A DNA stretch of 64,000 nucleotides from Verrucomicrobiota bacterium (GTDB lineage: Bacteria; Verrucomicrobiota; Kiritimatiellia; SS1-B-03-39; UBA6053), in assembly GCA_020831625.1 (NCBI GenBank), contig JAFIGD010000005.1:1-64000 (forward strand), in the 5' to 3' direction. The position numbers were made by a program, and so were the translations under genes. The notes beneath the pieces are model-generated. The model was not told the origin of the DNA. It did no database searches and saw only the letters and a list, made by a program, of their open reading frames with translations. Below, one piece after another: positions 1-64,000 of the stretch (position 1 is the first letter of the stretch; every line of letters begins with the position of its first letter).

Positions 1-29
1 ACTGCCGGTATTTTCATACCGGCAGTTTT
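1..29 (+). terminator. Rho-independent terminator of an upstream gene outside the window
   Basis: A perfect 11-bp inverted repeat (1-11 pairs with 16-26) with a TTTC loop is followed by a short T run to position 29. Read on the + strand this is an intrinsic terminator, so it probably ends a transcript entering from the left edge, converging on the minus-strand gene that ends at 116. Confidence 0.7.
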
Positions 30-115
30 ACACCACTTTCATCTCGGCGCTGACATATACTAAAGGAAGCAAAAGCAACAAAGCCCGGCCTCTTTGGAAC
101 AGGAAGGTGGGGCGC

Positions 116-1309
116 CTAGTAGGGTGTAACTTTAATGCCGTCTTCTGTCCGAGAAAAATCCAGAAAATGATAAAGTGTTAAATCCACAAAAAAACTGAAG
201 ATTGAATGATCGTCATCACGATTAAAGAGCCTAAGGATATAACGCTCTGGCAGCTCCTTTTCCAGGCTTGGATGATCACGGTCCCGGATGAAGGTTATTT
301 TTTCAGTTGAGTTTTCTTCGATGAAATCAAGGAGACCGTTGAGCGTTTTGGACTGTGGTCTTTTTGCGGATTTATCTATTTGGAAGTGTCCGACGTCTTC
401 AAAAAGGGTTTCAATCATTTCCTGAATAGGCCTCGATTTTGTTGGACCCATAACGGGAAAATTCCGTCGATAGTCATTTTTTTCGGTAAACCTATTCCGC
501 AGGCGAATGAGTGGCCGGGTCAAAAGCTCGGAAAGATATTTCTGTAACACCTTATTTCTTTTTTCGCTTTCATTTGTCAATATTTCCAGGATTTCCGGTA
601 CGCTTGGCTCATAGAGGAAGGGCTGAAACGCAACGACCGCATCGAACACCTCTGCGAAATTCTGAGTATGGTGAATAGCTTCAAGCATGTCCCGCAAGAG
701 ACGCACAGAACTTTGGCTGTGAAGTTGATTTGTCAATGTTGTCAGGTCATCGCTCAGATTTAATTCCGGAATGATTCCTTTAGCCGCGTTGACGACTGTA
801 TACGTTACGGCATGTTCCGGGAGGATAATGTCTTCAGAAAAACGTCTTCTGATTCCGAGGTCAGTATTTTCGTAATCGTGTTTTAGAAATAAGATGTATC
901 GAATGTTTTTGATAAGGTCTGTGCGTTTGAGTCTGTAAAAAGGCCTTTCCATGCGATTATAAAGGTTCGTATGTCCCACGTAGCTGGATCGTGCATTTGC
1001 CCATTCTAGAAAATCAGTATATTCATCCTGATCGGGTTTAATTTCCGTGAAATAATTTTTGCCATGGACCTGAATGGAAATTTTCGGATAAAGGATTTCG
1101 TCCACCTCAAAAAAAATAGAATTCAATCCGGCGGAACGGTCAATGATGCGGGCGATCACCACGACATCTGATTCTTCCAGCATCTCAATTAGATTGAATT
1201 CGGTCCGGGAAATCTGTCCTCCGAACCCGTACGGGTATTCAGCCCTGCAAACAAAACCTGTGAGGTTCAGCAGGAGAAACAACGGAATCAGAAAAGATTG
1301 AAAGTGCAT
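116..1309 (-). CDS. Exported protein of unknown function
   Basis: An open frame of 397 codons with an ATG start. The first ~23 residues form a typical signal peptide (hydrophobic PLFLLLNLTGF core, then an Ala-containing cleavage region before EYPYG), so the product is probably secreted or periplasmic. The rest is soluble, rich in charged residues, and has no motif I recognise. Base composition is clearly lower in GC than the operons to the right, and the gene stands alone, which would fit an acquired or fast-evolving gene. I assign no function. Confidence 0.7.
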   Translation of the reverse strand: MHFQSFLIPLFLLLNLTGFVCRAEYPYGFGGQISRTEFNLIEMLEESDVVVIARIIDRSAGLNSIFFEVDEILYPKISIQVHGKNYFTEIKPDQDEYTDFLEWANARSSYVGHTNLYNRMERPFYRLKRTDLIKNIRYILFLKHDYENTDLGIRRRFSEDIILPEHAVTYTVVNAAKGIIPELNLSDDLTTLTNQLHSQSSVRLLRDMLEAIHHTQNFAEVFDAVVAFQPFLYEPSVPEILEILTNESEKRNKVLQKYLSELLTRPLIRLRNRFTEKNDYRRNFPVMGPTKSRPIQEMIETLFEDVGHFQIDKSAKRPQSKTLNGLLDFIEENSTEKITFIRDRDHPSLEKELPERYILRLFNRDDDHSIFSFFVDLTLYHFLDFSRTEDGIKVTPY

Positions 1310-1466
1310 AAAAGACCTTTGATAGACAGATAGGATTTTAGACTAAACTGCATTCGACCTGCACGTGTAAAGTGGTTTTTAACTAAAAAGAGAAGGGATG
1401 CTTTGGGATAGGGCAGGTCCTCTTTTGGGAGGAGCGGCATTCCAGTCGCACACCATTGGTCACTGA

Positions 1467-1496
1467 TTTTTACAGAAGGACACAAAGGGAGCGAAG
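1467..1496 (+). repeat. Dispersed TTTTTACAGAAGG-type repeat
   Basis: A short segment starting TTTTTACAGAAGG and ending in AAGGGAGCGAAG. A related segment lies in inverse orientation at 57821-57853, and looser purine-rich relatives sit at about 57520-57640. The remaining sequence from 1310 to 1551 holds no gene I can support. Confidence 0.5.
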
Positions 1497-1551
1497 CTTA
1501 TCCACCGATATTTTTGACGGGATCGACGGAATCGTTGGGATGACCGTGGTT

Positions 1552-1830
1552 CCACCGCCGCGAGGGCGGTGGCGACCGGTGAGGTGGCGGGAGGCTGGGT
1601 GGATTTGACCGGGGTTCCACCACCGCAAGGGCGGTGGCGACCGGTGAGGGGGAGGAGGCTGAGTGGATTTGACCGGGTTTCCACCGCCGCGAGGGCGGTG
1701 GCGACCGGTGAGGGGCGGGAGGCTGAGTGGGTTTGACCTGGGTTTCACCGCCGCGAGGGCGGTGGTGGCCGGGAGGGTTGGGATTGTCGGCGTTGGTGTG
1801 ACCGGGGTTCCACCGCCGCAAGGGAGGTGG
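1552..1830. repeat. Five-copy tandem array of hairpin (REP-like) units
   Basis: Five copies of a 21-nt palindromic unit (CCACCGCC, 5-nt loop, GGCGGTGG) start at 1552, 1617, 1681, 1745 and 1810, a period of 64-65 bp. The intervening sequence is also conserved (GGCGACCGGTGAG and GATTTGACCGGG blocks), so whole units were duplicated. Copies 2, 4 and 5 carry single changes in the stem. No cas genes or unique spacers occur, so it is not a CRISPR. It lies downstream of two genes whose 3' ends face each other across it (none reads into it from the left). Confidence 0.85.
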
Positions 1831-1893
1831 TGGCCAAAATCCCATTACCCCATCACTTCAAAACCCCACCCCACCATCACCCCATCACCCCGC

Positions 1894-4800
1894 TTATTCC
1901 CCGTGGGGGCGGCGGAGGTCGAAGGTGCAGGGGAAGTCGGGGTCGACGGGCTCTTCGGTGAGGTGGATTTGGTCGCGGGGGGGGAGGGGGGCGAAGGTGC
2001 GGCCGGTGGCGGCGGGGGTGTTGTTTTGCACGGGTTCGGGGGCGCTGTCCTGGGTGTGGCCCTGCTGCCAGAAGCGGGAGACGCGGCGGGATTCGGCCTC
2101 GAGGGCGTTGACGGGGAGGGTTTCGTAGCTGCGGCCGCCGGGGTGGGCGACGTGGTAGGTGCAGCCGCCGAGGCTGCGGCGGTTCCAGAGGTCGACGAGA
2201 TCGAAAACGAGCGGGGTCTGGGGCTTGAGGGTGGGGTGCATGGCGGACCAGGGCTGCCAGGCCTGATAGCGGATGCCGGCGACGAATTCGCCGCGGGTGC
2301 CGGTGGGCACGAGGGGAACACGGCGGCCGTTGCAGGTGACGGCGTGGCGCTCTTCGGTGAGGCCCTGGACACGGAGCTGGATGCGTTCGGTGGAGGAGTC
2401 GACGTAACGGGCGGTGCCGCCGGAGGTGGCTTCCTCGCCGAGGACGTTCCAGGGTTCGATGGCGAAGCGGATCTCCATTTGCACGGGGCCGATTTGGGTG
2501 GTGCCGTAGCGGGGGAAGCGGAATTCGTGGAAGGGGGCGAACCAGTGGGCCTCGAAGGGGAATCCGGCGGCGCGGAGGTCGGCGGTGACCTCGCGGAGGT
2601 CCTGTTCGACGAAGTGGGGGAGGAGGAAGCGGTCGTGGAGTTCGGTGCCCCAGTGGGCGAGGGGTTTGTGGTAGGGTTTTTTCCAGAAGAGGGCGACGAG
2701 GGCGCGGACGAGGAGCTGCTGGAGCAGGCTCATGCGGGCGTGGGGGGGCATTTCGAAGGCGCGGAGTTCGAGGATGCCGAGACGGCCGCCGGCGCGGTTG
2801 GGGTCGTAAAGTTTGTCGATGCAGAATTCGGCGCGGTGGGTGTTGCCGGTGAGGTCGGTGAGGAGGTTGCGGAGAACGCGGTCGACGAGCCAGGGCGGGG
2901 AACTGTCGTCTTTGGGGAGCTGAGTGAAGGCGATTTCGAGTTCGTGGAGTTTGTCGTCGCGGCCCTCATCGACGCGGGGGGCCTGGGAGGTGGGGCCGAT
3001 GAACATGCCGGAGAAGAGGTAGCTGAGGCCGGGGTGGTGCTGCCAGTAGGTGATGAGGCTGCGGAGGAGTCCGGGGTTGCGGAGGAAGGGGCTTTCGGCG
3101 GGGGAGGTGCCGCCGAGGGTGACGTGGTTGCCGCCGCCGGTGCCGGTGTGGCGGCCGTCGAGCATGAATTTTTCGGTGCCGAGGCGGGCGAGGCGGGCCT
3201 CCTCGTAGAGGGCGGTGGTTTTGAAGACGAGTTCGTCCCAGGTGCGGCTGGGGTGGATGTTGACTTCGATGACGCCGGGGTCGGGGGTGACTTTGATTTC
3301 GGTGAGGCGCTCGTCGTGGGGCGGGGGATAGCCTTCGAGGATGACGGGGAGGTTGAGTTCGGCGGCGGTGTCCTCGATGTTTGCGAGGAGGTCGACGTAG
3401 TGTTCGGCCGAGGTGAGGGGGGGCAGGAAGACGTAGAGTCTGCCTTCGCGGGCCTCGACGCAGAGGGAGGTGTGGGTGATGTCTTTGCAGCGGATTGCGG
3501 GGCCGCGTGTGGGGCGGGAACCCGCGTCAGTGAGGGGTTCGACGGGTTCGAGTGGGGAGGCTTCGGCGGAGAAGGCTTTGTCTTCGGGGTCGGTCCAGGG
3601 AATGGAGTCGAGGGGGAGGCGGAGGCCGACGGGGGAGTTGCCGGGGATGAGGTAGAGCTGTTCGCGGCGGAGGGGCCAGGCGCAGCTCACCCAGCGGTCG
3701 TGAACGGGGTGCCACTGGAGGGGGAGGACGGAGCCGACGGGCTCGCCGAGGCCTTTTTCGAGGAGTTTGGCGAGGTGTTTGCGTTCGGCGGCGTCGTGGA
3801 GGCGTTTGTCGGAGGGGTCGAGATTGACGGGAAGGGTGCCTTCTTTCCAGAGGTAGTAGGCGATGTCCTCGTAGGCGGTGAGCTGGTGTTCGGGAACGAC
3901 GGCGAGGCGGGGAACGAGGGCGTTGAGAAAGAGTTCGGCGTCGGCGTGGGTGCGTTTGGCGTCGCGGTTGGGATCGGCAAGGAGTTCGGGGCGTGACCAG
4001 AGGGGCTGGCCGTCGGTGCGCCAAATGCAGCCGTAGGCCCAGCGGGGGAGGGGTTCGCCGGGGTACCATTTGCCTTCGCCGATGTGGAGGACGGCTCCGG
4101 TGGAAAAGCGCTTTTGGAGGCGGAGGAGGAGGTCGAAGCCGAGTTTGCGTTTGGCGGGGCTGTCGGCGGCGATGTTCCATTCGGGGCCGTCCATGTCGTC
4201 GATGGAGACGAAGGTGGGTTCGCCGCCCATGGTGAGGCGGACGTCGTTTTCCTGAAGAGAGGCTTCGACGAGCTGACCCGTGGCCTGAATGGCGGTCCAG
4301 TCGGTGTCGGTGTAGGGTTTGGTGACGCGGGGGTCTTCGTGGATGCGGGTGACCTTGTTTTCGAAGGCGAAGTCGGTTTTGCAGACTTCGGAGGCCCCTT
4401 CGATGGCGGCGGCGCTTTGGGGGTCGGGGGTGCAGGCGAGGGGGATGTGGCCTTCGCCGGCGAAGAGGCCGGAGGTGGGGTCGAGGCCGACCCAGCCGGC
4501 GCCGGGGAGGTAGATTTCGGTCCAGGCGTGGAGATCGGTGAAGTCGGCTTCGGGCCCGGAGGGGCCGTCGAGGGATTTTTCGTCGGCGGTGAGCTGGACG
4601 AGGTAGCCGGAGACGAAGCGGGCGGCATAGCCGAATTTCCGGAGGGCGGCGACGAGGAGCCAGGCGCTGTCGCGGCAGGAGCCGGTGCCGAGGGTGAGGG
4701 TTTGCTCGCAGGACTGGACGCCGGGTTCGAGGCGGATGGTGTATCCGACCACGCGGTTGACGGCCTGATTGACGGCGACGAGCCAGTCGATGGTGTTGAG

Positions 4801-5217
4801 ATCTTTGGGGGGCGTGAGGGTGTCGAAGAAGGCGGAGAAGGCGGGGCCGTCCTCGGGGGATTCGAGATAGGGCAGGAGATCGTGACGGGTGCCGGGGGTA
4901 TAGGTGAAGGGGACGGTTTCGGCTTTGGATTCGAGGAAGAAGTCGAAGGGGTTAATGGTGGTGAGGTCGGCGATGACCTCCACGGAGACATCGAGTTTGG
5001 AGACGCGTTCTGGGAAGACGACGCGGGCGAGATAGTTGCCGAAAGGGTCCTGCTGCCAATTGATGAAGTGGTTTTCCGGCAGGATTTTGAGGGAGTACGC
5101 CACGATCGGGGTGCGGCTGTGGGGAGCGGGCCGCAGGCGGATGATGTGGGGGGAGAGCGTGACAGGGCGCTCGTAGGTGTAGGTGGTATGATGTAGAAGG
5201 GATACGTGAATGGCCAT
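1894..5217 (-). CDS. Transglutaminase-like/DUF2126 protein
   Basis: A 1107-residue cytosolic protein of the large DUF2126 family. The N-terminal part has the bacterial transglutaminase N-domain (residues ~5-90) and a transglutaminase core with a complete papain-like triad: Cys181 in GSCRDS, His230 in DLHAW and Asp246 in LDPTSG. The remaining ~800 residues are the DUF2126 region, with the GGNHVTLGG and EMRFAIEP segments typical of it. Family members usually sit with DUF403/DUF404 ATP-grasp genes and are suspected of peptide modification; no such partner is adjacent here. The ATG at 5217 begins MAIHVSLLHHTTY, the normal family start. Very high GC produces long spurious antisense frames. Confidence 0.93.
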   Translation of the reverse strand: MAIHVSLLHHTTYTYERPVTLSPHIIRLRPAPHSRTPIVAYSLKILPENHFINWQQDPFGNYLARVVFPERVSKLDVSVEVIADLTTINPFDFFLESKAETVPFTYTPGTRHDLLPYLESPEDGPAFSAFFDTLTPPKDLNTIDWLVAVNQAVNRVVGYTIRLEPGVQSCEQTLTLGTGSCRDSAWLLVAALRKFGYAARFVSGYLVQLTADEKSLDGPSGPEADFTDLHAWTEIYLPGAGWVGLDPTSGLFAGEGHIPLACTPDPQSAAAIEGASEVCKTDFAFENKVTRIHEDPRVTKPYTDTDWTAIQATGQLVEASLQENDVRLTMGGEPTFVSIDDMDGPEWNIAADSPAKRKLGFDLLLRLQKRFSTGAVLHIGEGKWYPGEPLPRWAYGCIWRTDGQPLWSRPELLADPNRDAKRTHADAELFLNALVPRLAVVPEHQLTAYEDIAYYLWKEGTLPVNLDPSDKRLHDAAERKHLAKLLEKGLGEPVGSVLPLQWHPVHDRWVSCAWPLRREQLYLIPGNSPVGLRLPLDSIPWTDPEDKAFSAEASPLEPVEPLTDAGSRPTRGPAIRCKDITHTSLCVEAREGRLYVFLPPLTSAEHYVDLLANIEDTAAELNLPVILEGYPPPHDERLTEIKVTPDPGVIEVNIHPSRTWDELVFKTTALYEEARLARLGTEKFMLDGRHTGTGGGNHVTLGGTSPAESPFLRNPGLLRSLITYWQHHPGLSYLFSGMFIGPTSQAPRVDEGRDDKLHELEIAFTQLPKDDSSPPWLVDRVLRNLLTDLTGNTHRAEFCIDKLYDPNRAGGRLGILELRAFEMPPHARMSLLQQLLVRALVALFWKKPYHKPLAHWGTELHDRFLLPHFVEQDLREVTADLRAAGFPFEAHWFAPFHEFRFPRYGTTQIGPVQMEIRFAIEPWNVLGEEATSGGTARYVDSSTERIQLRVQGLTEERHAVTCNGRRVPLVPTGTRGEFVAGIRYQAWQPWSAMHPTLKPQTPLVFDLVDLWNRRSLGGCTYHVAHPGGRSYETLPVNALEAESRRVSRFWQQGHTQDSAPEPVQNNTPAATGRTFAPLPPRDQIHLTEEPVDPDFPCTFDLRRPHGE

Positions 5218-5620
5218 GCGTTTACTATGCGGGGCTTCCCGGGATATGCCAGCTAAAAACAGCCAGGCGGAACTTTGTTTTAAGCGAATGAACGCTTTTG
5301 TTGTTCGATTTAGATGGAGCGACAGAATTGTAGCAGGCTGCCCGTTCCGTCCGGAGGGCGTTCCTGAATGGATTAAAACAAAGAATTTTTAACCACGTAT
5401 GGCGGTACACGATAGGGGCGGAATGATTTTCGACGGCTGGAGTAGTCGGCCTTAATGCTTTGCAGAGCAGGGAGATGGTGAAATTTGAACGCCGAACTAC
5501 AAACGTCTATTCCTTCTGGTGACTACCAGATTTTTCCACACACCACATCAACGGAATATGTATTCCGCTATTGGGCTTGTGCGCCGGAGGCGTATATGGA
5601 ATGCAGGATCGGGAAGCAGA
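5218..5620. other. Intergenic stretch without a supported gene
   Basis: About 400 bp of lower GC between two divergent genes. Small open frames are present but show no recognisable protein, no good ribosome binding site and no codon bias. The promoter of the minus-strand DUF2126 gene presumably lies here; I see no convincing boxes. Confidence 0.5.
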
Positions 5621-5675
5621 TTGTTCAGGTATTTTTCTTGTTCAATTATTCTGAACATGGTATATTTCTGAACAA
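5621..5675 (+). promoter_or_regulatory. Overlapping promoter and nested operator of the abiE module
   Basis: Two nested inverted repeats built on TTGTTCA/TGAACAA occur: TTGTTCAG at 5621-5628 pairs with CTGAACAA at 5668-5675, and TTGTTCA at 5638-5644 pairs with TGAACA at 5652-5657. A candidate promoter lies in the same sequence: -35 TTGTTC (5638-5643), 17-bp spacer, -10 TATATT (5661-5666). Transcription would start close to the ATG at 5675, so the mRNA may be leaderless; no Shine-Dalgarno sequence is seen. AbiEi antitoxins are known to bind inverted repeats and repress their own promoter, which fits this layout. Confidence 0.65.
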
Positions 5676-6679
5676 TGAAACCTGAAAATCAATGGATTAC
5701 CCTTCGGAATGCACTGGCAGACCTTCCAGGGGAACCGATCTCGATAGACGAGAATCGTTTTATTTTTACTTACCCGTCGGGTAAGGAAGTCGAATGGATG
5801 TTTGAGGAAAACCTCACCACCCCGGTTGTGGAACGACTGCTGATGCAAAGGCGGCAAGAACCCCTGCTGCTGCTCTCGCCCTACATTTCACCAACGTTCG
5901 CGGACCGGCTGCATAAAAACGGAGTCTTTTTTGTGGATGAAACCGGGAACGCCTACGTTGAATGGCCCGGATATTATTTGTATATCTCGCGGGATGTGCC
6001 CAAGAACCGACGCCCCGGGAACAGCCAAAGAAAGCCGGGCAAAGACTTTTCCCCCGGCGCACTAAGGCTGATCTATCTTTTTCTTACCGATACAGGTCAG
6101 GGTGCCGACGCACGGGTGAATCATACCGTCCGAGAATTACATGCCGTGACGGGTATTTCCACCGGGTCCATCAGCAACACCATGGACAGGCTGAAAGCGC
6201 AAGGTTTTCTGGAGGAACGTGGGGCGGGTGAGCGGTGTCTGGCCCAACGGGAAAAATTGTTCGAACGCTTTGTGGAGGGCTACACCCGTAGACTGCGGCC
6301 CAAACTGGTGGTGGAACATTATCGGCTCCCACATTCCGGCTGGGCAAGTGAGCTGGTGAATACGGATGGCCCCGGAAAGTGGGGAGGTGAAGTGGCCGGG
6401 TCCAAGCTCACCGGATATCTGGTCCCGGAAACCGTCACTCTCTATACGGAAAATCTCCCCGTCCCGTTTATTGTGAAACATGACCTGCGCAAAGACCCGG
6501 CGGGTCGGGTGGAGATTCTCAGACCCTTTGCATCAATGGACCAGACGACTCCGATGGAAGCCTGTGTCCACCCTCTGATCGTGTACGCTGATTTGATGGC
6601 CACCGAGATAGACCGCAACCTTGAAACCGCGAAACGGATTTATGAACGCTACCTTCGGCCCTTGGCTACATCCGATTGA
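5675..6679 (+). CDS. AbiEi-family antitoxin (type IV toxin-antitoxin)
   Basis: A 334-residue protein resembling AbiEi antitoxins that carry an extended N-terminal region. Residues ~130-190 form a winged helix (HTVRELHAVTGISTGSISNT, then a DRLKAQGFLEERG wing), the DNA-binding part used for autoregulation. The C-terminal half (ERFVEGYTRRLRPKLVVEHY onward) is the domain that counteracts the cognate nucleotidyltransferase toxin without binding it. The gene is complete, starts inside its own operator and overlaps the start of the toxin gene, as expected for an abiE operon. The toxin is truncated, so the antitoxin may persist only as a repressor or immunity gene. Confidence 0.82.
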   Translation: MKPENQWITLRNALADLPGEPISIDENRFIFTYPSGKEVEWMFEENLTTPVVERLLMQRRQEPLLLLSPYISPTFADRLHKNGVFFVDETGNAYVEWPGYYLYISRDVPKNRRPGNSQRKPGKDFSPGALRLIYLFLTDTGQGADARVNHTVRELHAVTGISTGSISNTMDRLKAQGFLEERGAGERCLAQREKLFERFVEGYTRRLRPKLVVEHYRLPHSGWASELVNTDGPGKWGGEVAGSKLTGYLVPETVTLYTENLPVPFIVKHDLRKDPAGRVEILRPFASMDQTTPMEACVHPLIVYADLMATEIDRNLETAKRIYERYLRPLATSD

Positions 6680-6878
6680 GAAGCCTAAACAGGATGTCCT
6701 TCGTATCGTCTCCCGGCTGGCCTTATCCCAGGGAGTGCCATTCATGGTTTTCGGAGCTTTTGCAAGGGAACTGCATTTTTATCATCAGCATGGGATTCCT
6801 TGTTGCCGCCGAACGAATGACGTGGACTTTGGATTACAGCTTCCCGAGATAAAAGGGTTATTCTTGATCGTTAGATAG
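6642..6878 (+). pseudogene. Truncated AbiEii-family nucleotidyltransferase toxin
   Basis: The frame overlaps the 3' end of the antitoxin gene and encodes the N-terminal part of an AbiEii-type nucleotidyltransferase. VPFMVFGAFARELHF (the helix carrying the conserved Gly/Arg-Glu-Leu) is followed by RRTNDVDFGL, which holds the metal-binding Asp-Val-Asp pair. It stops 13 residues later, 78 codons in all from the ATG at 6642, where family members usually exceed 200 residues. The helical C-terminal half is missing and I do not find it further on. Either the toxin is dead or this is a minimal catalytic remnant; death is more likely. Confidence 0.7.
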
Positions 6879-6954
6879 GATAAACCTCTTTACAGCGGCT
6901 CAAATTTCCCACAGGGTTTGCCTATTGAATGAAAACTCAAGGATTAGGAATCAC

Positions 6955-8109
6955 ATGAAACGATATTTTTTGACAGGTGTTGTTGTTTTGATGTACGCGT
7001 GCGTTGGTGCTGAGGAGGCGGGCGCAGAGGAGATGTGGACGGAGCCGGAACTCGAGATGGAGGGGGAGCGGACGGAGCCGGAAATCGAAATGGAGGAAAT
7101 GGAGGAGGTGTGGCCGGAGCCCGGGATGGAAATGGAGGCGGTTTTGGAGCCGGTGGCGGTTCCGGTTGACGCGAGGCGCTGGATCGGTCCGGGACGGGGG
7201 ATGAAGGGGCTTTCGCTGGAGCTTCTGGGCGGTGTCGGCGGAATCCGGGATGTGGAGGGCCGGGTGACCGAGCAGATTGAAGGCCGGGGATTCACCGGGG
7301 CGCTGAATTTGAATTTGTCGGATCTGGGGGTGGAGGAGGGGTCCGACTCGCAGCTGTTGCGCGCGAAGTTGATGAATTCCTGGGTGACCTTTTTTCTGAA
7401 TTATCATAACGGGTCGGTTTCGGGACAGGGGACGACCGAGTCGGATGTGCGGTTGAATGTGGACGGGGTTGAGTTCGGGGGCCGGGTTTTTGATTATCTG
7501 CTGATTCCCGAGGGCGGGGAGTACACTCTGGAGCTTGAGAACACCTGGCTCGGTTTCGGAATGCAGTTCACTCCGTTCACGATCAACCCGGACGGCAGGC
7601 TCCGGGCCACGCCCTGGCTGCATTTGGGCCTGCAGTATGTGGAGTGGAATTACACGGTGGACGCCGGCGCGACCACGACGGTTCAGTTCGATCCTGAAAC
7701 GCAGCGGACGTTCGCGTTCCGGGGAAACGCCAGCAGCGAGGAGCGGGCGCTGATGCCGGAGTACGGATTCGGGGGCGAAATCCGGCTGCAGCTTCGGGAG
7801 CGCGCAGGGAAGCGGGTGCAACTGGTCGGGGACGCCACCTACAAACGGCTGGATCTGGAGGACGGCTTCGGAAGTCTGAGTTTTGACAACACCTCGTTTG
7901 AGGATGTGGATTTTTCCTATACCTCTCTGGAAATGAATCTCTATGTGTTGTTTCCGGTGAATGAGCGGGTGGATTTTCTGTGCGGGGTTTATGTGGAGCA
8001 GGTGGAGATGAGTTACACGTTCGCCGGGGACCGCCGGGTTGACGGTCTGGACCGCGATGTGACCCTGGAATATACGCTTTATGGAATCAAAGCGGGCGTG
8101 AAATTCTGA
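6955..8109 (+). CDS. Predicted outer-membrane beta-barrel protein with acidic N-terminal repeats
   Basis: From the ATG at 6955 (MKRYFLTGVVVLMYAC) the product has a signal peptide of ~20 residues. Next comes a low-complexity acidic segment of repeated EPE(L/I)EMEE and WPEPGMEME units (residues ~25-65). The rest consists of alternating hydrophobic and polar strands rich in Gly, Tyr and Phe, ending in LYGIKAGVKF with a C-terminal aromatic residue, the usual signature of an outer-membrane beta-barrel. The upstream in-frame ATG at 6925 would place ten polar residues before the signal peptide and is unlikely. The function is unknown; the acidic repeat could bind cations. Confidence 0.75.
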   Translation: MKRYFLTGVVVLMYACVGAEEAGAEEMWTEPELEMEGERTEPEIEMEEMEEVWPEPGMEMEAVLEPVAVPVDARRWIGPGRGMKGLSLELLGGVGGIRDVEGRVTEQIEGRGFTGALNLNLSDLGVEEGSDSQLLRAKLMNSWVTFFLNYHNGSVSGQGTTESDVRLNVDGVEFGGRVFDYLLIPEGGEYTLELENTWLGFGMQFTPFTINPDGRLRATPWLHLGLQYVEWNYTVDAGATTTVQFDPETQRTFAFRGNASSEERALMPEYGFGGEIRLQLRERAGKRVQLVGDATYKRLDLEDGFGSLSFDNTSFEDVDFSYTSLEMNLYVLFPVNERVDFLCGVYVEQVEMSYTFAGDRRVDGLDRDVTLEYTLYGIKAGVKF

Positions 8110-8180
8110 GTGCACGACAGGGCGGACCGTTGAAATCCCGTTCCGCTAGGACAAAAGGTGAAAAAAAAGTGAAATAGCTT

Positions 8181-8208
8181 TTGACAAGCGGCGGCATTTG
8201 GCTAGTGT
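8181..8208 (+). promoter_or_regulatory. Promoter of the tRNA-Thr-tuf operon
   Basis: A perfect -35 hexamer TTGACA (8181-8186) is followed by a 16-bp spacer and TAGTGT (8203-8208), with an A-rich tract just upstream (8160-8170) that could act as an UP element. Transcription would start near 8215, about 130 nt before the tRNA. Nothing between 8110 and 8345 looks like a gene. Confidence 0.65.
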
Positions 8209-8345
8209 GCTCCCCCATTTCCGAAAAAAACACAGGTCTTTTTGACGAAGAACCGGTGGTGGAAACGGACTTTTTTATGCCGATGTGAACCGAGGTTGCC
8301 GTATATTCGGATGTTCCCCGGGAGGCGATTTCCTAAACGTAGCAG

Positions 8346-8421
8346 GCCCACGTAGCTCAGTTGGTAGAGCACATCCTTGGTAAGGATGAGGTCAGCGGTT
8401 CGATCCCGCTCGTGGGCTCCA
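8346..8421 (+). tRNA. thrT: tRNA-Thr (GGT anticodon)
   Basis: A 76-nt cloverleaf. The acceptor stem GCCCACG pairs with CGTGGGC, the D arm contains AGTTGGTAGA, and the anticodon stem-loop carries TGGTAA with anticodon GGT. The T arm contains TTCGATC and CCA is encoded at 8419-8421. It lies first in the transcript that continues into tuf, so it is probably processed from the tuf mRNA. Confidence 0.96.
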
Positions 8422-8541
8422 GTTCCCGGGGGCGGTTTCATCACATCGGCAGGAGAGGGTCGTTTTCGATTTCGGGATCCGCAAAGAGTATTTACCGAGA
8501 CATCAACAAACCCATAACCTACATCCTAGGAGATTCTCCCC

Positions 8542-9750
8542 ATGGCGAAGGAAAAATTCGAACGGACCAAGCCCCACGTGAACGTGGGCACAATCGGACA
8601 CGTGGACCACGGCAAGACCACCCTGACTGCCGCGATCACCCACGTACAGGCCCTCAAAGGTCTGGCCAAAGACATTGCCTACGACGAAGTGGCGAAAGCT
8701 TCTGAATCCCAGGGCCGTCGTGACGCATCCAAGATCGTGACGATTTCCACCTCTCACGTTGAATACGAGAGCCCCAACCGGCACTACGCCCACGTCGACT
8801 GTCCCGGACACGCGGACTATGTGAAAAACATGATCACCGGTGCCGCTCAGATGGACGGCGCGATTCTGGTGGTTTCCGCGGTGGACGGCCCCATGCCCCA
8901 GACCCGTGAGCACATTCTGCTCGCACGTCAGGTCGGTGTGCCCGCGATCGTGGTGTTCATGAACAAAGTGGACCTGGTGGACGACGAGGAACTGCTTGAC
9001 CTGGTCGAGCTGGAAGTCCGCGAACTGCTTTCCAAATATGATTTCCCCGGTGACGATCTTCCGGTGATCCGCGGTTCGGCTCTGGCCGGATTGAAAGCGG
9101 GTTCCGCTGACGATGCAGGCTGCGGATCCATCACCGAACTGATCGAAGCCCTCGACACGTACATCGAAGAGCCCGTCCGCGATGTGGACCAGCCTTTCCT
9201 GATGCCGATCGAAGACGTGTTCTCCATTGAAGGCCGCGGCACTGTGGTGACCGGCCGTGTGGAACGCGGTGTTGTGAAAACCGGTGACGAAGTTCAGATC
9301 GTCGGGATCAATGATACCGCCAAGACCACCGTGACCGGCGTTGAAATGTTCCGCAAGGAACTCGGTGTCGGCCAGGCCGGCGACAACGTTGGCTGCCTGC
9401 TCCGCGGCACCAAAAAAGACGACGTGCAGCGTGGTCAGGTGTTGGCGAAAACCGGCACGATCACTCCGCACACGGTGTTCAAATGCGAAGTCTACGTTCT
9501 GTCCAAGGACGAAGGCGGACGCCACACCCCGTTCTTCAAAGGCTACCGTCCCCAGTTCTACTTCCGCACCACGGACGTGACCGGTGACATCGAGCTGCCC
9601 GAAGGCGTGGAAATGGTGATGCCCGGAGACAACGTGTCCATGAACGTGACGCTGATTCAGCCGATCGCGATGGAACAGCACATGCGCTTCGCGATCCGCG
9701 AAGGCGGCCGCACCGTCGGTGCCGGTCGTGTTGTCGAAATCATCAAGTAA
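8542..9750 (+). CDS. tuf: Elongation factor Tu
   Basis: A 402-residue GTPase delivering aminoacyl-tRNA to the ribosome. GHVDHGKT (P loop, residues 19-26), DCPGH (86-90) and NKVD are all present, followed by beta-barrel domains 2 and 3 ending in [11 protein letters not shown]. The ATG at 8542 follows TAGGAG. Switch I is unusual: the RGITI motif normally preceding NTSHVEY is replaced by KIVTI (residues 64-68), and the preceding effector loop ([20 protein letters not shown]) does not match the usual sequence, although the GTP-sensing Thr (Thr67) is kept. I recall similar switch I changes in verrucomicrobial EF-Tu. The tuf-trpT-secE-nusG order is typical. Confidence 0.97.
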
Positions 9751-9767
9751 TTCACCTTTAATCGTTT

Positions 9768-9795
9768 GAGCCCCGGTCCGACCGGGCCGGGGTTC
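9768..9795 (+). other. GC-rich hairpin between tuf and tRNA-Trp
   Basis: GAGCCCCGGTCC (9768-9779) pairs with GGGCCGGGGTTC (9784-9795) across a 4-nt loop, including G-U pairs. No T run follows, so it is more likely a processing or mRNA-stability structure, or a partial attenuator, than a full terminator. Confidence 0.55.
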
Positions 9796-9848
9796 AGGCG
9801 GTGACGTTTCTCTTTGCGGAGAAGCGCCGGATTCATCATTCTTCTTAC

Positions 9849-9924
9849 AGGTCAGTAGCTCAATTGGCAGAGCACCGGTCTCCAAAACCGGGGGTTGGGG
9901 GTTCGAGGCCCTCCTGACCTGCCA
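9849..9924 (+). tRNA. trpT: tRNA-Trp (CCA anticodon)
   Basis: A 76-nt cloverleaf. The acceptor AGGTCAG pairs with CTGACCT, the anticodon loop is CTCCAAA with anticodon CCA, the T loop is TTCGAGG, and the 3' CCA is encoded at 9922-9924. It lies between tuf and secE, the common bacterial position. Confidence 0.96.
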
Positions 9925-9979
9925 CTTTTTGACCCGCCTTCGGGCAGGCAACCATTCACGCTAATCCAACGTCCCTTTT

Positions 9980-10177
9980 ATGGAATCAACCGGACCCTTC
10001 TCACGTGTCGGCACCTTTATCAAAGATGTGCAGGCGGAACTGCTGAAATGCACCTGGCCCACCTGGCCGGAACTGCGTCAATCCACGCTGGTCGTGATTG
10101 TCAGCTTTCTTTTGTTGGGGCTGTTTGTTTCCGTTTCGGATATAATTTTGCGCTGGCTGGTGCAGGTCATTCTTTAA
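9980..10177 (+). CDS. secE: Preprotein translocase subunit SecE
   Basis: A 65-residue single-span SecE, the short form found outside the enterobacteria. The cytosolic amphipathic helix contains FIKDVQAELLKCTWPTWPEL, matching the family pattern of Lys-x-x-x-W-P followed by an acidic helix. One transmembrane helix follows at about residues 40-62. It clamps the two halves of SecY in the SecYEG channel. It is followed by nusG, as in most bacteria. Confidence 0.95.
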   Translation: MESTGPFSRVGTFIKDVQAELLKCTWPTWPELRQSTLVVIVSFLLLGLFVSVSDIILRWLVQVIL

Positions 10178-10204
10178 CCCGTGTCCGTGGAGACGTACCC
10201 TAAA

Positions 10205-10750
10205 ATGAAAATGCAATGGTTTGTCTTACACTGTCTTTCCGGACAGGAATTTAAAATCAAACAGAACATTGACCGCCGCATCCAAATCGAGGAGGTGGGG
10301 GATCTGGTTGAGGAGATTCTGATTCCGACGGAGAAGGTTTCGGAAACGAAACTTGGCAAGAAGCGTGAAATGACCCGGAAGTTTTTCCCCGGATATGTTC
10401 TGGGAAAATTAGCCCTTTACAACGACGACAACAGTATCAACGAACGGACCTGGCATTTCATTCAGGATACACCCGGAATCATCGGGTTTATCGGCGGCGA
10501 AAAGCCGGCGCCGTTACGGCAGAGCGAAGTGGAAAGCATCCTCCATCAGATCGAAGACAAGAAAGCGAAAGTCACACCCAAGGTCAATTTTGAGCCGGGT
10601 GAAGTGGTGAAAATCATTGACGGACCGTTTGAAAACTTCACCGGTCCGGTCATGGAGATCACCGACAAGATCGTGAAGGTGGATGTGGACATTTTCGGAC
10701 GCAAAGTGACGGTTGAGTGCGAATACTGGCAAGTCGAAAAAATCAGCTAG
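10205..10750 (+). CDS. nusG: Transcription termination/antitermination factor NusG
   Basis: A 181-residue NusG. The N-terminal NGN domain ([13 protein letters not shown] at the start, FPGYVLGKL in the middle) binds RNA polymerase. The C-terminal KOW domain ([19 protein letters not shown], residues ~126-181) contacts Rho or ribosomal protein S10. I chose the ATG at 10205 because it gives the usual MKMQWFVLH start; a GTG at 10181 would add eight residues with no family support. The lysine-rich linker between the domains is slightly longer than in E. coli. Confidence 0.95.
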
Positions 10751-10766
10751 GTGTGGAACCGATAAC

Positions 10767-11189
10767 ATGGCAAAAAAGATAACAGGTTATATTAAACTGC
10801 AGATTCCCGCCGGACAGGCGAATCCGGCACCTCCGATTGGACCCGCACTGGGTTCCAAAGGGGTGAACATTATGGAATTCTGCAAAGCGTACAACGCAGC
10901 GACCCAGGACAAGGTCGGTCTGGTGATTCCCGTGGTGATCACGGTGTATCAGGACCGCTCCTTTACCTTCGAGCTGAAGAGTCCGCCGGCGTCCGTTCTT
11001 TTGAAGAAGGCCGCGGGGATTGCCAAGGGCAGTCCCGTCCCGAACCGCAATAAAGTGGGCAAGGTCACCCGTGACCAGCTCGTGAAAATCGCGGAAGAGA
11101 AAAAATCCGATTTAAATGCCGCAAGTGTGGACGCCGCCGTCGAGATGATCGCCGGCACCGCGCGCAGCATGGGCATCGAGGTGGAGTAA
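10767..11189 (+). CDS. rplK: 50S ribosomal protein L11
   Basis: A 140-residue L11 with the proline-rich N-terminal domain ([20 protein letters not shown]) that binds the GTPase-associated rRNA region and is the usual target of thiopeptides. The C-terminal RNA-binding domain ends in [10 protein letters not shown]. The start is the ATG at 10767 ([14 protein letters not shown]); in-frame sequence upstream belongs to the intergenic region after nusG. It is followed four bases later by rplA. Confidence 0.97.
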
Positions 11190-11193
11190 TTCT

Positions 11194-11889
11194 ATGGCAA
11201 AGCATGGAAAAAAATATCGTAAAGTGACAGAGCATCTGTCTCCGGGCAAGGTCTTCGGTCTCAACGAAGCTGTGGAATTTCTGAAAAAGAACACCTTCAC
11301 AAAATTCGATGAAACCGCGGAAATCGCTTTCCGTCTGGGCGTGGACCCGACAAAGTCGGACCAGTCCGTCCGCGGCAGTGTTTCGCTGCCGCACGGTTCC
11401 GGTAAAGATGTCCGCGTGATCGTGTTCGCCAGCGGCCCCGCCGCCGACGAGGCGCGTGAAGCCGGCGCGAATGAAGTGGGCTTTCAGGAGCTGATCGACA
11501 AGGTGAAGGGGGGCTGGGTTGATTTTGATATCGCCATCGCCACCACCGACGCCATGGCGGAAGTCCGTAAGCTGGGTAAAGTGCTGGGTCCCCGCGGCCT
11601 GATGCCGAATCCGCGCGCCGGAACGGTGACAGAAGACACCGCCGCCGCCGTGAAACAGTTTAAAGCGGGCCGGGTGGAGTTCAAGATGGACAAAGCCGGC
11701 AACGTCAACATTCCTTTCGGCAAGCTGAGTTTTGAACCGGCAATGCTCGAGGAGAATGGCAAAGCGGTGATAGCCGCAGTGATGGCCGCCAAGCCCCAAG
11801 CCTGCAAAGGCGTTTATGTTAAAAAAGTGACGGTCAGCAGCACCATGGGTCCGGGACTTCCTCTGGAAGCCCGCGAGCTGAGTGTCTGA
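11194..11889 (+). CDS. rplA: 50S ribosomal protein L1
   Basis: A 231-residue L1 of normal length, with KVLGPRGLMPNPRAGTVT (the conserved L1 signature) and C-terminal STMGPGLPLEARELSV. It forms the L1 stalk and in many bacteria represses its own rplKA mRNA. It is separated from rplK by four bases, so translation is probably coupled. Confidence 0.97.
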   Translation: MAKHGKKYRKVTEHLSPGKVFGLNEAVEFLKKNTFTKFDETAEIAFRLGVDPTKSDQSVRGSVSLPHGSGKDVRVIVFASGPAADEAREAGANEVGFQELIDKVKGGWVDFDIAIATTDAMAEVRKLGKVLGPRGLMPNPRAGTVTEDTAAAVKQFKAGRVEFKMDKAGNVNIPFGKLSFEPAMLEENGKAVIAAVMAAKPQACKGVYVKKVTVSSTMGPGLPLEARELSV

Positions 11890-11908
11890 TTCCGGGAGGG
11901 TTCAAATT

Positions 11909-12427
11909 ATGCGATCTGAAAAAGAATCAATGTTGAATGAAATGCGCGGCCGGGTGGAGAAATCCGGTTACGTGATTCTCGCGGACTTCGGTTCCATGAA
12001 CGTGGAAACCACCCAGGAACTGCGCGCGCGCCTTCGCGGTGTTGACGCGGAATTCCACGTGGTGAAAAACCGTATTTTCCAGCATCTCACGCCGGAAATC
12101 GGTGTGGAGGAGCTTCGCTCCGGCCTGAACGGCCGCACGGGCGTGGTGACCGGAACCGGTGAAGTCACGGAAGTGGCCAAAACCCTTCGCGCCTTTATCA
12201 AAGAAAAAAACACGCCGTCGATGAAGATGGGCGCGCTGGAAGGCGCGTTCCTCACCGAGGCGGATATTGAGAATTTGGCCACCCTGCCGTCGAAAGACGA
12301 AATGCGGGCCAAGTTGCTCGGCACGCTGGCCGCGCCGATGTCGCAGACCGTGGGCGTGTTGAACCAGAAGCTCTGCTCGCTGTTGTATGTTCTTAAAGCC
12401 GTCGAGACCCAAAAGGCCGAAGGCTGA
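11909..12427 (+). CDS. rplJ: 50S ribosomal protein L10
   Basis: A 172-residue L10, the stalk base that carries L7/L12 dimers through its C-terminal helix. Typical segments are ADFGSMNVETTQELRARLR and VVKNRIFQHL. The start chosen is the ATG at 11909, preceded by GGGAGGG at good spacing. A GTG at 11882 inside the end of rplA would add nine residues with no support. It is separated from rplL by 79 bp. Confidence 0.95.
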   Translation: MRSEKESMLNEMRGRVEKSGYVILADFGSMNVETTQELRARLRGVDAEFHVVKNRIFQHLTPEIGVEELRSGLNGRTGVVTGTGEVTEVAKTLRAFIKEKNTPSMKMGALEGAFLTEADIENLATLPSKDEMRAKLLGTLAAPMSQTVGVLNQKLCSLLYVLKAVETQKAEG

Positions 12428-12506
12428 AATCAATCACCGGGCGGTGAAATGCCCGACCGTAAAGTTTCCAACCTGAGTTAAGTACCAAATATCAAGGAGA
12501 ATGATC

Positions 12507-12923
12507 ATGTCCGAAGACGTGAAAACTGAAGAAGCCCCTCAGCTCGAAGGCAAAATGGCTGAGTTCGTAGACTGGATTGAAACGATTTCCGTTTTGGAAT
12601 TGTCCAAGCTTGTCAAAGCCCTGGAAGTTCGTCTGGGAGTTTCCGCCGCCGCGCCTGTCGCAGCAGCAGCAGCTCCGGCCGCGGGTGGCGACGCCCCCGC
12701 CGCTGAAGAACAGACTGAATTCGATGTGGTGTTGACCGGTGCCGGCAGCCAGAAGATCCAGGTCATTAAAGAACTGCGCGCCATTACCGGTGCCGGTTTG
12801 AAAGAAGCCAAAGAAATGTCTGAAGCCTCCAATCCGGTTGTTAAAGCCGGCGTTTCGAAGGCGGAAGCCGACGAGATCAAAGCCAAACTGGAAGGCGCGG
12901 GCGCTTCTGTCGAAATCAAGTAA
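12507..12923 (+). CDS. rplL: 50S ribosomal protein L7/L12
   Basis: A 138-residue L7/L12. The N-terminal dimerisation helices ([15 protein letters not shown]) are followed by an Ala-rich hinge (residues ~50-68) and the C-terminal domain that contacts translation factors ([20 protein letters not shown]). Two ATGs lie two codons apart. AAGGAGA abuts the first (12501) directly but is six bases from the second (12507), so 12507 is the better start. Confidence 0.96.
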
Positions 12924-12948
12924 TTTACAACTTGACCCTAAATATGTG

Positions 12949-12978
12949 TCACCACCGTCCGAATTGCGACGGTGGTGA
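12949..12978 (+). other. Perfect 11-bp hairpin between rplL and rpoB
   Basis: TCACCACCGTC (12949-12959) pairs perfectly with GACGGTGGTGA (12968-12978) around an 8-nt loop. No T run follows. In E. coli the same gap carries an attenuator and an RNase III site that lower rpoBC expression relative to L7/L12; this hairpin is well placed for the same role, which is an inference. Confidence 0.65.
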
Positions 12979-13050
12979 CCTGTTCGCTTGCCTGCAAGAC
13001 GTTTTTACGCTCTCTGCAGGCGTTTCCAACTTTCCTCGATAAGGTGCAGC

Positions 13051-16000
13051 ATGGCTGAGAGAACGAATTACGGAACCATTGAAGAGGTGATCACACCTCC
13101 AAACCTCATTGAGATCCAACGCAAATCCTTCATGGAGTTTCTCCAGGCGGATTTGGATCCGATGAAACGAGAACCTGTCGGATTTCAGGCGGTGTTCAAA
13201 GAGATTTTCCCCATTGAGAGTCATGACGGCCAGTGCGCGCTTGATTTCGTGAAATACGAAATCCAGCCCGCAAAGATGACAGAGATGGAATGCCTTCGTG
13301 AAGGCACGACATACGCGGCCCCCTTTTATGTCACTTTCCGTCTGAAAGACGGAGAGGAAGTCCGTGAAGAGGATATCTTCATGGGCGAGATCCCCCTGAT
13401 GACCCGCACGGGCAGCTTTATCATCAACGGCGCCGAGCGCGTTATTGTGAGTCAGTTGCACCGCTCCCCGGGGATTTGCTTTGAGCAGAGCACCCATGCA
13501 AACGGCTCCATCCTGTATTCGTACCGGATTATTCCGGACCGCGGGTCCTGGATTGAAGTTCAGTTTGACACCAATGATCTAATCAACATTTACCTCGACC
13601 GCAAGCGCCGCCGCCGGAAGTTTCTGGCCCCGACGCTGTTCCGGGCCATGGGCCACGGAACCGACGAGGAATTGCTGGGTCTGTATTACACGTTTGAAAA
13701 AATCTCGGTGACGAAGAAGGTCAAAGAGGCGGACTTGATCAACAAGGTGCTGAAAGCCGACGTGGTCGATCCGGATTCGCAGACGCTGATCGCCCGGAAG
13801 TACGAGCCGATGACGCTGGACCTGATTTCGCAGATCGCGGAAGCCGGGTACACCTCCATCGAGGTTGTGGATATTTCGTTTGACGAAGGCCTGTTCCTGA
13901 AGTCTGTCGAGAAAGATCCCAGCCGCGATACCGAAGAGGCTTTGAAAGATATTTATGCGAAACTGCGTCCCGGCGATCCGCCCTCCGTGGCCAACGCCAA
14001 GCAGATGCTGAAGCGGATCTTCGGCGATCCCCGCCGCTATGATTTGGGCCGGGTTGGACGCTATAAAATCCGCCAGAAACTGAACAATCCCGCCAACCCG
14101 GATTCCCGGGTGCTGGAGCGTGAGGACTTGGTGGAAGCGACCCGCTATCTGCTCAAACTGCGTTTGGGTGAAGGCTCGATTGACGATATCGACCATCTGG
14201 GCAGCCGCCGTGTCCGTACCGTGGGTGAACTCATGGAAGGGCAGGTCCGTGTGGGTCTGGCCCGTACCGAACGTCTGGCGCGCGAGCGCATGACGGTGTT
14301 CGACGCCACGGTTGAAAAACTGACCCCGCAGCGTTTGGTGAACCCCAAGGCGATGTCGGCGGTGATCAAAGACTTCTTCGGCCGCTCCCAGTTGTCGCAG
14401 TTCATGGACCAGACCAATCCTCTGGCGGAACTGACGCACAAGCGCCGTATGTCCGCATTGGGCCCCGGCGGTCTGAGCCGTGAGCGCGCGGGCTTTGAAG
14501 TCCGTGACGTGCACACCTCGCACTATGGCCGTATCTGCCCGATTGAAACACCGGAAGGACCCAACATCGGTCTGATCAGTTCGCTGGCGACCTATGCGCG
14601 GGTAAACGAGTTCGGTTTCATTGAGAGTCCGTACCGCGTGGTGCGCGACAGTATCGTGACCAAGGACGTGGTCTTTTTGTCCGGTGATGACGAAGAACGC
14701 TTCATTATCGCCCAGGCGAACGCGCCGCTGGATGAAAACGGCAAATTCGTGAACGACACGGTTTCGGTCCGGCGCGCGGGTGAATTTGAACTGGTGACCG
14801 CTGACAAGGTGACGCACATGGATGTGTCCCCGCTGCAGATGGTTTCGGTGGCGACCTCGCTGATTCCCTTCCTGGAGCATGACGACGCGAACCGCGCTTT
14901 GATGGGTTCGAACATGCAGCGCCAGGCGGTGCCGCTGATGGTGACCGACCGTCCCTTCGTGGGCACGGGTGTCGAGGCCCGCGTGGCCCGGGACTCGGGT
15001 GTGGTTGTGGTGGCCCGGGCGGACGGAATTGTCGCGCGGGTGACCGCCCGCGAGGTGATTGTCAGCCGTGACGGCGCGCCGCCGACCCGCCGGACGCCGG
15101 AAACGGAGTACGAGCGGTACGAAATGCGTAAATTCATGCGCACCAACGCCGGAACCTGCGCGAACAACCGTCCGATTGTCAAGATCGGGCAGAAGGTGAC
15201 CGCGGGCCAGGTGCTCGCGGACGGCGCGGCGACGGATCAGGGCGAACTGGCTCTGGGCCGGAACGTGCTGGTGGCGTTCATGCCCTGGTGCGGTTACAAC
15301 TACGAAGACTCGATTTTGCTGAACGAGCGGATCGTCAAAGAAGACGTGTACACCTCGATTCACATTGAGGAGTTTGAGTGTGACGCGCGTGACACCAAGC
15401 TGGGTCCGGAGGAAATTACCCGGGATATTCCCAACGTCGGGGAAGAGGCTTTGAAAAACCTCGACCATGACGGGATTATCCGCGTGGGCGCCGAAGTGAA
15501 GCCCGGTGATATTCTGGTCGGTAAAATCACGCCGAAGAGCGAAACCGAACTGGCGCCGGAAGAGCGTCTGCTCCGGGCGATTTTCGGTGAGAAAGCCGCG
15601 GATGTCCGCGACACCTCGCTGACGGTTCCCTCGGGCACCTTCGGGATTGTGATGGACGTGAAAATCGCGTCCCGCAATTCCACCCAGAAGAGCAACAAGT
15701 TGACGCCCAGTGAAAAGCGGCGTCAGGCGAAGGCGATTCACGAGGATCATAAATCGAAATCCTCGAAAATCACCGAAGACCTGACCGAGGCGCTGAGCAA
15801 CATTCTTCTGGGGGAGAAGATTCCGTTGGACGTGGTGAATTCCCGCACCGACGAGATCATCATTCCTGCGAACCGGAAGATCACCAAGACGCTGCTGCGC
15901 AAGCTGGCGGCGGCCCACAAGCATGTGGAAATCGATCCGAGTCCGATACAGATCAAGATCCAGGGGATCATCAGCGACTTCAACAGCAAGTTCGCGGAAC

Positions 16001-16806
16001 TGGAGGAGGAGTACGACCGGAACATGGAGCGCCTTGAAAGCGGCGACGAAGTGGATCCCGGCGTGGTGAAGAAGGTCAAAGTCTACCTCGCGAGCAAGAA
16101 AAAGCTCTCGGTGGGGGACAAGATGGCCGGACGTCACGGAAACAAAGGTGTGGTGGCCCGGATTGTGCCCGAGGAGGACATGCCGTTCCTTCCGGACGGA
16201 ACCCCGGTCGATATCGTGCTGAACCCGCTCGGGGTGCCGAGCCGTATGAACATTGGACAGGTGCTGGAAACGCATCTGGGCTGGGCGTGCCAGAAACTGG
16301 GCATGTACGCGGCCACGCCGGTGTTTGACGGGGTGCCCGAGGCCGAAATCTGGAACAAGATGGCCGAGGCGGGTCTGCCCGAAGGCGGGAAAACGCGCCT
16401 GTATGACGGCCGGACCGGTGAAGCCTTTGAACAAAAAGTGGTGGTGGGTATTATTTACATGCTCAAACTGCACCACTTGGTCAGCGACAAGATCCATGCC
16501 CGCGCGGTGGGTCCGTACTCTCTGGTCACCCAGCAGCCGCTGGGCGGCAAGGCCCAGTACGGCGGTCAGCGTTTCGGTGAAATGGAAGTCTGGGCGCTGG
16601 AGGCCTATGGCGCCGCCTACTCGCTGCAGGAAGTTCTGACGGTCAAGAGTGACGACCTTCAGGGACGGACGCGCATCTACGAGGCGATTGTCAAAGGACA
16701 CAACACCCTGGAAGCCGGTTTGCCGGAATCCTTCAACGTACTTATGAAAGAAATGATGGCATTGGGTCTGGACATCCAGGTGAAGCCCACCGCCCGGGAA
16801 GAATAA
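13051..16806 (+). CDS. rpoB: RNA polymerase beta subunit
   Basis: A 1251-residue beta subunit. The rifampicin-pocket segment reads SQFMDQTNPLAELTHKRRMSALGPGGLSRERAGFEVRD, followed by HTSHYGRICPIETPEGPNIGL, and carries the residues usual in a sensitive enzyme. GDKMAGRHGNKGV and the C-terminal GGQRFGEMEVWALEAYGA are also intact. The start is the ATG at 13051 (MAERTNYG) after AAGGTG; a longer in-frame reading from 12988 adds 21 residues with no family match. It is co-transcribed with rpoC. Confidence 0.97.
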   Translation: MAERTNYGTIEEVITPPNLIEIQRKSFMEFLQADLDPMKREPVGFQAVFKEIFPIESHDGQCALDFVKYEIQPAKMTEMECLREGTTYAAPFYVTFRLKDGEEVREEDIFMGEIPLMTRTGSFIINGAERVIVSQLHRSPGICFEQSTHANGSILYSYRIIPDRGSWIEVQFDTNDLINIYLDRKRRRRKFLAPTLFRAMGHGTDEELLGLYYTFEKISVTKKVKEADLINKVLKADVVDPDSQTLIARKYEPMTLDLISQIAEAGYTSIEVVDISFDEGLFLKSVEKDPSRDTEEALKDIYAKLRPGDPPSVANAKQMLKRIFGDPRRYDLGRVGRYKIRQKLNNPANPDSRVLEREDLVEATRYLLKLRLGEGSIDDIDHLGSRRVRTVGELMEGQVRVGLARTERLARERMTVFDATVEKLTPQRLVNPKAMSAVIKDFFGRSQLSQFMDQTNPLAELTHKRRMSALGPGGLSRERAGFEVRDVHTSHYGRICPIETPEGPNIGLISSLATYARVNEFGFIESPYRVVRDSIVTKDVVFLSGDDEERFIIAQANAPLDENGKFVNDTVSVRRAGEFELVTADKVTHMDVSPLQMVSVATSLIPFLEHDDANRALMGSNMQRQAVPLMVTDRPFVGTGVEARVARDSGVVVVARADGIVARVTAREVIVSRDGAPPTRRTPETEYERYEMRKFMRTNAGTCANNRPIVKIGQKVTAGQVLADGAATDQGELALGRNVLVAFMPWCGYNYEDSILLNERIVKEDVYTSIHIEEFECDARDTKLGPEEITRDIPNVGEEALKNLDHDGIIRVGAEVKPGDILVGKITPKSETELAPEERLLRAIFGEKAADVRDTSLTVPSGTFGIVMDVKIASRNSTQKSNKLTPSEKRRQAKAIHEDHKSKSSKITEDLTEALSNILLGEKIPLDVVNSRTDEIIIPANRKITKTLLRKLAAAHKHVEIDPSPIQIKIQGIISDFNSKFAELEEEYDRNMERLESGDEVDPGVVKKVKVYLASKKKLSVGDKMAGRHGNKGVVARIVPEEDMPFLPDGTPVDIVLNPLGVPSRMNIGQVLETHLGWACQKLGMYAATPVFDGVPEAEIWNKMAEAGLPEGGKTRLYDGRTGEAFEQKVVVGIIYMLKLHHLVSDKIHARAVGPYSLVTQQPLGGKAQYGGQRFGEMEVWALEAYGAAYSLQEVLTVKSDDLQGRTRIYEAIVKGHNTLEAGLPESFNVLMKEMMALGLDIQVKPTAREE

Positions 16807-16818
16807 TTCTTTCCTCCT

Positions 16819-16843
16819 CCCCGCGGACCTCGGGTCCGCGGGG
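16819..16843 (+). other. Strong GC hairpin between rpoB and rpoC
   Basis: CCCCGCGGACC (16819-16829) pairs perfectly with GGTCCGCGGGG (16833-16843) around a 3-nt loop, followed by CCTCTTTACC. It could cause partial termination or protect the rpoB 3' end; the weak T run argues against a full terminator. Confidence 0.55.
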
Positions 16844-16878
16844 CCTCTTTACCTCATCCCTCACGGAGAAGACAAGCT

Positions 16879-21066
<4,188 letters not shown>

Positions 21067-21071
21067 AATCT

Positions 21072-21100
21072 TTGATTGCCAGGCCGCAGGGGTTTATGCT
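21072..21100 (+). promoter_or_regulatory. Internal promoter before rpsL
   Basis: TTGATT (21072-21077), a 17-bp spacer and TATGCT (21095-21100) lie in the short gap between rpoC and rpsL. Both boxes match the consensus at four of six positions. This would let rpsL-rpsG be transcribed independently of the long upstream operon. Confidence 0.6.
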
Positions 21101-21143
21101 AACTCACGCGGCCCGATTTTATAACCTAAAGGAATGAACGAAT

Positions 21144-21551
21144 ATGCCGACCATTAACCAGCTTGTGCGACAGGGCCGCAGCCCGATCCGCAAAAAAAGC
21201 AAATCCCGCGCTCTGCAGCAGTGTCCGCAGCGCCGCGGCGTGTGTCTGTTGGTGAAAACCCAGACACCGAAGAAGCCGAACTCCGCGTTGCGGAAAATTG
21301 CGCGTGTGCGCCTGACCAACGGTCAGGAAGTCACCGCATACATTCCCGGAGAAGGGCACAACCTGCAGGAGCACAGCATGGTGCTGGTGCGTGGCGGACG
21401 TGTTCCCGACCTTCCCGGTGTGCGTTATCACATTGTGCGCGGCGCGCTGGACTGCCTTGGCGTGGACAAACGCCGTCAGGGCCGTTCCAAGTACGGCGCC
21501 AAGCGTCCCAAGCCCGGCCAGGAATCCTCCGGCGGCAAGAAGAAGAAATAA
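21144..21551 (+). CDS. rpsL: 30S ribosomal protein S12
   Basis: A 135-residue S12 with the decoding-centre loops [14 protein letters not shown] (containing the lysine changed in streptomycin resistance) and [11 protein letters not shown]. The C-terminal tail is lysine-rich and slightly longer than in E. coli. The ATG at 21144 follows AAAGGAATGAACGAAT. It is followed by rpsG after 27 bp. Confidence 0.97.
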
Positions 21552-21578
21552 CCCCGAATTTTCAGGAAAGAATTACTC

Positions 21579-22049
21579 ATGGCAAGACGTCATCGTTCGG
21601 TAAAGCGGGAAACCATTCCCGATCCCAAGTTTCAAAGCGCGGAAATCAGCCGGTTTATCAACCAGCTGATGCGTGACGGGAAGAAATCCGTGGCCCAAAA
21701 CGTGTTGTACACGGCGTTGGACATGGTTGAAGAAAAATCCGGGGGCACGCCCCTTGAGGTCTTTGAGGAGGCGATTGAAAACATTCGTCCCCAGCTCGAA
21801 GTCAAATCCCGCCGTGTCGGCGGCGCCACCTATCAGGTTCCGATGGAACTGTCCGCGCAGCGCAGCCGTTCGCTGGCCATGCGCTGGTTGATTCAGTACG
21901 CCAACAGCCGGAAAGGTGTGCCGATGTCCAAGGCGCTGGCGAATGAAATCGTTGACGCCTACAACAACACCGGCGCCGCGATCAAGAAGCGCGACGACAC
22001 ACACAAAATGGCCCAGGCCAACCGCGCCTTCGCCCATTACCGTTGGTAA
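21579..22049 (+). CDS. rpsG: 30S ribosomal protein S7
   Basis: A 156-residue S7, the normal length. MARRHRSVKRETIPDPKFQ begins the protein, and the 16S rRNA-binding helices include SRRVGGATYQVPMEL and the C-terminal KMAQANRAFAHYRW. It is the last gene of the operon: a terminator follows at once, and fusA and a second tuf, which usually complete the str operon, are absent. Confidence 0.97.
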   Translation: MARRHRSVKRETIPDPKFQSAEISRFINQLMRDGKKSVAQNVLYTALDMVEEKSGGTPLEVFEEAIENIRPQLEVKSRRVGGATYQVPMELSAQRSRSLAMRWLIQYANSRKGVPMSKALANEIVDAYNNTGAAIKKRDDTHKMAQANRAFAHYRW

Positions 22050-22071
22050 GGGACTGCGTGACCTAAAAAAT

Positions 22072-22099
22072 AAGACCGGTTTCAGACCGGTCTTTTTTT
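22072..22099 (+). terminator. Rho-independent terminator of the ribosomal/RNAP operon
   Basis: AAGACCGGT (22072-22080) pairs with ACCGGTCTT (22086-22094) around TTCAG, followed directly by a run of T to 22099. It lies 22 bp after the rpsG stop codon. Confidence 0.93.
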
Positions 22100-22122
22100 G
22101 TGCCCCGTTTTCGCGCTCGGAA

Positions 22123-22290
22123 TTAAACTAAAAGAGATGTGAGTTGTGCCGGGGTGATGGCTTTGACAGGGGATCGGGTGAAATCTTTGAGATTTCGGGT
22201 GACGATCATTTGCGCCCCGAATCGGATGGCGGCTGAAGCCTGCATAGCGTCTTCAAGGTCCGTTAAGCCCAGTGTCAGAGCCCTCCGCAT
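22123..22290 (-). pseudogene. C-terminal remnant of a PIN-domain toxin
   Basis: A frame too short for routine gene calling (55 codons) begins with an ATG overlapping the antitoxin gene by 16 bp. It reads LTDLEDAMQASAAIRFGAQM then IVTRNLKDFTRSPVKAITP, the last third of a PIN ribonuclease domain (conserved Asp of LED and the VTRNLKDF strand). The N-terminal ~75 residues with the first catalytic Asp are missing, so the toxin must be inactive. Its end lies just past the rpsG terminator. Confidence 0.7.
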
Positions 22291-22544
22291 ATCGAACGTT
22301 CCTGAGTTTCAAGTCCGTATTTTTCATGAAGTTTTTTTGTGTGTGTATCCCGGGGCTGCTTCAGCACCATCCGTCCGCGCCATCGCTCAGAAAAGGAGGG
22401 TCGCGCAGGATTTTCCGACATCCTTGAAACCTCGAGAAGCATTTTTTCAACCATGGCGGACAAACTGACCCCTTCGCGCCGAGCCACTTCTTTTGCCCGA
22501 TGGGACACGCCGGGATCGATGGTGAGGGTAATTCTTGTTTTCAT
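22275..22544 (-). CDS. Ribbon-helix-helix-type antitoxin
   Basis: An 89-residue protein. Its N-terminus (MKTRITLTIDPGVSHRAKEVARREGVSLSAMVEKML) has the strand plus two helices of the MetJ/Arc fold found in antitoxins paired with PIN toxins. The C-terminal third (FSERWRGRM then HTKKLHEKYGL) is the toxin-binding tail of such antitoxins. The last residues, TQERSICGGL, look like read-through into the deletion junction of the toxin. The antitoxin itself is intact enough to bind DNA. Confidence 0.75.
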   Translation of the reverse strand: MKTRITLTIDPGVSHRAKEVARREGVSLSAMVEKMLLEVSRMSENPARPSFSERWRGRMVLKQPRDTHTKKLHEKYGLETQERSICGGL

Positions 22545-22573
22545 ATGTATGAATATAAATCATATGCATACAT
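22545..22573 (-). promoter_or_regulatory. Inverted-repeat operator of the antitoxin gene
   Basis: ATGTATG (22545-22551) pairs with CATACAT (22567-22573) directly upstream of the antitoxin ATG, within a very AT-rich stretch containing TATATT-like boxes on the minus strand. This fits autorepression by a ribbon-helix-helix protein. Confidence 0.5.
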
Positions 22574-22897
22574 ACATCAATCCAATGAAGCATTTTTTTT
22601 CGAATTTATTTATAGACACGTGGTGTGCTAGTTGTAATTGACCTGGATGAGGGGGGCGGATTGAGGATTTTGAGCTGGTGATCGATGTATTCATCGCCGG
22701 GGACCCAGGATCTACGTTTTTGAGCTGAGCTTGCCTTGAGTGCGGTAGGGTTGGATTGTTCCGAACAGCGGCTCAAGCCGCATTGCGCTGGTTGGGTTCG
22801 ATGTTTCAATTGCCCGCCCGTTTCGGCTTACAATTCCTCCGCTTCCGGTGACGGAAAAGTCGTGACAGTCCGCACTGCCTTCGCCATCCTCGCCCGT
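22574..22897. other. Intergenic stretch without a supported gene
   Basis: It holds the divergent upstream regions of the antitoxin and the DUF2330 gene. An in-frame extension of the DUF2330 gene reaches back to 22736 but encodes nothing family-like. I see no repeat or RNA gene. Confidence 0.4.
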
Positions 22898-24010
22898 ATG
22901 AATTTGACCAATCGAATTTCCAGGACCTTCCGCGCGGGACTCTTTCTATGGATGGGGTTGGCGGGGACAGTCTTGGCGGACGGAAAAATGTTCTGGCGGG
23001 AAAGCGTTTCGCCCGGAATTCCATACCAGCGGGCCATCATCGCCCACAGAGACGATGTGCAGACCATGGTGCTGCAGAGCCAATACGAACTTCCACCCGA
23101 TCACGGAGCATCCGCGCACACCCTCGGATGGGTGGTGCCGCTTCCCTCGGTTCCGGAGGTCGCCAGCATGCCCGCCTTTGCCGCCGACCGCCTGTTTCAG
23201 GAGCTGGAACTTCTCACAAGGGCGACAGTAATTCGTTACAGGGATCGCGTCTTCACCCTGCTGATCCTCATTTGTCTATTGGGTTGCCCGTTCTATCTTC
23301 TCCTGATGTTGATTCCAAAAGCTCCAGCCTGGCTGGTGCCGCGTAATCGGGCCCGCCGGGAGGCCCTTCCGGGGCTTCTGTTTTTGGTCTTTTTCTTCTC
23401 CTTGATCCTTGCGGTCGCAGTACCCGGATTTTCCCGCACCCGGTCGGCTTCGGGGGTGTGGGTACTCGACGAAAAACAGGTGGGCGTGTATGACGTGAAG
23501 GTCATCCGGGCCGATACGCCCGGCGGCCTGATAGAGTGGCTGCAGGATGCCGGATTTCAGTATGGCCAGGAGGACGAAGCCGTTTTCGCGGAGTACATCG
23601 CCCGGAACGGCTGTTTTGTGGTGGCCAGACTGAATCCGGGGGAGGACACTACTGCGCATGAGATCGTCAGCAACGGTTTGGCCGCTCCTCTGATTCTGCG
23701 GTTCCCTAATCCGGTGCCCATGTATCCCCTCGCGCTGACCGGCACCGGAGGCTTTGACACCGAGGTCCTGTTATACGTGCTCACGGACGCACCCGTTTCA
23801 GCGGGGGACCGCATCACTCTCCGTTCTTTCGATTACAGAGCCCATGATATGGGGTCTATATTGAAGAATTTTTCCGGAGATCATCCTTCCAGTTTCCCCA
23901 TACTCGCGAAATTCCGGGACCGCCTTCGACCGGATCAAATGAAAGAGGATCTGTACTTTCAGCCGTTCCCGGAGGCCCGGCCGTTCCGGGAAACGATACG
24001 GAAATGGTGA
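22898..24010 (+). CDS. DUF2330 membrane-anchored protein
   Basis: A 370-residue protein. A signal peptide (residues 1-28) is followed by the DUF2330 pattern: PYQRAIIAHRDDVQTMVLQS, then LGWVVPLPSVPEV. Two transmembrane helices (about 119-139 and 157-176) interrupt the domain, and the C-terminal half resumes it with YDVKVIRADTPGGLIEWLQDAGF. DUF2330 proteins are exported proteins of unknown function. I chose the ATG at 22898 because it starts directly at the signal peptide. Confidence 0.8.
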   Translation: MNLTNRISRTFRAGLFLWMGLAGTVLADGKMFWRESVSPGIPYQRAIIAHRDDVQTMVLQSQYELPPDHGASAHTLGWVVPLPSVPEVASMPAFAADRLFQELELLTRATVIRYRDRVFTLLILICLLGCPFYLLLMLIPKAPAWLVPRNRARREALPGLLFLVFFFSLILAVAVPGFSRTRSASGVWVLDEKQVGVYDVKVIRADTPGGLIEWLQDAGFQYGQEDEAVFAEYIARNGCFVVARLNPGEDTTAHEIVSNGLAAPLILRFPNPVPMYPLALTGTGGFDTEVLLYVLTDAPVSAGDRITLRSFDYRAHDMGSILKNFSGDHPSSFPILAKFRDRLRPDQMKEDLYFQPFPEARPFRETIRKW

Positions 24011-24074
24011 TGGAATTCTTATGGGGTGAGATCTTGTTTCGGGAATAAATCCCCCGCGTCTTCGTCCAAGCAAG

Positions 24075-25601
24075 ATGACCGCACAAAACACTTCGCCTCT
24101 TTTTTTGCCGGATACCCCGGACAATCAAACCCTGCGCACACATGTCGCCCCGCCGGACTGGGTGAACCCCCAACCCTCCGGACGCTACAACCTCGTGGTC
24201 ATCGGAGCGGGAAGCGGTGGACTCGTCACCGCCGCCGGGGCGGCGGGTCTGGGCGCGAAGGTCGCTCTCATTGAGAAGCACGCGCTGGGCGGGGACTGTC
24301 TGAATGTGGGCTGCGTTCCGTCCAAGGCCCTGCTCGCCGCCGCAAAGCAGGCCGCGGCTGTGCGGGGCGCGGATGCCTTTCACACCCGGGTGGACGGGGT
24401 GGTGTCGGTGGATTTTCCGGCGGTCATGAACCGCATGCGCGCCATTCGCGCCCAGATCGCGCCGCATGACTCCGCCGAGCGTTTCCGGGATCTGGGTGTC
24501 GATGTGTTTCTGGGCGAAGGCGCATTCACCGATGCTGAAACCGTGACAGTCGGCGATGCGGAATTGAAATTCTCCAAGGCGGTGATCGCCACCGGCGCCC
24601 GTGCGGTGTTGCTGCCGATTCCGGGTCTGGAGGATGCGGGTGCCCTCACCAATGAGACGCTATTTTCGCTCACCGAACTCCCCAAACGACTCGCTGTCAT
24701 CGGCGCGGGACCCATCGGCTGCGAAATGGCCCAGGCCTTCGCGCGCTTCGGTTCCGAGGTCAGTGTGTTGGAGATGGAGGACAGCATTCTTCCCCGTGAG
24801 GATAGAGAGGCGGCAGAAGTGGTGCGGGATGCGCTTTCGCGCGACGGCGTGAACCTGCTCTGCGGAGTGGCCATCGACAAGGTGGAACGTCAGGGCGATC
24901 TCAGAATGCTGCACTATCGAAACGGGGAGGACCGCAAAACCCTGGAGGTGGATCAGATCCTCGTGGGGGTTGGGAGGGCGCCGAATGTGGAGGGTATCGG
25001 ACTGGAGGCGGCGGGCGTGGCGTTTGACAAGCGCAAGGGCGTGCTTGTCAATGAACGCCTGCAAACCACCAACAAACGGATTTATGCGGTGGGCGATGTC
25101 TGCATGGCAACGAAATTCACCCATGTGGCTGACTTCACGGCGCGGATGGTCCTGCAGAACTCCCTCTTCGGCGGACGCAAAAAGCACACGGATCTGCTGG
25201 TGCCCTGGTGTACCTACACCCAGCCGGAAATCGCGCATGTCGGGTTGTATGAAAACGAGGCGGCGGAGAAACACGGGGATCAGTTAAAATCCTATCGCCG
25301 GGACTTCAAAGACGTGGACCGAACTCTTTTGGAGGGACAGACCGAAGGCTTTGTCAAAATACACACCGTCAAAGGTAAAATTGTCGGTGCCACCATCGTG
25401 GGAGAACACGCCGGAGATCTTATTTCGGAAGTCAGCGTGGCCATGCGCGCGGGCATGGGGCTGGTAAGCCTCGCCAATGTCATTCACCCATACCCCACCG
25501 CCGCCGAGGCCATCCGCCAATGCTGCGATGCCCACAACCGCGCAAAACTCACCCCGCGGGTCGCCTCCCTGTTTCGCTGGTGGCTCGGCAAAACGCGCTG
25601 A
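24075..25601 (+). CDS. Mercuric reductase-like FAD/NAD(P)-dependent disulfide oxidoreductase
   Basis: A 508-residue class I flavoprotein disulfide reductase. The FAD-binding GxGxxG is at about 44-49 and the redox-active disulfide is Cys75/Cys80 in GGDCLNVGCVPSKA. A second Rossmann motif (VIGAGPIGCEMAQAF) binds NAD(P)H, and the dimerisation domain ends with the HPYPTAAEAIRQ motif whose His acts as the base. No N-terminal metal-binding domain or C-terminal vicinal cysteines of true MerA are present, so mercury reduction is unlikely. Relatives often neighbour TVP38 and ArsS genes, as here. It converges on the minus-strand NRDE gene. Confidence 0.9.
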   Translation: MTAQNTSPLFLPDTPDNQTLRTHVAPPDWVNPQPSGRYNLVVIGAGSGGLVTAAGAAGLGAKVALIEKHALGGDCLNVGCVPSKALLAAAKQAAAVRGADAFHTRVDGVVSVDFPAVMNRMRAIRAQIAPHDSAERFRDLGVDVFLGEGAFTDAETVTVGDAELKFSKAVIATGARAVLLPIPGLEDAGALTNETLFSLTELPKRLAVIGAGPIGCEMAQAFARFGSEVSVLEMEDSILPREDREAAEVVRDALSRDGVNLLCGVAIDKVERQGDLRMLHYRNGEDRKTLEVDQILVGVGRAPNVEGIGLEAAGVAFDKRKGVLVNERLQTTNKRIYAVGDVCMATKFTHVADFTARMVLQNSLFGGRKKHTDLLVPWCTYTQPEIAHVGLYENEAAEKHGDQLKSYRRDFKDVDRTLLEGQTEGFVKIHTVKGKIVGATIVGEHAGDLISEVSVAMRAGMGLVSLANVIHPYPTAAEAIRQCCDAHNRAKLTPRVASLFRWWLGKTR

Positions 25602-25603
25602 GT

Positions 25604-26257
25604 TTAGAGGGCTGTGTAGTTCATCACCGGCAATCCGCCTGACTGAACCCGGACCCGGACAAAACTCACGGTGCGGGCGACGCTTCGGCTCATTCGCACG
25701 GACACATGGGGTTTCACGGGGTCGTGCCAGGCATGAAAGGCATCCAACTCCGCTCCGGTCGGACGGAGGGGATCCCGCACGGTGTCCACATAGTGCGTCC
25801 GCCGGGCGTTTCCAACCGACTCCGGCTCAAAGGAGGAGCTCGTCAACATCGGGAGAGGAACGTCTTGTTCCCGCAATTCCCGGCCGTCCCATTGCCAAAC
25901 CCGTGCGGTATGCTGCAGTGCAATCACCTGGAACGCGTTGTAGCGGTCCAGTGCAACCGCTTGGGTCAGGTGAAATGAAAACGCGTTCAGATCCGCGCAG
26001 TCACTCAGCTCTTTCAGCAACAGTCCGCGACTGCGCAGCGGTCCCGGCGGCGGGGATGTGTACCCGTTGAGCAGGGCGGCGATCAGCCCGTGTCGATTGA
26101 CAAAAATCCAGGTGCCGCCGCCCTGCGGGTCTATCGGATAGGTCGCTCCCTTGTCGTCGGTGTGCGGCGGCAAGGCTGCCGGCCGGCACCGTTGCTCGTC
26201 GCGGTTGAACCACAGTTCGGCGTTTCCCGTTGCCAATCTCCAGGAGGCGGTACACAT
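25604..26257 (-). CDS. NRDE (TANGO2-like) family protein
   Basis: A 217-residue protein of the NRDE/TANGO2 family. It starts with MCTASW and carries the Asn-Arg-Asp-Glu motif (FNRDEQR, residues 18-22) next to a G-G-G-T-W-I segment (46-51). The N-terminal Cys2 resembles an Ntn-hydrolase nucleophile. The biochemical role is unsettled; eukaryotic TANGO2 is linked to heme and lipid handling. It is last in a tight minus-strand run (1-bp gap after the DinB gene). Confidence 0.85.
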   Translation of the reverse strand: MCTASWRLATGNAELWFNRDEQRCRPAALPPHTDDKGATYPIDPQGGGTWIFVNRHGLIAALLNGYTSPPPGPLRSRGLLLKELSDCADLNAFSFHLTQAVALDRYNAFQVIALQHTARVWQWDGRELREQDVPLPMLTSSSFEPESVGNARRTHYVDTVRDPLRPTGAELDAFHAWHDPVKPHVSVRMSRSVARTVSFVRVRVQSGGLPVMNYTAL

Positions 26258-26258
26258 T

Positions 26259-26771
26259 TCAGCGGGTCGCGGGGGTTTTGAGGTGGTGCAGGGTGGAGGG
26301 CGCGTAGCCGAAATTCTCCGGCAGGGCGATGCCGCGCAGATTGCACATTACCCGGATCAGGGCGAAGTGATGAACCGTGTGGGCGATGGCGTAGATCAGC
26401 TCCCTGGCGCGGGAGGAGGGAGCCACGCGTACGGCGTCTTCCTCCACCGCGACACGGTTTCGGATACGGAGAAGATCGTTCTCCCATTCATCAGGCACGG
26501 CGCGGAGAGCTTCCTGCAGTTGTCTCGTTCGCTCCAGTGCGCAGACGCGCGAGGTCTCCACCGCCTTGTCGCGCGGACGCGCGTCATAGTCGAGCAATCC
26601 GCCGGCGGGGGTGTTGAGGATCGGTTCTATGTGTTCGAGAACGTGGCGGAGATGTCCGCCGATACTGGCGTGCATGGCCATGGGCTCCGGCTGGAGATAT
26701 CCTGTATCGTCCAGGGACGTTACGAGGTCTGCGGCTTGATCAAGATAGCGAAGCAAGGTGTTAGATAACAT
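26259..26771 (-). CDS. DinB-family protein
   Basis: A 170-residue helical bundle of the DinB/YfiT superfamily. Candidate metal ligands are His in GGHLRHVLEHIE (residues ~37-45) and the pair in AIAHTVHHFALIRVM (~130), giving the usual three-histidine site. Family members include thiol-dependent transferases using bacillithiol or mycothiol. The start is the ATG at 26771; an upstream in-frame extension overlaps the DedA gene and is not conserved. It is co-directional with DedA, the arsM remnant and NRDE. Confidence 0.8.
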   Translation of the reverse strand: MLSNTLLRYLDQAADLVTSLDDTGYLQPEPMAMHASIGGHLRHVLEHIEPILNTPAGGLLDYDARPRDKAVETSRVCALERTRQLQEALRAVPDEWENDLLRIRNRVAVEEDAVRVAPSSRARELIYAIAHTVHHFALIRVMCNLRGIALPENFGYAPSTLHHLKTPATR

Positions 26772-26784
26772 GTCTTTCCTTCCA

Positions 26785-27288
26785 TCAGAGTTGTAGGAGA
26801 TCGTTACCCATCCATACGGTGAACAGGACAATCAACGGGGCCCAGATCATCACGGCGGGAAGAACGCGGGCGTAGAAGGTTCGCGGCGGAATGCGAAGCA
26901 TCCCGGCGGCGAGATACACGGGGAGTCGGGCCACCGGCACGAAGCGGCTTCCGAAGAGGACCGGCCCGGCATTGCGCTGCAAGCGTTCGCGGGCGCGCTG
27001 AAGTTTGACGGGGTCCGGACGGAAGGGCAGCCAGCGCAGGAAAGACCCTCCCATGCCACGTCCGGCGAAATACAGCAGACTGTCCCCCAGCAGGATGCCG
27101 AGAAAACAGGCGGCGACGGCAAAGCCCAGCGGCAGTTTCTCCGCCGCCACCAGCAACCCGGCGGCGATGGAGGTGATGTCTTCGGACACTTGTGCGGCCA
27201 GCAGAATGACGAACAGGGCTCCCCAAAGGCCGGACGCGGTCAGCGTTTGTGAAATCCGGGCCTGCAGTTCGAAAAGTTGCTCCGTCAT
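26785..27288 (-). CDS. DedA/SNARE-associated family membrane protein
   Basis: A 167-residue integral membrane protein with four to five hydrophobic spans. The DedA signature is FAGRGMGGSFLRWLPFRPDPVKLQRARERLQRNAGPVLFGSRFVPVARLPVYLAAGM, containing the GSRFVPVAR motif of the family. DedA proteins are thought to be lipid flippases or proton-dependent transporters. The start chosen is the ATG at 27288, with GGGCAGG just upstream. It is translated directly after the arsM remnant (10-bp gap), so the two were probably an arsM-dedA operon. Confidence 0.85.
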   Translation of the reverse strand: MTEQLFELQARISQTLTASGLWGALFVILLAAQVSEDITSIAAGLLVAAEKLPLGFAVAACFLGILLGDSLLYFAGRGMGGSFLRWLPFRPDPVKLQRARERLQRNAGPVLFGSRFVPVARLPVYLAAGMLRIPPRTFYARVLPAVMIWAPLIVLFTVWMGNDLLQL

Positions 27289-27298
27289 GGGCCTGCCC

Positions 27299-27490
27299 TC
27301 AGCAACAGCTTCCGGATGCGGGTTTCGGGGCGGTGTCCTGTGGATGCTCACAGGGAAACAGGCCGAAGTGCCGGGTTCTGTCTCCTGAACAGGTGCAGGC
27401 ATTGGTCTTCAGGTCGGCCGATCCCCGCAGGATCTCGCCGTAATATTCCTGAACGCTTTCGTGAAGATTCGGTTGAGGGGAAGTCGTCAT
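27299..27490 (-). pseudogene. arsM: arsM with the methyltransferase core deleted in frame
   Basis: A 63-codon frame. Residues 12-33 (SVQEYYGEILRGSADLKTNAC) match the N-terminus of arsenosugar-pathway arsenite methyltransferases. Residues ~36-63 (SGDRTRHFGLFPC, then a Pro/Ala linker and GSCC) match their C-terminus. The whole SAM-binding and arsenic-binding middle, roughly 250-300 residues, is absent, yet the reading frame is continuous from ATG to stop. The remaining peptide has six cysteines. It could be a neutral scar or, less likely, a small thiol peptide. It lies first in an operon with DedA, DinB and NRDE. Homology is judged by eye. Confidence 0.65.
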
Positions 27491-27564
27491 ATCCCTTTAG
27501 ACTGTGCGGATCGGGATTTATTCCCCGCAGTCCATTTTTTTGGAGTTCCTGCTTTTAGGTTGAC

Positions 27565-27576
27565 TTAGTTGACTAA
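27565..27576 (+). promoter_or_regulatory. Palindromic operator of the Phd/VapC module
   Basis: TTAGTTGACTAA is palindromic with a 2-bp centre, overlaps a TTGACT -35-like box (27560-27565) and lies 17 bp before the antitoxin ATG. Phd-type antitoxins bind such short palindromes to repress their operon. Confidence 0.5.
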
Positions 27577-27590
27577 TCTATTACTCTTGA

Positions 27591-28228
<638 letters not shown>

Positions 28229-28295
28229 ACTGAATCTATGCAGATTAATTTTGGCGGGGAAGGGAATAACCCGATCCCCGAACCGTCCCATTCAC

Positions 28296-28835
28296 ATGAA
28301 CATCACCCAACAAGACCTGTATCTCGCCGTTCGGGAATGGTACGACCCGCTTTTCCGCTTCGCGTTGTCGCTGTGCCGGCAGCACGACCGGGCACTGGAT
28401 CTGACCCAGAACGCCTTTCACAAACTGGCGCAGAACCGGGAGAAAGTCCGCGATCCGAAGAAAATCAAATCCTGGCTCTTCAGTGTGCTTTACCGTGAAC
28501 ACGTGGACCAGTACCGGCGCGGGGTCCGCTATCCGAGTCAGTCGCTGGAGGATTCCCCGTAATTGCGCGGAACCGCCGGTCACGGCGGCGAGCTGTCCCA
28601 CGACGCCAAGGTGCTGATGGAAAAACTGGGCGAACTAGACGAAATTTTCCGCGCACCGCTCACCCTGTTTTATCTGGAACAGCTCTCCTACAAAGAAATC
28701 GCGGCGGTGCTGGACATCCCCATCGGCACGGTGATGTCCCGACTGCGCCGCGCCAAGGACCAGCTCCGCGAACGCATGGAGCAGGTCAGTCAACCCGCCA
28801 TCATCCCCTTTACTCAGGAGGTCCGCCATGGATAA
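28296..28835 (+). pseudogene. ECF sigma factor split by an in-frame stop codon
   Basis: The ATG at 28296 opens a sigma-70 region 2 module (WYDPLFRFALSLCRQHDRALDLTQNAFHKLAQN, then KIKSWLFSVLYREHVDQYRRG) that ends at a TAA (28560-28562). The same reading frame continues from a TTG at 28563 with a sigma region 4 module (LTLFYLEQLSYKEIAAVLDIPIGTVMSRLRRAK). No frameshift is needed: a single nonsense codon separates the halves, in the linker where a break would harm folding least. It is either a recent inactivation, a sequencing error or a functional two-piece sigma factor. The second half overlaps the anti-sigma gene by 8 bp. Confidence 0.85.
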
Positions 28836-29562
28836 CCTCACCGCCAAAGAAATTCTCTCCGCCTACCGCCCTGACGGCGCCGACGCCCGCGACCCGGTTT
28901 TTCGAGGCGCGCTGGATCAGTGTCGGAGCGATCCCGCCTTGAAGACCTGGCAGCAGGACCAACAGGCCTTTGATGCCCGCATGTCCGCCACGCTGAACAG
29001 CCTCCGCGCCCCGGAATCGGAAAAAGAGGCTTTGCTCGCCACCCTGAGCCTGAGCACCCAACCCTCGTTTTGGAACCGGGCCCCCCGTCTGCTTCTGCCC
29101 CTGGCCGCAGCCCTGATGCTGGGCTTCGGTCTGCTTGTCCACCGCGTCCGCACCCCGGATCTGATCTGGGAACCCGGGTCCCTGTCCGTGAGCAGCCTCT
29201 CCCGGGACAGCCGTCCGCTGGACTACGAGGCCGGGGACGCGGTCAGCATGAAAGCCTGGCTGGCCGCGCAGGGGGCGCCCGTCCCCGCCTCGCTGCCTCT
29301 GCTGCTGCAAGAGGCGGTGGGCAAAGGCTGCAAACTCTTCGACGACGGTCACGGCAACACCATCAGCATGCTCTGCTTTTCCATCGGCAATGAGATGGTG
29401 CATGTCTTCGTCTTCGACGAGAACACCCGACACTACGTCAATCTTTCCGCCGAACGCTGGCAGACCGAACGCGGCTGGAATCTCCGCGCCCTCCCGCAGA
29501 ACGGGCTCATGCTTGCGATCGCCACCCGCGGCAATCCCGACGCCCTCCATGCCATCTGGTGA
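28828..29562 (+). CDS. Putative transmembrane anti-sigma factor
   Basis: A 244-residue protein with a cytosolic N-terminal part (~85 residues), one transmembrane helix (about 86-106, PRLLLPLAAALMLGFGLLVH) and an exported C-terminal domain ending in LMLAIATRGNPDALHAIW. Its position directly after an ECF sigma gene, overlapping it, with CAGGAGG before the ATG, and its single-span topology suggest an anti-sigma factor. It lacks a clear zinc-binding HxxxCxxC motif, so this is inferred from context. No peptidase site is visible. Confidence 0.7.
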   Translation: MDNLTAKEILSAYRPDGADARDPVFRGALDQCRSDPALKTWQQDQQAFDARMSATLNSLRAPESEKEALLATLSLSTQPSFWNRAPRLLLPLAAALMLGFGLLVHRVRTPDLIWEPGSLSVSSLSRDSRPLDYEAGDAVSMKAWLAAQGAPVPASLPLLLQEAVGKGCKLFDDGHGNTISMLCFSIGNEMVHVFVFDENTRHYVNLSAERWQTERGWNLRALPQNGLMLAIATRGNPDALHAIW

Positions 29563-30208
29563 ACCCTCCATCCGAATCATCCTCACTGTCCACCGGGACC
29601 GGGAGGCGCTTGCTTCGCTGCTGCCGGAGCTGCTTTGCCACTGGCAAGCGGACGAGCTTCATGTCGTCGACACCGGCGACGATGATGCCGCCGCCGTCGC
29701 CGCCGCCCGAGGCGTACCCTGCCTCGTGGTCGATGCGGCCCAGCGCGGCCGAGCCCGCCAGATGAACGCCGGCGCCAAACTCCACCCCGAAGCCGATCTC
29801 CTCCTCTTCCTTCATGCCGACACCCGCCTGCCTCCCGCTGCCCGCGCCTCGCTTGTGCAGGCGTATCGCGAGGGGGCCGTCGGCGGGGGCTTCTCCCGCC
29901 GCTTTGACAGTCCGTCCCGCTTTCTCCGCCTCAGCTGCGCGCTTGCGGACTGGCGCGTGCGCCGCTTCGGCCTCGCCTTCGGCGACCAGGCAATCTTCGT
30001 CCGCCGCGATGTCTTCGATCGACTCGGCGGCTTCCCCGATCAGCCCCTCTTCGAAGACTGGGACTTCACCCGCCTTCTGCGCAAACAGGGTCCCACCCGC
30101 CTCCTTACTCCCGGGGTCATCAGTTCCGCCCGCCGGTTTGAGCAGGACGGTCCTGTCCTCCGAACCTTCAAAGACCTCTGGCTGACCGTTTGTAAGGCGA
30201 TAAACTGA
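29549..30208 (+). CDS. TIGR04283-family glycosyltransferase (arsenosugar-associated)
   Basis: A 219-residue GT2-type glycosyltransferase. It has the early strand IRIILTVHRDREALASLLPEL, ELHVVDTGDDD, and the RGRARQMNAGA motif diagnostic of TIGR04283. LLFLHADTRLP supplies the DxD-type metal site. The C-terminal FGDQAIFVRRDVFDRLGGFPDQPLFEDWDFTRLL completes the fold. The family is consistently found with radical SAM protein ArsS and TIGR04282. It overlaps the anti-sigma gene by 14 bp, so the sigma operon includes it. It should attach or transfer the sugar part of an arsenosugar-like product, which is an inference. Confidence 0.9.
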   Translation: MPSGEPSIRIILTVHRDREALASLLPELLCHWQADELHVVDTGDDDAAAVAAARGVPCLVVDAAQRGRARQMNAGAKLHPEADLLLFLHADTRLPPAARASLVQAYREGAVGGGFSRRFDSPSRFLRLSCALADWRVRRFGLAFGDQAIFVRRDVFDRLGGFPDQPLFEDWDFTRLLRKQGPTRLLTPGVISSARRFEQDGPVLRTFKDLWLTVCKAIN

Positions 30209-30261
30209 AATACAACTTCCTCCCCCGCGCATTGTGCCCCCCATCCGATTCTTTTCCGTCC

Positions 30262-30837
30262 ATGAATTCAAGCCGCCTCACAAGGTGTGGCATATGCGCC
30301 GGCGTCTCAGGGGGAAATATCACCCTGAAAACCTTCGGCACCGTGACCGGTGACGGACACCACAGCATCGAAGAACTGATTCTGAAAGATCCCCGCGCCG
30401 TCTGTCAGGCCGGCGTCCATTTTCGCCAGCTTCGCGAACGCCTGCACGAAATTCCGGCCGCCGGGGAACAGGTTCAATTGACCCAGATCGGCAACCACGC
30501 CCGGGGAACCCTCTTCCAGGACGGCACCCGCCTGATCACTCCCGCCTTGGAAAAACGCATCGACGCCATCAGTCGGTCCCTTTCCGGATTTTATTTTGGA
30601 CGCTATGATCTCATCGCGCCGGATGTGGCTTCATTCCAGCGGGGGGGAAACCTCAAAGTCATTGAACTCAACGGCGTCAGCAGCGAGGCCACCAGCATGT
30701 ACGACCCAACCCACGGCTACTACCGAATGGTCCAAACCCTCCTGACCCAGTGGAAGATCGCCTCCGAAATCGGCCGCGTGTTACAGCAACACGACCATCT
30801 GCGCACCGCGTTCAGAGCCCTCATTCAAACCCGTTAA
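30262..30837 (+). pseudogene. C-terminal part of an ATP-grasp-like ligase
   Basis: A 191-codon frame. From about residue 22 it looks like the second half of an ATP-grasp enzyme: TVTGDGHHSIEELIL, then IGNHARGTLFQDG, GFYFGRYDLIAPD and LKVIELNGVSSEAT, where Glu and Asn of IELNG are metal-binding. The ATP-binding N-terminal half is missing; the first ~20 residues (SRLTRCGICAGVSGGN) do not fit the family. The junction lies near 30325. It cannot be catalytic as it stands. Confidence 0.6.
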
Positions 30838-31211
30838 AACTGTCCCGTGGCCAGCATCACCAGCGTGCTGGCCTCCAGGCACTCGATGTTTTCCCGCTCC
30901 AGGGCAATGCGCAGATCCGTGTTTTCGGCCCCGGGATTGAAAATCACCCGCCTGGGATGCAGGTCCAGCAGCGTGTCCTGCAGCTTGGAGGAGATCGCCG
31001 CGCCCACATAAAGCGTGACAGTATCCACTTCTTCGTCCACGTCCTCCAGCGACCGCGCCACGGGAACGCCGTGGATTTCCGACACCGCCGGATGCACCGG
31101 GATCACCCGGTGTCCGTGATCCAGCAACGCCCGCACGGCTTTGTTTGAATACCGATCAGGATTCGGGTTCGCACCCACGACAACAACGGTTTTCGGAGGG
31201 GGATTATGCAT
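30834..31211 (-). CDS. CoA-binding domain protein (YccU-like)
   Basis: A 125-residue single Rossmann domain of the CoA_binding_2 family. It has VVVVGANPNPDRYSNKAVRALLDHGHRVIPVHP at the N-terminus, EIHGVPVARSLEDV, and RRVIFNPGAEN. Such proteins bind CoA or nucleotides; their role is not established. It converges with and overlaps by four bases the ATP-grasp remnant. Confidence 0.88.
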   Translation of the reverse strand: MHNPPPKTVVVVGANPNPDRYSNKAVRALLDHGHRVIPVHPAVSEIHGVPVARSLEDVDEEVDTVTLYVGAAISSKLQDTLLDLHPRRVIFNPGAENTDLRIALERENIECLEASTLVMLATGQF

Positions 31212-31402
31212 GGTGCTCTTTACCTGGATTCCAAAATCTCCCAGCCGCCTTTCATCATGTCGGCAGGAAACGGGAAACCTTCCTCCTCACAAAGGAATTC
31301 CATTTCAATCCCTTTTCCCTTTTCAAATCGCGTGCATTTTTCCGCCCATGTTTTGCCACTGTGGTCTTCACATTGTCGAATGGCACCCGGGCCGGGTTGA
31401 AC

Positions 31403-31492
31403 TCATGAACCTTTTCGTCCGACAAGGCCGTAGTGGTGGGGCGGCAGGTTGAAACAGGGGTCGGCGGCGGTGAAACCCGCCTGGATCATCCA
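31403..31492 (-). pseudogene. C-terminal remnant of a methyltransferase paralog
   Basis: Read on the minus strand this stretch encodes RWMIQAGFTAADPCFNLPPH then HYGLVGRK before a stop. It closely parallels the last 25 residues of the intact methyltransferase at 42055-42621 (RWVIEAGFTVTDPIVNLPPY, HYGLVGRK). Only the tail remains. The surrounding 31212-31550 holds no other gene. Confidence 0.7.
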
Positions 31493-31552
31493 TCGCTTAT
31501 GCACATGTTGATCCTGAAGGGCGGGGGGATTTCTCAGCGTGTTTTTTTCGCG

Positions 31553-31757
31553 TTACTCCGCCGCGGCAAGAGCGTCTCGCACAATTTTGCAGATGTCGTC
31601 TTCCGAATCATTTCGGGTGATCCGTCCCAGGACTTCCTTGCTGTCGGCATCCAGTAGCAGCATAAATCCCGTGCCGCCGTTTTGGGCTTTGTAAAGCCTG
31701 TAAGACAGCGGCGAACAGGGTGGCGAATACGGAGGTCATGATGAGTGTTTTTTTCAT
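31553..31757 (-). pseudogene. Collapsed exported thioredoxin-like protein
   Basis: The ATG at 31757 starts a clear signal peptide (MKKTLIMTSVFATLFAAVLQA). About 22 residues in, the sensible reading moves to another frame, giving LYKAQNGGTGFMLLLDADS then KEVLGRITRNDSEDD and a stop at 31553. That tail resembles the last strands of a thioredoxin-fold protein (FMLLLDADSKEV). The CxxC-bearing middle is gone, with a frame change at the join. Confidence 0.5.
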
Positions 31758-31937
31758 TATTTTTCCTCAGGGTTGTTTTATTCCGGTTTCACAATCTGTC
31801 CGGGCCGGATTGCCGACGGATGATTGCGTAACCACTGTGTGACGCGCAAGCGGGGCCTTTATTCCCCGGGAGACCGGGCGGGTCCGCATGGATGTACGGG
31901 GAATAAATTCGACGTCCCGCGCGTCACACCCGTACAC

Positions 31938-32205
31938 ATGATGATCCAACCCGAACACATCCTCCTCTACGCCCTGTTTGGCGTGTTTCTGGCCGGAACA
32001 GGCCGCCTTGGTGACCATGATCCGCCGCCTGATCGAAAAGCGGGGCTGGATCTCCGAGGAGGAGCAAAACGAATTTTTCCAGGCCGGATACAGCAATCGA
32101 CATCTCCTTGATGTGGTCACCATCCTCGCCCTGAAAACGCTCAGCAACTACACCAACCATCTTTCCGAAACCCCGCTCGACGAGGCGTTCAAAGCACAGG
32201 CCTGA
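31938..32205 (+). pseudogene. Chimera of a membrane-protein start and an AhpD-like end
   Basis: An ATG at 31938 opens a hydrophobic start (MMIQPEHILLYALFGVFLAG). Near 32000 a different frame takes over, with MIRRLIEKRGWISEEEQNEF followed by LDVVTILALKTLSNYTNHL and ending AFKAQA at 32205. The second part is the C-terminus of an AhpD/carboxymuconolactone-decarboxylase-like peroxidase. Its CxxC active-site half is missing. Two genes appear to have been joined by a deletion. Confidence 0.55.
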
Positions 32206-32309
32206 AAACGGTTGTTCCTCCCGCCCCCGGAGAGGCCACTTCCCGAATTGATGTCTCCCGGGCTTGTATTGTATTTGACGAGTGAGCAAAACAGAAGGAA
32301 AGTGGACGT

Positions 32310-32867
32310 ATGTCCCGCATTTCACCTAAACCCCTTTCTCAGTATCCCTGGACTCTTCGTTTTTTGTACAAACGGCAAATCCGCAAATGGGGGCATCCGG
32401 TGATCCCCACCCAAATTTGGGGACGCCAACCCGGCCTGTTGTGGCGGTTTCTCTCGTTTTTCCGGACCCTGGAACGAAAGCGTTCCCCCATTCCTCCGGT
32501 GCTGCGGGCTCTGATCACCGTGAAAGTTTCGCAGATCAATCACTGCGCCTTCTGCGTGGATTTCAACGCCATGCGGGTGCTGCAGCACGAGGGCGCGGAG
32601 GCGAAGCTGGACGGACTGGCCGACCCGGAGTCCTGTGCCGCCTTCAGCGATGCGGAAAAGGCGGCGCTGGCCTATGCGGAGGCGGTCACACGTTCGGATG
32701 TGGACGTGGATGACGCGCTGTTCGACCGGCTCCGCGCCCACTACGATGACGACGCCATCGTGGAACTGACGGCGCTGACCGCCTTCCAAAATCTTTCCAG
32801 CAAATTCAACGCGGCGCTGGATCTGCCCTCGCAGGGATTTTGCAAAATCGACTTTTTTCAGGAATAA
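32310..32867 (+). CDS. Carboxymuconolactone decarboxylase/AhpD-family protein
   Basis: A 185-residue complete protein of the CMD superfamily. The active-site segment VKVSQINHCAFCVDFNAMRVLQHEG carries the redox CxxC pair and downstream His typical of AhpD-like peroxidases. The C-terminal LTALTAFQNLSSKFNAAL is the family's last helix. It probably reduces peroxides or acts as a disulfide reductase. It lies 45 bp before arsS and is likely co-transcribed with it. Confidence 0.85.
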   Translation: MSRISPKPLSQYPWTLRFLYKRQIRKWGHPVIPTQIWGRQPGLLWRFLSFFRTLERKRSPIPPVLRALITVKVSQINHCAFCVDFNAMRVLQHEGAEAKLDGLADPESCAAFSDAEKAALAYAEAVTRSDVDVDDALFDRLRAHYDDDAIVELTALTAFQNLSSKFNAALDLPSQGFCKIDFFQE

Positions 32868-32912
32868 CGCCGTCTTGGACCCGTCAGACCCAAAAGGATG
32901 GAAAGGAACTTT

Positions 32913-33887
32913 ATGACCGACACCCTGGAACGCATCACCGATTTCGAACAAAAGCTCAGCGAGCACCAGCTCCACCTGGAGCGGGGCGCTCCGCGCGTGC
33001 TCCAGATCAATGTGGGCTGGCTCTGCAACCTGAGCTGTGTGCACTGTCACGTCTCCGCCGGTCCCACCCGCAAGGAGATTATGACCCGGGAGACGGTGGA
33101 CCGCATTCTGGACTGGTACGATGAAAACCCCGTGGATGTGGTGGACCTCACTGGCGGCGCCCCGGAAATGAACCCGAACTTCCGTTTCATGGTCACGGAA
33201 TTCAAAAAGCGGCACGCGCATGTGATGGACCGCTGTAATCTGACCATCCTGCTGCAGCCGGGCTACGAAGGCACCGCCGAATTTCTGGCGGAGCACGGAG
33301 TGGAAATTGTCGCCTCCATGCCCTGTTATTCGTCGGAAAACGTCAACGCCCAGCGCGGGAATGGCGTGTTCGATCAAAGCATCGAAGCGCTGCAGCTCCT
33401 CAACCGCATCGGCTACGGGGTCAAGGATGCCCTGAAGTTGGACCTGGTCTACAATCCCAACGGGGCCTTTCTTCCGCCCGACCAGAAAAAGCTGGAGGCG
33501 GCCTACAAACGGGAGCTGCGGGAGCATTTCGGCATCGAATTCCACCAGCTCTACGCACTCACCAACCTCCCCGTGGCCCGCTTCGCGACCTACCTGAAAA
33601 ATCGGGGAAAGTATGAGGACTATCTGGCCCTGCTCGTCGACAGCTTCAACCCGGGTTCCGTGGCCGGCCTGATGTGCCGCGACACCATCAGCGTGGACTG
33701 GCAGGGCACCGTCTTCGACTGTGATTTCAATCAGCAGATGAACATGCATCTGGGGGACAATTTTGCGCCTCTCCGTCTCTGGGAGGTGGATGTGCGCCGC
33801 TGGAAACAAACACCCATCCGCACCGCGCCCCACTGCTTCGGCTGCACCGCCGGCCAGGGCTCCAGTTGCGGCGGCGCGCTGGCGTGA
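32913..33887 (+). CDS. arsS: Arsenosugar biosynthesis radical SAM protein ArsS
   Basis: A 324-residue radical SAM enzyme. The cluster-binding CxxxCxxC is Cys38, Cys42 and Cys45 in WLCNLSCVHCHVSAGP, followed by the SAM-binding VDLTGGAPEMNP. The C-terminal Cys-rich motif HCFGCTAGQGSSCGG (Cys308, 311, 319) identifies the TIGR04167/ArsS family, whose members include selenocysteine variants; this one uses only Cys. ArsS is reported to join dimethylarsenic with the 5'-deoxyadenosyl group of SAM, giving dimethylarsinoyl-5'-deoxyadenosine. I chose the ATG at 32913 because AAAGGAA lies at proper spacing; 32898 abuts its purine tract. It heads an apparent operon with TVP38 and DUF547. Confidence 0.93.
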   Translation: MTDTLERITDFEQKLSEHQLHLERGAPRVLQINVGWLCNLSCVHCHVSAGPTRKEIMTRETVDRILDWYDENPVDVVDLTGGAPEMNPNFRFMVTEFKKRHAHVMDRCNLTILLQPGYEGTAEFLAEHGVEIVASMPCYSSENVNAQRGNGVFDQSIEALQLLNRIGYGVKDALKLDLVYNPNGAFLPPDQKKLEAAYKRELREHFGIEFHQLYALTNLPVARFATYLKNRGKYEDYLALLVDSFNPGSVAGLMCRDTISVDWQGTVFDCDFNQQMNMHLGDNFAPLRLWEVDVRRWKQTPIRTAPHCFGCTAGQGSSCGGALA

Positions 33888-33921
33888 TGGAATAAAACGA
33901 CAGGGCCGTCGTCCAACCTGC

Positions 33922-34602
33922 ATGAATCCGAAACACATGAAGATAGGATTGGTCCTGTTGGCGTTGGCAGTGCTGGTGTCCGCTTATATTTTTCTCCCAC
34001 TTTCGGAGATGCTGGAGGCGTTCAGCGAATTTGTCGCGGAATGGGGGTGGGTCGGGATGGCCGTGTTTATCGTTGGCTATGCGCTGGCGGCGGTCTTTCT
34101 GGTGCCGGCCAGTGTGCTGACCCTGGGGGCGGGCGCGGCCTTCGGACTGGCGCGGGGCATGGCCGCCGTGTCCCTTGGCTCGACCCTCGGCGCCGCCCTC
34201 GCGTTTCTTGTGGGGCGCTATCTGGCCAGGGACAGGGTCCGGGCCCGGTTCGCCGGCGGGGAGACCTTCAACGCGGTGGACCGGGCCATTGCGGACAAGG
34301 GTTGGAAGATCGTCGCCCTCCTGCGGCTCTCTCCCGTCTTCCCCTACGTGGCCCTGAACTATCTTCTGGGGCTGACCGGGGTGAAGTTCTGGCATTACGT
34401 CCTCGCCAGTTGGCTGGGCATGCTTCCCGGAACCCTGCTGTACGTGTACGTCGGCTTCGCCGCCAAAACGGCGTTGGAGGGACCGGACACCCTGCGGATC
34501 GTTTATACCTTCATCGGACTGGCGGTCACCCTGGCCGTCACCGTTTACATCACCCGCCTGGCCCGTCAGGCCATGAAATCCGCCACGGAGGTGCCCGCAT
34601 GA
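33922..34602 (+). CDS. TVP38/TMEM64-family membrane protein
   Basis: A 226-residue polytopic protein, distantly related to DedA. An N-terminal span (GLVLLALAVLVSAYIFLPL) is followed by FLVPASVLTLGAGAAFGLARG, the family motif, then ALLRLSPVFPYVALNYLLGLTGV and two C-terminal spans. TVP38 proteins commonly neighbour mercuric-reductase-like flavoproteins and ArsS; a role in membrane transport or lipid scrambling is suspected. Its stop overlaps the DUF547 start by four bases. Confidence 0.9.
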   Translation: MNPKHMKIGLVLLALAVLVSAYIFLPLSEMLEAFSEFVAEWGWVGMAVFIVGYALAAVFLVPASVLTLGAGAAFGLARGMAAVSLGSTLGAALAFLVGRYLARDRVRARFAGGETFNAVDRAIADKGWKIVALLRLSPVFPYVALNYLLGLTGVKFWHYVLASWLGMLPGTLLYVYVGFAAKTALEGPDTLRIVYTFIGLAVTLAVTVYITRLARQAMKSATEVPA

Positions 34603-35399
34603 AACTTCTGCTTTCTGTATTCCTTGTCCTGACGCTGAGCGCCCGGGCCCAGCTCCCCGATGTGCCCGCACACATCGACCATGCGCCCTTCGACGCACTG
34701 CTGCGGCGCTATGTTGACGAGCAGGGCCGGGTGGACTACAAACGATGGAAGGCCACCCCGGAAGATGTGGAATCGCTGAAGACGTATCTCGCCGCGTTTG
34801 CCCCGGTTCCGGAAACCGCCGCGGAGGGCGACGACTTGACCGCCTCCCTGATCAACGCCTACAACGCCTTCACGATAGAGTTGATTCTCGACAACTATCC
34901 GGTGCAAAGCATCCGGCTGCTGGACAATCCGTTTGACGGCAAGCGCCATACCGTGGGCGGCCAAACCATTTCCGTGGACGACATCGAGCACCGCATGCTG
35001 CGGCCGTTGATCGGCTGGAAAGTGCATGCCGTTGTCGTCTGCGCCGCCCGAAGCTGTCCGCCTCTGTTGAACCGTGCCTACACCGCCGACACCTGGGAGC
35101 AACACATGGAGGAACGCTACCGCGCCTGGCTGGCCCGGGAGGATTTGAATCAATTTCAACCGGCCCGCGGACGGAACGGCACCGTTGAGATTTCCCGCAT
35201 TTTCCGCTGGTACAGCGGGGACTATATTGATGATCATTCTGTTGAAAACATCCTGGCACGTTTCGCTCCGGCCGCGTATCGGGACTGGCTCGCCGAAGGC
35301 CGCTTTCGTATTCGTTATCAAGCCTACGACTGGGGGCTCAACGATCCGGGCGACACCGGCGACAAGTACCGGCATAACCCGCTCCGGGGATTATTCTAA
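34599..35399 (+). CDS. Exported DUF547 protein
   Basis: A 266-residue protein with a signal peptide (MKLLLSVFLVLTLSARA). The DUF547 domain follows: LINAYNAFTIELIL, then WKVHAVVVCAARSCPPLLNRAY with the conserved Cys-Pro-Pro, and FRWYSGDYIDD. The function is unknown. It is translationally coupled to the TVP38 gene (ATGA), a pairing frequent in arsenosugar-type clusters. Confidence 0.88.
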   Translation: MKLLLSVFLVLTLSARAQLPDVPAHIDHAPFDALLRRYVDEQGRVDYKRWKATPEDVESLKTYLAAFAPVPETAAEGDDLTASLINAYNAFTIELILDNYPVQSIRLLDNPFDGKRHTVGGQTISVDDIEHRMLRPLIGWKVHAVVVCAARSCPPLLNRAYTADTWEQHMEERYRAWLAREDLNQFQPARGRNGTVEISRIFRWYSGDYIDDHSVENILARFAPAAYRDWLAEGRFRIRYQAYDWGLNDPGDTGDKYRHNPLRGLF

Positions 35400-35416
35400 G
35401 GAATTTTAGCTTGGGT

Positions 35417-35442
35417 CGATTACGATTACGATTACGATTACG
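35417..35442 (+). repeat. Hexanucleotide (CGATTA)n tract
   Basis: Four tandem copies of the hexamer CGATTA, followed at 35463-35492 by two copies of a 14-bp ACCCTCTGACCTCT unit just before the phosphorylase start. A longer tract of the same hexamer family lies at 50611-50706. Confidence 0.85.
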
Positions 35443-35495
35443 AATATGAACAACCCCGACCTTTACCCTCTGACCTCTACCCTCTGACCTCTCTT

Positions 35496-36263
35496 ATGCT
35501 CGCATATATCACCGGCTCCGGCTTTTACGATCATCCCGCCTTTGAACCCGAACAGGTGGGCGCCCGCTTTGGCGATGTCACCCTGTATCGGGGAATCCTG
35601 AAAGAGCGGCCTGTCCTTTTGCTTCCCCGGCATGGCGCGGGACACCGCGCGCTGCCGCATCAGATCAACCACCGCGCGAATCTGCTGGCGCTCAAAGAGG
35701 CAGGCGCCACGGCGGTGATCTCCACCTCGGTTTGCGGACTCCTGCGGGCCGACTGGCCGCTGGCGACACCGTTGCTGGCCGATGATCTGTACTTTCCCGA
35801 CAACCGTCTCGGAGACGGATCCGCCTGCACCCAGTTCACCGAACCCGGTGAACCCGGCCGCGGCCACCTCCTCGCCGCCTCCCTTTTCCACAAGGGTCTT
35901 CTCAAGGCAATTCATTCGTCACTCGTCACTCGTCACTCGCCATTTTCCGGAACCTACGCCCACGTCCCCGGTCCCCGTTTCAACACCCGCTCTGAAATCC
36001 GGGCCCTGCAATCCGCCGGCTGTGATTTCCTGTCCCAAACCTGCGGCCCCGAGGCAGTGCTGGCCAACGAACTCGAGCTCCCGTACGCGCTGGTCGGCTT
36101 CGGCATTGACTACGCAAACGGTGTCCGTGAAGAGCCCACGCCCGTCGAGGTTCTGAATCAAAACCTGGCCAAAGCCAAAACCGTGTTCATGGACCTCATG
36201 GAAACCCTGACCCCGCCTGAGGACGGATTCGTGTTTGAAAATTTCGTCTACCGCTTCCCATGA
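35496..36263 (+). CDS. MTAP/PNP-family nucleoside phosphorylase
   Basis: A 255-residue purine nucleoside phosphorylase resembling methylthioadenosine phosphorylase: LLPRHGAGHRALPHQINHRANLLALK, then TYAHVPGPRFNTRSEIRAL and FGIDYANGV. In an arsenosugar pathway such an enzyme could remove adenine from the 5'-deoxyadenosyl-arsenic compound made by ArsS (inference). Residues ~139-148 (IHSSLVTRHSP) are encoded by a copy of the dispersed repeat inserted in frame (35911-35939), in a surface loop before TYAHVPGPRF. Its stop overlaps the next gene (ATGA). Confidence 0.88.
   Translation: MLAYITGSGFYDHPAFEPEQVGARFGDVTLYRGILKERPVLLLPRHGAGHRALPHQINHRANLLALKEAGATAVISTSVCGLLRADWPLATPLLADDLYFPDNRLGDGSACTQFTEPGEPGRGHLLAASLFHKGLLKAIHSSLVTRHSPFSGTYAHVPGPRFNTRSEIRALQSAGCDFLSQTCGPEAVLANELELPYALVGFGIDYANGVREEPTPVEVLNQNLAKAKTVFMDLMETLTPPEDGFVFENFVYRFP
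35911..35939 (-). repeat. In-frame copy of the GACGAGTGACGA repeat inside the phosphorylase gene
   Basis: TCGTCACTCGTCACTCGTC and flanks are the reverse complement of the repeat family found at 50404-50535 and 59506-59648. The insertion keeps the reading frame. Confidence 0.85.
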
Positions 36264-36886
36264 GCACACCCCTCGTCATTCTGTTCCTGAAAGCGCCTCT
36301 TCCCGGAAAGGTGAAAACGCGGCTGGCGGCCGAAGTTGGGGATCATGTCGCGGTCGGCGTCTACCGGCAACTGGTGGAGAATCAAATCCGCCACATTCCT
36401 CCGCACTGGCGAATCCGCATCGCCCACGACCCGCCGGACGCCCTCGGTGTCTTTCACGCCTGGCTCGGTGACCGTCACGATTACACCCCCCAGTCCACCG
36501 GTGATTTGGGCGATCGCCTTGCCGCCGCAGCGGACCGGGCGTTCGAAGAGGGCCATGAAACCGTTTTCTGCATCGGAGGCGACTGTCCGAACCTTTGCCC
36601 CGACACGTTCGCCGCCGCGCAGGCGCTCCTGCTTGAAGGCAACGACCTAGTTTTCATTCCCGCCGAGGACGGCGGCTATGTGCTTGCCGGACTCCGCACC
36701 CCCTGTCCGGAAATTTTCCAAAACATCCCCTGGAGCAGTGGCGACACCCTGCGTGTCAGCCTTGAACGGGCCCGGCAACACGTTCGCAAGGTGGCCCTGA
36801 TGCCCCCCCTCTTTGATGTCGACACGCTGGCCGACCTCGAACGCGCCACGCGTGAAACCGGTTTCCACATGACGAATGACGAATAA
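36260..36886 (+). CDS. TIGR04282-family glycosyltransferase (arsenosugar-associated)
   Basis: A 208-residue nucleotidyl/glycosyltransferase related to CofC. It has VILFLKAPLPGKVKTRLAAEVG (the APxPGxxKTRL motif), TGDLGDRLAAAADRAF, FCIGGDCPNL and AEDGGYVLAGLR. The family accompanies ArsS and TIGR04283. It is translationally coupled to the phosphorylase gene. The last residues (FHMTNDE) come from a short copy of the dispersed GACGAATGACGA repeat, which supplies the stop codon. Confidence 0.92.
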   Translation: MSTPLVILFLKAPLPGKVKTRLAAEVGDHVAVGVYRQLVENQIRHIPPHWRIRIAHDPPDALGVFHAWLGDRHDYTPQSTGDLGDRLAAAADRAFEEGHETVFCIGGDCPNLCPDTFAAAQALLLEGNDLVFIPAEDGGYVLAGLRTPCPEIFQNIPWSSGDTLRVSLERARQHVRKVALMPPLFDVDTLADLERATRETGFHMTNDE

Positions 36887-36913
36887 AACAAAACCTCAAA
36901 AGAAAACACAACC

Positions 36914-37489
36914 ATGAAATACCTCCTCAGTCTTTACAGCCTATGTTTCGCCCTGAACCTTTCCGCTGAACCGATCGGCAAAGGTGCGGCGCTTCCCGAT
37001 GCGGAGGTCCGTCGCGCGGACGGCGAAGCCGTGTCCCTCGCGAAACTCACCCGGGATCAGAAAACCGTGCTGGTGTTTTACCGCGGCGGCTGGTGTCCCT
37101 TTTGCAACACCCAGCTTGCCGCGCTGGTCGAGATCGAGGATGAACTCCGTGAAAACGGATGGCGGATCCTCGCCGTTTCCCCGGACCGTCCGGAAATCGT
37201 AAAGGAGGCGAAGAAAGAGTCCGATTATCCCTATTTGCTGGTGTCTGACAGTGACATGAACGCCGCCAAAGCCTTCGGGCTCGCGTTCACGGTGGACGAG
37301 GAAGGGTTTGACCGGCTCAAAGGCTTCGGGATCGACCTCGAAGCCGCCTCCGGCAAGACCCATCGCATGCTCCCCGTTCCCGCCGTGTTTCTTGTGGACG
37401 CAGAGGGCGAAATCGTCTTTGCTCATCACGATCCCGATTACCGTAAGCGGCTTTCCAACGAGGCGATCCTTCAGGCCGCTGCGGAATGA
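36914..37489 (+). CDS. Exported AhpC/TSA-type peroxiredoxin-like protein
   Basis: A 191-residue thioredoxin-fold protein with a signal peptide (residues 1-18) and the active-site motif FYRGGWCPFCNTQL (Cys61, Cys64). It ends with the FLVDAEGEIVFAHHDPDYR strand. It probably reduces peroxides or disulfides in the periplasm. It lies 27 bp after the TIGR04282 gene and closes the plus-strand arsenosugar-type run. Confidence 0.9.
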   Translation: MKYLLSLYSLCFALNLSAEPIGKGAALPDAEVRRADGEAVSLAKLTRDQKTVLVFYRGGWCPFCNTQLAALVEIEDELRENGWRILAVSPDRPEIVKEAKKESDYPYLLVSDSDMNAAKAFGLAFTVDEEGFDRLKGFGIDLEAASGKTHRMLPVPAVFLVDAEGEIVFAHHDPDYRKRLSNEAILQAAAE

Positions 37490-37507
37490 TCTCCGTTTCC
37501 GTCCGCA

Positions 37508-37625
37508 TTAGTGGAAGACGTCTTTTTCGAGGATGCCGCAGCGGTTGAAGCTGATGCGGCAGGTCCATTCCAGCGCGAGGAAGACGGTTAGCGCGGTGCC
37601 CGAGAAGATGGCGATCATGATGGCG
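37508..37625 (-). pseudogene. 3' remnant of a second fetB copy
   Basis: On the minus strand this encodes IMIAIFSGTALTVFLALEWT then CRISFNRCGILEKDVF and a stop, nearly identical to the end of fetB at 41083. Upstream of the match the frame dissolves. At about 37636-37665 the plus strand instead reads LGSNVVWED, like the end of a PIN toxin, so this gap may be a mosaic of gene ends. No complete gene lies between 37490 and 37724. Confidence 0.75.
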
Positions 37626-37724
37626 GATCGGTCTGGGGTCGAATGTGGTTTGGGAGGATTCAAGAACCTGACACGTCGGATTCGCCATAACACCATCAGC
37701 ATGCTCTGCTTCGCCATTGCAATT

Positions 37725-39155
37725 TTAAACATCCCGGATCACCAGCGTCCGGATTTCGGTCATATCCTCGATGGCGTATTTTAGGCCTTCGCGGCCCAGA
37801 CCACTGTCTTTGATGCCGCCGTAGGGCATGTTGTCCACCCGCCAGGAGGGGATTTCGTTGATCAAAACGCCGCCGGCCTCGATGCGGTCCCAGGCGCGCA
37901 TGGCGTGGTCGATCCGCGGCGTGAACACACCGGCGTGAATGCCGAACCGGCTGTCGTTCACCCGCTCAATCGCCTGATCAAAGTCTGTGAAGGTTTCCAA
38001 AAGCGCCACGGGACCAAAAACCTCCTCACGATAAAGCTTCACATCGCGGGGCACGTTTTTCATCAGCGTGGCCTCGATTATGTTCCCCTTGCGGGTACCG
38101 CCGCACAGCACCGCCGCGCCGGCGGCTTTGGCCTCTTCGATCCAGTCCATCACCCGCTCCGCCTCCCCTTCGGAAATCATGGGGCCGATAAAGGTGTCAT
38201 CGTTCTTGGGATCGCCGGATTTCAACGCACGTGTCGCTTTCAACAACTTGGCTTCGAAAGCCTCAGCCACTGCCTCGTGCACCAGAATCCGCTGCACGGA
38301 AATACAACTTTGCCCCGACTGATAAAACGCGCCGGTGATCACCCGGTCCACCGCGTCGTCCAACTCCGTGCCCTCATCGATGATGCAGGCCGCGTTGCCG
38401 CCGAGTTCGAGGATGACCTTTTTCTTTCCCGCCTTCTCCTTGAGTGCCCAGCCCACATCCGGCGAACCGGTGAAACTGAGTAGTTTCAGACGTTCGTCGG
38501 TCGTGAACAACTCCGCGCCGTCGCGGCGGCAGGGAAGGATGGAAAACGCGCCCTCCGGCAAATCGCATTCCGCCAGAACTTCGCCGATCAACAGCGCCCC
38601 GACCGGAGTTTTGCTGGCGGGCTTGAGGACAAACGGACATCCGGCGGCAATCGCGGGAGCGATTTTGTGGGCAGCGAGGTTGAGCGGGAAATTAAAAGGC
38701 GAAATAAACGAGCACGGGCCGATGGGCACCCGTTTGGTCCAGCCCCGGTAGCCTTTCGTCCGCTCCCCGATTTCGAAATTCAGCATTTCCCCGTGCGGTT
38801 TCACCGCCTCGTCGCAGGCAATTTGAAAGGTGTCAATCAGGCGGGTCACTTCTCCCCGGCTGTCCTTGATGGGTTTGCCCGCCTCGATGCAGAGCGATTC
38901 GGCCAGTTCGTCGAACCGCTCCGCAAAGCGTTTGACACAGTGCCTCAATACCGCCTGGCGCTCATAGGGCCGCATGGCCGCCATCGCACCCGCCGCCTTT
39001 GCCGCCGCCGCAATCGCCTGATCAATCCTCTCCGGCGAAGCCAGCGGCACCCGGGTTGCTACTTCACCGGAATATTTATCGATCACCTCCAGATCCACAT
39101 TCGGCGTTTCGGCGCGGTTGGCGAGATAGAGGGGGTATTCTGATTTCAGACTCAT
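37725..39155 (-). CDS. NAD(P)-dependent aldehyde dehydrogenase
   Basis: A 476-residue member of the ALDH superfamily. It has SFISPFNFPLNLAAHKIAPAIAAG (cofactor site), FTGSPDVGWALK, ILELGGNAACI with the general-base Glu, and GQSCISVQRILVH with the nucleophilic Cys. It most resembles the lactaldehyde/glyceraldehyde-3-phosphate-type group; the substrate cannot be set from sequence alone. It is monocistronic on the minus strand. Confidence 0.92.
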   Translation of the reverse strand: MSLKSEYPLYLANRAETPNVDLEVIDKYSGEVATRVPLASPERIDQAIAAAAKAAGAMAAMRPYERQAVLRHCVKRFAERFDELAESLCIEAGKPIKDSRGEVTRLIDTFQIACDEAVKPHGEMLNFEIGERTKGYRGWTKRVPIGPCSFISPFNFPLNLAAHKIAPAIAAGCPFVLKPASKTPVGALLIGEVLAECDLPEGAFSILPCRRDGAELFTTDERLKLLSFTGSPDVGWALKEKAGKKKVILELGGNAACIIDEGTELDDAVDRVITGAFYQSGQSCISVQRILVHEAVAEAFEAKLLKATRALKSGDPKNDDTFIGPMISEGEAERVMDWIEEAKAAGAAVLCGGTRKGNIIEATLMKNVPRDVKLYREEVFGPVALLETFTDFDQAIERVNDSRFGIHAGVFTPRIDHAMRAWDRIEAGGVLINEIPSWRVDNMPYGGIKDSGLGREGLKYAIEDMTEIRTLVIRDV

Positions 39156-39229
39156 GGACTTTCTCCTCCGGTGGTGGATTTCAACAAGTTACAAAAATAA
39201 TCAGATGAAGTTCGAGAGGGAGCAGGTGG

Positions 39230-39484
39230 CTACTCCCCATAATGCGTTTTTGCGCGGACAACCAGAACCAGGAGTTCGTTCTCACGAACCGTGTATACGA
39301 TTCGGTCTTTCAGACTGAGGCGAACTGAATAATACCCTTTCAAGTCGCCCGAAAGGGCTTTCCCTGAATGAGGATGACGTGCTATTCGGTTGCGGAGAAT
39401 GTCTTTCAGTTTCTCCTGTAATTTCGGTGTGAGTTTATTGACGTCTTTTTGAGCCTGTTTGGTGAAGCGTATCCGATACGTCAC
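39230..39484 (-). CDS. yoeB: YoeB/Txe-family mRNA interferase toxin
   Basis: An 84-residue RelE-superfamily toxin (FTKQAQKDVNKLTPKLQEKLKDIL, GKALSGDLKGYYSVRLSLKDRIVYTV). It ends in AKTHYGE, matching the C-terminal His-Tyr pair of YoeB enzymes, which cleave mRNA on the ribosome. Its start overlaps the antitoxin stop by four bases. It appears intact. Confidence 0.93.
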   Translation of the reverse strand: MTYRIRFTKQAQKDVNKLTPKLQEKLKDILRNRIARHPHSGKALSGDLKGYYSVRLSLKDRIVYTVRENELLVLVVRAKTHYGE

Positions 39485-39741
39485 TGCCCTTCTCCAAACA
39501 CCTCTTCAAATGAAACGGTCTCGCCGGCATCCAACTCCTTTCTGGACCGCTCGAACGCCTCACGAAACCCCGGCGCGGACAACAAATCCATGGTTTCCAT
39601 GAGGCTTTCGTACTCTTCCCGGGACATGAGTACCGCGTCGCACCCACGGGAGCGGATGTGATAAATCTCGTGCTGCTCCCGGGTGGATTTTAAAAGCTCA
39701 AAAAAGGATTTTCGTGCGTCGGTGGCGGTAAGCGTGGTCAT
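39481..39741 (-). CDS. yefM: YefM/Phd-family antitoxin
   Basis: An 86-residue antitoxin. It has TLTATDARKSFFELLKSTREQHEIYHIRSRGCDAVLMSREEYESLMETMDLL, the complete YefM N-domain, and a toxin-binding tail (DAGETVSFEEVFGEGQ). It forms an operon with yoeB in the standard antitoxin-first order. Confidence 0.93.
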   Translation of the reverse strand: MTTLTATDARKSFFELLKSTREQHEIYHIRSRGCDAVLMSREEYESLMETMDLLSAPGFREAFERSRKELDAGETVSFEEVFGEGQ

Positions 39742-39744
39742 GAG

Positions 39745-39756
39745 TATCTCGAGATA
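39745..39756 (-). promoter_or_regulatory. Palindromic operator of yefM-yoeB
   Basis: TATCTCGAGATA is a perfect 12-bp palindrome three bases upstream of the yefM ATG. A looser inverted repeat with GTAC ends follows at 39758-39773. YefM-YoeB complexes repress through such palindromes. Confidence 0.6.
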
Positions 39757-39911
39757 AGTACAGGTTCTGGTACATGTTTCAAACTACATGCAGGATTCTA
39801 GTTGTCAATCCCGCGGGTTTGTTCGTTACGCCTGGTTCGACATCGGAACGCCTCCTTGACTCCGGCAACCCTTTCTGCAAGAACGTGTGTATCCTCCCGA
39901 CCAAACCGCAT

Positions 39912-41117
39912 ATGACAGCGAACAGCCCTCCACATTCGAAAATCCTGCGGGGAATGCTCCTGGCAGCGTTGACGGTGATACTGCTCACGTCTCTGGTGAC
40001 CCTGTGGCTGTTTCTCGGGGCGCACCGTGATCCGACGGGCAGTGCCCATGGGATGATCGGTTCGGCGCTCTGGCCGACCCTCGGCCCCCATTTGGCGCTG
40101 CTGGCCTGGTCCGGAGTGGTTCTGAGCCTCATCGCCCTTCGCAGCCGGTGGAAGCGGTTCGCATTGCCGGTGCTGATGTTCTCCGCCGCGGCCGCATGGG
40201 GAGCCACGGTCATCGTTGCCGCCATCGTGAACGCCGCCGCGGCCGCCGGGGGACACGTGAACGTTGTTTCGGCACTCCGGCTGCGGTCCATGACCGGCGG
40301 CGGCCCCGACCGGGAAGAGGTCTTTGTGACCCGCGGCGGTCAGGAGTTGCGCGTGGCCATCTACCATCCCGCCGCTGCGGAGGAGGCCGCACCGGTCCTG
40401 CTCTATATCCATGGCGGTGGCTTTATGGCGGGATCGTTTTTGGAAACCGACGCGGATCTCCGCTGGTTCGCCCAAAACGGGTGGCTGGTGTTCAGCGTGG
40501 AATATAGACTTTTCACCGAAGATCAGCCGACCTGGGATCTCGCCCCGCAGGACATTGTCTCGGCCTTCGCCTGGGTGAACGCCCATGCTCCGGCGCTCGG
40601 GGGTGACATGGGACGTTTCGCGGTACTGGGGGACTCCGCCGGCGGCAATCTGGCCCTCAATGTCTCCTACGCCGCCGCGCTCGGCCGGATGCGGGACGAA
40701 GAGGGCGGGGCGCTGCCGGTTCCCGGCGCGGTGGCGGTGCAGTATCCGGCGGTGGATGCGCTGGCGATTTATGAACACGGCTATCCCGTGCCTGGCTTTG
40801 AACCCTCCATGCTCGTCAGCGGCTACATCGGCGGCGATCCCTATGCGTTTCCCGGGCGGGTGGAGGCCGTCAGCTCGTATGCGTTTCTTGGACCCGGTCT
40901 GCCGGCAACCCTCGTCCTGGCCCCCGAAAAAGACGGGCTGGTGCCTTCATGGTCTGTCTTTCGATTTGTCGATCACGCGCGTCTGGCAGGCGTGGACATC
41001 GAACTCGTGCGCATTCCTTTTGCAAACCACGTCTACAACCAACTGGCCGCGAATTCCCTGGGCAACCAGGCCCGCCGCACCGTCACCCTCCGCTTTCTGA
41101 GCGAACAGCTGCCTTGA
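39912..41117 (+). CDS. Membrane-anchored HSL-type alpha/beta hydrolase
   Basis: A 401-residue protein with three hydrophobic spans in the first ~115 residues (ILRGMLLAALTVILLTSLVTLWLFLG and two more). A hormone-sensitive-lipase-type esterase follows: oxyanion-hole HGGG from His167, nucleophile Ser242 in GDSAGG, acid Asp in APEKDGLVPSW and a His in FANHVYNQ. It likely hydrolyses esters on the outer face of the inner membrane or in the periplasm. The start is the ATG at 39912; an in-frame extension to 39774 overlaps the yefM upstream region. Its 3' end overlaps the convergent fetB remnant by 35 bp. Confidence 0.85.
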   Translation: MTANSPPHSKILRGMLLAALTVILLTSLVTLWLFLGAHRDPTGSAHGMIGSALWPTLGPHLALLAWSGVVLSLIALRSRWKRFALPVLMFSAAAAWGATVIVAAIVNAAAAAGGHVNVVSALRLRSMTGGGPDREEVFVTRGGQELRVAIYHPAAAEEAAPVLLYIHGGGFMAGSFLETDADLRWFAQNGWLVFSVEYRLFTEDQPTWDLAPQDIVSAFAWVNAHAPALGGDMGRFAVLGDSAGGNLALNVSYAAALGRMRDEEGGALPVPGAVAVQYPAVDALAIYEHGYPVPGFEPSMLVSGYIGGDPYAFPGRVEAVSSYAFLGPGLPATLVLAPEKDGLVPSWSVFRFVDHARLAGVDIELVRIPFANHVYNQLAANSLGNQARRTVTLRFLSEQLP

Positions 41118-41739
41118 ACGGGCCACGGGAGAAGACGGCTTTTTCGAGGGTGCCGCAGCGATTGAAGCTGATGCGGACGGTCCATTCCAGCGCGAGGAAG
41201 ACGGTGAGGGCGGTGCCGGAGAAGATGGCGATCATGATGGCGATTTGATAGCGGATAGCGGAGGCGGGATCCGCGCCGGCGAGAATCACTCCGGTCATCA
41301 TGCCCGGAAGGGACACCAGGCCGATGGTGGCCATGGTGGCGACGGTGGGGGCGAGCGAGGCCTGCAGCGCGTCCCGGAAGAAGGGGCGCAGCGCCTCCGT
41401 CCGCGTGGCGCCCTGCGAGAGGGCCAGGAGGTACACTTTCTCCTGCTTTTGCAGCGAGGAGTAGAACTGCTTGAGTCCGATGATGTCCGCGCGCAGGCAG
41501 TTCCCGAGGATCATGCCGCCCACGGGAATGATGTACTGCGCCTCCAGCGGATTTCCCAGCCGCAGCACCAGACCCGTGAACACCAGGGCGGGCACTGCGG
41601 TGCCGGCGAGGATGGCGAAAAACAGCGGCAGCCCGAAGCTTCGCATCCTGAAGCCGCAGCCGTTGAGGATGGAGGCATCCGCGACCAGCACCATCACCAA
41701 GAGCCAGAGCAGATTGACTCCGGGATGATTCAGTTTAAG
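41083..41739 (-). pseudogene. fetB: fetB (UPF0014 permease) lacking its N-terminus
   Basis: The frame can be read from 41739 (LKLNHPGVNLLWLLVMVLVA) into DASILNGCGFRMRSFGLPLFF and on to FLALEWTVRISFNRCGTLEKAVF. This is the larger C-terminal part of the FetB/YbbM iron-export permease. The first one or two transmembrane spans are missing, and the upstream end abuts the fetA fragment in a different frame. The remaining ORF would start at a TTG at 41700. Function is very unlikely without FetA. Confidence 0.8.
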
Positions 41740-42050
41740 TAGTGAAACGGCCGCTCCAGCGCGTCGCGCCCGCGGCCGTCACCCAGCTCCGGCTCCTGCG
41801 GCACATAGGCCAGCTTCTGCCGCAGCGGCCAGACGGAGGAGGCTGTCAGCTCTTCCCCGAAGATCCGGATCGAACCGGTATCTGGATTTGCAAAGCCCAG
41901 GATGCAGCGAAGCAGGGTCGATTTTCCGCAGCCCGACGGCCCCCGCAACACCACCCGCTCCCCCGCGCGCAGCGTCAGGCAAAACTCCCGGAGTACAGGT
42001 TGTTTCTCAAAAGAGATGTTTACGTTTTCGAGTTCAAGGATGTTGGACAT
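41730..42050 (-). pseudogene. fetA: fetA (ABC ATPase) N-terminal half
   Basis: A 106-codon ATPase start: SNILELENVNISFEKQPVLREF, then Walker A GPSGCGKSTLLRCILG and the Q-loop region LAYVPQEPEL. It stops at FHYLN where the sequence crosses into fetB. The ABC signature, Walker B and H-loop are missing. One deletion, running from the middle of fetA into the start of fetB, explains both fragments. Confidence 0.82.
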
Positions 42051-42054
42051 GACT

Positions 42055-42621
42055 TTATTTCCGGCCGACAAGGCCGTAGTGGTAAGGCGGAAGGTTGACG
42101 ATGGGGTCGGTGACGGTGAATCCCGCCTCAATGACCCATCGGTGGCAGTCCCCGGGACGGGGACGAATCTCCATGGACGGTCCGCGCGGGGTTTTCGGGT
42201 CGTGGTTCCAGTGAATGATCCCAACCCGCCCGCCGGGCGCAAGAATCCGCCGGGCCTCGCGGAGCAGGCGCATGCGCTCCTCGGCGTGCAGGATATTGAA
42301 GTGCATCACGTAGTCTACACTCCTGTCGGCCAGACCGCTGCCCTCCGCCACAAAATCGCGCTGCTCGAAACGGACGTTGGGCAGCGACGCGTCCCGCGCG
42401 CGTTGTCGGCTGATCCCGATCATCTCCGCCTCGATATCGAAGCCGATCACGGTCCCGCAAATGCGGCGGGCGGCGGGCAGCGCGAAGGTTCCGTATCCAC
42501 AACCGAAATCCACGGTGTCGCCGGTGTCGGCACCAAGCTGCAAGGCATCGAAAATCGCCTCCGGATCAAAGAAGCGGCTCCACACCGCCTCCTCCGGCAT
42601 ACCGCTCTCACGGGTTTTCAT
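42055..42621 (-). CDS. Class I SAM-dependent methyltransferase
   Basis: A 188-residue methyltransferase. Motif I is VDFGCGYGTFALPAARR, the acidic strand-2 residue lies in VIGFDIEAEM, and motif IV is VDYVMHFNILH, followed by the LAPGGRVGIIHWN strand. The substrate is unknown. It lies four bases before the fetA fragment, so it was probably co-transcribed with the transporter. A diverged remnant of its tail is at 31403-31492. Confidence 0.88.
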   Translation of the reverse strand: MKTRESGMPEEAVWSRFFDPEAIFDALQLGADTGDTVDFGCGYGTFALPAARRICGTVIGFDIEAEMIGISRQRARDASLPNVRFEQRDFVAEGSGLADRSVDYVMHFNILHAEERMRLLREARRILAPGGRVGIIHWNHDPKTPRGPSMEIRPRPGDCHRWVIEAGFTVTDPIVNLPPYHYGLVGRK

Positions 42622-42737
42622 GCGGGGGGCCCCCGGAGCATGCGTTCTCTCATGCCGGAGCCGGGTTCGTCGGCGCGGTCGATGGCGCGGAAGAATGCGC
42701 TGAGGTTGGGGTTTTTCCGGAAGGGGACTTCAGTCAT
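42618..42737 (-). pseudogene. Remnant of an AlbA-domain/RecG-like ATP-binding protein
   Basis: A 39-codon frame that reads VPFRKNPNLSAFFRAIDRAD then EPGSGMRERM. It resembles the RNPNLA-FF-IGRAEELGSG motif of AlbA_2/RecG-like transcriptional regulators. Nothing else of such a protein is present. Its stop overlaps the methyltransferase start. Confidence 0.5.
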
Positions 42738-42958
42738 CGTTATATTCTGTGGTAAAGAACGGAAGGATGCAATCAAGTTATGCATTCAGCGGTCTTGCAG
42801 GTTCCGATCCCGCCTGTGGGTTTCGCTCCTGGTAATCGACACCAACGGCAGCATCAACCAGGATATTATGATTCAAGCCTTTCATCTTGCCGCAAAGAGG
42901 TAAATCCTTATCGCTGTGCTCGTTCCATGTCCCAGTCGCCAGATTGGTTCACCGGCAT

Positions 42959-43258
42959 TCACGCTATTGCACAGAGGGTGGACACGGGTTGGATGTTTTC
43001 GATGAGCTTGGCTTTTTCTTTACGCAGGGCGCGGAAGTCGCATTCCACTTGGATGCCGTGCCAAAAGTCCTCCGACTGTCCGAAAAACGCTCCGAAACGA
43101 ATGGACATGGAGGGGGTTATGCCGCGTTTGCCGAGCACGATCTCGTTAATGGCGCGCGGGGCCACCCCGATCGCCCGGGCCATGGCGTTCTGGGAGATGC
43201 CCATGGGGTTGAGATATTCTTCGAGTAAAATTTCGCCGGGAGTGATGGGAGGGTTCAT
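42959..43258 (-). CDS. higA: HigA-type antitoxin (XRE helix-turn-helix)
   Basis: A 99-residue HigA-family protein. It has [51 protein letters not shown], the complete HTH, and [17 protein letters not shown]. HigB toxin genes usually precede higA, but the upstream sequence (43259-43344) holds no HigB-like frame, so this antitoxin is orphaned. Confidence 0.88.
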
Positions 43259-43344
43259 GTCTGTAATGTATGACGTTATATGGTTACCGATAATCCCTCA
43301 CCATAGATTTTGCGGTCGGTGATGAAAGCTAATTTTCAAGACAA

Positions 43345-45138
43345 TCAGGGGCTTTCGTCAAGTGCGGCGAGGGTTTGTTCCTCGAGGAGGCGGCTGAAGG
43401 CTCCGCCTTTTTGTTTGAGGTCGTTGTAGGGGCCGTGTTCGACGAGGGCGCCGTTTTCGAGGACGAGGACCTCGTCCACGTGGCGGATGGTGGAGAGGCG
43501 GTGGGCGATGATGATGACGGTGCGGGTGCCGTGGAGGGATTCGATGACATCCTGAATGCCGCGTTCGGTGAGGGAGTCGAGCGCGGAGGTGGCCTCGTCG
43601 AGGATGAGGATGCGCGGATCGCGCATGAGGGCGCGGGCGATGGCGACGCGCTGGCGCTGTCCGCCGGAGAGGGAGACGCCGCGTTCGCCGACGCGGCTGT
43701 CGTATCCCTGCGGCATGTCGAGAATGAAGTCATGCGCCTGCGCGGCTTTCGCGGCGCGTTCGATCGCCTCCTGTGACGGATTGTCGGCCGCGAATCCGAT
43801 GTTCTCACGAATGCTGCTGGAAAAGAGTATGGGGTCCTGCAGCACGGTGGCCACATTGCTGCGGAAATGGCTGAGATTGATCTTTGACAGGGGAACGCCC
43901 TCCATTGTGATTTGGCCGTCGCGCGGATCGAAAAAGCGGAGGGCGAGCTGAATGAGGGTGCTTTTTCCGCTGCCGGAGCGGCCGACCAGGGCGTAGGTTT
44001 TCCCGGCGGTGAAGTTGAAGCTGAAGTTGTGGAGCACGGTTTTGTCGGTGTAGCCGAAATTGACGTTTTGGAAGGCCAGGTTTCCGTGGAGTTCCGGGTA
44101 GAGCGGCGCTTCGGGTTCGGGCGGGGTGGGGGTGAGTTCGAGGATGTCATGAATGCGCTCCAGGGCGGCGAACCCGTCCTGAATTTGAATGAGGGATTCG
44201 GTGAGCCGCTGAACGCTGCCGTTGATCAGACTTGAAAAGAGGAGGAACTGGACGAGGTTGCCGGGGGTGAGGCTGTCCGGCCGTTCGAGAATGAGGGCGG
44301 TGCCGACCAGGGCGATCATGATTTGGGTGGCGATGAGCAGGGAGTGGCTGGCGCTTTGAAACGCGCCCTGAAGTTTGGAGTTGGCGACCTGCAGATCCCG
44401 GACGTTTGCGGAAAAGCGTGAGAAGTTTTCGCCGCTTTCCTCTTCGCCCGCGTAGGCCTTGACCACGGAGATGGCGGAGAAGTATTCCGCCGCGCGTCCG
44501 GTGACGGAGGACTGGCCCTCCTGGATTTCTTTGCGGCCGCGGCGGATTTCCGGACTGAAGCGCAGCACCACCAGTCCGTTGCAGCCCAGAAGTGCCAGGC
44601 TGAGTCCGGCGAGAAGCGGATTGATTAAAAACATGACCACGGTGAGGGTCAGGAGGCTGACGCCGTCCATGGAGAGCTGGATCAGGCCTTTGTCCACGAC
44701 CACACCGGCGTAGGTGATGTCGGAGCTGACGCGGGAGCCGAGGCTGCCGGCGTGATGGCGGTAGAAAAAACTCATGCCGAGGCGCTGGATGTGATGAAAC
44801 AGTCGGCGGCGGAGCTGGTGCTGCAGTTGGCTGGCCAGTTTTTGCGCGAGGGCGGTGCGGAAGTAGGTGGCGACGGCGATGAAGGTGATGAGAACGGCGG
44901 CAATGAGGCCGATGCGCAGCAGTTCGGCCCGGGCCTCCGCGCCGGCGGCGTTGGGGATGACGTGATCGATGAGGTGGCCGGTGATGAGCGGAAGGCCCAT
45001 CGGGAGAACAAATTTTCCCCAGCCGGAGATAATGGTGAGCAGAGCCAGATGCCAGTTTTCGCGCAGCGGCGCTTTGAGGGGCGCGAGGATTTTGGAAAGC
45101 GGAATCGGGTCCGAGGAGAATTCTGAGGATGAGGTCAT
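43345..45138 (-). CDS. ABC exporter (fused permease-ATPase, MsbA-like)
   Basis: A 597-residue half-transporter. Six transmembrane helices span residues ~25-310 and the nucleotide-binding domain ~345-590. It has Walker A GRSGSGKST, signature LSGGQRQRVAIARAL, Walker B ILILDEATSALD and the H-loop His in IAHRLSTI. The substrate could be a lipid, peptide or drug. I prefer the ATG at 45138; a TTG at 45174 would add 12 residues. It lies 39 bp downstream of the DUF2723 gene on the same strand. Confidence 0.92.
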   Translation of the reverse strand: MTSSSEFSSDPIPLSKILAPLKAPLRENWHLALLTIISGWGKFVLPMGLPLITGHLIDHVIPNAAGAEARAELLRIGLIAAVLITFIAVATYFRTALAQKLASQLQHQLRRRLFHHIQRLGMSFFYRHHAGSLGSRVSSDITYAGVVVDKGLIQLSMDGVSLLTLTVVMFLINPLLAGLSLALLGCNGLVVLRFSPEIRRGRKEIQEGQSSVTGRAAEYFSAISVVKAYAGEEESGENFSRFSANVRDLQVANSKLQGAFQSASHSLLIATQIMIALVGTALILERPDSLTPGNLVQFLLFSSLINGSVQRLTESLIQIQDGFAALERIHDILELTPTPPEPEAPLYPELHGNLAFQNVNFGYTDKTVLHNFSFNFTAGKTYALVGRSGSGKSTLIQLALRFFDPRDGQITMEGVPLSKINLSHFRSNVATVLQDPILFSSSIRENIGFAADNPSQEAIERAAKAAQAHDFILDMPQGYDSRVGERGVSLSGGQRQRVAIARALMRDPRILILDEATSALDSLTERGIQDVIESLHGTRTVIIIAHRLSTIRHVDEVLVLENGALVEHGPYNDLKQKGGAFSRLLEEQTLAALDESP

Positions 45139-45177
45139 CCACACTTTGGTAGACGCATTAATCGGTTTCGTCAATCG

Positions 45178-48100
45178 TTACTGAATCCGGGATTGGAAAC
45201 TGGTCCAGTGCTGGATGTCGAGAAAGCGCGGGTCGGCGCGGAGGCGGGCGCGGACGGCGGGGGGATCGAGGGCGATGGCGCGGTCGAGGAGTTCGAAAAA
45301 GCGGCGGGTTTCGCGGTCGGACAGGGCGATGGCGGCGAGGTCGAGGACGGGTTCGATGCTTTGCGGATAGCGTTCGGTCCAGACTTCGAGGGTTTGCTGG
45401 TAGAGTTCGCGGTGTTCCCGGCGGCGCAGAAAATCGGCGAGGGGCGGATAGAATTCTTCGCGGATGCGGGGGAGATTGAGCAGGATGCGGGCGGCGTCCT
45501 CCATATGATCGGTCATTTCGAGGAGGCCGTAGAACTGGGTGAGCTGGAGGGCGAGGTTGACTCCGGGGCTGAGGTCCCATTCGTTTTCGGCGGCGAGGCG
45601 GCGGCGGTTTAAATCGCGGAGCTGCGCGGCCTGCCGGTGAAAGACGGGGATTTGGTGATGGCGGGGATCCCGGGGGGCGAAGGCGTTGATGATGTCTTCG
45701 GCGGCGTCGAAGCGCTGTTGGCTGAGGGGGAGTTCGGCGAAGCGGAAGGCGGTTTCGGGGTTGGCGGGATAGAGGCTTTGAGCCTGCCGGAAGGCGCGTT
45801 CGGCTTCGCGGGGATAGCCCTGATCGTGATACACGCCGGCTTGGGCGGTGCGGAGTTTGCTGAAGGCGCGGCGGGCCATGGCGTCGGCCTGAAACCGTTG
45901 GCTGCGCTGGTCGGGGGGCAGACGGGTTTCAAGGAGGGTTTCGATGTACCAGTCCCAGAAGTCCATGTCGCGGCGGATCTCGGCGCGGGTGAGGCGGACG
46001 GGTTCGGCTTCGATTTGGAAGATGAGGCCGTGGGGGCGGAGGCGGGGGGTGAGTTCGGGGATGGTGTAGGATTCCTCGATGTAGACGCTGCGCCCGGGGA
46101 GGTTGCGGTCGACGATGAGGCGGGTGAGCTGGAAGTTGATGTGGTTGACCTGCTCGACACCGGTGACTTCGAGCAGATCGCCGCCGGTCATGAGGGTGCC
46201 GAAGGCGTCGGGGTCGAAAATGCGGAGATGGTCGGCGTAGCTTCGGAAGGCGAGATGGCTGTCTTCGTCGGAGGGGGTGAAGATGCGCTGTCCGTACTGG
46301 GCGCGGAGGGTTTGGAGGTGGGTGGTGTCGGCGAGGGCGTTCTGGGTGAGAATGTGGAGGTCGGGGCGGACGCGGGCGCTGTGGAAAAGGTAGGTGGGAA
46401 CGAAGCGGCCGGGGTCGGTGCCGCCGAAGAGGATGGCGTTCTGATCAAGTTCGGGGGGGTAATTCAGGTCGGGGGGAAGGGAGGGAAGATGGCGGAGGGA
46501 TTCGGTTTGCTGTTCGGGGGTGAGGGCGAGAAACGCGCCGAGGAGGGCTGCGTCGAGGATGAGGCGCTGTTCGTCGGCCGGGAAGTCGCGGAGGTGTTTT
46601 TGCAGGGCGCGGCGGGGGCCGGGGGGTGGGGTGAGGGTTTTGAGTTCCGCGAGGCGCGCGGGGTCCAGTTCCCGGGTGCGGAGGTACGCGAAAGACCATT
46701 CGGTGAGATGATGGGCGGGGTCGGGGTGGCGGGCGAGTTCGTCGAGCAGAATGCCGTGGATGCCGCGGACGATGTGATTGCCGTAGCGCCACCCGAAGTC
46801 GTGGCCGCGCTGGGAGGCGGTGCCGACGAATTCGCGGTGGGCGGGGTCGCGCGCGTCTTTGTGGAGGGGGAGGGCGGTGAAGAGGGCGAGGGTGGCGAGT
46901 CCGCCGGCGGTGAGCACGCCGCGTTTGGGGAGGAGGCTGTGGAGGAGGAGCAGCAGCAGGAACGCCCCGAGGCCCACGGCGAAGGCGAAGAAGACGTGGG
47001 CCTGAACGTATTGAACGCGTTTGACGAAGAGGTCGTTGGTGTCGAGGGCCGGGTTTTGAATGATGAGGAAGACGACGGTGAGAAAAAAGAACGCGATGCC
47101 CGAGGCGTGGAGCCAGGCGCGGTTGCGGGCGTTCATGCGGGTGTGCAGCAGGAGGGGCACGAGGGCGAGCAGCGCGAGAGGCAGGGTGCGGTCGGGGGAC
47201 GGCGGTTGGCCGGGTTCGGGGGGATGGCGCGGGGTCTGCCAGGAGAACTGGCTGGCGATGGAGAATTTGGAGGCGGGATCCCAAAAGTAGGAGCCCAGTT
47301 GACGGGCGAAGAAGGTGCGTTGGTGATGATGAGCGGCAAGATCATCGGCGCGGCCGGGGTCGAGCAGTTCGGGGGGAAGCGGGGTTTGGTGGTTGGCGAG
47401 GATGTCGCGGAAGTTGTCGGCGGTGTCGAAGCGGGCGTATTGGCCTCGGGTGATCATGCGGATAAAGCCGGTGCGGGTGTGGGCGTTGCCCCAGTTCATG
47501 GGGGGATTTTGGGCGGAGGCCAGCGGCATGAAGGCGTGGAAGCCGAGGCCGAGGAGACCGAGCAGAAGCATGGACAGCAGCGTGCGCGCGGTGCGGAAGG
47601 GGCGGCCGGGCAGAAAAAGCAGCAGGAGCGTGAGGGCGGCGGGGAGAAGCAGGAGTTGCAGAAAAAAGCGGGCGGCCCGGGGGTCGGCGGGGTGGTATTG
47701 CCGGGATTTGAGGAGGCAGAAGACGGCGAGGGCGGCGAAGAGGACGGTGAGGGCGTCGCGGAGCAGGGTGTGGCGGCGGGCGGCGGCGAGGCCGGCGATC
47801 AGAAAGAAGAGGAGAAAGGCGAGGGCCTGATGGTTGGTGAGGCCGAGGGCGAAGAGAAAGGTGGCGGCGTAAAGGGTGCCGTCGTGGGGATGCTGTATGT
47901 AGGCGTAGACGAGGGCCATGAGGATGGCGATAAAGAGGGCGTTGAGGCTGTAGACCTCAATGATGACGGACTGGGACCACATGAGGGGCGAGAAGGCGAG
48001 CAGGACGCCGCCGGCGGTGCCGCAAAGGATGTCAAGATACGCGGCGCGGAAATCGGGGCGGAGGGAGGGGGAGCGGGTGAGGCGGAGGGCGAGCCGGTCG

Positions 48101-48843
48101 CCGAGAGCCAGCAGGCCGAAGGCGAGGGCGGTGAGGGCGAGGGCGAGGGCCAGCACCCGGGGAGGCGAGGGAATCCGGAGGGCGTTCCAAGCGATGTAGT
48201 AGGCGGTGGCGCTGAGGAGAAATCCCGAGAGGGCGGTGCCGAGCGCGGCGGGTGCGGGCAGGCGTTTCTGCCAGGGGCGGAGTTCTGAAGCCGGGGTGAG
48301 CCCGCGGAGAAGACCGAGGAGCAGCATGGCGAGGGAAATGAGCGCGAGCAGGGGTTTGCCGAGAAGGGGAAAGGTTTGAAGCGAAAGAGCGGTCAGGAGG
48401 CCGGCGGCCAGTCCGGCACTCCAGGCGCGGAGGCGGGGATGAAGGGTGCCGGGGCCGGAATGCAGGCTGTCGGCGGTGTCGCGGCAGCAGCGGCACAGCA
48501 GGCCGGCGGTGATGCCGCAGGCGAGGGCGCCGTAGAGCGCGCTGGCGAAAGTGATGCCCCAGGCGGGATTGGGATATCCGTGGAAGGTCAAAAAGCGGAG
48601 CGGACGGGAGACCAGCCAGGTGAGAAACGTCCACAGCGGATAGCCGGGAGGATGAGGAACCCCGAGGAAATCGGCGGCGACCGCTAGTTCACCCGCGTCT
48701 TCGAGGGTGATGCTCGGCGGCAGGGTATAGAGGTAGCCGCCGAGGGCGATGATAAACGTGACCAGGCCGGCGAGGAGATCGCGCCGGAAGGGCGGTCGGC
48801 CCGGCGGCGCAGACACGGGGGAATCGGTCCGCGGATCGGCCAT
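45178..48843 (-). CDS. DUF2723 membrane protein with C-terminal TPR region
   Basis: A 1221-residue protein. The N-terminal DUF2723 region has the signature DAGELAVAADFLGVPHPPGYPL (residues ~49-70), followed by about ten or more transmembrane spans to residue ~650, as in TMEM260-like protein O-mannosyltransferases. A long soluble part ends with TPR-like helices (residues ~1010-1150, ERAFRQAQSLYPANPETAFRFAEL). It may glycosylate exported proteins, which is inferred from distant homology. Extreme GC at third positions gives a spurious antisense frame of almost the same length. Confidence 0.85.
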   Translation of the reverse strand: MADPRTDSPVSAPPGRPPFRRDLLAGLVTFIIALGGYLYTLPPSITLEDAGELAVAADFLGVPHPPGYPLWTFLTWLVSRPLRFLTFHGYPNPAWGITFASALYGALACGITAGLLCRCCRDTADSLHSGPGTLHPRLRAWSAGLAAGLLTALSLQTFPLLGKPLLALISLAMLLLGLLRGLTPASELRPWQKRLPAPAALGTALSGFLLSATAYYIAWNALRIPSPPRVLALALALTALAFGLLALGDRLALRLTRSPSLRPDFRAAYLDILCGTAGGVLLAFSPLMWSQSVIIEVYSLNALFIAILMALVYAYIQHPHDGTLYAATFLFALGLTNHQALAFLLFFLIAGLAAARRHTLLRDALTVLFAALAVFCLLKSRQYHPADPRAARFFLQLLLLPAALTLLLLFLPGRPFRTARTLLSMLLLGLLGLGFHAFMPLASAQNPPMNWGNAHTRTGFIRMITRGQYARFDTADNFRDILANHQTPLPPELLDPGRADDLAAHHHQRTFFARQLGSYFWDPASKFSIASQFSWQTPRHPPEPGQPPSPDRTLPLALLALVPLLLHTRMNARNRAWLHASGIAFFFLTVVFLIIQNPALDTNDLFVKRVQYVQAHVFFAFAVGLGAFLLLLLLHSLLPKRGVLTAGGLATLALFTALPLHKDARDPAHREFVGTASQRGHDFGWRYGNHIVRGIHGILLDELARHPDPAHHLTEWSFAYLRTRELDPARLAELKTLTPPPGPRRALQKHLRDFPADEQRLILDAALLGAFLALTPEQQTESLRHLPSLPPDLNYPPELDQNAILFGGTDPGRFVPTYLFHSARVRPDLHILTQNALADTTHLQTLRAQYGQRIFTPSDEDSHLAFRSYADHLRIFDPDAFGTLMTGGDLLEVTGVEQVNHINFQLTRLIVDRNLPGRSVYIEESYTIPELTPRLRPHGLIFQIEAEPVRLTRAEIRRDMDFWDWYIETLLETRLPPDQRSQRFQADAMARRAFSKLRTAQAGVYHDQGYPREAERAFRQAQSLYPANPETAFRFAELPLSQQRFDAAEDIINAFAPRDPRHHQIPVFHRQAAQLRDLNRRRLAAENEWDLSPGVNLALQLTQFYGLLEMTDHMEDAARILLNLPRIREEFYPPLADFLRRREHRELYQQTLEVWTERYPQSIEPVLDLAAIALSDRETRRFFELLDRAIALDPPAVRARLRADPRFLDIQHWTSFQSRIQ

Positions 48844-48847
48844 GGGG

Positions 48848-49033
48848 CTATTTGAGTTTGTTGATGGCGAAAATACCGCGCACGAAGAAGATGCAGCCGA
48901 AGATCATCACAAAGCCCCAGCCGAAAACCTGGATGCGCTCGGTCAGGCCGCCCCGGAGATTGATCGCCGCGACCATAACGAGCACGAAGGCGAGGACAGT
49001 CATGAAAACAAATTTAGCTTTTTTGGAGGTCAT
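48848..49033 (-). CDS. Small two-span membrane protein
   Basis: From the ATG at 49033, a 61-residue protein: short basic start (MTSKKAKF), span VFMTVLAFVLVMVAAINL, linker and second span VFGWGFVMIFGCIFFVRGIFAI. It lies four bases before the DUF2723 gene on the same strand and may assist it. No family is recognised. Confidence 0.6.
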   Translation of the reverse strand: MTSKKAKFVFMTVLAFVLVMVAAINLRGGLTERIQVFGWGFVMIFGCIFFVRGIFAINKLK

Positions 49034-49125
49034 GGCTTTTTTTAGGCGCAAGAGACGGGAAAGGCAAGTCAAAGAAAGAGGCGGCTTTCCGAACGGGCAT
49101 AAAAATTCTATATATAGAATTTATT

Positions 49126-49227
49126 TCATATATAGAATTTTTACATTAAAATAACAGGTATTTTAAAGAAGTTTTGTCATATATAGAATTTTTACATTAA
49201 AATAACAGGTATTTTAAAGAAGTTTTG
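49126..49227 (+). repeat. Two exact 51-bp tandem repeats upstream of the transposase
   Basis: 49126-49176 and 49177-49227 are identical 51-bp AT-rich units (beginning TCATATATAGAATTTTTAC). A partial copy and the palindrome ATTCTATATATAGAAT precede them at ~49105-49120. Each unit contains -10-like boxes, so the tandem copy may double a promoter for the transposase gene. Confidence 0.9.
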
Positions 49228-49262
49228 ACTTGAATCTGGCGATTTGTGGGATAGAGAAGGGT

Positions 49263-50441
49263 ATGATTGTTCCGAAGTCATCGAAGATTCCGGGGCCGAT
49301 GTGGCCTTGTGTGGAGAAGGTTGTCCGAAAGCGGGAGCGGGTGCTGCCGAAGGAGGGCGGGTATTTTGTGCATGTGACGAGCCGCGTGCGGGGGCAGGAT
49401 TTTTTGCTGGGAACGAAGGAGAAGGAGGGTTTCAGGGAACTGGCGTTCCGGTGGGCGGCGTTTTCGGGGATTTCGGTGGTGACGTATTGCGTGATGTCGA
49501 ATCATTTTCACCTGTTGCTTTGGGTTCCGGAAAAGGAAGAGATTGGGCATGAGGAGGTTTTGAGAAGACTGAAGCTGGTTTGGTCGAAGGATAAGGTGAA
49601 GGAGTGGGAGGCGTTTTACGGGCTGCATCCGGAGGAGGATCAGAAGAAACTGGATGCGCAGGTGATCGACCGGATGTGTGATTTGGCGGAGTTTATGCGG
49701 GTGTTGAAGCATGGGTATACGCTGTGGTATAACCGGACGCATGACTGCAAGGGGGCGTTCTGGGACGCGCGGTACCGGAGTGTGGTGGTGGAGGGGACGC
49801 CGCTGGCGCTGATGTCGGTGGCGGCGTATATTGATTTGAATCCGATTCGGGCGGGGATGGTGGAGGATCCGATGGAGTATCGGTGGAGTGGCTATGCGGC
49901 GGCGTGTGGGGGCGGGAAGACGGAGCAGAAGGGGCTGGAGATGCTGGTGCGTCTGGCGCGGGGGCTCGTCCCGCAGAAGGCGGAGGGGGTTAGAACGATG
50001 ATTTTGAACAAAGAAATGCCGGGGAACTGGCGGGAAATCGGTGAGAAGCTGGACAGGGAGTCGAGACAACGGGCGGCTCCGAAGGATTGGGGGGAGGTGC
50101 AGGCGGTGTACCGGCTTTGGCTGTATGCGAAGGGGGCGTCGAAGGCGGATGTGGACCGGATTCGCAAGAAAATGCGGGACCGGAAAGGGTTTGATGAGGT
50201 GGAGGTGATGGCGGAGATGGAGCGGATGGGAGACGTGCCGATGGCGCGGATGTTGCGTCAGCGGGTGAAGACGTTCTCATGCGGGGTGGCGATCGGGGGA
50301 GATGCGTTTTTGGAGCGGTTGATGACGGAGCATCGCGGGAGTTTCGGCGAGGACCGGAAGGCGGCGGGGCGGAAGTTGCCGGGGAAAGAATGGTTGGGGA
50401 TGGAAGCCTTGCGAGTGACGAGTGATTCGAGTGACGAGTGA
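49263..50441 (+). CDS. REP-associated (RAYT/Y1-type) transposase
   Basis: A 392-residue protein of the REP-associated tyrosine transposase group. The HUH motif is His81 and His83 in MSNHFHLLLW, the likely catalytic Tyr is 152 or 156 in LKHGYTLWYN, and GAFWDARYRSVVVE and AYIDLNPIRAGMVEDPMEYRWSG are diagnostic. RAYTs process single-stranded hairpin repeats and are domesticated rather than self-mobile. The ATG at 49263 follows GAGAAGG. The last codons (RVTSDSSDE) are made from the GACGAGT repeat that continues downstream. Confidence 0.92.
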   Translation: MIVPKSSKIPGPMWPCVEKVVRKRERVLPKEGGYFVHVTSRVRGQDFLLGTKEKEGFRELAFRWAAFSGISVVTYCVMSNHFHLLLWVPEKEEIGHEEVLRRLKLVWSKDKVKEWEAFYGLHPEEDQKKLDAQVIDRMCDLAEFMRVLKHGYTLWYNRTHDCKGAFWDARYRSVVVEGTPLALMSVAAYIDLNPIRAGMVEDPMEYRWSGYAAACGGGKTEQKGLEMLVRLARGLVPQKAEGVRTMILNKEMPGNWREIGEKLDRESRQRAAPKDWGEVQAVYRLWLYAKGASKADVDRIRKKMRDRKGFDEVEVMAEMERMGDVPMARMLRQRVKTFSCGVAIGGDAFLERLMTEHRGSFGEDRKAAGRKLPGKEWLGMEALRVTSDSSDE

Positions 50442-50535
50442 CGAATTGGGGGAATGACGAGTGGGGGGAATGACGAATGACGAATGACGAGTGACGAATG
50501 ACGAGTGACGAATATGTGGAGTGACGAATGACGAG
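50404..50535 (+). repeat. Array of GACGAGT/GACGAAT repeats
   Basis: A run of about a dozen 7-bp units (GACGAGT, GACGAAT), interrupted by GGGGGAAT and ATGTGGA segments, begins inside the transposase 3' end. Related tracts occur at 35911-35939 (inverted), 36869-36885, 57433-57462 and 59506-59648. Confidence 0.9.
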
Positions 50536-50610
50536 TGTGGAAGGGGAAGAGGTGAGAGCTTGTCAGGCGGAACGCGTGGGTGAAAGGTGAGGGGACGCGG
50601 ATGCGGTTTG

Positions 50611-50706
50611 GATTAGGATTACGATTACGATTAGGATTAGGATTAGGATTAAGATTAAGATTAGGATTAAGATTAAGATTAAGATTAAGATTAAGAGTAA
50701 GAGTAG
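50611..50706 (+). repeat. (GATTAR)n hexamer tract
   Basis: About 15 tandem hexamers of GATTAG, GATTAC and GATTAA ending in GAGTAAGAGTAG, lying between the transposase and the convergent GH10-like gene. The rest of 50442-50744 has no gene. Confidence 0.9.
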
Positions 50707-50744
50707 TTGCTGGCCTGGTGTTTTATAGAACAGGGATGTGAGGG

Positions 50745-53024
50745 TTATTGGAGGTAGGGGAAGAGGCGGTCGGGGAGGGAGGTGTCGAGGCGGTAGAAGA
50801 TGACGCCCTGGGGATTGCGTTCGCGGGCGAGCCGGAGCTGCTCAAGGGTCTGGGCGGGGGTGAGTTCGGCGTTGGTGGAGATGATGCCGATGCCGGGGAC
50901 GAGGCGTTCGGCGATGCCGGGCTGGCGGCGCTGGAGGTCGAGCCAGGCGGCAAACTGGTGGGGGTTGTCGGTGTAGTTCATGGGCATGAGCAGATCGACC
51001 CAGCCTTCGCGGGCCCAGCGGGGCCAGTCCTGTCCGCGGGACTGCGCGACATCGGGCCAGGCACCCCAGACGGCGGCACTGAGGACGATGTCGGGGAATT
51101 CGCGTTTGACGGCGCGGTGGATTTGTTCCATGGCACGGTGGATTTCGTCCTGCCGGAAGCGTTGAAATTCGTCTTTGAGGGGCCCGAGCACATCTGCGGG
51201 CCAGTTCTGTACGGGGCGGCCGCGGCGCTGCTCGAAGGCGCGGCGGGCGGCGGGACCGTAGTCGGCCTGGGCGTCGGGATAGCGCATGTAGTCGAGATGG
51301 AGGCCGTGGACGGGGGCGCTGCGGGCGATTTCGAGGAGGGTGTCGATCTCGAACTGGACGTTGTCGGGATGGGAGATGGAGAGCCAGTTGAGGTCGTTGC
51401 CGCGCGTGTCCCGCATGAGGCGGCCTTCGCGGCGGAGGCGTTCGAGGGTGGCGGGTTCGGGTTGTTTGAGTTGCCAGTTGATCCGCCAGACGTGAACTTC
51501 GAGGCCGTGCCTGCGGGCGGCGGCGACGACCTGCTGGAGCTGATCGCCGTGGTCGCGCAGGGTGCGGGTGGGGGTGAGGTGTTTCGAGGGATAGTGGGCA
51601 CGGGCGGCGTTGGAGAGATTGGGAAAGACGGCGGTGAAGCCGGCGGATTTGAGGATGCGGCAGGTTTCGTCCCAGCCGCCGGCGTAAAAGCCGGTGCCCT
51701 GCTGATCCCAGATGCCGACCATGGGCGGATTCCAGGGCGGGGCGGCACGGGCGTCGGCGCGCTGCTGCCAGGTGTGGGCTTCGCGGAGGGCGCGGACGCG
51801 GGGGAGGCCGACGGCGGTTTCGGCGCGGGCGCGGCGGGTATCGGCCTGCTGCTGGAGGAAGCGGGCGGGGCCTTCGAGGGTGTCGGGGTTCCGGGCGGGC
51901 GGCAGGGTGTCGGCGAGGAAATCGGCGGCGGGGGTGAGGGTGGCGGGGGCGAGGGTTTCGAGGAGGGTGAGGAGGGTGTCGGCTTTGCCGCTGATATCGC
52001 CGGAGCGCCAGGAGGCGGCGAACCAGGCCCCGTCGGGATGGAGGGTGGCGGCGGGGAGGGCGGAGCGTTCGCCTTTGGCGTCGCCCCAGACGGCGAGGGT
52101 GCGGGACCCGGCGCGGGGACGGAGTTCGTGAAAGCGCCAGGCGTGCTGGAAGAGGCGTTCGGGATATCCCGGGAGGGTGAAGCGAAGTTGGTCGTAGAGG
52201 CCGACGGTTTCGGAGGCGCGGACGGGGCCCAGGTCGACGCCGAGACGGCGGGCGAGGTCGGTTTGAGCACTTTCCCAGACGATGAGTTTGCGGCCGCGGT
52301 CGAGATGGTGGATGAGGGCGCGGGTGTCGGCGGCGGTCGGGTTGGGGAGATAGGGGATGAGAATCGCGGCGGCGTCGGGCAGAGTGTCGAGGGCGTTGGC
52401 GGGGTGAACGGCGTGGGGGAGGCCGAGGGTTTGGATGATGCGCTGAAGGTGCCAGAGGGTGACGCGGGAGAGGTAGCGTTCGTCGCCGGTGACGGCGCGG
52501 GATTCGCCGCTGAGGAGGACGAGGTCGGCGCGGACGGCTTCGAGGGTGAGCGGGGTGACGCGGGTCGGGGTTTGTCCGCGGGGCCAGAAGGCGAAGCGGA
52601 CGGCGGTGACGCGGTCCCATCCGGCGGGAGTCCCCTCGATCTGCGCGTCGGCTTTGGGAAGATAGAGGGTGTTGATCCCGGTGCGGTGCAGGGTGAAGGG
52701 GAGGCGGTAGGCTCCGGGGCCGGACTGGAAAATGAGGGTGCCTTCGAGAATGTGTTCCGGTGCGGGCGCTTCCACGCGCAGGCGGAATCCGGAGGCGCGG
52801 GAGAGGTCGCGGGGGCCGGGACGTTCAAAGAGGATGCGCTGATTCGGGCTTTGGAAGGACAAAGGAAAGCGGAGTCCGTCCGGGCCGCGTTCGGGGGCGG
52901 TGAATCCGGCGGCGCGGCTCCAGGCGGAGGGCGCGTCGCTGTGAAACGGAATCAGCGGGGTGAACTCGGCGGCCTGGAGGCGGAGAACGCAGAGCAGAAG
53001 TAGGGTCAGAAGGCGCGGCCGCAT
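50745..53024 (-). CDS. Exported GH10-like (GHL10/DUF187) glycoside hydrolase
   Basis: A 759-residue protein with a signal peptide (MRPRLLTLLLLCVLRLQA). The N-terminal ~420 residues contain a carbohydrate-binding-like sandwich and a ThuA/glutamine-amidotransferase-like region. The C-terminal TIM barrel of the GHL10 family (from VGIWDQQGTGFYAGGWDETC) carries GLEVHVWRINW, the motif LHLDYMRYP and DLLMPMNYTDN. Relatives act on peptidoglycan- or polysaccharide-derived glycans. It is translated eight bases after the MBL hydrolase. Confidence 0.85.
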   Translation of the reverse strand: MRPRLLTLLLLCVLRLQAAEFTPLIPFHSDAPSAWSRAAGFTAPERGPDGLRFPLSFQSPNQRILFERPGPRDLSRASGFRLRVEAPAPEHILEGTLIFQSGPGAYRLPFTLHRTGINTLYLPKADAQIEGTPAGWDRVTAVRFAFWPRGQTPTRVTPLTLEAVRADLVLLSGESRAVTGDERYLSRVTLWHLQRIIQTLGLPHAVHPANALDTLPDAAAILIPYLPNPTAADTRALIHHLDRGRKLIVWESAQTDLARRLGVDLGPVRASETVGLYDQLRFTLPGYPERLFQHAWRFHELRPRAGSRTLAVWGDAKGERSALPAATLHPDGAWFAASWRSGDISGKADTLLTLLETLAPATLTPAADFLADTLPPARNPDTLEGPARFLQQQADTRRARAETAVGLPRVRALREAHTWQQRADARAAPPWNPPMVGIWDQQGTGFYAGGWDETCRILKSAGFTAVFPNLSNAARAHYPSKHLTPTRTLRDHGDQLQQVVAAARRHGLEVHVWRINWQLKQPEPATLERLRREGRLMRDTRGNDLNWLSISHPDNVQFEIDTLLEIARSAPVHGLHLDYMRYPDAQADYGPAARRAFEQRRGRPVQNWPADVLGPLKDEFQRFRQDEIHRAMEQIHRAVKREFPDIVLSAAVWGAWPDVAQSRGQDWPRWAREGWVDLLMPMNYTDNPHQFAAWLDLQRRQPGIAERLVPGIGIISTNAELTPAQTLEQLRLARERNPQGVIFYRLDTSLPDRLFPYLQ

Positions 53025-53032
53025 GGAAACCT

Positions 53033-53674
53033 TCAGTTTTGAAGCGCTTCGCGCATGTAGGGATTGCTGCGGAGTTCCTGCGCGACGGTGGTGTCGGGGC
53101 CGTGGCCGGGGATGACCACGGTTTCGGGGGGCAGTTCGGCAATGCGGCGCAGGGAGGCGTAGAGGGCCACGCCGTCGCCGCCGGGGAGATCGGTGCGTCC
53201 CATGCTGCCTTTGAAGAGGACATCGCCGCCGATGAGGAGCTTGTCCTCCGGAAAATAGAAGCCGACGCTGCCGGGGGAGTGGCCGGGAAGATGCAGGGTC
53301 TCGAAGGTGAAGTCCCCGATGCTGAAGGGGCCGTCCCGGGTCCAGGCTTCGGTGATGTCGGGAACCGCTTTGGGGTCTGGCTGGCTGTACCAGGGAGGAT
53401 TTTGATTGCGGGGGGTGAAGGCCCAGACGAGATCGAGGGGGTGCATGAAGCAGGGGGCTGGTTTGGCGGCGTGCATTTCGTGCAGGGCGCAGATGTGATC
53501 GTAGTGGCCGTGGGTGAGAGGGTAGCCGACGACGTTGAGGGTGCCTTTTTCGAGGATGTCGAGGAGGGCTTCTGCGTCCGCACCGGGATCGATCACCAGG
53601 GTGTCGCCGTTTTCGCGGGAGAGGAGGATGCAGTTGGTTTGAATCATGCCGGTGGGGAGTATGCGTATGTCCAT
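53033..53674 (-). CDS. MBL-fold metallo-hydrolase (glyoxalase II-like)
   Basis: A 213-residue metallo-beta-lactamase-fold hydrolase. It has THGHYDHI with ligands His55, His57, Asp59 and His60, LPGHSPGSVGF, GGDVLFKGSMGR and the C-terminal VIPGHGPDTTV. It most resembles YcbL/GloB-like thioester hydrolases. The ATG at 53674 begins directly with the family start MDIRILPTGMIQTN. Confidence 0.92.
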   Translation of the reverse strand: MDIRILPTGMIQTNCILLSRENGDTLVIDPGADAEALLDILEKGTLNVVGYPLTHGHYDHICALHEMHAAKPAPCFMHPLDLVWAFTPRNQNPPWYSQPDPKAVPDITEAWTRDGPFSIGDFTFETLHLPGHSPGSVGFYFPEDKLLIGGDVLFKGSMGRTDLPGGDGVALYASLRRIAELPPETVVIPGHGPDTTVAQELRSNPYMREALQN

Positions 53675-53747
53675 GCGGTCACTCTAAAGGTTTTCAGGCG
53701 TGAAGCAATCCGGAGTTGCGCCAAAAATGGTTCCTTTTTCGCTGCAA

Positions 53748-53936
53748 TTAAAAGGTCAGGATTGATAAGCCCGGAACCCGTGAGAAGTCGGAAAGATTAT
53801 TTGTGACCAGGGTTTCATGATGAGCAAGCGCCGTCGCGGCGATCCATAAATCGTTAGCACCGATTAATGTGCCTTTTTGTTTCAATGCGCGAAAGCATTC
53901 TCCGTAGTGCCAGGCGATTGTTTTCTTCGACCGCAT
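53748..53936 (-). pseudogene. C-terminal remnant of a VapC PIN toxin
   Basis: From about residue 10 the frame reads HYGECFRALKQKGTLIGAND then LWIAATALAHHETLVTNNLSDF and ends PGLSILTF, the last half of a VapC domain with the conserved Asn-Asp and the TNN-Asp strand. The first ~75 residues, including the first catalytic Asp, are missing. The start of this frame overlaps the end of the vapB frame, so the join lies inside the antitoxin's tail. Confidence 0.78.
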
Positions 53937-54120
53937 TCAAATAGGCCTCCGAAATGCCTCCTCCACCGGTAGAAAAATACTGGAAAAGTTCGGCACCCGT
54001 GGCGGGCGAATCGGAAAAGACCGCGCGCCGAACGACACCGGAAAAGGATTCTCCGGGGCGTTTTTTCGCTTTCAGCTTCTCATAAGCATCCAGTTCCAAA
54101 CTGATTGTTTTAATAGCCAT
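53854..54120 (-). CDS. VapB-type antitoxin with altered C-terminus
   Basis: From the ATG at 54120, MAIKTISLELDAYEKLKAKKRPGESFSGVVRRAVF is a typical VapB start for this toxin subgroup. The GAELFQYFSTGGGGISEAYL and EENNRLA segments follow. After that the sequence runs out of frame through the toxin remnant (RRMLSRIETKRHINRC), so the last ~20 residues are not original. DNA binding may be preserved. Confidence 0.72.
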   Translation of the reverse strand: MAIKTISLELDAYEKLKAKKRPGESFSGVVRRAVFSDSPATGAELFQYFSTGGGGISEAYLNAVEENNRLALRRMLSRIETKRHINRC

Positions 54121-54136
54121 GCATGAATCATGCATG
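54118..54136 (-). promoter_or_regulatory. Operator spanning the vapB start codon
   Basis: CATGCAT (54118-54124) and ATGCATG (54130-54136) form an inverted repeat that includes the antitoxin ATG, the usual site for VapB autorepression. Confidence 0.5.
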
Positions 54137-54270
54137 AACTGTGTGTAATATTCAAGCGGCTTCTACAAAATAATCCCTTTTTTTAGACGGGATAACAGGA
54201 TTTTGTTTCACACGGGATAAAATGCACGGGTTTCGTTGTCTCTTTTTTGTTCATTTATCTTATATCAAAA

Positions 54271-54570
54271 TTATTGATGGCCGAACAAAATGAATAAAAG
54301 AGTCATTAAAAAGAAAATCGACAAGAAAAAAATTCCAAGTAAATTATACGAAAGAGATAACCTGGTTAAAAAAACGTCGTCACTTTCATAAGAAAAATTA
54401 TTTTTCGAATAAATGATTTTGGGAGATCCCAATTCTTTCCATATATCCGGATGTCTTTTTTTTAAACGTTGAACTATTAAAAAATTGACTGTTAATCCTA
54501 ACGAAAACATGATTAATAGCAAAAACCATAAAAGAGTAAATATATAAGTATAGTCTTTGTCAAAATTCAT
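54271..54570 (-). CDS. AT-rich two-span membrane protein of unknown function
   Basis: A 99-residue protein from the ATG at 54570 (AAAGGA seven bases upstream). An N-terminal span (YIFTLLWFLLLIMFSLGLTVNFLIV) is followed by a cytosolic basic loop (RLKKRHPDIWKELG) and a second span (LLGIFFLSIFFLMTLLFILFG). The layout recalls UspB-like proteins but similarity is weak. GC is far below the rest of the window, which suggests recent acquisition. Confidence 0.65.
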   Translation of the reverse strand: MNFDKDYTYIFTLLWFLLLIMFSLGLTVNFLIVQRLKKRHPDIWKELGSPKIIYSKNNFSYESDDVFLTRLSLSYNLLGIFFLSIFFLMTLLFILFGHQ

Positions 54571-54803
54571 TGACATTCCTTTCAAAGTTCCGTTTTATTT
54601 TGTGTCTGATGCGGTAGATGAGGGGAGTTTCGGACGTGTATTTTTTGAAACGACAAATATGGGCGGTGTGTGTCGTTTGCGGAGGGTGTGTAGCTTTTGT
54701 TTCGGGCAGGCTTCGGGTGTGGGGCGATACAGATCCAACATGAAATTTGTGAAAAGTATTTCAAGCTGATTTTTCTGAAAGTCGGAGGGGTGGGGCAAGG
54801 ATA

Positions 54804-54957
54804 CGGCTGTTGCCGACCGCTGAGCAAATGCGGAGATTTGCGCTCCTGTGGCGTGCGGCTGTTGCCGTCCGCTGTGCAAATGGGGAGATTTGCGCTCCCG
54901 TGGCGTGCGGCTGTCGCCGACCGCTGAGCAAATGCGGAGATTTGCGCTCCTGTGCCG
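54804..54957 (+). repeat. Three 52-bp tandem repeats with internal hairpins
   Basis: Units start at 54804, 54856 and 54908. Each contains GCAAAT and ATTTGC as a stem around a 6-nt loop, with CGGCTGTTGCCG-type flanks. Copy 2 carries several substitutions. The array precedes the oxidoreductase gene and could be REP-like. Confidence 0.88.
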
Positions 54958-55003
54958 ATTCTCCGCATTGATTTCCGGGCCGGGGTTCGGTATGGGTAAT
55001 CTC

Positions 55004-56119
55004 ATGCATCCTGAACCTCTGAGTATTGCGATTATCGGTGGCGGCAGTGTCGGTGAACATTTTCTCCGCGATCTGGCCCACCATCCCTCTTATCATGTGA
55101 CGGGCGTGGTGACGCGTTCGACCGCGCGGCAGGAGGAGCTGTCGGCCAAATACGGGGTGGCCGGGTTCGGCCGCTTCCGGGATCTGGTGGACACGGGGGG
55201 AACACCGCGGGTGGCCTGCGTGGTGAACGCGAATCATGATCATCTTGAGGCGACGATTGAGGCTTTGGAGGCGGGGTGTCATGTGTACCTGGAGAAACCG
55301 ATGGCCCCGACGCTGGCGGAGTGCCGGCAGATTGTGGAGGCGGAGGCGCGTTCGCGGGGTACGGTTCAGGTGGGGTTCGAGTACATTCACGGCTCGATGA
55401 CGGCCCGGCTGAAAGATCTGATCGAGGAGGGCTACTTCGGCGAGGTGCAGTGGCTGTCGATTCTGGATTCGCGCGGGCATTGGTGGTCGCAGTCGCCGCA
55501 CGGAATTCTGGAGGAGGTGTGGAAACTGGACCGCAAGCGGGGCGGGGGACTGATTTATCACTGCGGGATTCATCAGTTGGACCTGATCCGCCATTACGCG
55601 GGCAATATCCGCACGGTGCAGGCGTTTTGTCCGGCAAAGAATCCGCTGTCGTTTTATCCGGCGGATGTGCCGGGGAATGTGACGCTGATGATCACCACGG
55701 AGCGCGGGGTGACGGTGAATTTTCAGGTAATGCACGACCGGGCCGCGACCTGGTACCGCGAGAAGGCGTACCGTCCGGACTATGCGCACGCGCCGGGACA
55801 CGAGTTCAACATTTCGGTGATCGGCACCGGCGGAAGCTGCGACATGCGGTTGTACACGGAGGAGTTGCATCTGTTCACGCTGGACGCGGAACAAAAAGAG
55901 AACCGCTTTGACCGCACGGAGGTGTTCCGTCCGAACCCGCATGATAAATCGCATCATGACATGAGCGGGTTGCTGAGCCGCTTTTTGGCCAGCGTGGCCG
56001 GGGGCGGGGGCGCGATTGACGCGGTGGCCGGCGCGTATGAAACCATGCGCGCCGCGTGGACGGCGGAGGAGGCGATTCTGCGTCCCGGTGAATGTCTGGC
56101 GGTGGATGAACTGACGTGA
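55004..56119 (+). CDS. Gfo/Idh/MocA-family oxidoreductase
   Basis: A 371-residue NAD(P)-dependent sugar-type dehydrogenase. The Rossmann start is IAIIGGGSVGEHFLRDL, the EKPMAPTLAEC motif carries the catalytic Lys, and GGGLIYHCGIHQLDLIRHY supplies the Asp/His region of the second domain. The substrate is unknown. ATGs at 54992 and 55004 are both possible; no strong ribosome binding site separates them, and longer readings run through the repeat array. Its stop overlaps the next gene's GTG. Confidence 0.9.
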   Translation: MHPEPLSIAIIGGGSVGEHFLRDLAHHPSYHVTGVVTRSTARQEELSAKYGVAGFGRFRDLVDTGGTPRVACVVNANHDHLEATIEALEAGCHVYLEKPMAPTLAECRQIVEAEARSRGTVQVGFEYIHGSMTARLKDLIEEGYFGEVQWLSILDSRGHWWSQSPHGILEEVWKLDRKRGGGLIYHCGIHQLDLIRHYAGNIRTVQAFCPAKNPLSFYPADVPGNVTLMITTERGVTVNFQVMHDRAATWYREKAYRPDYAHAPGHEFNISVIGTGGSCDMRLYTEELHLFTLDAEQKENRFDRTEVFRPNPHDKSHHDMSGLLSRFLASVAGGGGAIDAVAGAYETMRAAWTAEEAILRPGECLAVDELT

Positions 56120-57507
56120 CTGCGGTTTCCGAGCTTCGGAAACTGTATCCATCCGCTTTCCGAGTTTCGGAAACGCTGCGGGCGGCTGGATTTGAGGCCT
56201 TGTTCGCGGGGGGCTGTGTGCGGGACTGGCTGCTGGGGCGGGTGCCGAAGGATATCGATGTGGCGAGCAACGCGACACCGGAGGAGGTGGAGGGGTTGTT
56301 TGAGCGGACGCACGCGCTGGGCCGGGCGTTCGGGGTGATTCAGGTGATGATGGGGGAGGAGGCGTTCGAGGTGACGACGTTCCGGCGGGATCTGGCTTAT
56401 TCGGACGGGCGCAGGCCGGAGGGGATTGTACCGAGCACGCCGGAGGAGGATGCGCGGCGGCGGGATTTCTCGATTAACGGGCTGTTTCTGGATCCGGTGT
56501 CGGGAGAGGTGATCGATTTTGTGGGGGGGCGAGAAGATTTAAAGCATGGCATCATTCGGGCGATCGGTGATCCGCTGGATCGGTTCCGGGAGGATCATTT
56601 GCGGATGCTGCGGGCGGTGCGTTTCGCGGCGGTGCTGGGGTTTGAGATGGAGGAGGACACGCGGGCGGCGATCCGGACGCGGGCGGCGGATTTGGGGCGG
56701 ATCAGTGTGGAGCGGATCCGGACGGAGTTTGTGCGGCTGCTGACGGAGTCGGCCCGGGCGGGGGATGCGGTGGAGCTGTTGGACCGCTGTGGCTTGCTGG
56801 AGCAGATTCTGCCGGAGTTTTTGGACTTGAGGGGGTGTGAGCAGCCGCCGGAGTGGCATCCGGAGGGGGATGTGTGGACGCATACGGTGATGATGCTGAA
56901 TGAGTTGACGTGTCCGTCGCCGCGGCTGGCGCTGGCGGTGCTGTTGCATGACATCGGGAAGCCGGCGACGCGGACGGTGGATGCGGACGGGCGGATCCGC
57001 TTTATGGGTCACGCGCAGGTGGGGGCGCGGATGGCGGGGGCGTGGATGCGGAGGATGAAGTTTTCGAACGCGCTGCGGGAGGAGGTGACGGGGCTGGTGG
57101 ACCGTCACATGAATTTCATGAATGTGAAGCAGATGCGGGTGGCAACGCGGAAGCGGTTTGTGGCGTCGCCGACGATCGGGGACGAGCTGGAGCTGCACCG
57201 GGTGGATTGTCTGTGCAGCAACGGAATCACGGAGACGTACGAGATCCTGCAACAGGTGCGCAAGGCGGTGGAGGCGGAGGAGGCGCTGCCGGAGCCGTGG
57301 GTGAACGGCCGGGATCTGGTCGGGCTGGGGCTGAAGGGTCCGGCGGTGGGTAAATGGAAGCGCCGGGCGTATGACGAGCAGTTGGAGGGGCGGTTTGAGA
57401 GCAAGGAGGCGTTGATGGGGTGGGTGAGGGGAATGACGAGTGACGAGTGTCGAATGTCGAATGGGGAATGCGTTGAATTTGAACCACGGATGGACACGGA
57501 TCTATGA
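56116..57507 (+). CDS. cca: CCA-adding enzyme / poly(A) polymerase family nucleotidyltransferase
   Basis: A 463-residue class II nucleotidyltransferase. It has the GGCVRD motif (32-37) and catalytic DID (46-48), ARRRDFSINGLFLDP, the RRA-type motif in RMLRAVRFAAVLGF, and an HD domain (LLHDIGKPATRT). It adds or repairs the CCA end of tRNAs; both tRNAs in this window encode CCA, so repair may be its main role here. The start is a GTG at 56116. The last ~24 residues (after WVRG) are encoded by dispersed repeat sequence and are probably not part of the ancestral protein. Confidence 0.93.
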   Translation: MTAVSELRKLYPSAFRVSETLRAAGFEALFAGGCVRDWLLGRVPKDIDVASNATPEEVEGLFERTHALGRAFGVIQVMMGEEAFEVTTFRRDLAYSDGRRPEGIVPSTPEEDARRRDFSINGLFLDPVSGEVIDFVGGREDLKHGIIRAIGDPLDRFREDHLRMLRAVRFAAVLGFEMEEDTRAAIRTRAADLGRISVERIRTEFVRLLTESARAGDAVELLDRCGLLEQILPEFLDLRGCEQPPEWHPEGDVWTHTVMMLNELTCPSPRLALAVLLHDIGKPATRTVDADGRIRFMGHAQVGARMAGAWMRRMKFSNALREEVTGLVDRHMNFMNVKQMRVATRKRFVASPTIGDELELHRVDCLCSNGITETYEILQQVRKAVEAEEALPEPWVNGRDLVGLGLKGPAVGKWKRRAYDEQLEGRFESKEALMGWVRGMTSDECRMSNGECVEFEPRMDTDL

Positions 57508-57893
57508 GGCAGGGTGGGTTTTGAACAGAAGGAAAGGAAGGGAAGGGAAGGAAGGGGGGAATGAAGAATAAAGGCGAACGTCGAACGTCGAACGTCGAAC
57601 ATCGAACGTCCAACTTCGAACGTTTTGAACAGAAGGGAAGGAAGGGTAAGGAGTGGCTGTGAGGCAGGCTTTGGGTGAGACCACGGATGGAAGACCACGG
57701 ATGTTTACCCACCGCAGATGGGCTGTGAGGCAAGGGTGTTCTGAACAGAAAGACGCCCGAAAAAATAAAGCATCTTCCCCGTATGCCCCCACGCGTTCCG
57801 CGTGGCAAGCTGCCTCAAAGCCTTCGTTTCCTTCCTTACCTTCTGTAAAAAACTCGGCGGATTGGAAAGGGAGGAATGAAAGAAGGTAAAGAC
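57508..57893. repeat. Mosaic of dispersed repeats
   Basis: No gene is supported. The stretch strings together several repeat types: purine-rich GAACAGAAGGAAAGGAAGG, five near-identical units of GAACGTCGAACGTC type (about 57580-57620), two ACCACGGATG segments and, inverted, a GTTTTTTACAGAAGGTAAGG copy (57821-57853). Confidence 0.75.
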
Positions 57894-57894
57894 C

Positions 57895-57926
57895 GGGGCA
57901 GGATGCCCCGCGTCCGGCGGGCGGGG
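57895..57926 (-). terminator. Possible terminator after the FGGY kinase gene
   Basis: Directly after the kinase stop, two overlapping GC hairpins form on the minus strand: CCCCGC/GCGGGG and GGGGCA/TGCCCC, the second followed by GGTCTTT. The T run is weak. Confidence 0.35.
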
Positions 57927-57927
57927 T

Positions 57928-59487
57928 CTAGGCGGAGAGGCCGGATTGTTCGAAGGCGGCGTAGTCCTGGATGAGGGTGTCGTAGAGGACGGCGGCCCGG
58001 GGGTCGGGGTCGATTTTGGAGCCGGGGAGGGGTTGGGTGAAGGGGGCGACGATTTCGGGCCAGGGGGATTTGGTGTAGGCCTGCGCGGCGCGGAGGGCGG
58101 CTCCGAGGGCGGCGCCGTTGGCTGTCTCCTGGCGGTAGACGGGGGTGTTGTGGACGTCGGCCATGATGCGGAGGATTTCGATGTTGGCGGAGGCGCCGCC
58201 GGTGGCGTAGATGCAGGCGGGTTTGTCGCCCATCCAGGCGCTGTGGAGGCGCATGGACATCATTTGGGCTTCGACGACGGCGCGGCAGTTGGCGTCGGCG
58301 TCGTTTTCGTCGAGATTTTTGCGGCGGACTCCGGGGGTGGAGACGCGGGGAACGATTTCGGGGTCGAACCAGGGGAGCATGAGTTTGCCCTGGTTGCCGA
58401 CGGGGGTGTCCTGGAGGGCCTGTGAGAAGCGGGCCCAGTCGTATCCGTATTGGTCTTTGACCTTTTCGCGGGCGAGGGAGCCGTTTTTGAAGCAGATGAG
58501 GCTCATGTAGCCGCCGGCGGGGGAGCCGAAGACGTGGCCTTCGCCGCGGGGGTCGGTTTCGCAGGCGGACATGGCGCCGAAGAGGGTGTCGCTGGTGCCG
58601 AGGCTGATGGCGATCATGCCGGGGGAGACGAGGCCGGTGCCGATGAGGCTGCAGGGGTTGTCGCCGGACCAGATGACGGCTTTGCAGGCGGGGTTGAGGC
58701 CGTATTTGAGGACGAGGTAGGGGTTGATGACGCCGAGGACGGTGTCGGAGGCAGCGACGGGGGGGAGTTTTTGGCGGAGGTCGGGGGCGGTGGCTTCGAG
58801 GGCGGCGGGGTGCCAGGTGAAGGAGGCGATGTCCATGAGGTTCATGCCTGCGCCGTCGCCGACGTCGATGGGGGAGATTTGTCCGGCGACGAGGGAGGAC
58901 ATGAGGGAACTGACGAGGGCGATGTGTCCGGTCTGGCGGTAGGCGCCGGGCTCCTGTTTGGAGAATTTGCGGATCTGGGGGCCGGTGAAGCGTTCGAAGG
59001 TGTCGGAGCCGGTGGCGGCGACGACCGCGTCTTTGCCGCCGAGGGCGGCGCGGATTTCCCCGCACTCCTCCCCGGTGCTGCTGTCCATCCAGACGGGGGA
59101 GGAGGGGCGGCTGAGGACGCGGGCGAGGTTGTCGGCGAGGGTGCCGTTGAGGTCCATGTCGCGGAATTGTTTGGCGGCGTTGCCGTTCATGTAGACGGAG
59201 CCGTGCTGCTGTCCGCTGCCGGAGACCGCGAGGATGTCGCCGAGGGGCAGTTTGTCTTTTTTCATGCCCTGAAAGAGGCGGTCGAGGGCTTCGGCCCACA
59301 TGAGGGGGGAGGAGTGGACGACGGAGGGATCCCTGCCGCGGTTGACGCCGTTGGCGGTTTTGTAGTCGGGGAGGGCGGTGTCAAAGTTGAGGGAGCGGTC
59401 GTCGATGATGTTGCCGGTGGCGAGGTCGATGAGAACGGAGCTGAGGCTTTGGGTGGAGCTGTCGAGACCGAGAAAGTATTTTGCCAT
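57928..59487 (-). CDS. FGGY-family carbohydrate kinase (xylulokinase-like)
   Basis: A 519-residue sugar kinase: N-terminal phosphate loop LGLDSSTQSLSSVLID, VSGSGQQHGSVY (the QQHG substrate motif of xylulokinases), AISLGTSDTLF (adenosine/phosphate 2) and YATGGASANIEILRIMADV in the C-terminal lobe. D-xylulose is the most likely substrate but other ketoses cannot be excluded. It stands alone between two repeat tracts. Confidence 0.9.
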   Translation of the reverse strand: MAKYFLGLDSSTQSLSSVLIDLATGNIIDDRSLNFDTALPDYKTANGVNRGRDPSVVHSSPLMWAEALDRLFQGMKKDKLPLGDILAVSGSGQQHGSVYMNGNAAKQFRDMDLNGTLADNLARVLSRPSSPVWMDSSTGEECGEIRAALGGKDAVVAATGSDTFERFTGPQIRKFSKQEPGAYRQTGHIALVSSLMSSLVAGQISPIDVGDGAGMNLMDIASFTWHPAALEATAPDLRQKLPPVAASDTVLGVINPYLVLKYGLNPACKAVIWSGDNPCSLIGTGLVSPGMIAISLGTSDTLFGAMSACETDPRGEGHVFGSPAGGYMSLICFKNGSLAREKVKDQYGYDWARFSQALQDTPVGNQGKLMLPWFDPEIVPRVSTPGVRRKNLDENDADANCRAVVEAQMMSMRLHSAWMGDKPACIYATGGASANIEILRIMADVHNTPVYRQETANGAALGAALRAAQAYTKSPWPEIVAPFTQPLPGSKIDPDPRAAVLYDTLIQDYAAFEQSGLSA

Positions 59488-59505
59488 GGGAGGTGTGGAG
59501 TGAGG

Positions 59506-59648
59506 AGTGGAATGACGAGTGACGAGTGACGAATGACGAGTGACGAGTGACGAATGAAGTGACGAGTGACGAGTGACGAATGACGAGTGACGAGTGACGA
59601 ATGACGAATGACTGACGAGTGACGAATGACTGACGAGTGACGAATGAC
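59506..59648 (+). repeat. Long array of GACGAGT/GACGAAT repeats
   Basis: About twenty units of GACGAGT and GACGAAT with occasional GACT interruptions fill the whole gap between the FMN reductase stop and the kinase start. This is the largest tract of the family in the window. Any promoter for the kinase must lie in or next to it. Confidence 0.92.
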
Positions 59649-60215
59649 CTAAGGGCGGATAAGGCTTAGGGTTTCTTCGACGGTTTTTTGGAGACGGCGG
59701 CCGTTGGAGGAGGTGAGGAAGTGTTCGTCGGCGAAGAGTTCGGCGTTGGCGCCGCCGACGGCGGCGAGGGTGGGGGCGACGACGACGCCGATGTTTTGGA
59801 GGAGGGTGCGGAGGGCCCAGAGGCTGCGGAGCCCGCCCAGGGCGCCGGGGGAGGCGGACATGAGGCCGGCGGTTTTTCCGGTGAAGGCGGAGAGGGGCAC
59901 CTCGTCGCCGTGTCCGGAGCGGGAGGCCCAGTCCAGCGCGTTGATCAGGAGAGGGGTGGGAAAGGAGTTGTATTCGGGGGAGGCGATGAGAAAGCCGTCG
60001 GCCTCTTTCATGGCTTCTTTGAGGTCGAGGACTGCGGAGGGGAGTCCGTTTGCGGCCTCGAGATCGCCGTCGTACAGCGGCAGATTGAGTTCGCGGAGAT
60101 CCACGGTGGCCACGGTGGCACCGAGGGAGCCGGCGAGGGCCTCCGCCTGTTCAAGCAGAAGGGTGTTGAGGGAGCCGTTGCGGGAGGAGCCGGAGAAGGC
60201 GAGGAGTGTTTTCAT
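59649..60215 (-). CDS. NADPH-dependent FMN reductase
   Basis: A 188-residue flavodoxin-fold reductase of the NQO/ArsH/ChrR group. It has FSGSSRNGSLNTLLLEQA (the phosphate loop), ASPEYNSFPTPLLINALDW and SASPGALGGLRSLWALR. It reduces quinones, azo dyes or metals with FMN. It begins three bases after the HTH-REC regulator gene, so the two share an operon. Confidence 0.9.
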   Translation of the reverse strand: MKTLLAFSGSSRNGSLNTLLLEQAEALAGSLGATVATVDLRELNLPLYDGDLEAANGLPSAVLDLKEAMKEADGFLIASPEYNSFPTPLLINALDWASRSGHGDEVPLSAFTGKTAGLMSASPGALGGLRSLWALRTLLQNIGVVVAPTLAAVGGANAELFADEHFLTSSNGRRLQKTVEETLSLIRP

Positions 60216-60218
60216 GGT

Positions 60219-60866
60219 TTAAAATCCCAGATTGTTGAGGAAGGTGTTGCACACGTCGTTGAGATGTTTCGCATCGAACGGTTTGGAGAGAATAAAGTCG
60301 GGTTTGTTTTTTGCAAACGTGGCCTCGACTTCGTACAGGGGTCTTCCGGTGACAATGATCACCGGGACGGAGGGGTAGTTTTTCCGGATGACTTCGAAGG
60401 TTTCTGCGCCTCCCTGGCCGGGCATAATCATATCGAGAATCACAAGGGCGATGAGGGGATTGACGGTGAGTTTATGGAGCGCCTCGAATCCGTTTCCGGC
60501 CTCCTCAATGGGCAGGTTGAGTTTGGAGAGGCTTCTGTTCATGATCATCCGCATGTCGGGATCATCCTCCACGATAAGAATGCCGGGTTCTTTATCCGCG
60601 GTTTTCGGGGCGCCGGGCGGATCGTATTGCTCATCCTCTTTGACGAGTTCGGCGAGGCCGGGGGGAATGAACATTTGATTTTCCATCATAAACCGCATCA
60701 GATCGGTCGGACGAATCAGATATTTTCCGCCGGCAGTGCTGTAGGATGAGAGCTTGCCGTCCCGGATCCAGCTGCAAAGGGTGTTGCGGCTGACGCCGCA
60801 GAGGTTGGCGGTTTTGGGCGCGGAAAGGAAGATGGGTTCCGGCAGGTTTTTAATTTTTCCACTCAT
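60219..60866 (-). CDS. Excisionase-type HTH fused to a response-regulator receiver
   Basis: A 215-residue two-domain protein. Residues ~12-60 are a MerR/excisionase-like helix-turn-helix (SAPKTANLCGVSRNTLCSWIRDGKL, then GGKYLIRPTDLMRFM). Residues ~95-215 form a REC domain with acidic Glu100/Asp101, phospho-acceptor Asp145 (VILDMIMPG), Thr in VIIVTGRP and Lys in LSKPFD. Placing the DNA-binding domain first is the reverse of most response regulators. No sensor kinase is adjacent. It likely controls its own operon with the FMN reductase. Confidence 0.88.
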   Translation of the reverse strand: MSGKIKNLPEPIFLSAPKTANLCGVSRNTLCSWIRDGKLSSYSTAGGKYLIRPTDLMRFMMENQMFIPPGLAELVKEDEQYDPPGAPKTADKEPGILIVEDDPDMRMIMNRSLSKLNLPIEEAGNGFEALHKLTVNPLIALVILDMIMPGQGGAETFEVIRKNYPSVPVIIVTGRPLYEVEATFAKNKPDFILSKPFDAKHLNDVCNTFLNNLGF

Positions 60867-60937
60867 AATTGTGCTCCTGAAATTCGTAGTTTATTTAATG
60901 TGATCTTTCCTTGATTTACAACTCTATAGCATGTTTT

Positions 60938-62260
60938 TCAACGGAAGGAACGCTTTTGTGTAAAATGTAAGCCGGCAAGTGCAAAGAGGCCGAAGGTCAG
61001 GAAGAGGGCGAAGAGGGAAAGCACGGTCTGGTAGGATCCGGTGCTTTCGCGCATGCGGGTGACGAGTTGGGGGCCGGCGAGTCCGGCGGCGGCCCAGGCG
61101 GTGAGCAGGGCTCCGTAGAGGGCGGCGAGATGCCGGGTGCCGAAGAGGTCGCCCAGAAATGCGGGGGCGGTGGCGAATCCGCCGCCGTAGCAGCTGATGA
61201 TGAGGAAAACGGCGAGTTGAAAAGCGAGGGGATGGGCAAGTGAGGGGAGCAGCAGCAGGGAGGCGATTTGCAGGAGAAAAAAGAGGAGCCAGGTGAGGGG
61301 GCGTCCGAGCCGGTCGCTGGCGGCGGACCAGCCGATGCGGCCGAGGCCGTTGAACAGTCCCATGGCGCCCACCATGGCGGCGGAGGCTTTGAGGCTCATG
61401 CCGGTCATGTCGCGGGCCATGGGGGAGGCGATGGAAATGAGGGCGATTCCGCAGCAGATGTTGATGAAAAAGAGGAGCCACAGGAGGAGAAACGCGGGGG
61501 AGCGGAGGGCGCGGCGCGGAGGAAAATCCGGAGCGGAGGTGACGCCGGGGGCGCGGGTGCCGGGCGGGGGCGGGAAGCGTTCGGGCCAGTCTGCGGGCGG
61601 ATTATTCAGTTTAAGGGCGGAGAGGATCATGATCAGGCTGTAGAGGGCCGCGAGGAGGAAAAAGGTGTTGGGGACGCCGATGAGCAGGGTGAAGCGGGCG
61701 ATGAGGGGCCCGGCGAGCAGGGCACCGAATCCGAAGCCCATGGTGGCCAGTCCGGTGGCGAAGCCGCGGCGGTCGGGAAACCAGCGCACCAGGGTGGCGA
61801 CGGGCGCGACATAGCCGATGCCGAGTCCGATGCCTCCGAGAGCGCCGTAACTGATGTAATAGCCCCAGAGCCAACGGTGGTGGACCGAGAGCCCGGCTCC
61901 GGCGAGTCCGAGCCCGAACAGGCATCCGGCGAGCAGGCTGCTGCGCCGGGGGCCCATGCGGTCGATCCAGCTCCCGAGGAACCCGGCGGAGAGGCCGAGA
62001 AAGAGGATGGCGAGGCTGAAGCCCATGGCGATTTGGGCTCCCTGCCAGCCGGTCAGTTCCTCCAAAGGGGTTTTCCAGACGCTGTAGGCGTAGACGGAGC
62101 CGATGGAGAGGTGAATACCGACGGCGGCGGCGGCGGGGGTTGTTCGGGAGGGGGCGGTTTCAGGGTTCAAGGGGGGCTCCAAAATTTCTGGGCTCTCCGT
62201 TTCAGGATTTTTTGGTGAAAAGCAATGAGATTCGATTGATTTTCGATATGATTCCGACAT
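60938..62260 (-). CDS. MFS transporter, oxalate/formate antiporter-like (OFA)
   Basis: A 440-residue 12-span transporter. A variable acidic N-terminus (~40 residues) is followed by IHLSIGSVYAYSVWKTPLEEL, the OFA-family start, GIGYVAPVATLVRWFPDRRGFATGLATMGFG and the repeated GLGRIGWSAASDRLGRP in the second half. The solute is unknown. The first ATG lies only nine bases from the divergent galK start, so one of the two promoters must sit inside the other gene. Confidence 0.88.
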   Translation of the reverse strand: MSESYRKSIESHCFSPKNPETESPEILEPPLNPETAPSRTTPAAAAVGIHLSIGSVYAYSVWKTPLEELTGWQGAQIAMGFSLAILFLGLSAGFLGSWIDRMGPRRSSLLAGCLFGLGLAGAGLSVHHRWLWGYYISYGALGGIGLGIGYVAPVATLVRWFPDRRGFATGLATMGFGFGALLAGPLIARFTLLIGVPNTFFLLAALYSLIMILSALKLNNPPADWPERFPPPPGTRAPGVTSAPDFPPRRALRSPAFLLLWLLFFINICCGIALISIASPMARDMTGMSLKASAAMVGAMGLFNGLGRIGWSAASDRLGRPLTWLLFFLLQIASLLLLPSLAHPLAFQLAVFLIISCYGGGFATAPAFLGDLFGTRHLAALYGALLTAWAAAGLAGPQLVTRMRESTGSYQTVLSLFALFLTFGLFALAGLHFTQKRSFR

Positions 62261-62269
62261 AGAGGGCCG

Positions 62270-63406
62270 ATGAACTTATCTGAAGATGTTGTTGTCGCTT
62301 TTCGGGATCACTATGGGGCCGACCCGGATATTGTTGTTCGCGCCCCTGGGCGGGTGAATCTGATCGGGGAGCATGTGGATTATAACGGGGGCTTTGTGTT
62401 GCCGATGGCGATTGAGCGGGCCATGTGGATCGCGGTCCGCTTTCGTCCGGACGACGAGGTGCATGTGTTGTCCTGTGATTTCGGGCAGACGGCGCGGTTC
62501 ACGCTGTCGGATTTTGAATATCAGAAGCCGCATTGGTGCGAGTATATTAAAGGCGTGGCCGCGGCGTTGAAGAAGCGGGGGCACACACTGCAGGGGTGGG
62601 ACGGGGCGATGTTGGGGAATGTTCCGCGCGGTTCGGGGCTCTCCAGTTCGGCCGCGCTTGAACTGGCGGCGGCGAAGGCGTTCTGCGAAGTCTCGAACAT
62701 CCCCTGGGATCCGGTGGAGATGGCGGTGGTGGGTCAGGAGGCGGAAAACGACTGGGTGGGGGTGAACTGCGGGATTATGGACCAGATGATTTCGGCCTGC
62801 GGAATGGCGGGGCACGCTTACCTGCTGGACTGCCGTTCGCTGGAGGGAACACATGTGCCGCTGCCCACCGGGGTGAAAATTGTGATTCTGGACACCGCGA
62901 CCCGCCGGGGGCTGGTGGATTCCGCCTATAACGAGCGGCGGAGTCAGTGCGAGGAGGCGGCGGCGTTTTTCGGGGTGGATCTGCTGCGGGATGTGAGTCC
63001 GGAGATGTTTTTCGCGCGGGAGGCTGAACTGCCGGAACTGACCTGCAAGCGGGCCCGGCATGTGATCACCGAGGATGTGCGGACGCTGGCGGCGGCGGAC
63101 GCGATGCGCATGAATGATTCGGAGACGCTGGGCAAGCTGATGTGGGAGAGTCATGTGAGCCTGCGGGATGATTTTGAGGTGAGCAACGAGGCGCTGAACA
63201 CGCTGGTGGATCTGGCCATGGCGCACGAGAGCTGTCTGGGGGCGCGGATGACCGGGGCCGGTTTCGGCGGCTGCGCGGTGGCGCTGGTGCGGGAGGATTC
63301 GGCGGCGGCATTCGAGCGGGAGGTGGCGGCCGCGTATCAGCAGGCTGTGGATCTGGAGCCCGCGGTGTATGTGACCGGAGCCACGGACGGGGCGCAGCGG
63401 CTTTAA
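62270..63406 (+). CDS. galK: Galactokinase
   Basis: A 378-residue GHMP kinase. It has RAPGRVNLIGEHVDYNGGFVLP (the galactokinase signature), PRGSGLSSSAALELAAAKAF (ATP-binding motif 2), CGIMDQMISACG with the catalytic Asp, and MTGAGFGGCAVALV (motif 3). It phosphorylates galactose at C1 for the Leloir pathway. GAGG lies before the ATG at 62270. It is followed 15 bp later by the thiamine pyrophosphokinase gene. Confidence 0.95.
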   Translation: MNLSEDVVVAFRDHYGADPDIVVRAPGRVNLIGEHVDYNGGFVLPMAIERAMWIAVRFRPDDEVHVLSCDFGQTARFTLSDFEYQKPHWCEYIKGVAAALKKRGHTLQGWDGAMLGNVPRGSGLSSSAALELAAAKAFCEVSNIPWDPVEMAVVGQEAENDWVGVNCGIMDQMISACGMAGHAYLLDCRSLEGTHVPLPTGVKIVILDTATRRGLVDSAYNERRSQCEEAAAFFGVDLLRDVSPEMFFAREAELPELTCKRARHVITEDVRTLAAADAMRMNDSETLGKLMWESHVSLRDDFEVSNEALNTLVDLAMAHESCLGARMTGAGFGGCAVALVREDSAAAFEREVAAAYQQAVDLEPAVYVTGATDGAQRL

Positions 63407-63421
63407 GCCGCTGCGGGGTTG

Positions 63422-64000
63422 ATGAAGGTCGCGGTGGTGCTGAACGGGGATCCGCCTTCGCCGGAGCGGTTGCGCCGGGCGGCGGCGGATGCGGCGGTCT
63501 ACGCGGCGGACGGCGGGGCGAAGGCCTGTCTGGCGGCGTCGGTGCGTCCGGTGCGGGTTGTGGGGGATTTTGACAGTCAGGAACGTTCGGCGCTGCCGGA
63601 GGATTGGGAATGCGTGGTGGATGCGGATCAGAATTTCACGGATTTTGAGAAGGTCCTGCGCCGTTTGCCGAGGGAGATGACGTCCTTGACGGTTCTGGGC
63701 GGGCTTGGGGGGCGTTTGGATCACACCTGGAGCACGCTGACCGCGGCCGCGGGGTTGCGGGACACGCTGCGGGTGTGTTTCGCCGGTGAGCGGGAAACCC
63801 TTTGGCGGGTGACGCCCGGGTGTCCGTTGACGGTGGATCTTGTCCCCGGGGCGTTGGTTTCGCTTTTGCCGGTGGGGGCGGTTTCGGGGGTGTGCTCGCG
63901 CGGATTGCGCTGGGCGTTGCGGGATGCCGACCTGGGGCCGGGCGCAGGGCTGGCGCAAAGCAATGTCGCCGACGGTCCGGTGGAGATCACCCTGCGTTCG
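63422..64000 (+). CDS. Thiamine pyrophosphokinase (3' end outside window)
   Basis: A partial gene with 193 codons visible, against a usual length of about 210-220. It has YAADGGAKACL, VVGDFDSQE, QNFTDFEKVLR and LTVLGGLGGRLDHTWSTL, the four TPK motifs binding thiamine and ATP. The C-terminal beta-sandwich (LVPGALVSLLPVGAVSGV) is running when the window ends. It converts thiamine to thiamine diphosphate with ATP. The ATG at 63422 begins MKVAVVLNGDPP. Confidence 0.9.
   Translation, partial: MKVAVVLNGDPPSPERLRRAAADAAVYAADGGAKACLAASVRPVRVVGDFDSQERSALPEDWECVVDADQNFTDFEKVLRRLPREMTSLTVLGGLGGRLDHTWSTLTAAAGLRDTLRVCFAGERETLWRVTPGCPLTVDLVPGALVSLLPVGAVSGVCSRGLRWALRDADLGPGAGLAQSNVADGPVEITLRS

Follow-up and report, generated by a model that had tools for sequence, protein, structure and literature searches.

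Does a 63-codon frame that resembles only the two ends of the arsenite methyltransferase ArsM represent a broken gene, an assembly error or a small peptide in its own right? The frame lies in a 64,000-nucleotide stretch of DNA (hereafter the window) on contig 59 of a 4.89 Mb Verrucomicrobiota draft genome in 111 contigs, whose fragmentation suggests assembly from a metagenome; it is 96.3% complete and 1.2% contaminated.

A short frame carries both ends of ArsM

The frame that a sequence-only reading had claimed at 27299-27490 exists, and it lies on the minus strand, which that reading left unstated. This in-frame remnant, here called mini-arsM (27299..27490), runs from an ATG at 27490 down to a TGA at 27301-27299 without internal stops or frameshifts, and its 63-codon product is MTTSPQPNLHESVQEYYGEILRGSADLKTNACTCSGDRTRHFGLFPCEHPQDTAPKPASGSCC. 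Searched alone against Pfam and NCBIfam, the 63-aa ORF gave no matches. AlphaFold modelling without an alignment returned a pLDDT of 52 and a pTM of 0.19, with one low-confidence helix and the rest disorder; a single-sequence fold is weak evidence, and suggests that the short peptide is probably unstructured.

We compared the product by BLASTP with ArsM from a genome of the same genus (G001), where the gene is complete at 352 codons. Residues 2-37 match G001 residues 4-36 with 64% identity (E 9e-12) and residues 36-63 match G001 residues 325-352, also with 64% identity (E 7e-11), both matches being collinear and on the same strand. When the 63-aa query was placed against 58 relatives, the N-termini of full-length ArsM aligned to residues 10-38 and the C-termini to residues 34-63, and mini-ArsM keeps the shared residue at all positions where the aligned full-length ends do not vary. 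The N-terminal part kept spans residues 10-34 (27389..27463, minus strand; HESVQEYYGEILRGSADLKTNACTC), its last residue, C34, being C33 of G001, while the C-terminal part spans residues 36-63 (27302..27385, minus strand; GDRTRHFGLFPC...GSCC). Aligned in this way to the full-length protein, the earlier division of the peptide into residues 12-33 and 36-63 proves correct.

The G001 protein was itself identified as ArsM because of its matches in the structure database (5evj, E 4e-98; 4fr0/4fs8, E 1e-93); against the NF008823 model it scores 175 bits, which is under the cut-off of 263. A structure model of this full-length protein has a pLDDT of 81 with low confidence at both termini, and the packing of the two kept ends against each other is not readable from it.

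The join removes the catalytic core

Codon-by-codon comparison shows the mini-gene tracking its sister through AAT GCC TGC ACC TGT (N A C T C, the last being C33 of the sister). After this TGT comes one TCA codon, whose origin could be from either side, and then GGA, corresponding to G325 of the sister. The deletion junction is thus placed at 27383..27388 (minus strand), in TGT-TCA-GGA (C34, S35 and G36), and sister residues 34/35 to about 324 are gone, amounting to about 290 codons or ~870 bp.

The missing segment holds the SAM-binding motif LDLGCGTGRD, a core present in 7 of 7 aligned full-length relatives and absent from the mini-ORF. It also holds Cys60, Cys155 and Cys205 (G001 numbering), which make up three of the enzyme's four conserved cysteines. 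Matched by motif and position, these three would be the equivalents of CmArsM Cys72, Cys174 and Cys224 (human Cys61, Cys156 and Cys206), which have been reported as arsenic-binding residues (PMC3877260). The first cysteine retained in mini-ArsM is, again from motif and position, the probable counterpart of hAS3MT Cys32, which is reported to lie far from the arsenic atom in a modelled complex, yet to be needed for the first methylation (PMC3877260). Because both the SAM-binding core and three conserved cysteines are absent, mini-ArsM would, by established ArsM biochemistry, be incapable of arsenic methylation; judged from its residues, the product cannot be a methyltransferase, and the known arsenic-ligand set appears to be gone.

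Compared with ArsM/AS3MT (NF008823; 5evj, 4fr0/4fs8), the peptide therefore keeps the first about 25-30 and the last 28 residues, with the first conserved Cys, the HFGLFPC motif and the terminal Cys-Cys pair, as well as the gene neighbourhood of its sister, but is without the ~290 codons that carry the SAM-binding motif and Cys60/155/205. The earlier proposal, that the two termini of ArsM have been brought together in frame and the catalytic core lost, is borne out both by the two collinear matches and by synteny with the full-length sister gene.

Mini-arsM occupies the place of a full-length gene

Gene order in G001 runs anti-sigma-like, sigma (divergent), arsM, DinB and TANGO2, and in the window anti-sigma-like, sigma, a Phd antitoxin with a toxin-sized ORF, mini-arsM, DedA, DinB and TANGO2. 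Since the order of neighbours matches, mini-arsM occupies the place of the full-length arsM of the sister. Downstream, on the same strand, are the DinB-family gene (26259..26768, minus strand), whose ortholog directly follows arsM in G001, and the TANGO2/NRDE-family gene (25604..26257, minus strand), ordered as in G001.

Between these and mini-arsM lies a gene for a DedA/VTT-domain membrane protein (26785..27288, minus strand), the ATG of which is 10 bp past the mini-arsM stop; a ribosome-binding-like GAGG motif upstream of it overlaps the mini-arsM TGA (TGAGGGCAGGCCCATG). In G001 this gene is absent between arsM and dinB. A DedA-like gene is found near dinB in two other genomes of the family (G007 and G010), which suggests that G001 may have lost DedA.

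On the other side, the Phd-family antitoxin (27594-27836, plus strand) stands between the sigma gene and mini-arsM and is followed by the toxin-sized ORF (27824-28228, plus strand), a putative toxin by gene order; at the corresponding place in G001 the pair (27594-28228) was not found. An in-frame TAA at 28560-28562, absent from the intact G001 gene, interrupts the ECF-type sigma factor gene (28296..28835, plus strand); either this neighbour of arsM is broken as well or the stop is a sequencing error. The sigma gene is followed by its likely anti-sigma or membrane partner (28828..29562, plus strand), which adjoins the sigma gene in both G001 and G056 and whose function is putative. A different family of the class includes three genomes (G056, G312 and G317; loci L036, L137 and L138) in which a related sigma gene and full-length arsM are no more than a few kilobases apart, and this conserved proximity suggests that the sigma factor may regulate arsM. 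A promoter and terminator scan found nothing.

A deletion scar is the best-supported reading

Taken together, we consider it very probable that the ORF is a deletion pseudogene, the scar left when a single internal stretch of ~870 bp was lost in frame from arsM (arsenite S-adenosylmethyltransferase). A full-length, functional-looking homolog stands at the syntenic place in the same genus, and no intact copy was found elsewhere in the 96% complete genome. A search of the whole genome with the 352-aa sister protein found no second ArsM, the matches outside the mini-gene being generic methyltransferases only (E 1.7e-4 or worse), and the Pfam and NCBIfam models likewise detected no other ArsM in this genome; possibly, an arsM could lie in the missing part.

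A single internal deletion would have joined the two ArsM ends in frame, probably recently, leaving a remnant that may still be transcribed with dedA-dinB-TANGO2. A random deletion keeps the frame by chance one time in three. Here the frame may have been kept either by this chance or by selection for ribosomes reaching the ribosome-binding region of dedA: translational coupling of the remnant to dedA could protect expression of dedA, dinB and TANGO2. Frame preservation may in this way protect dedA translation, and since such an advantage would act through dedA, no function of the peptide is required.

The age of the deletion was assessed over 27 comparable codons, at which the remnant is identical to full-length ArsM in 22/27 residues for G001, 23/27 for G004 and 23/27 for G005. 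Full-length pairs are no closer over the same codons (G001-G004, 22/27; G001-G005, 20/27), so divergence at the retained codons does not exceed that among full-length relatives, and the deletion looks recent. Against G001 the remnant has a pN of 0.20 and a pS of 0.50, and full-length pairs show the same pattern of pN below pS. These 27 codons indicate either a recent deletion or constrained ends, and fit a newly formed scar as well as they fit a peptide under constraint.

The sequence-only reading had named both a scar and a retained thiol-metal-binding peptide as possible; the former is favoured because the arsenic-coordinating cysteines are deleted, no second mini-gene was found and the sigma gene is also broken, while the latter is neither supported nor excluded. 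The open frame, start codon, gene context and retention of invariant residues count against a scar, as they also fit a retained peptide. In-frame deletion pseudogenes are resembled in the joined ends of one gene, the lack of a detected second copy, the broken neighbouring sigma gene and the failure to find arsM in three further family genomes that carry ArsS; unlike such pseudogenes, the mini-arsM frame is intact and later decay is not yet visible. A full-length arsM in sister strains had been named as counter-evidence to the mini-gene. Such a gene does occur at genus level, in G001, and speaks only against an ancient or shared mini-gene, not against a lineage-specific deletion. If the mini-gene is an ordinary deletion scar, it counsels caution against annotating small ORFs as new peptides.

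Artefact and retained peptide are less probable

The main rival, which we regard as unlikely, is an assembly or binning artefact, whereby an intact arsM is carried by the organism, or by the majority of the sampled strains, and the assembler joined its ends. The fragmentation of the genome into 111 contigs and the complete gene of its nearest relative, G001, at the syntenic place both fit this reading. However, the contig is 152 kb long with gene order unbroken on either side, the join is codon-clean and the missing core was found nowhere else in the genome. Moreover, a breakpoint-repeat search in G001 showed no repeat between the breakpoints of a length that could collapse an assembly graph: the flanking stretches there share a word of 7 bases at most, which lies away from the junction. 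The sister used for this search is only ~65% identical, such that repeats in the lineage of the window may still exist.

We judge it very unlikely that mini-ArsM is a retained small Cys-rich peptide that has lost the catalytic core and serves as a binder of arsenite or thiols or as a regulator of the operon. The in-frame join, the conserved start and end, the five cysteines and the kept downstream operon are what such a peptide would show, and the proportion of nonsynonymous differences is well under that of synonymous ones in the comparison with G001; however, a low pN can date from the full-length era, full-length pairs being alike in this respect. Its candidacy as an arsenic binder is further weakened by the loss of the ligand cysteines Cys60/155/205 and by the reported remoteness from the arsenic atom of hAS3MT Cys32, the likely counterpart of the first cysteine kept (PMC3877260). 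Small Cys-rich metal-binding peptides of the metallothionein-like kind are likewise short, and five cysteines (8%) is a comparable feature, but those of mini-ArsM are at ArsM positions, with one CxC only and no metallothionein-like array, and the peptide is not conserved as a separate gene.

The sequence-only reading had advised looking for the same mini-gene in sister genomes. A search of 345 other class genomes and an exact-pattern scan covering 84,980 genomes each gave no second mini-ArsM. The pattern recovered the window copy as a positive control; the scan is not exhaustive, as the pattern demands the lysine codon AAG and the collection may omit the genome of the window itself. A related-locus scan with the peptide yielded only relatives matching parts of it. 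Two loci considered as possible mini-ArsM relatives (L070 and L071) were rejected, their frames being low-complexity or non-homologous. Conservation of the mini-gene across two or more species, which would mark a retained functional peptide, was thus seen in neither the class scan nor the pattern scan, and the peptide probably has no selected role. We hold it highly improbable that a new 63-aa cysteine peptide is still expressed and has been co-opted as a small factor that binds arsenite or thiols or acts in regulation, in a genome where ArsS persists and methylation has been lost.

Finally, a chance likeness to ArsM, or an unrelated Cys-rich small protein, can be practically dismissed: the frame is short and blank in Pfam and NCBIfam on its own, but the two independent collinear matches (E 9e-12 and 7e-11) are to one protein at the syntenic place, and the full-length gene there refutes it.

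ArsS without detectable ArsM recurs in the family

The window also carries arsS (32898..33887, plus strand), which encodes an arsenosugar-biosynthesis radical SAM protein and is intact, scoring 437.8 bits against TIGR04167 (cut-off 300). ArsS was found above this cut-off in 8 of the 11 genomes of the family, four of which have full-length ArsM of this type (G001, G004, G005 and G008). In the other four, namely the window genome (G000), G003, G007 and G010, ArsM was not found despite ArsS, most family genomes being drafts. Because half of the ArsS-bearing genomes are without detectable ArsM, the gene is patchy in this largely draft-sequenced family and its absence there is not rare. A literature search on ArsM-ArsS arsenosugar operons found nothing usable.

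In this lineage, arsenite methylation has probably been lost while arsS, the arsenosugar radical-SAM gene, was retained. If the loss is real, these bacteria would rely on other organisms for methylated arsenic, or ArsS would have another substrate. The finding of ArsS but not ArsM across several members of a single family deserves more attention than the peptide.

In G145, the C-terminal tail of arsM recurs as a short and nearly identical copy (L139:9890-10030; MLGETRFAKHFKIEGDRSVHFGLFACAPAMDEQGDCVGGGCC). This copy lies downstream of an ATPase-like gene that comes after the intact arsM, and resembles a detached piece of an arsM tail or an insertion footprint.
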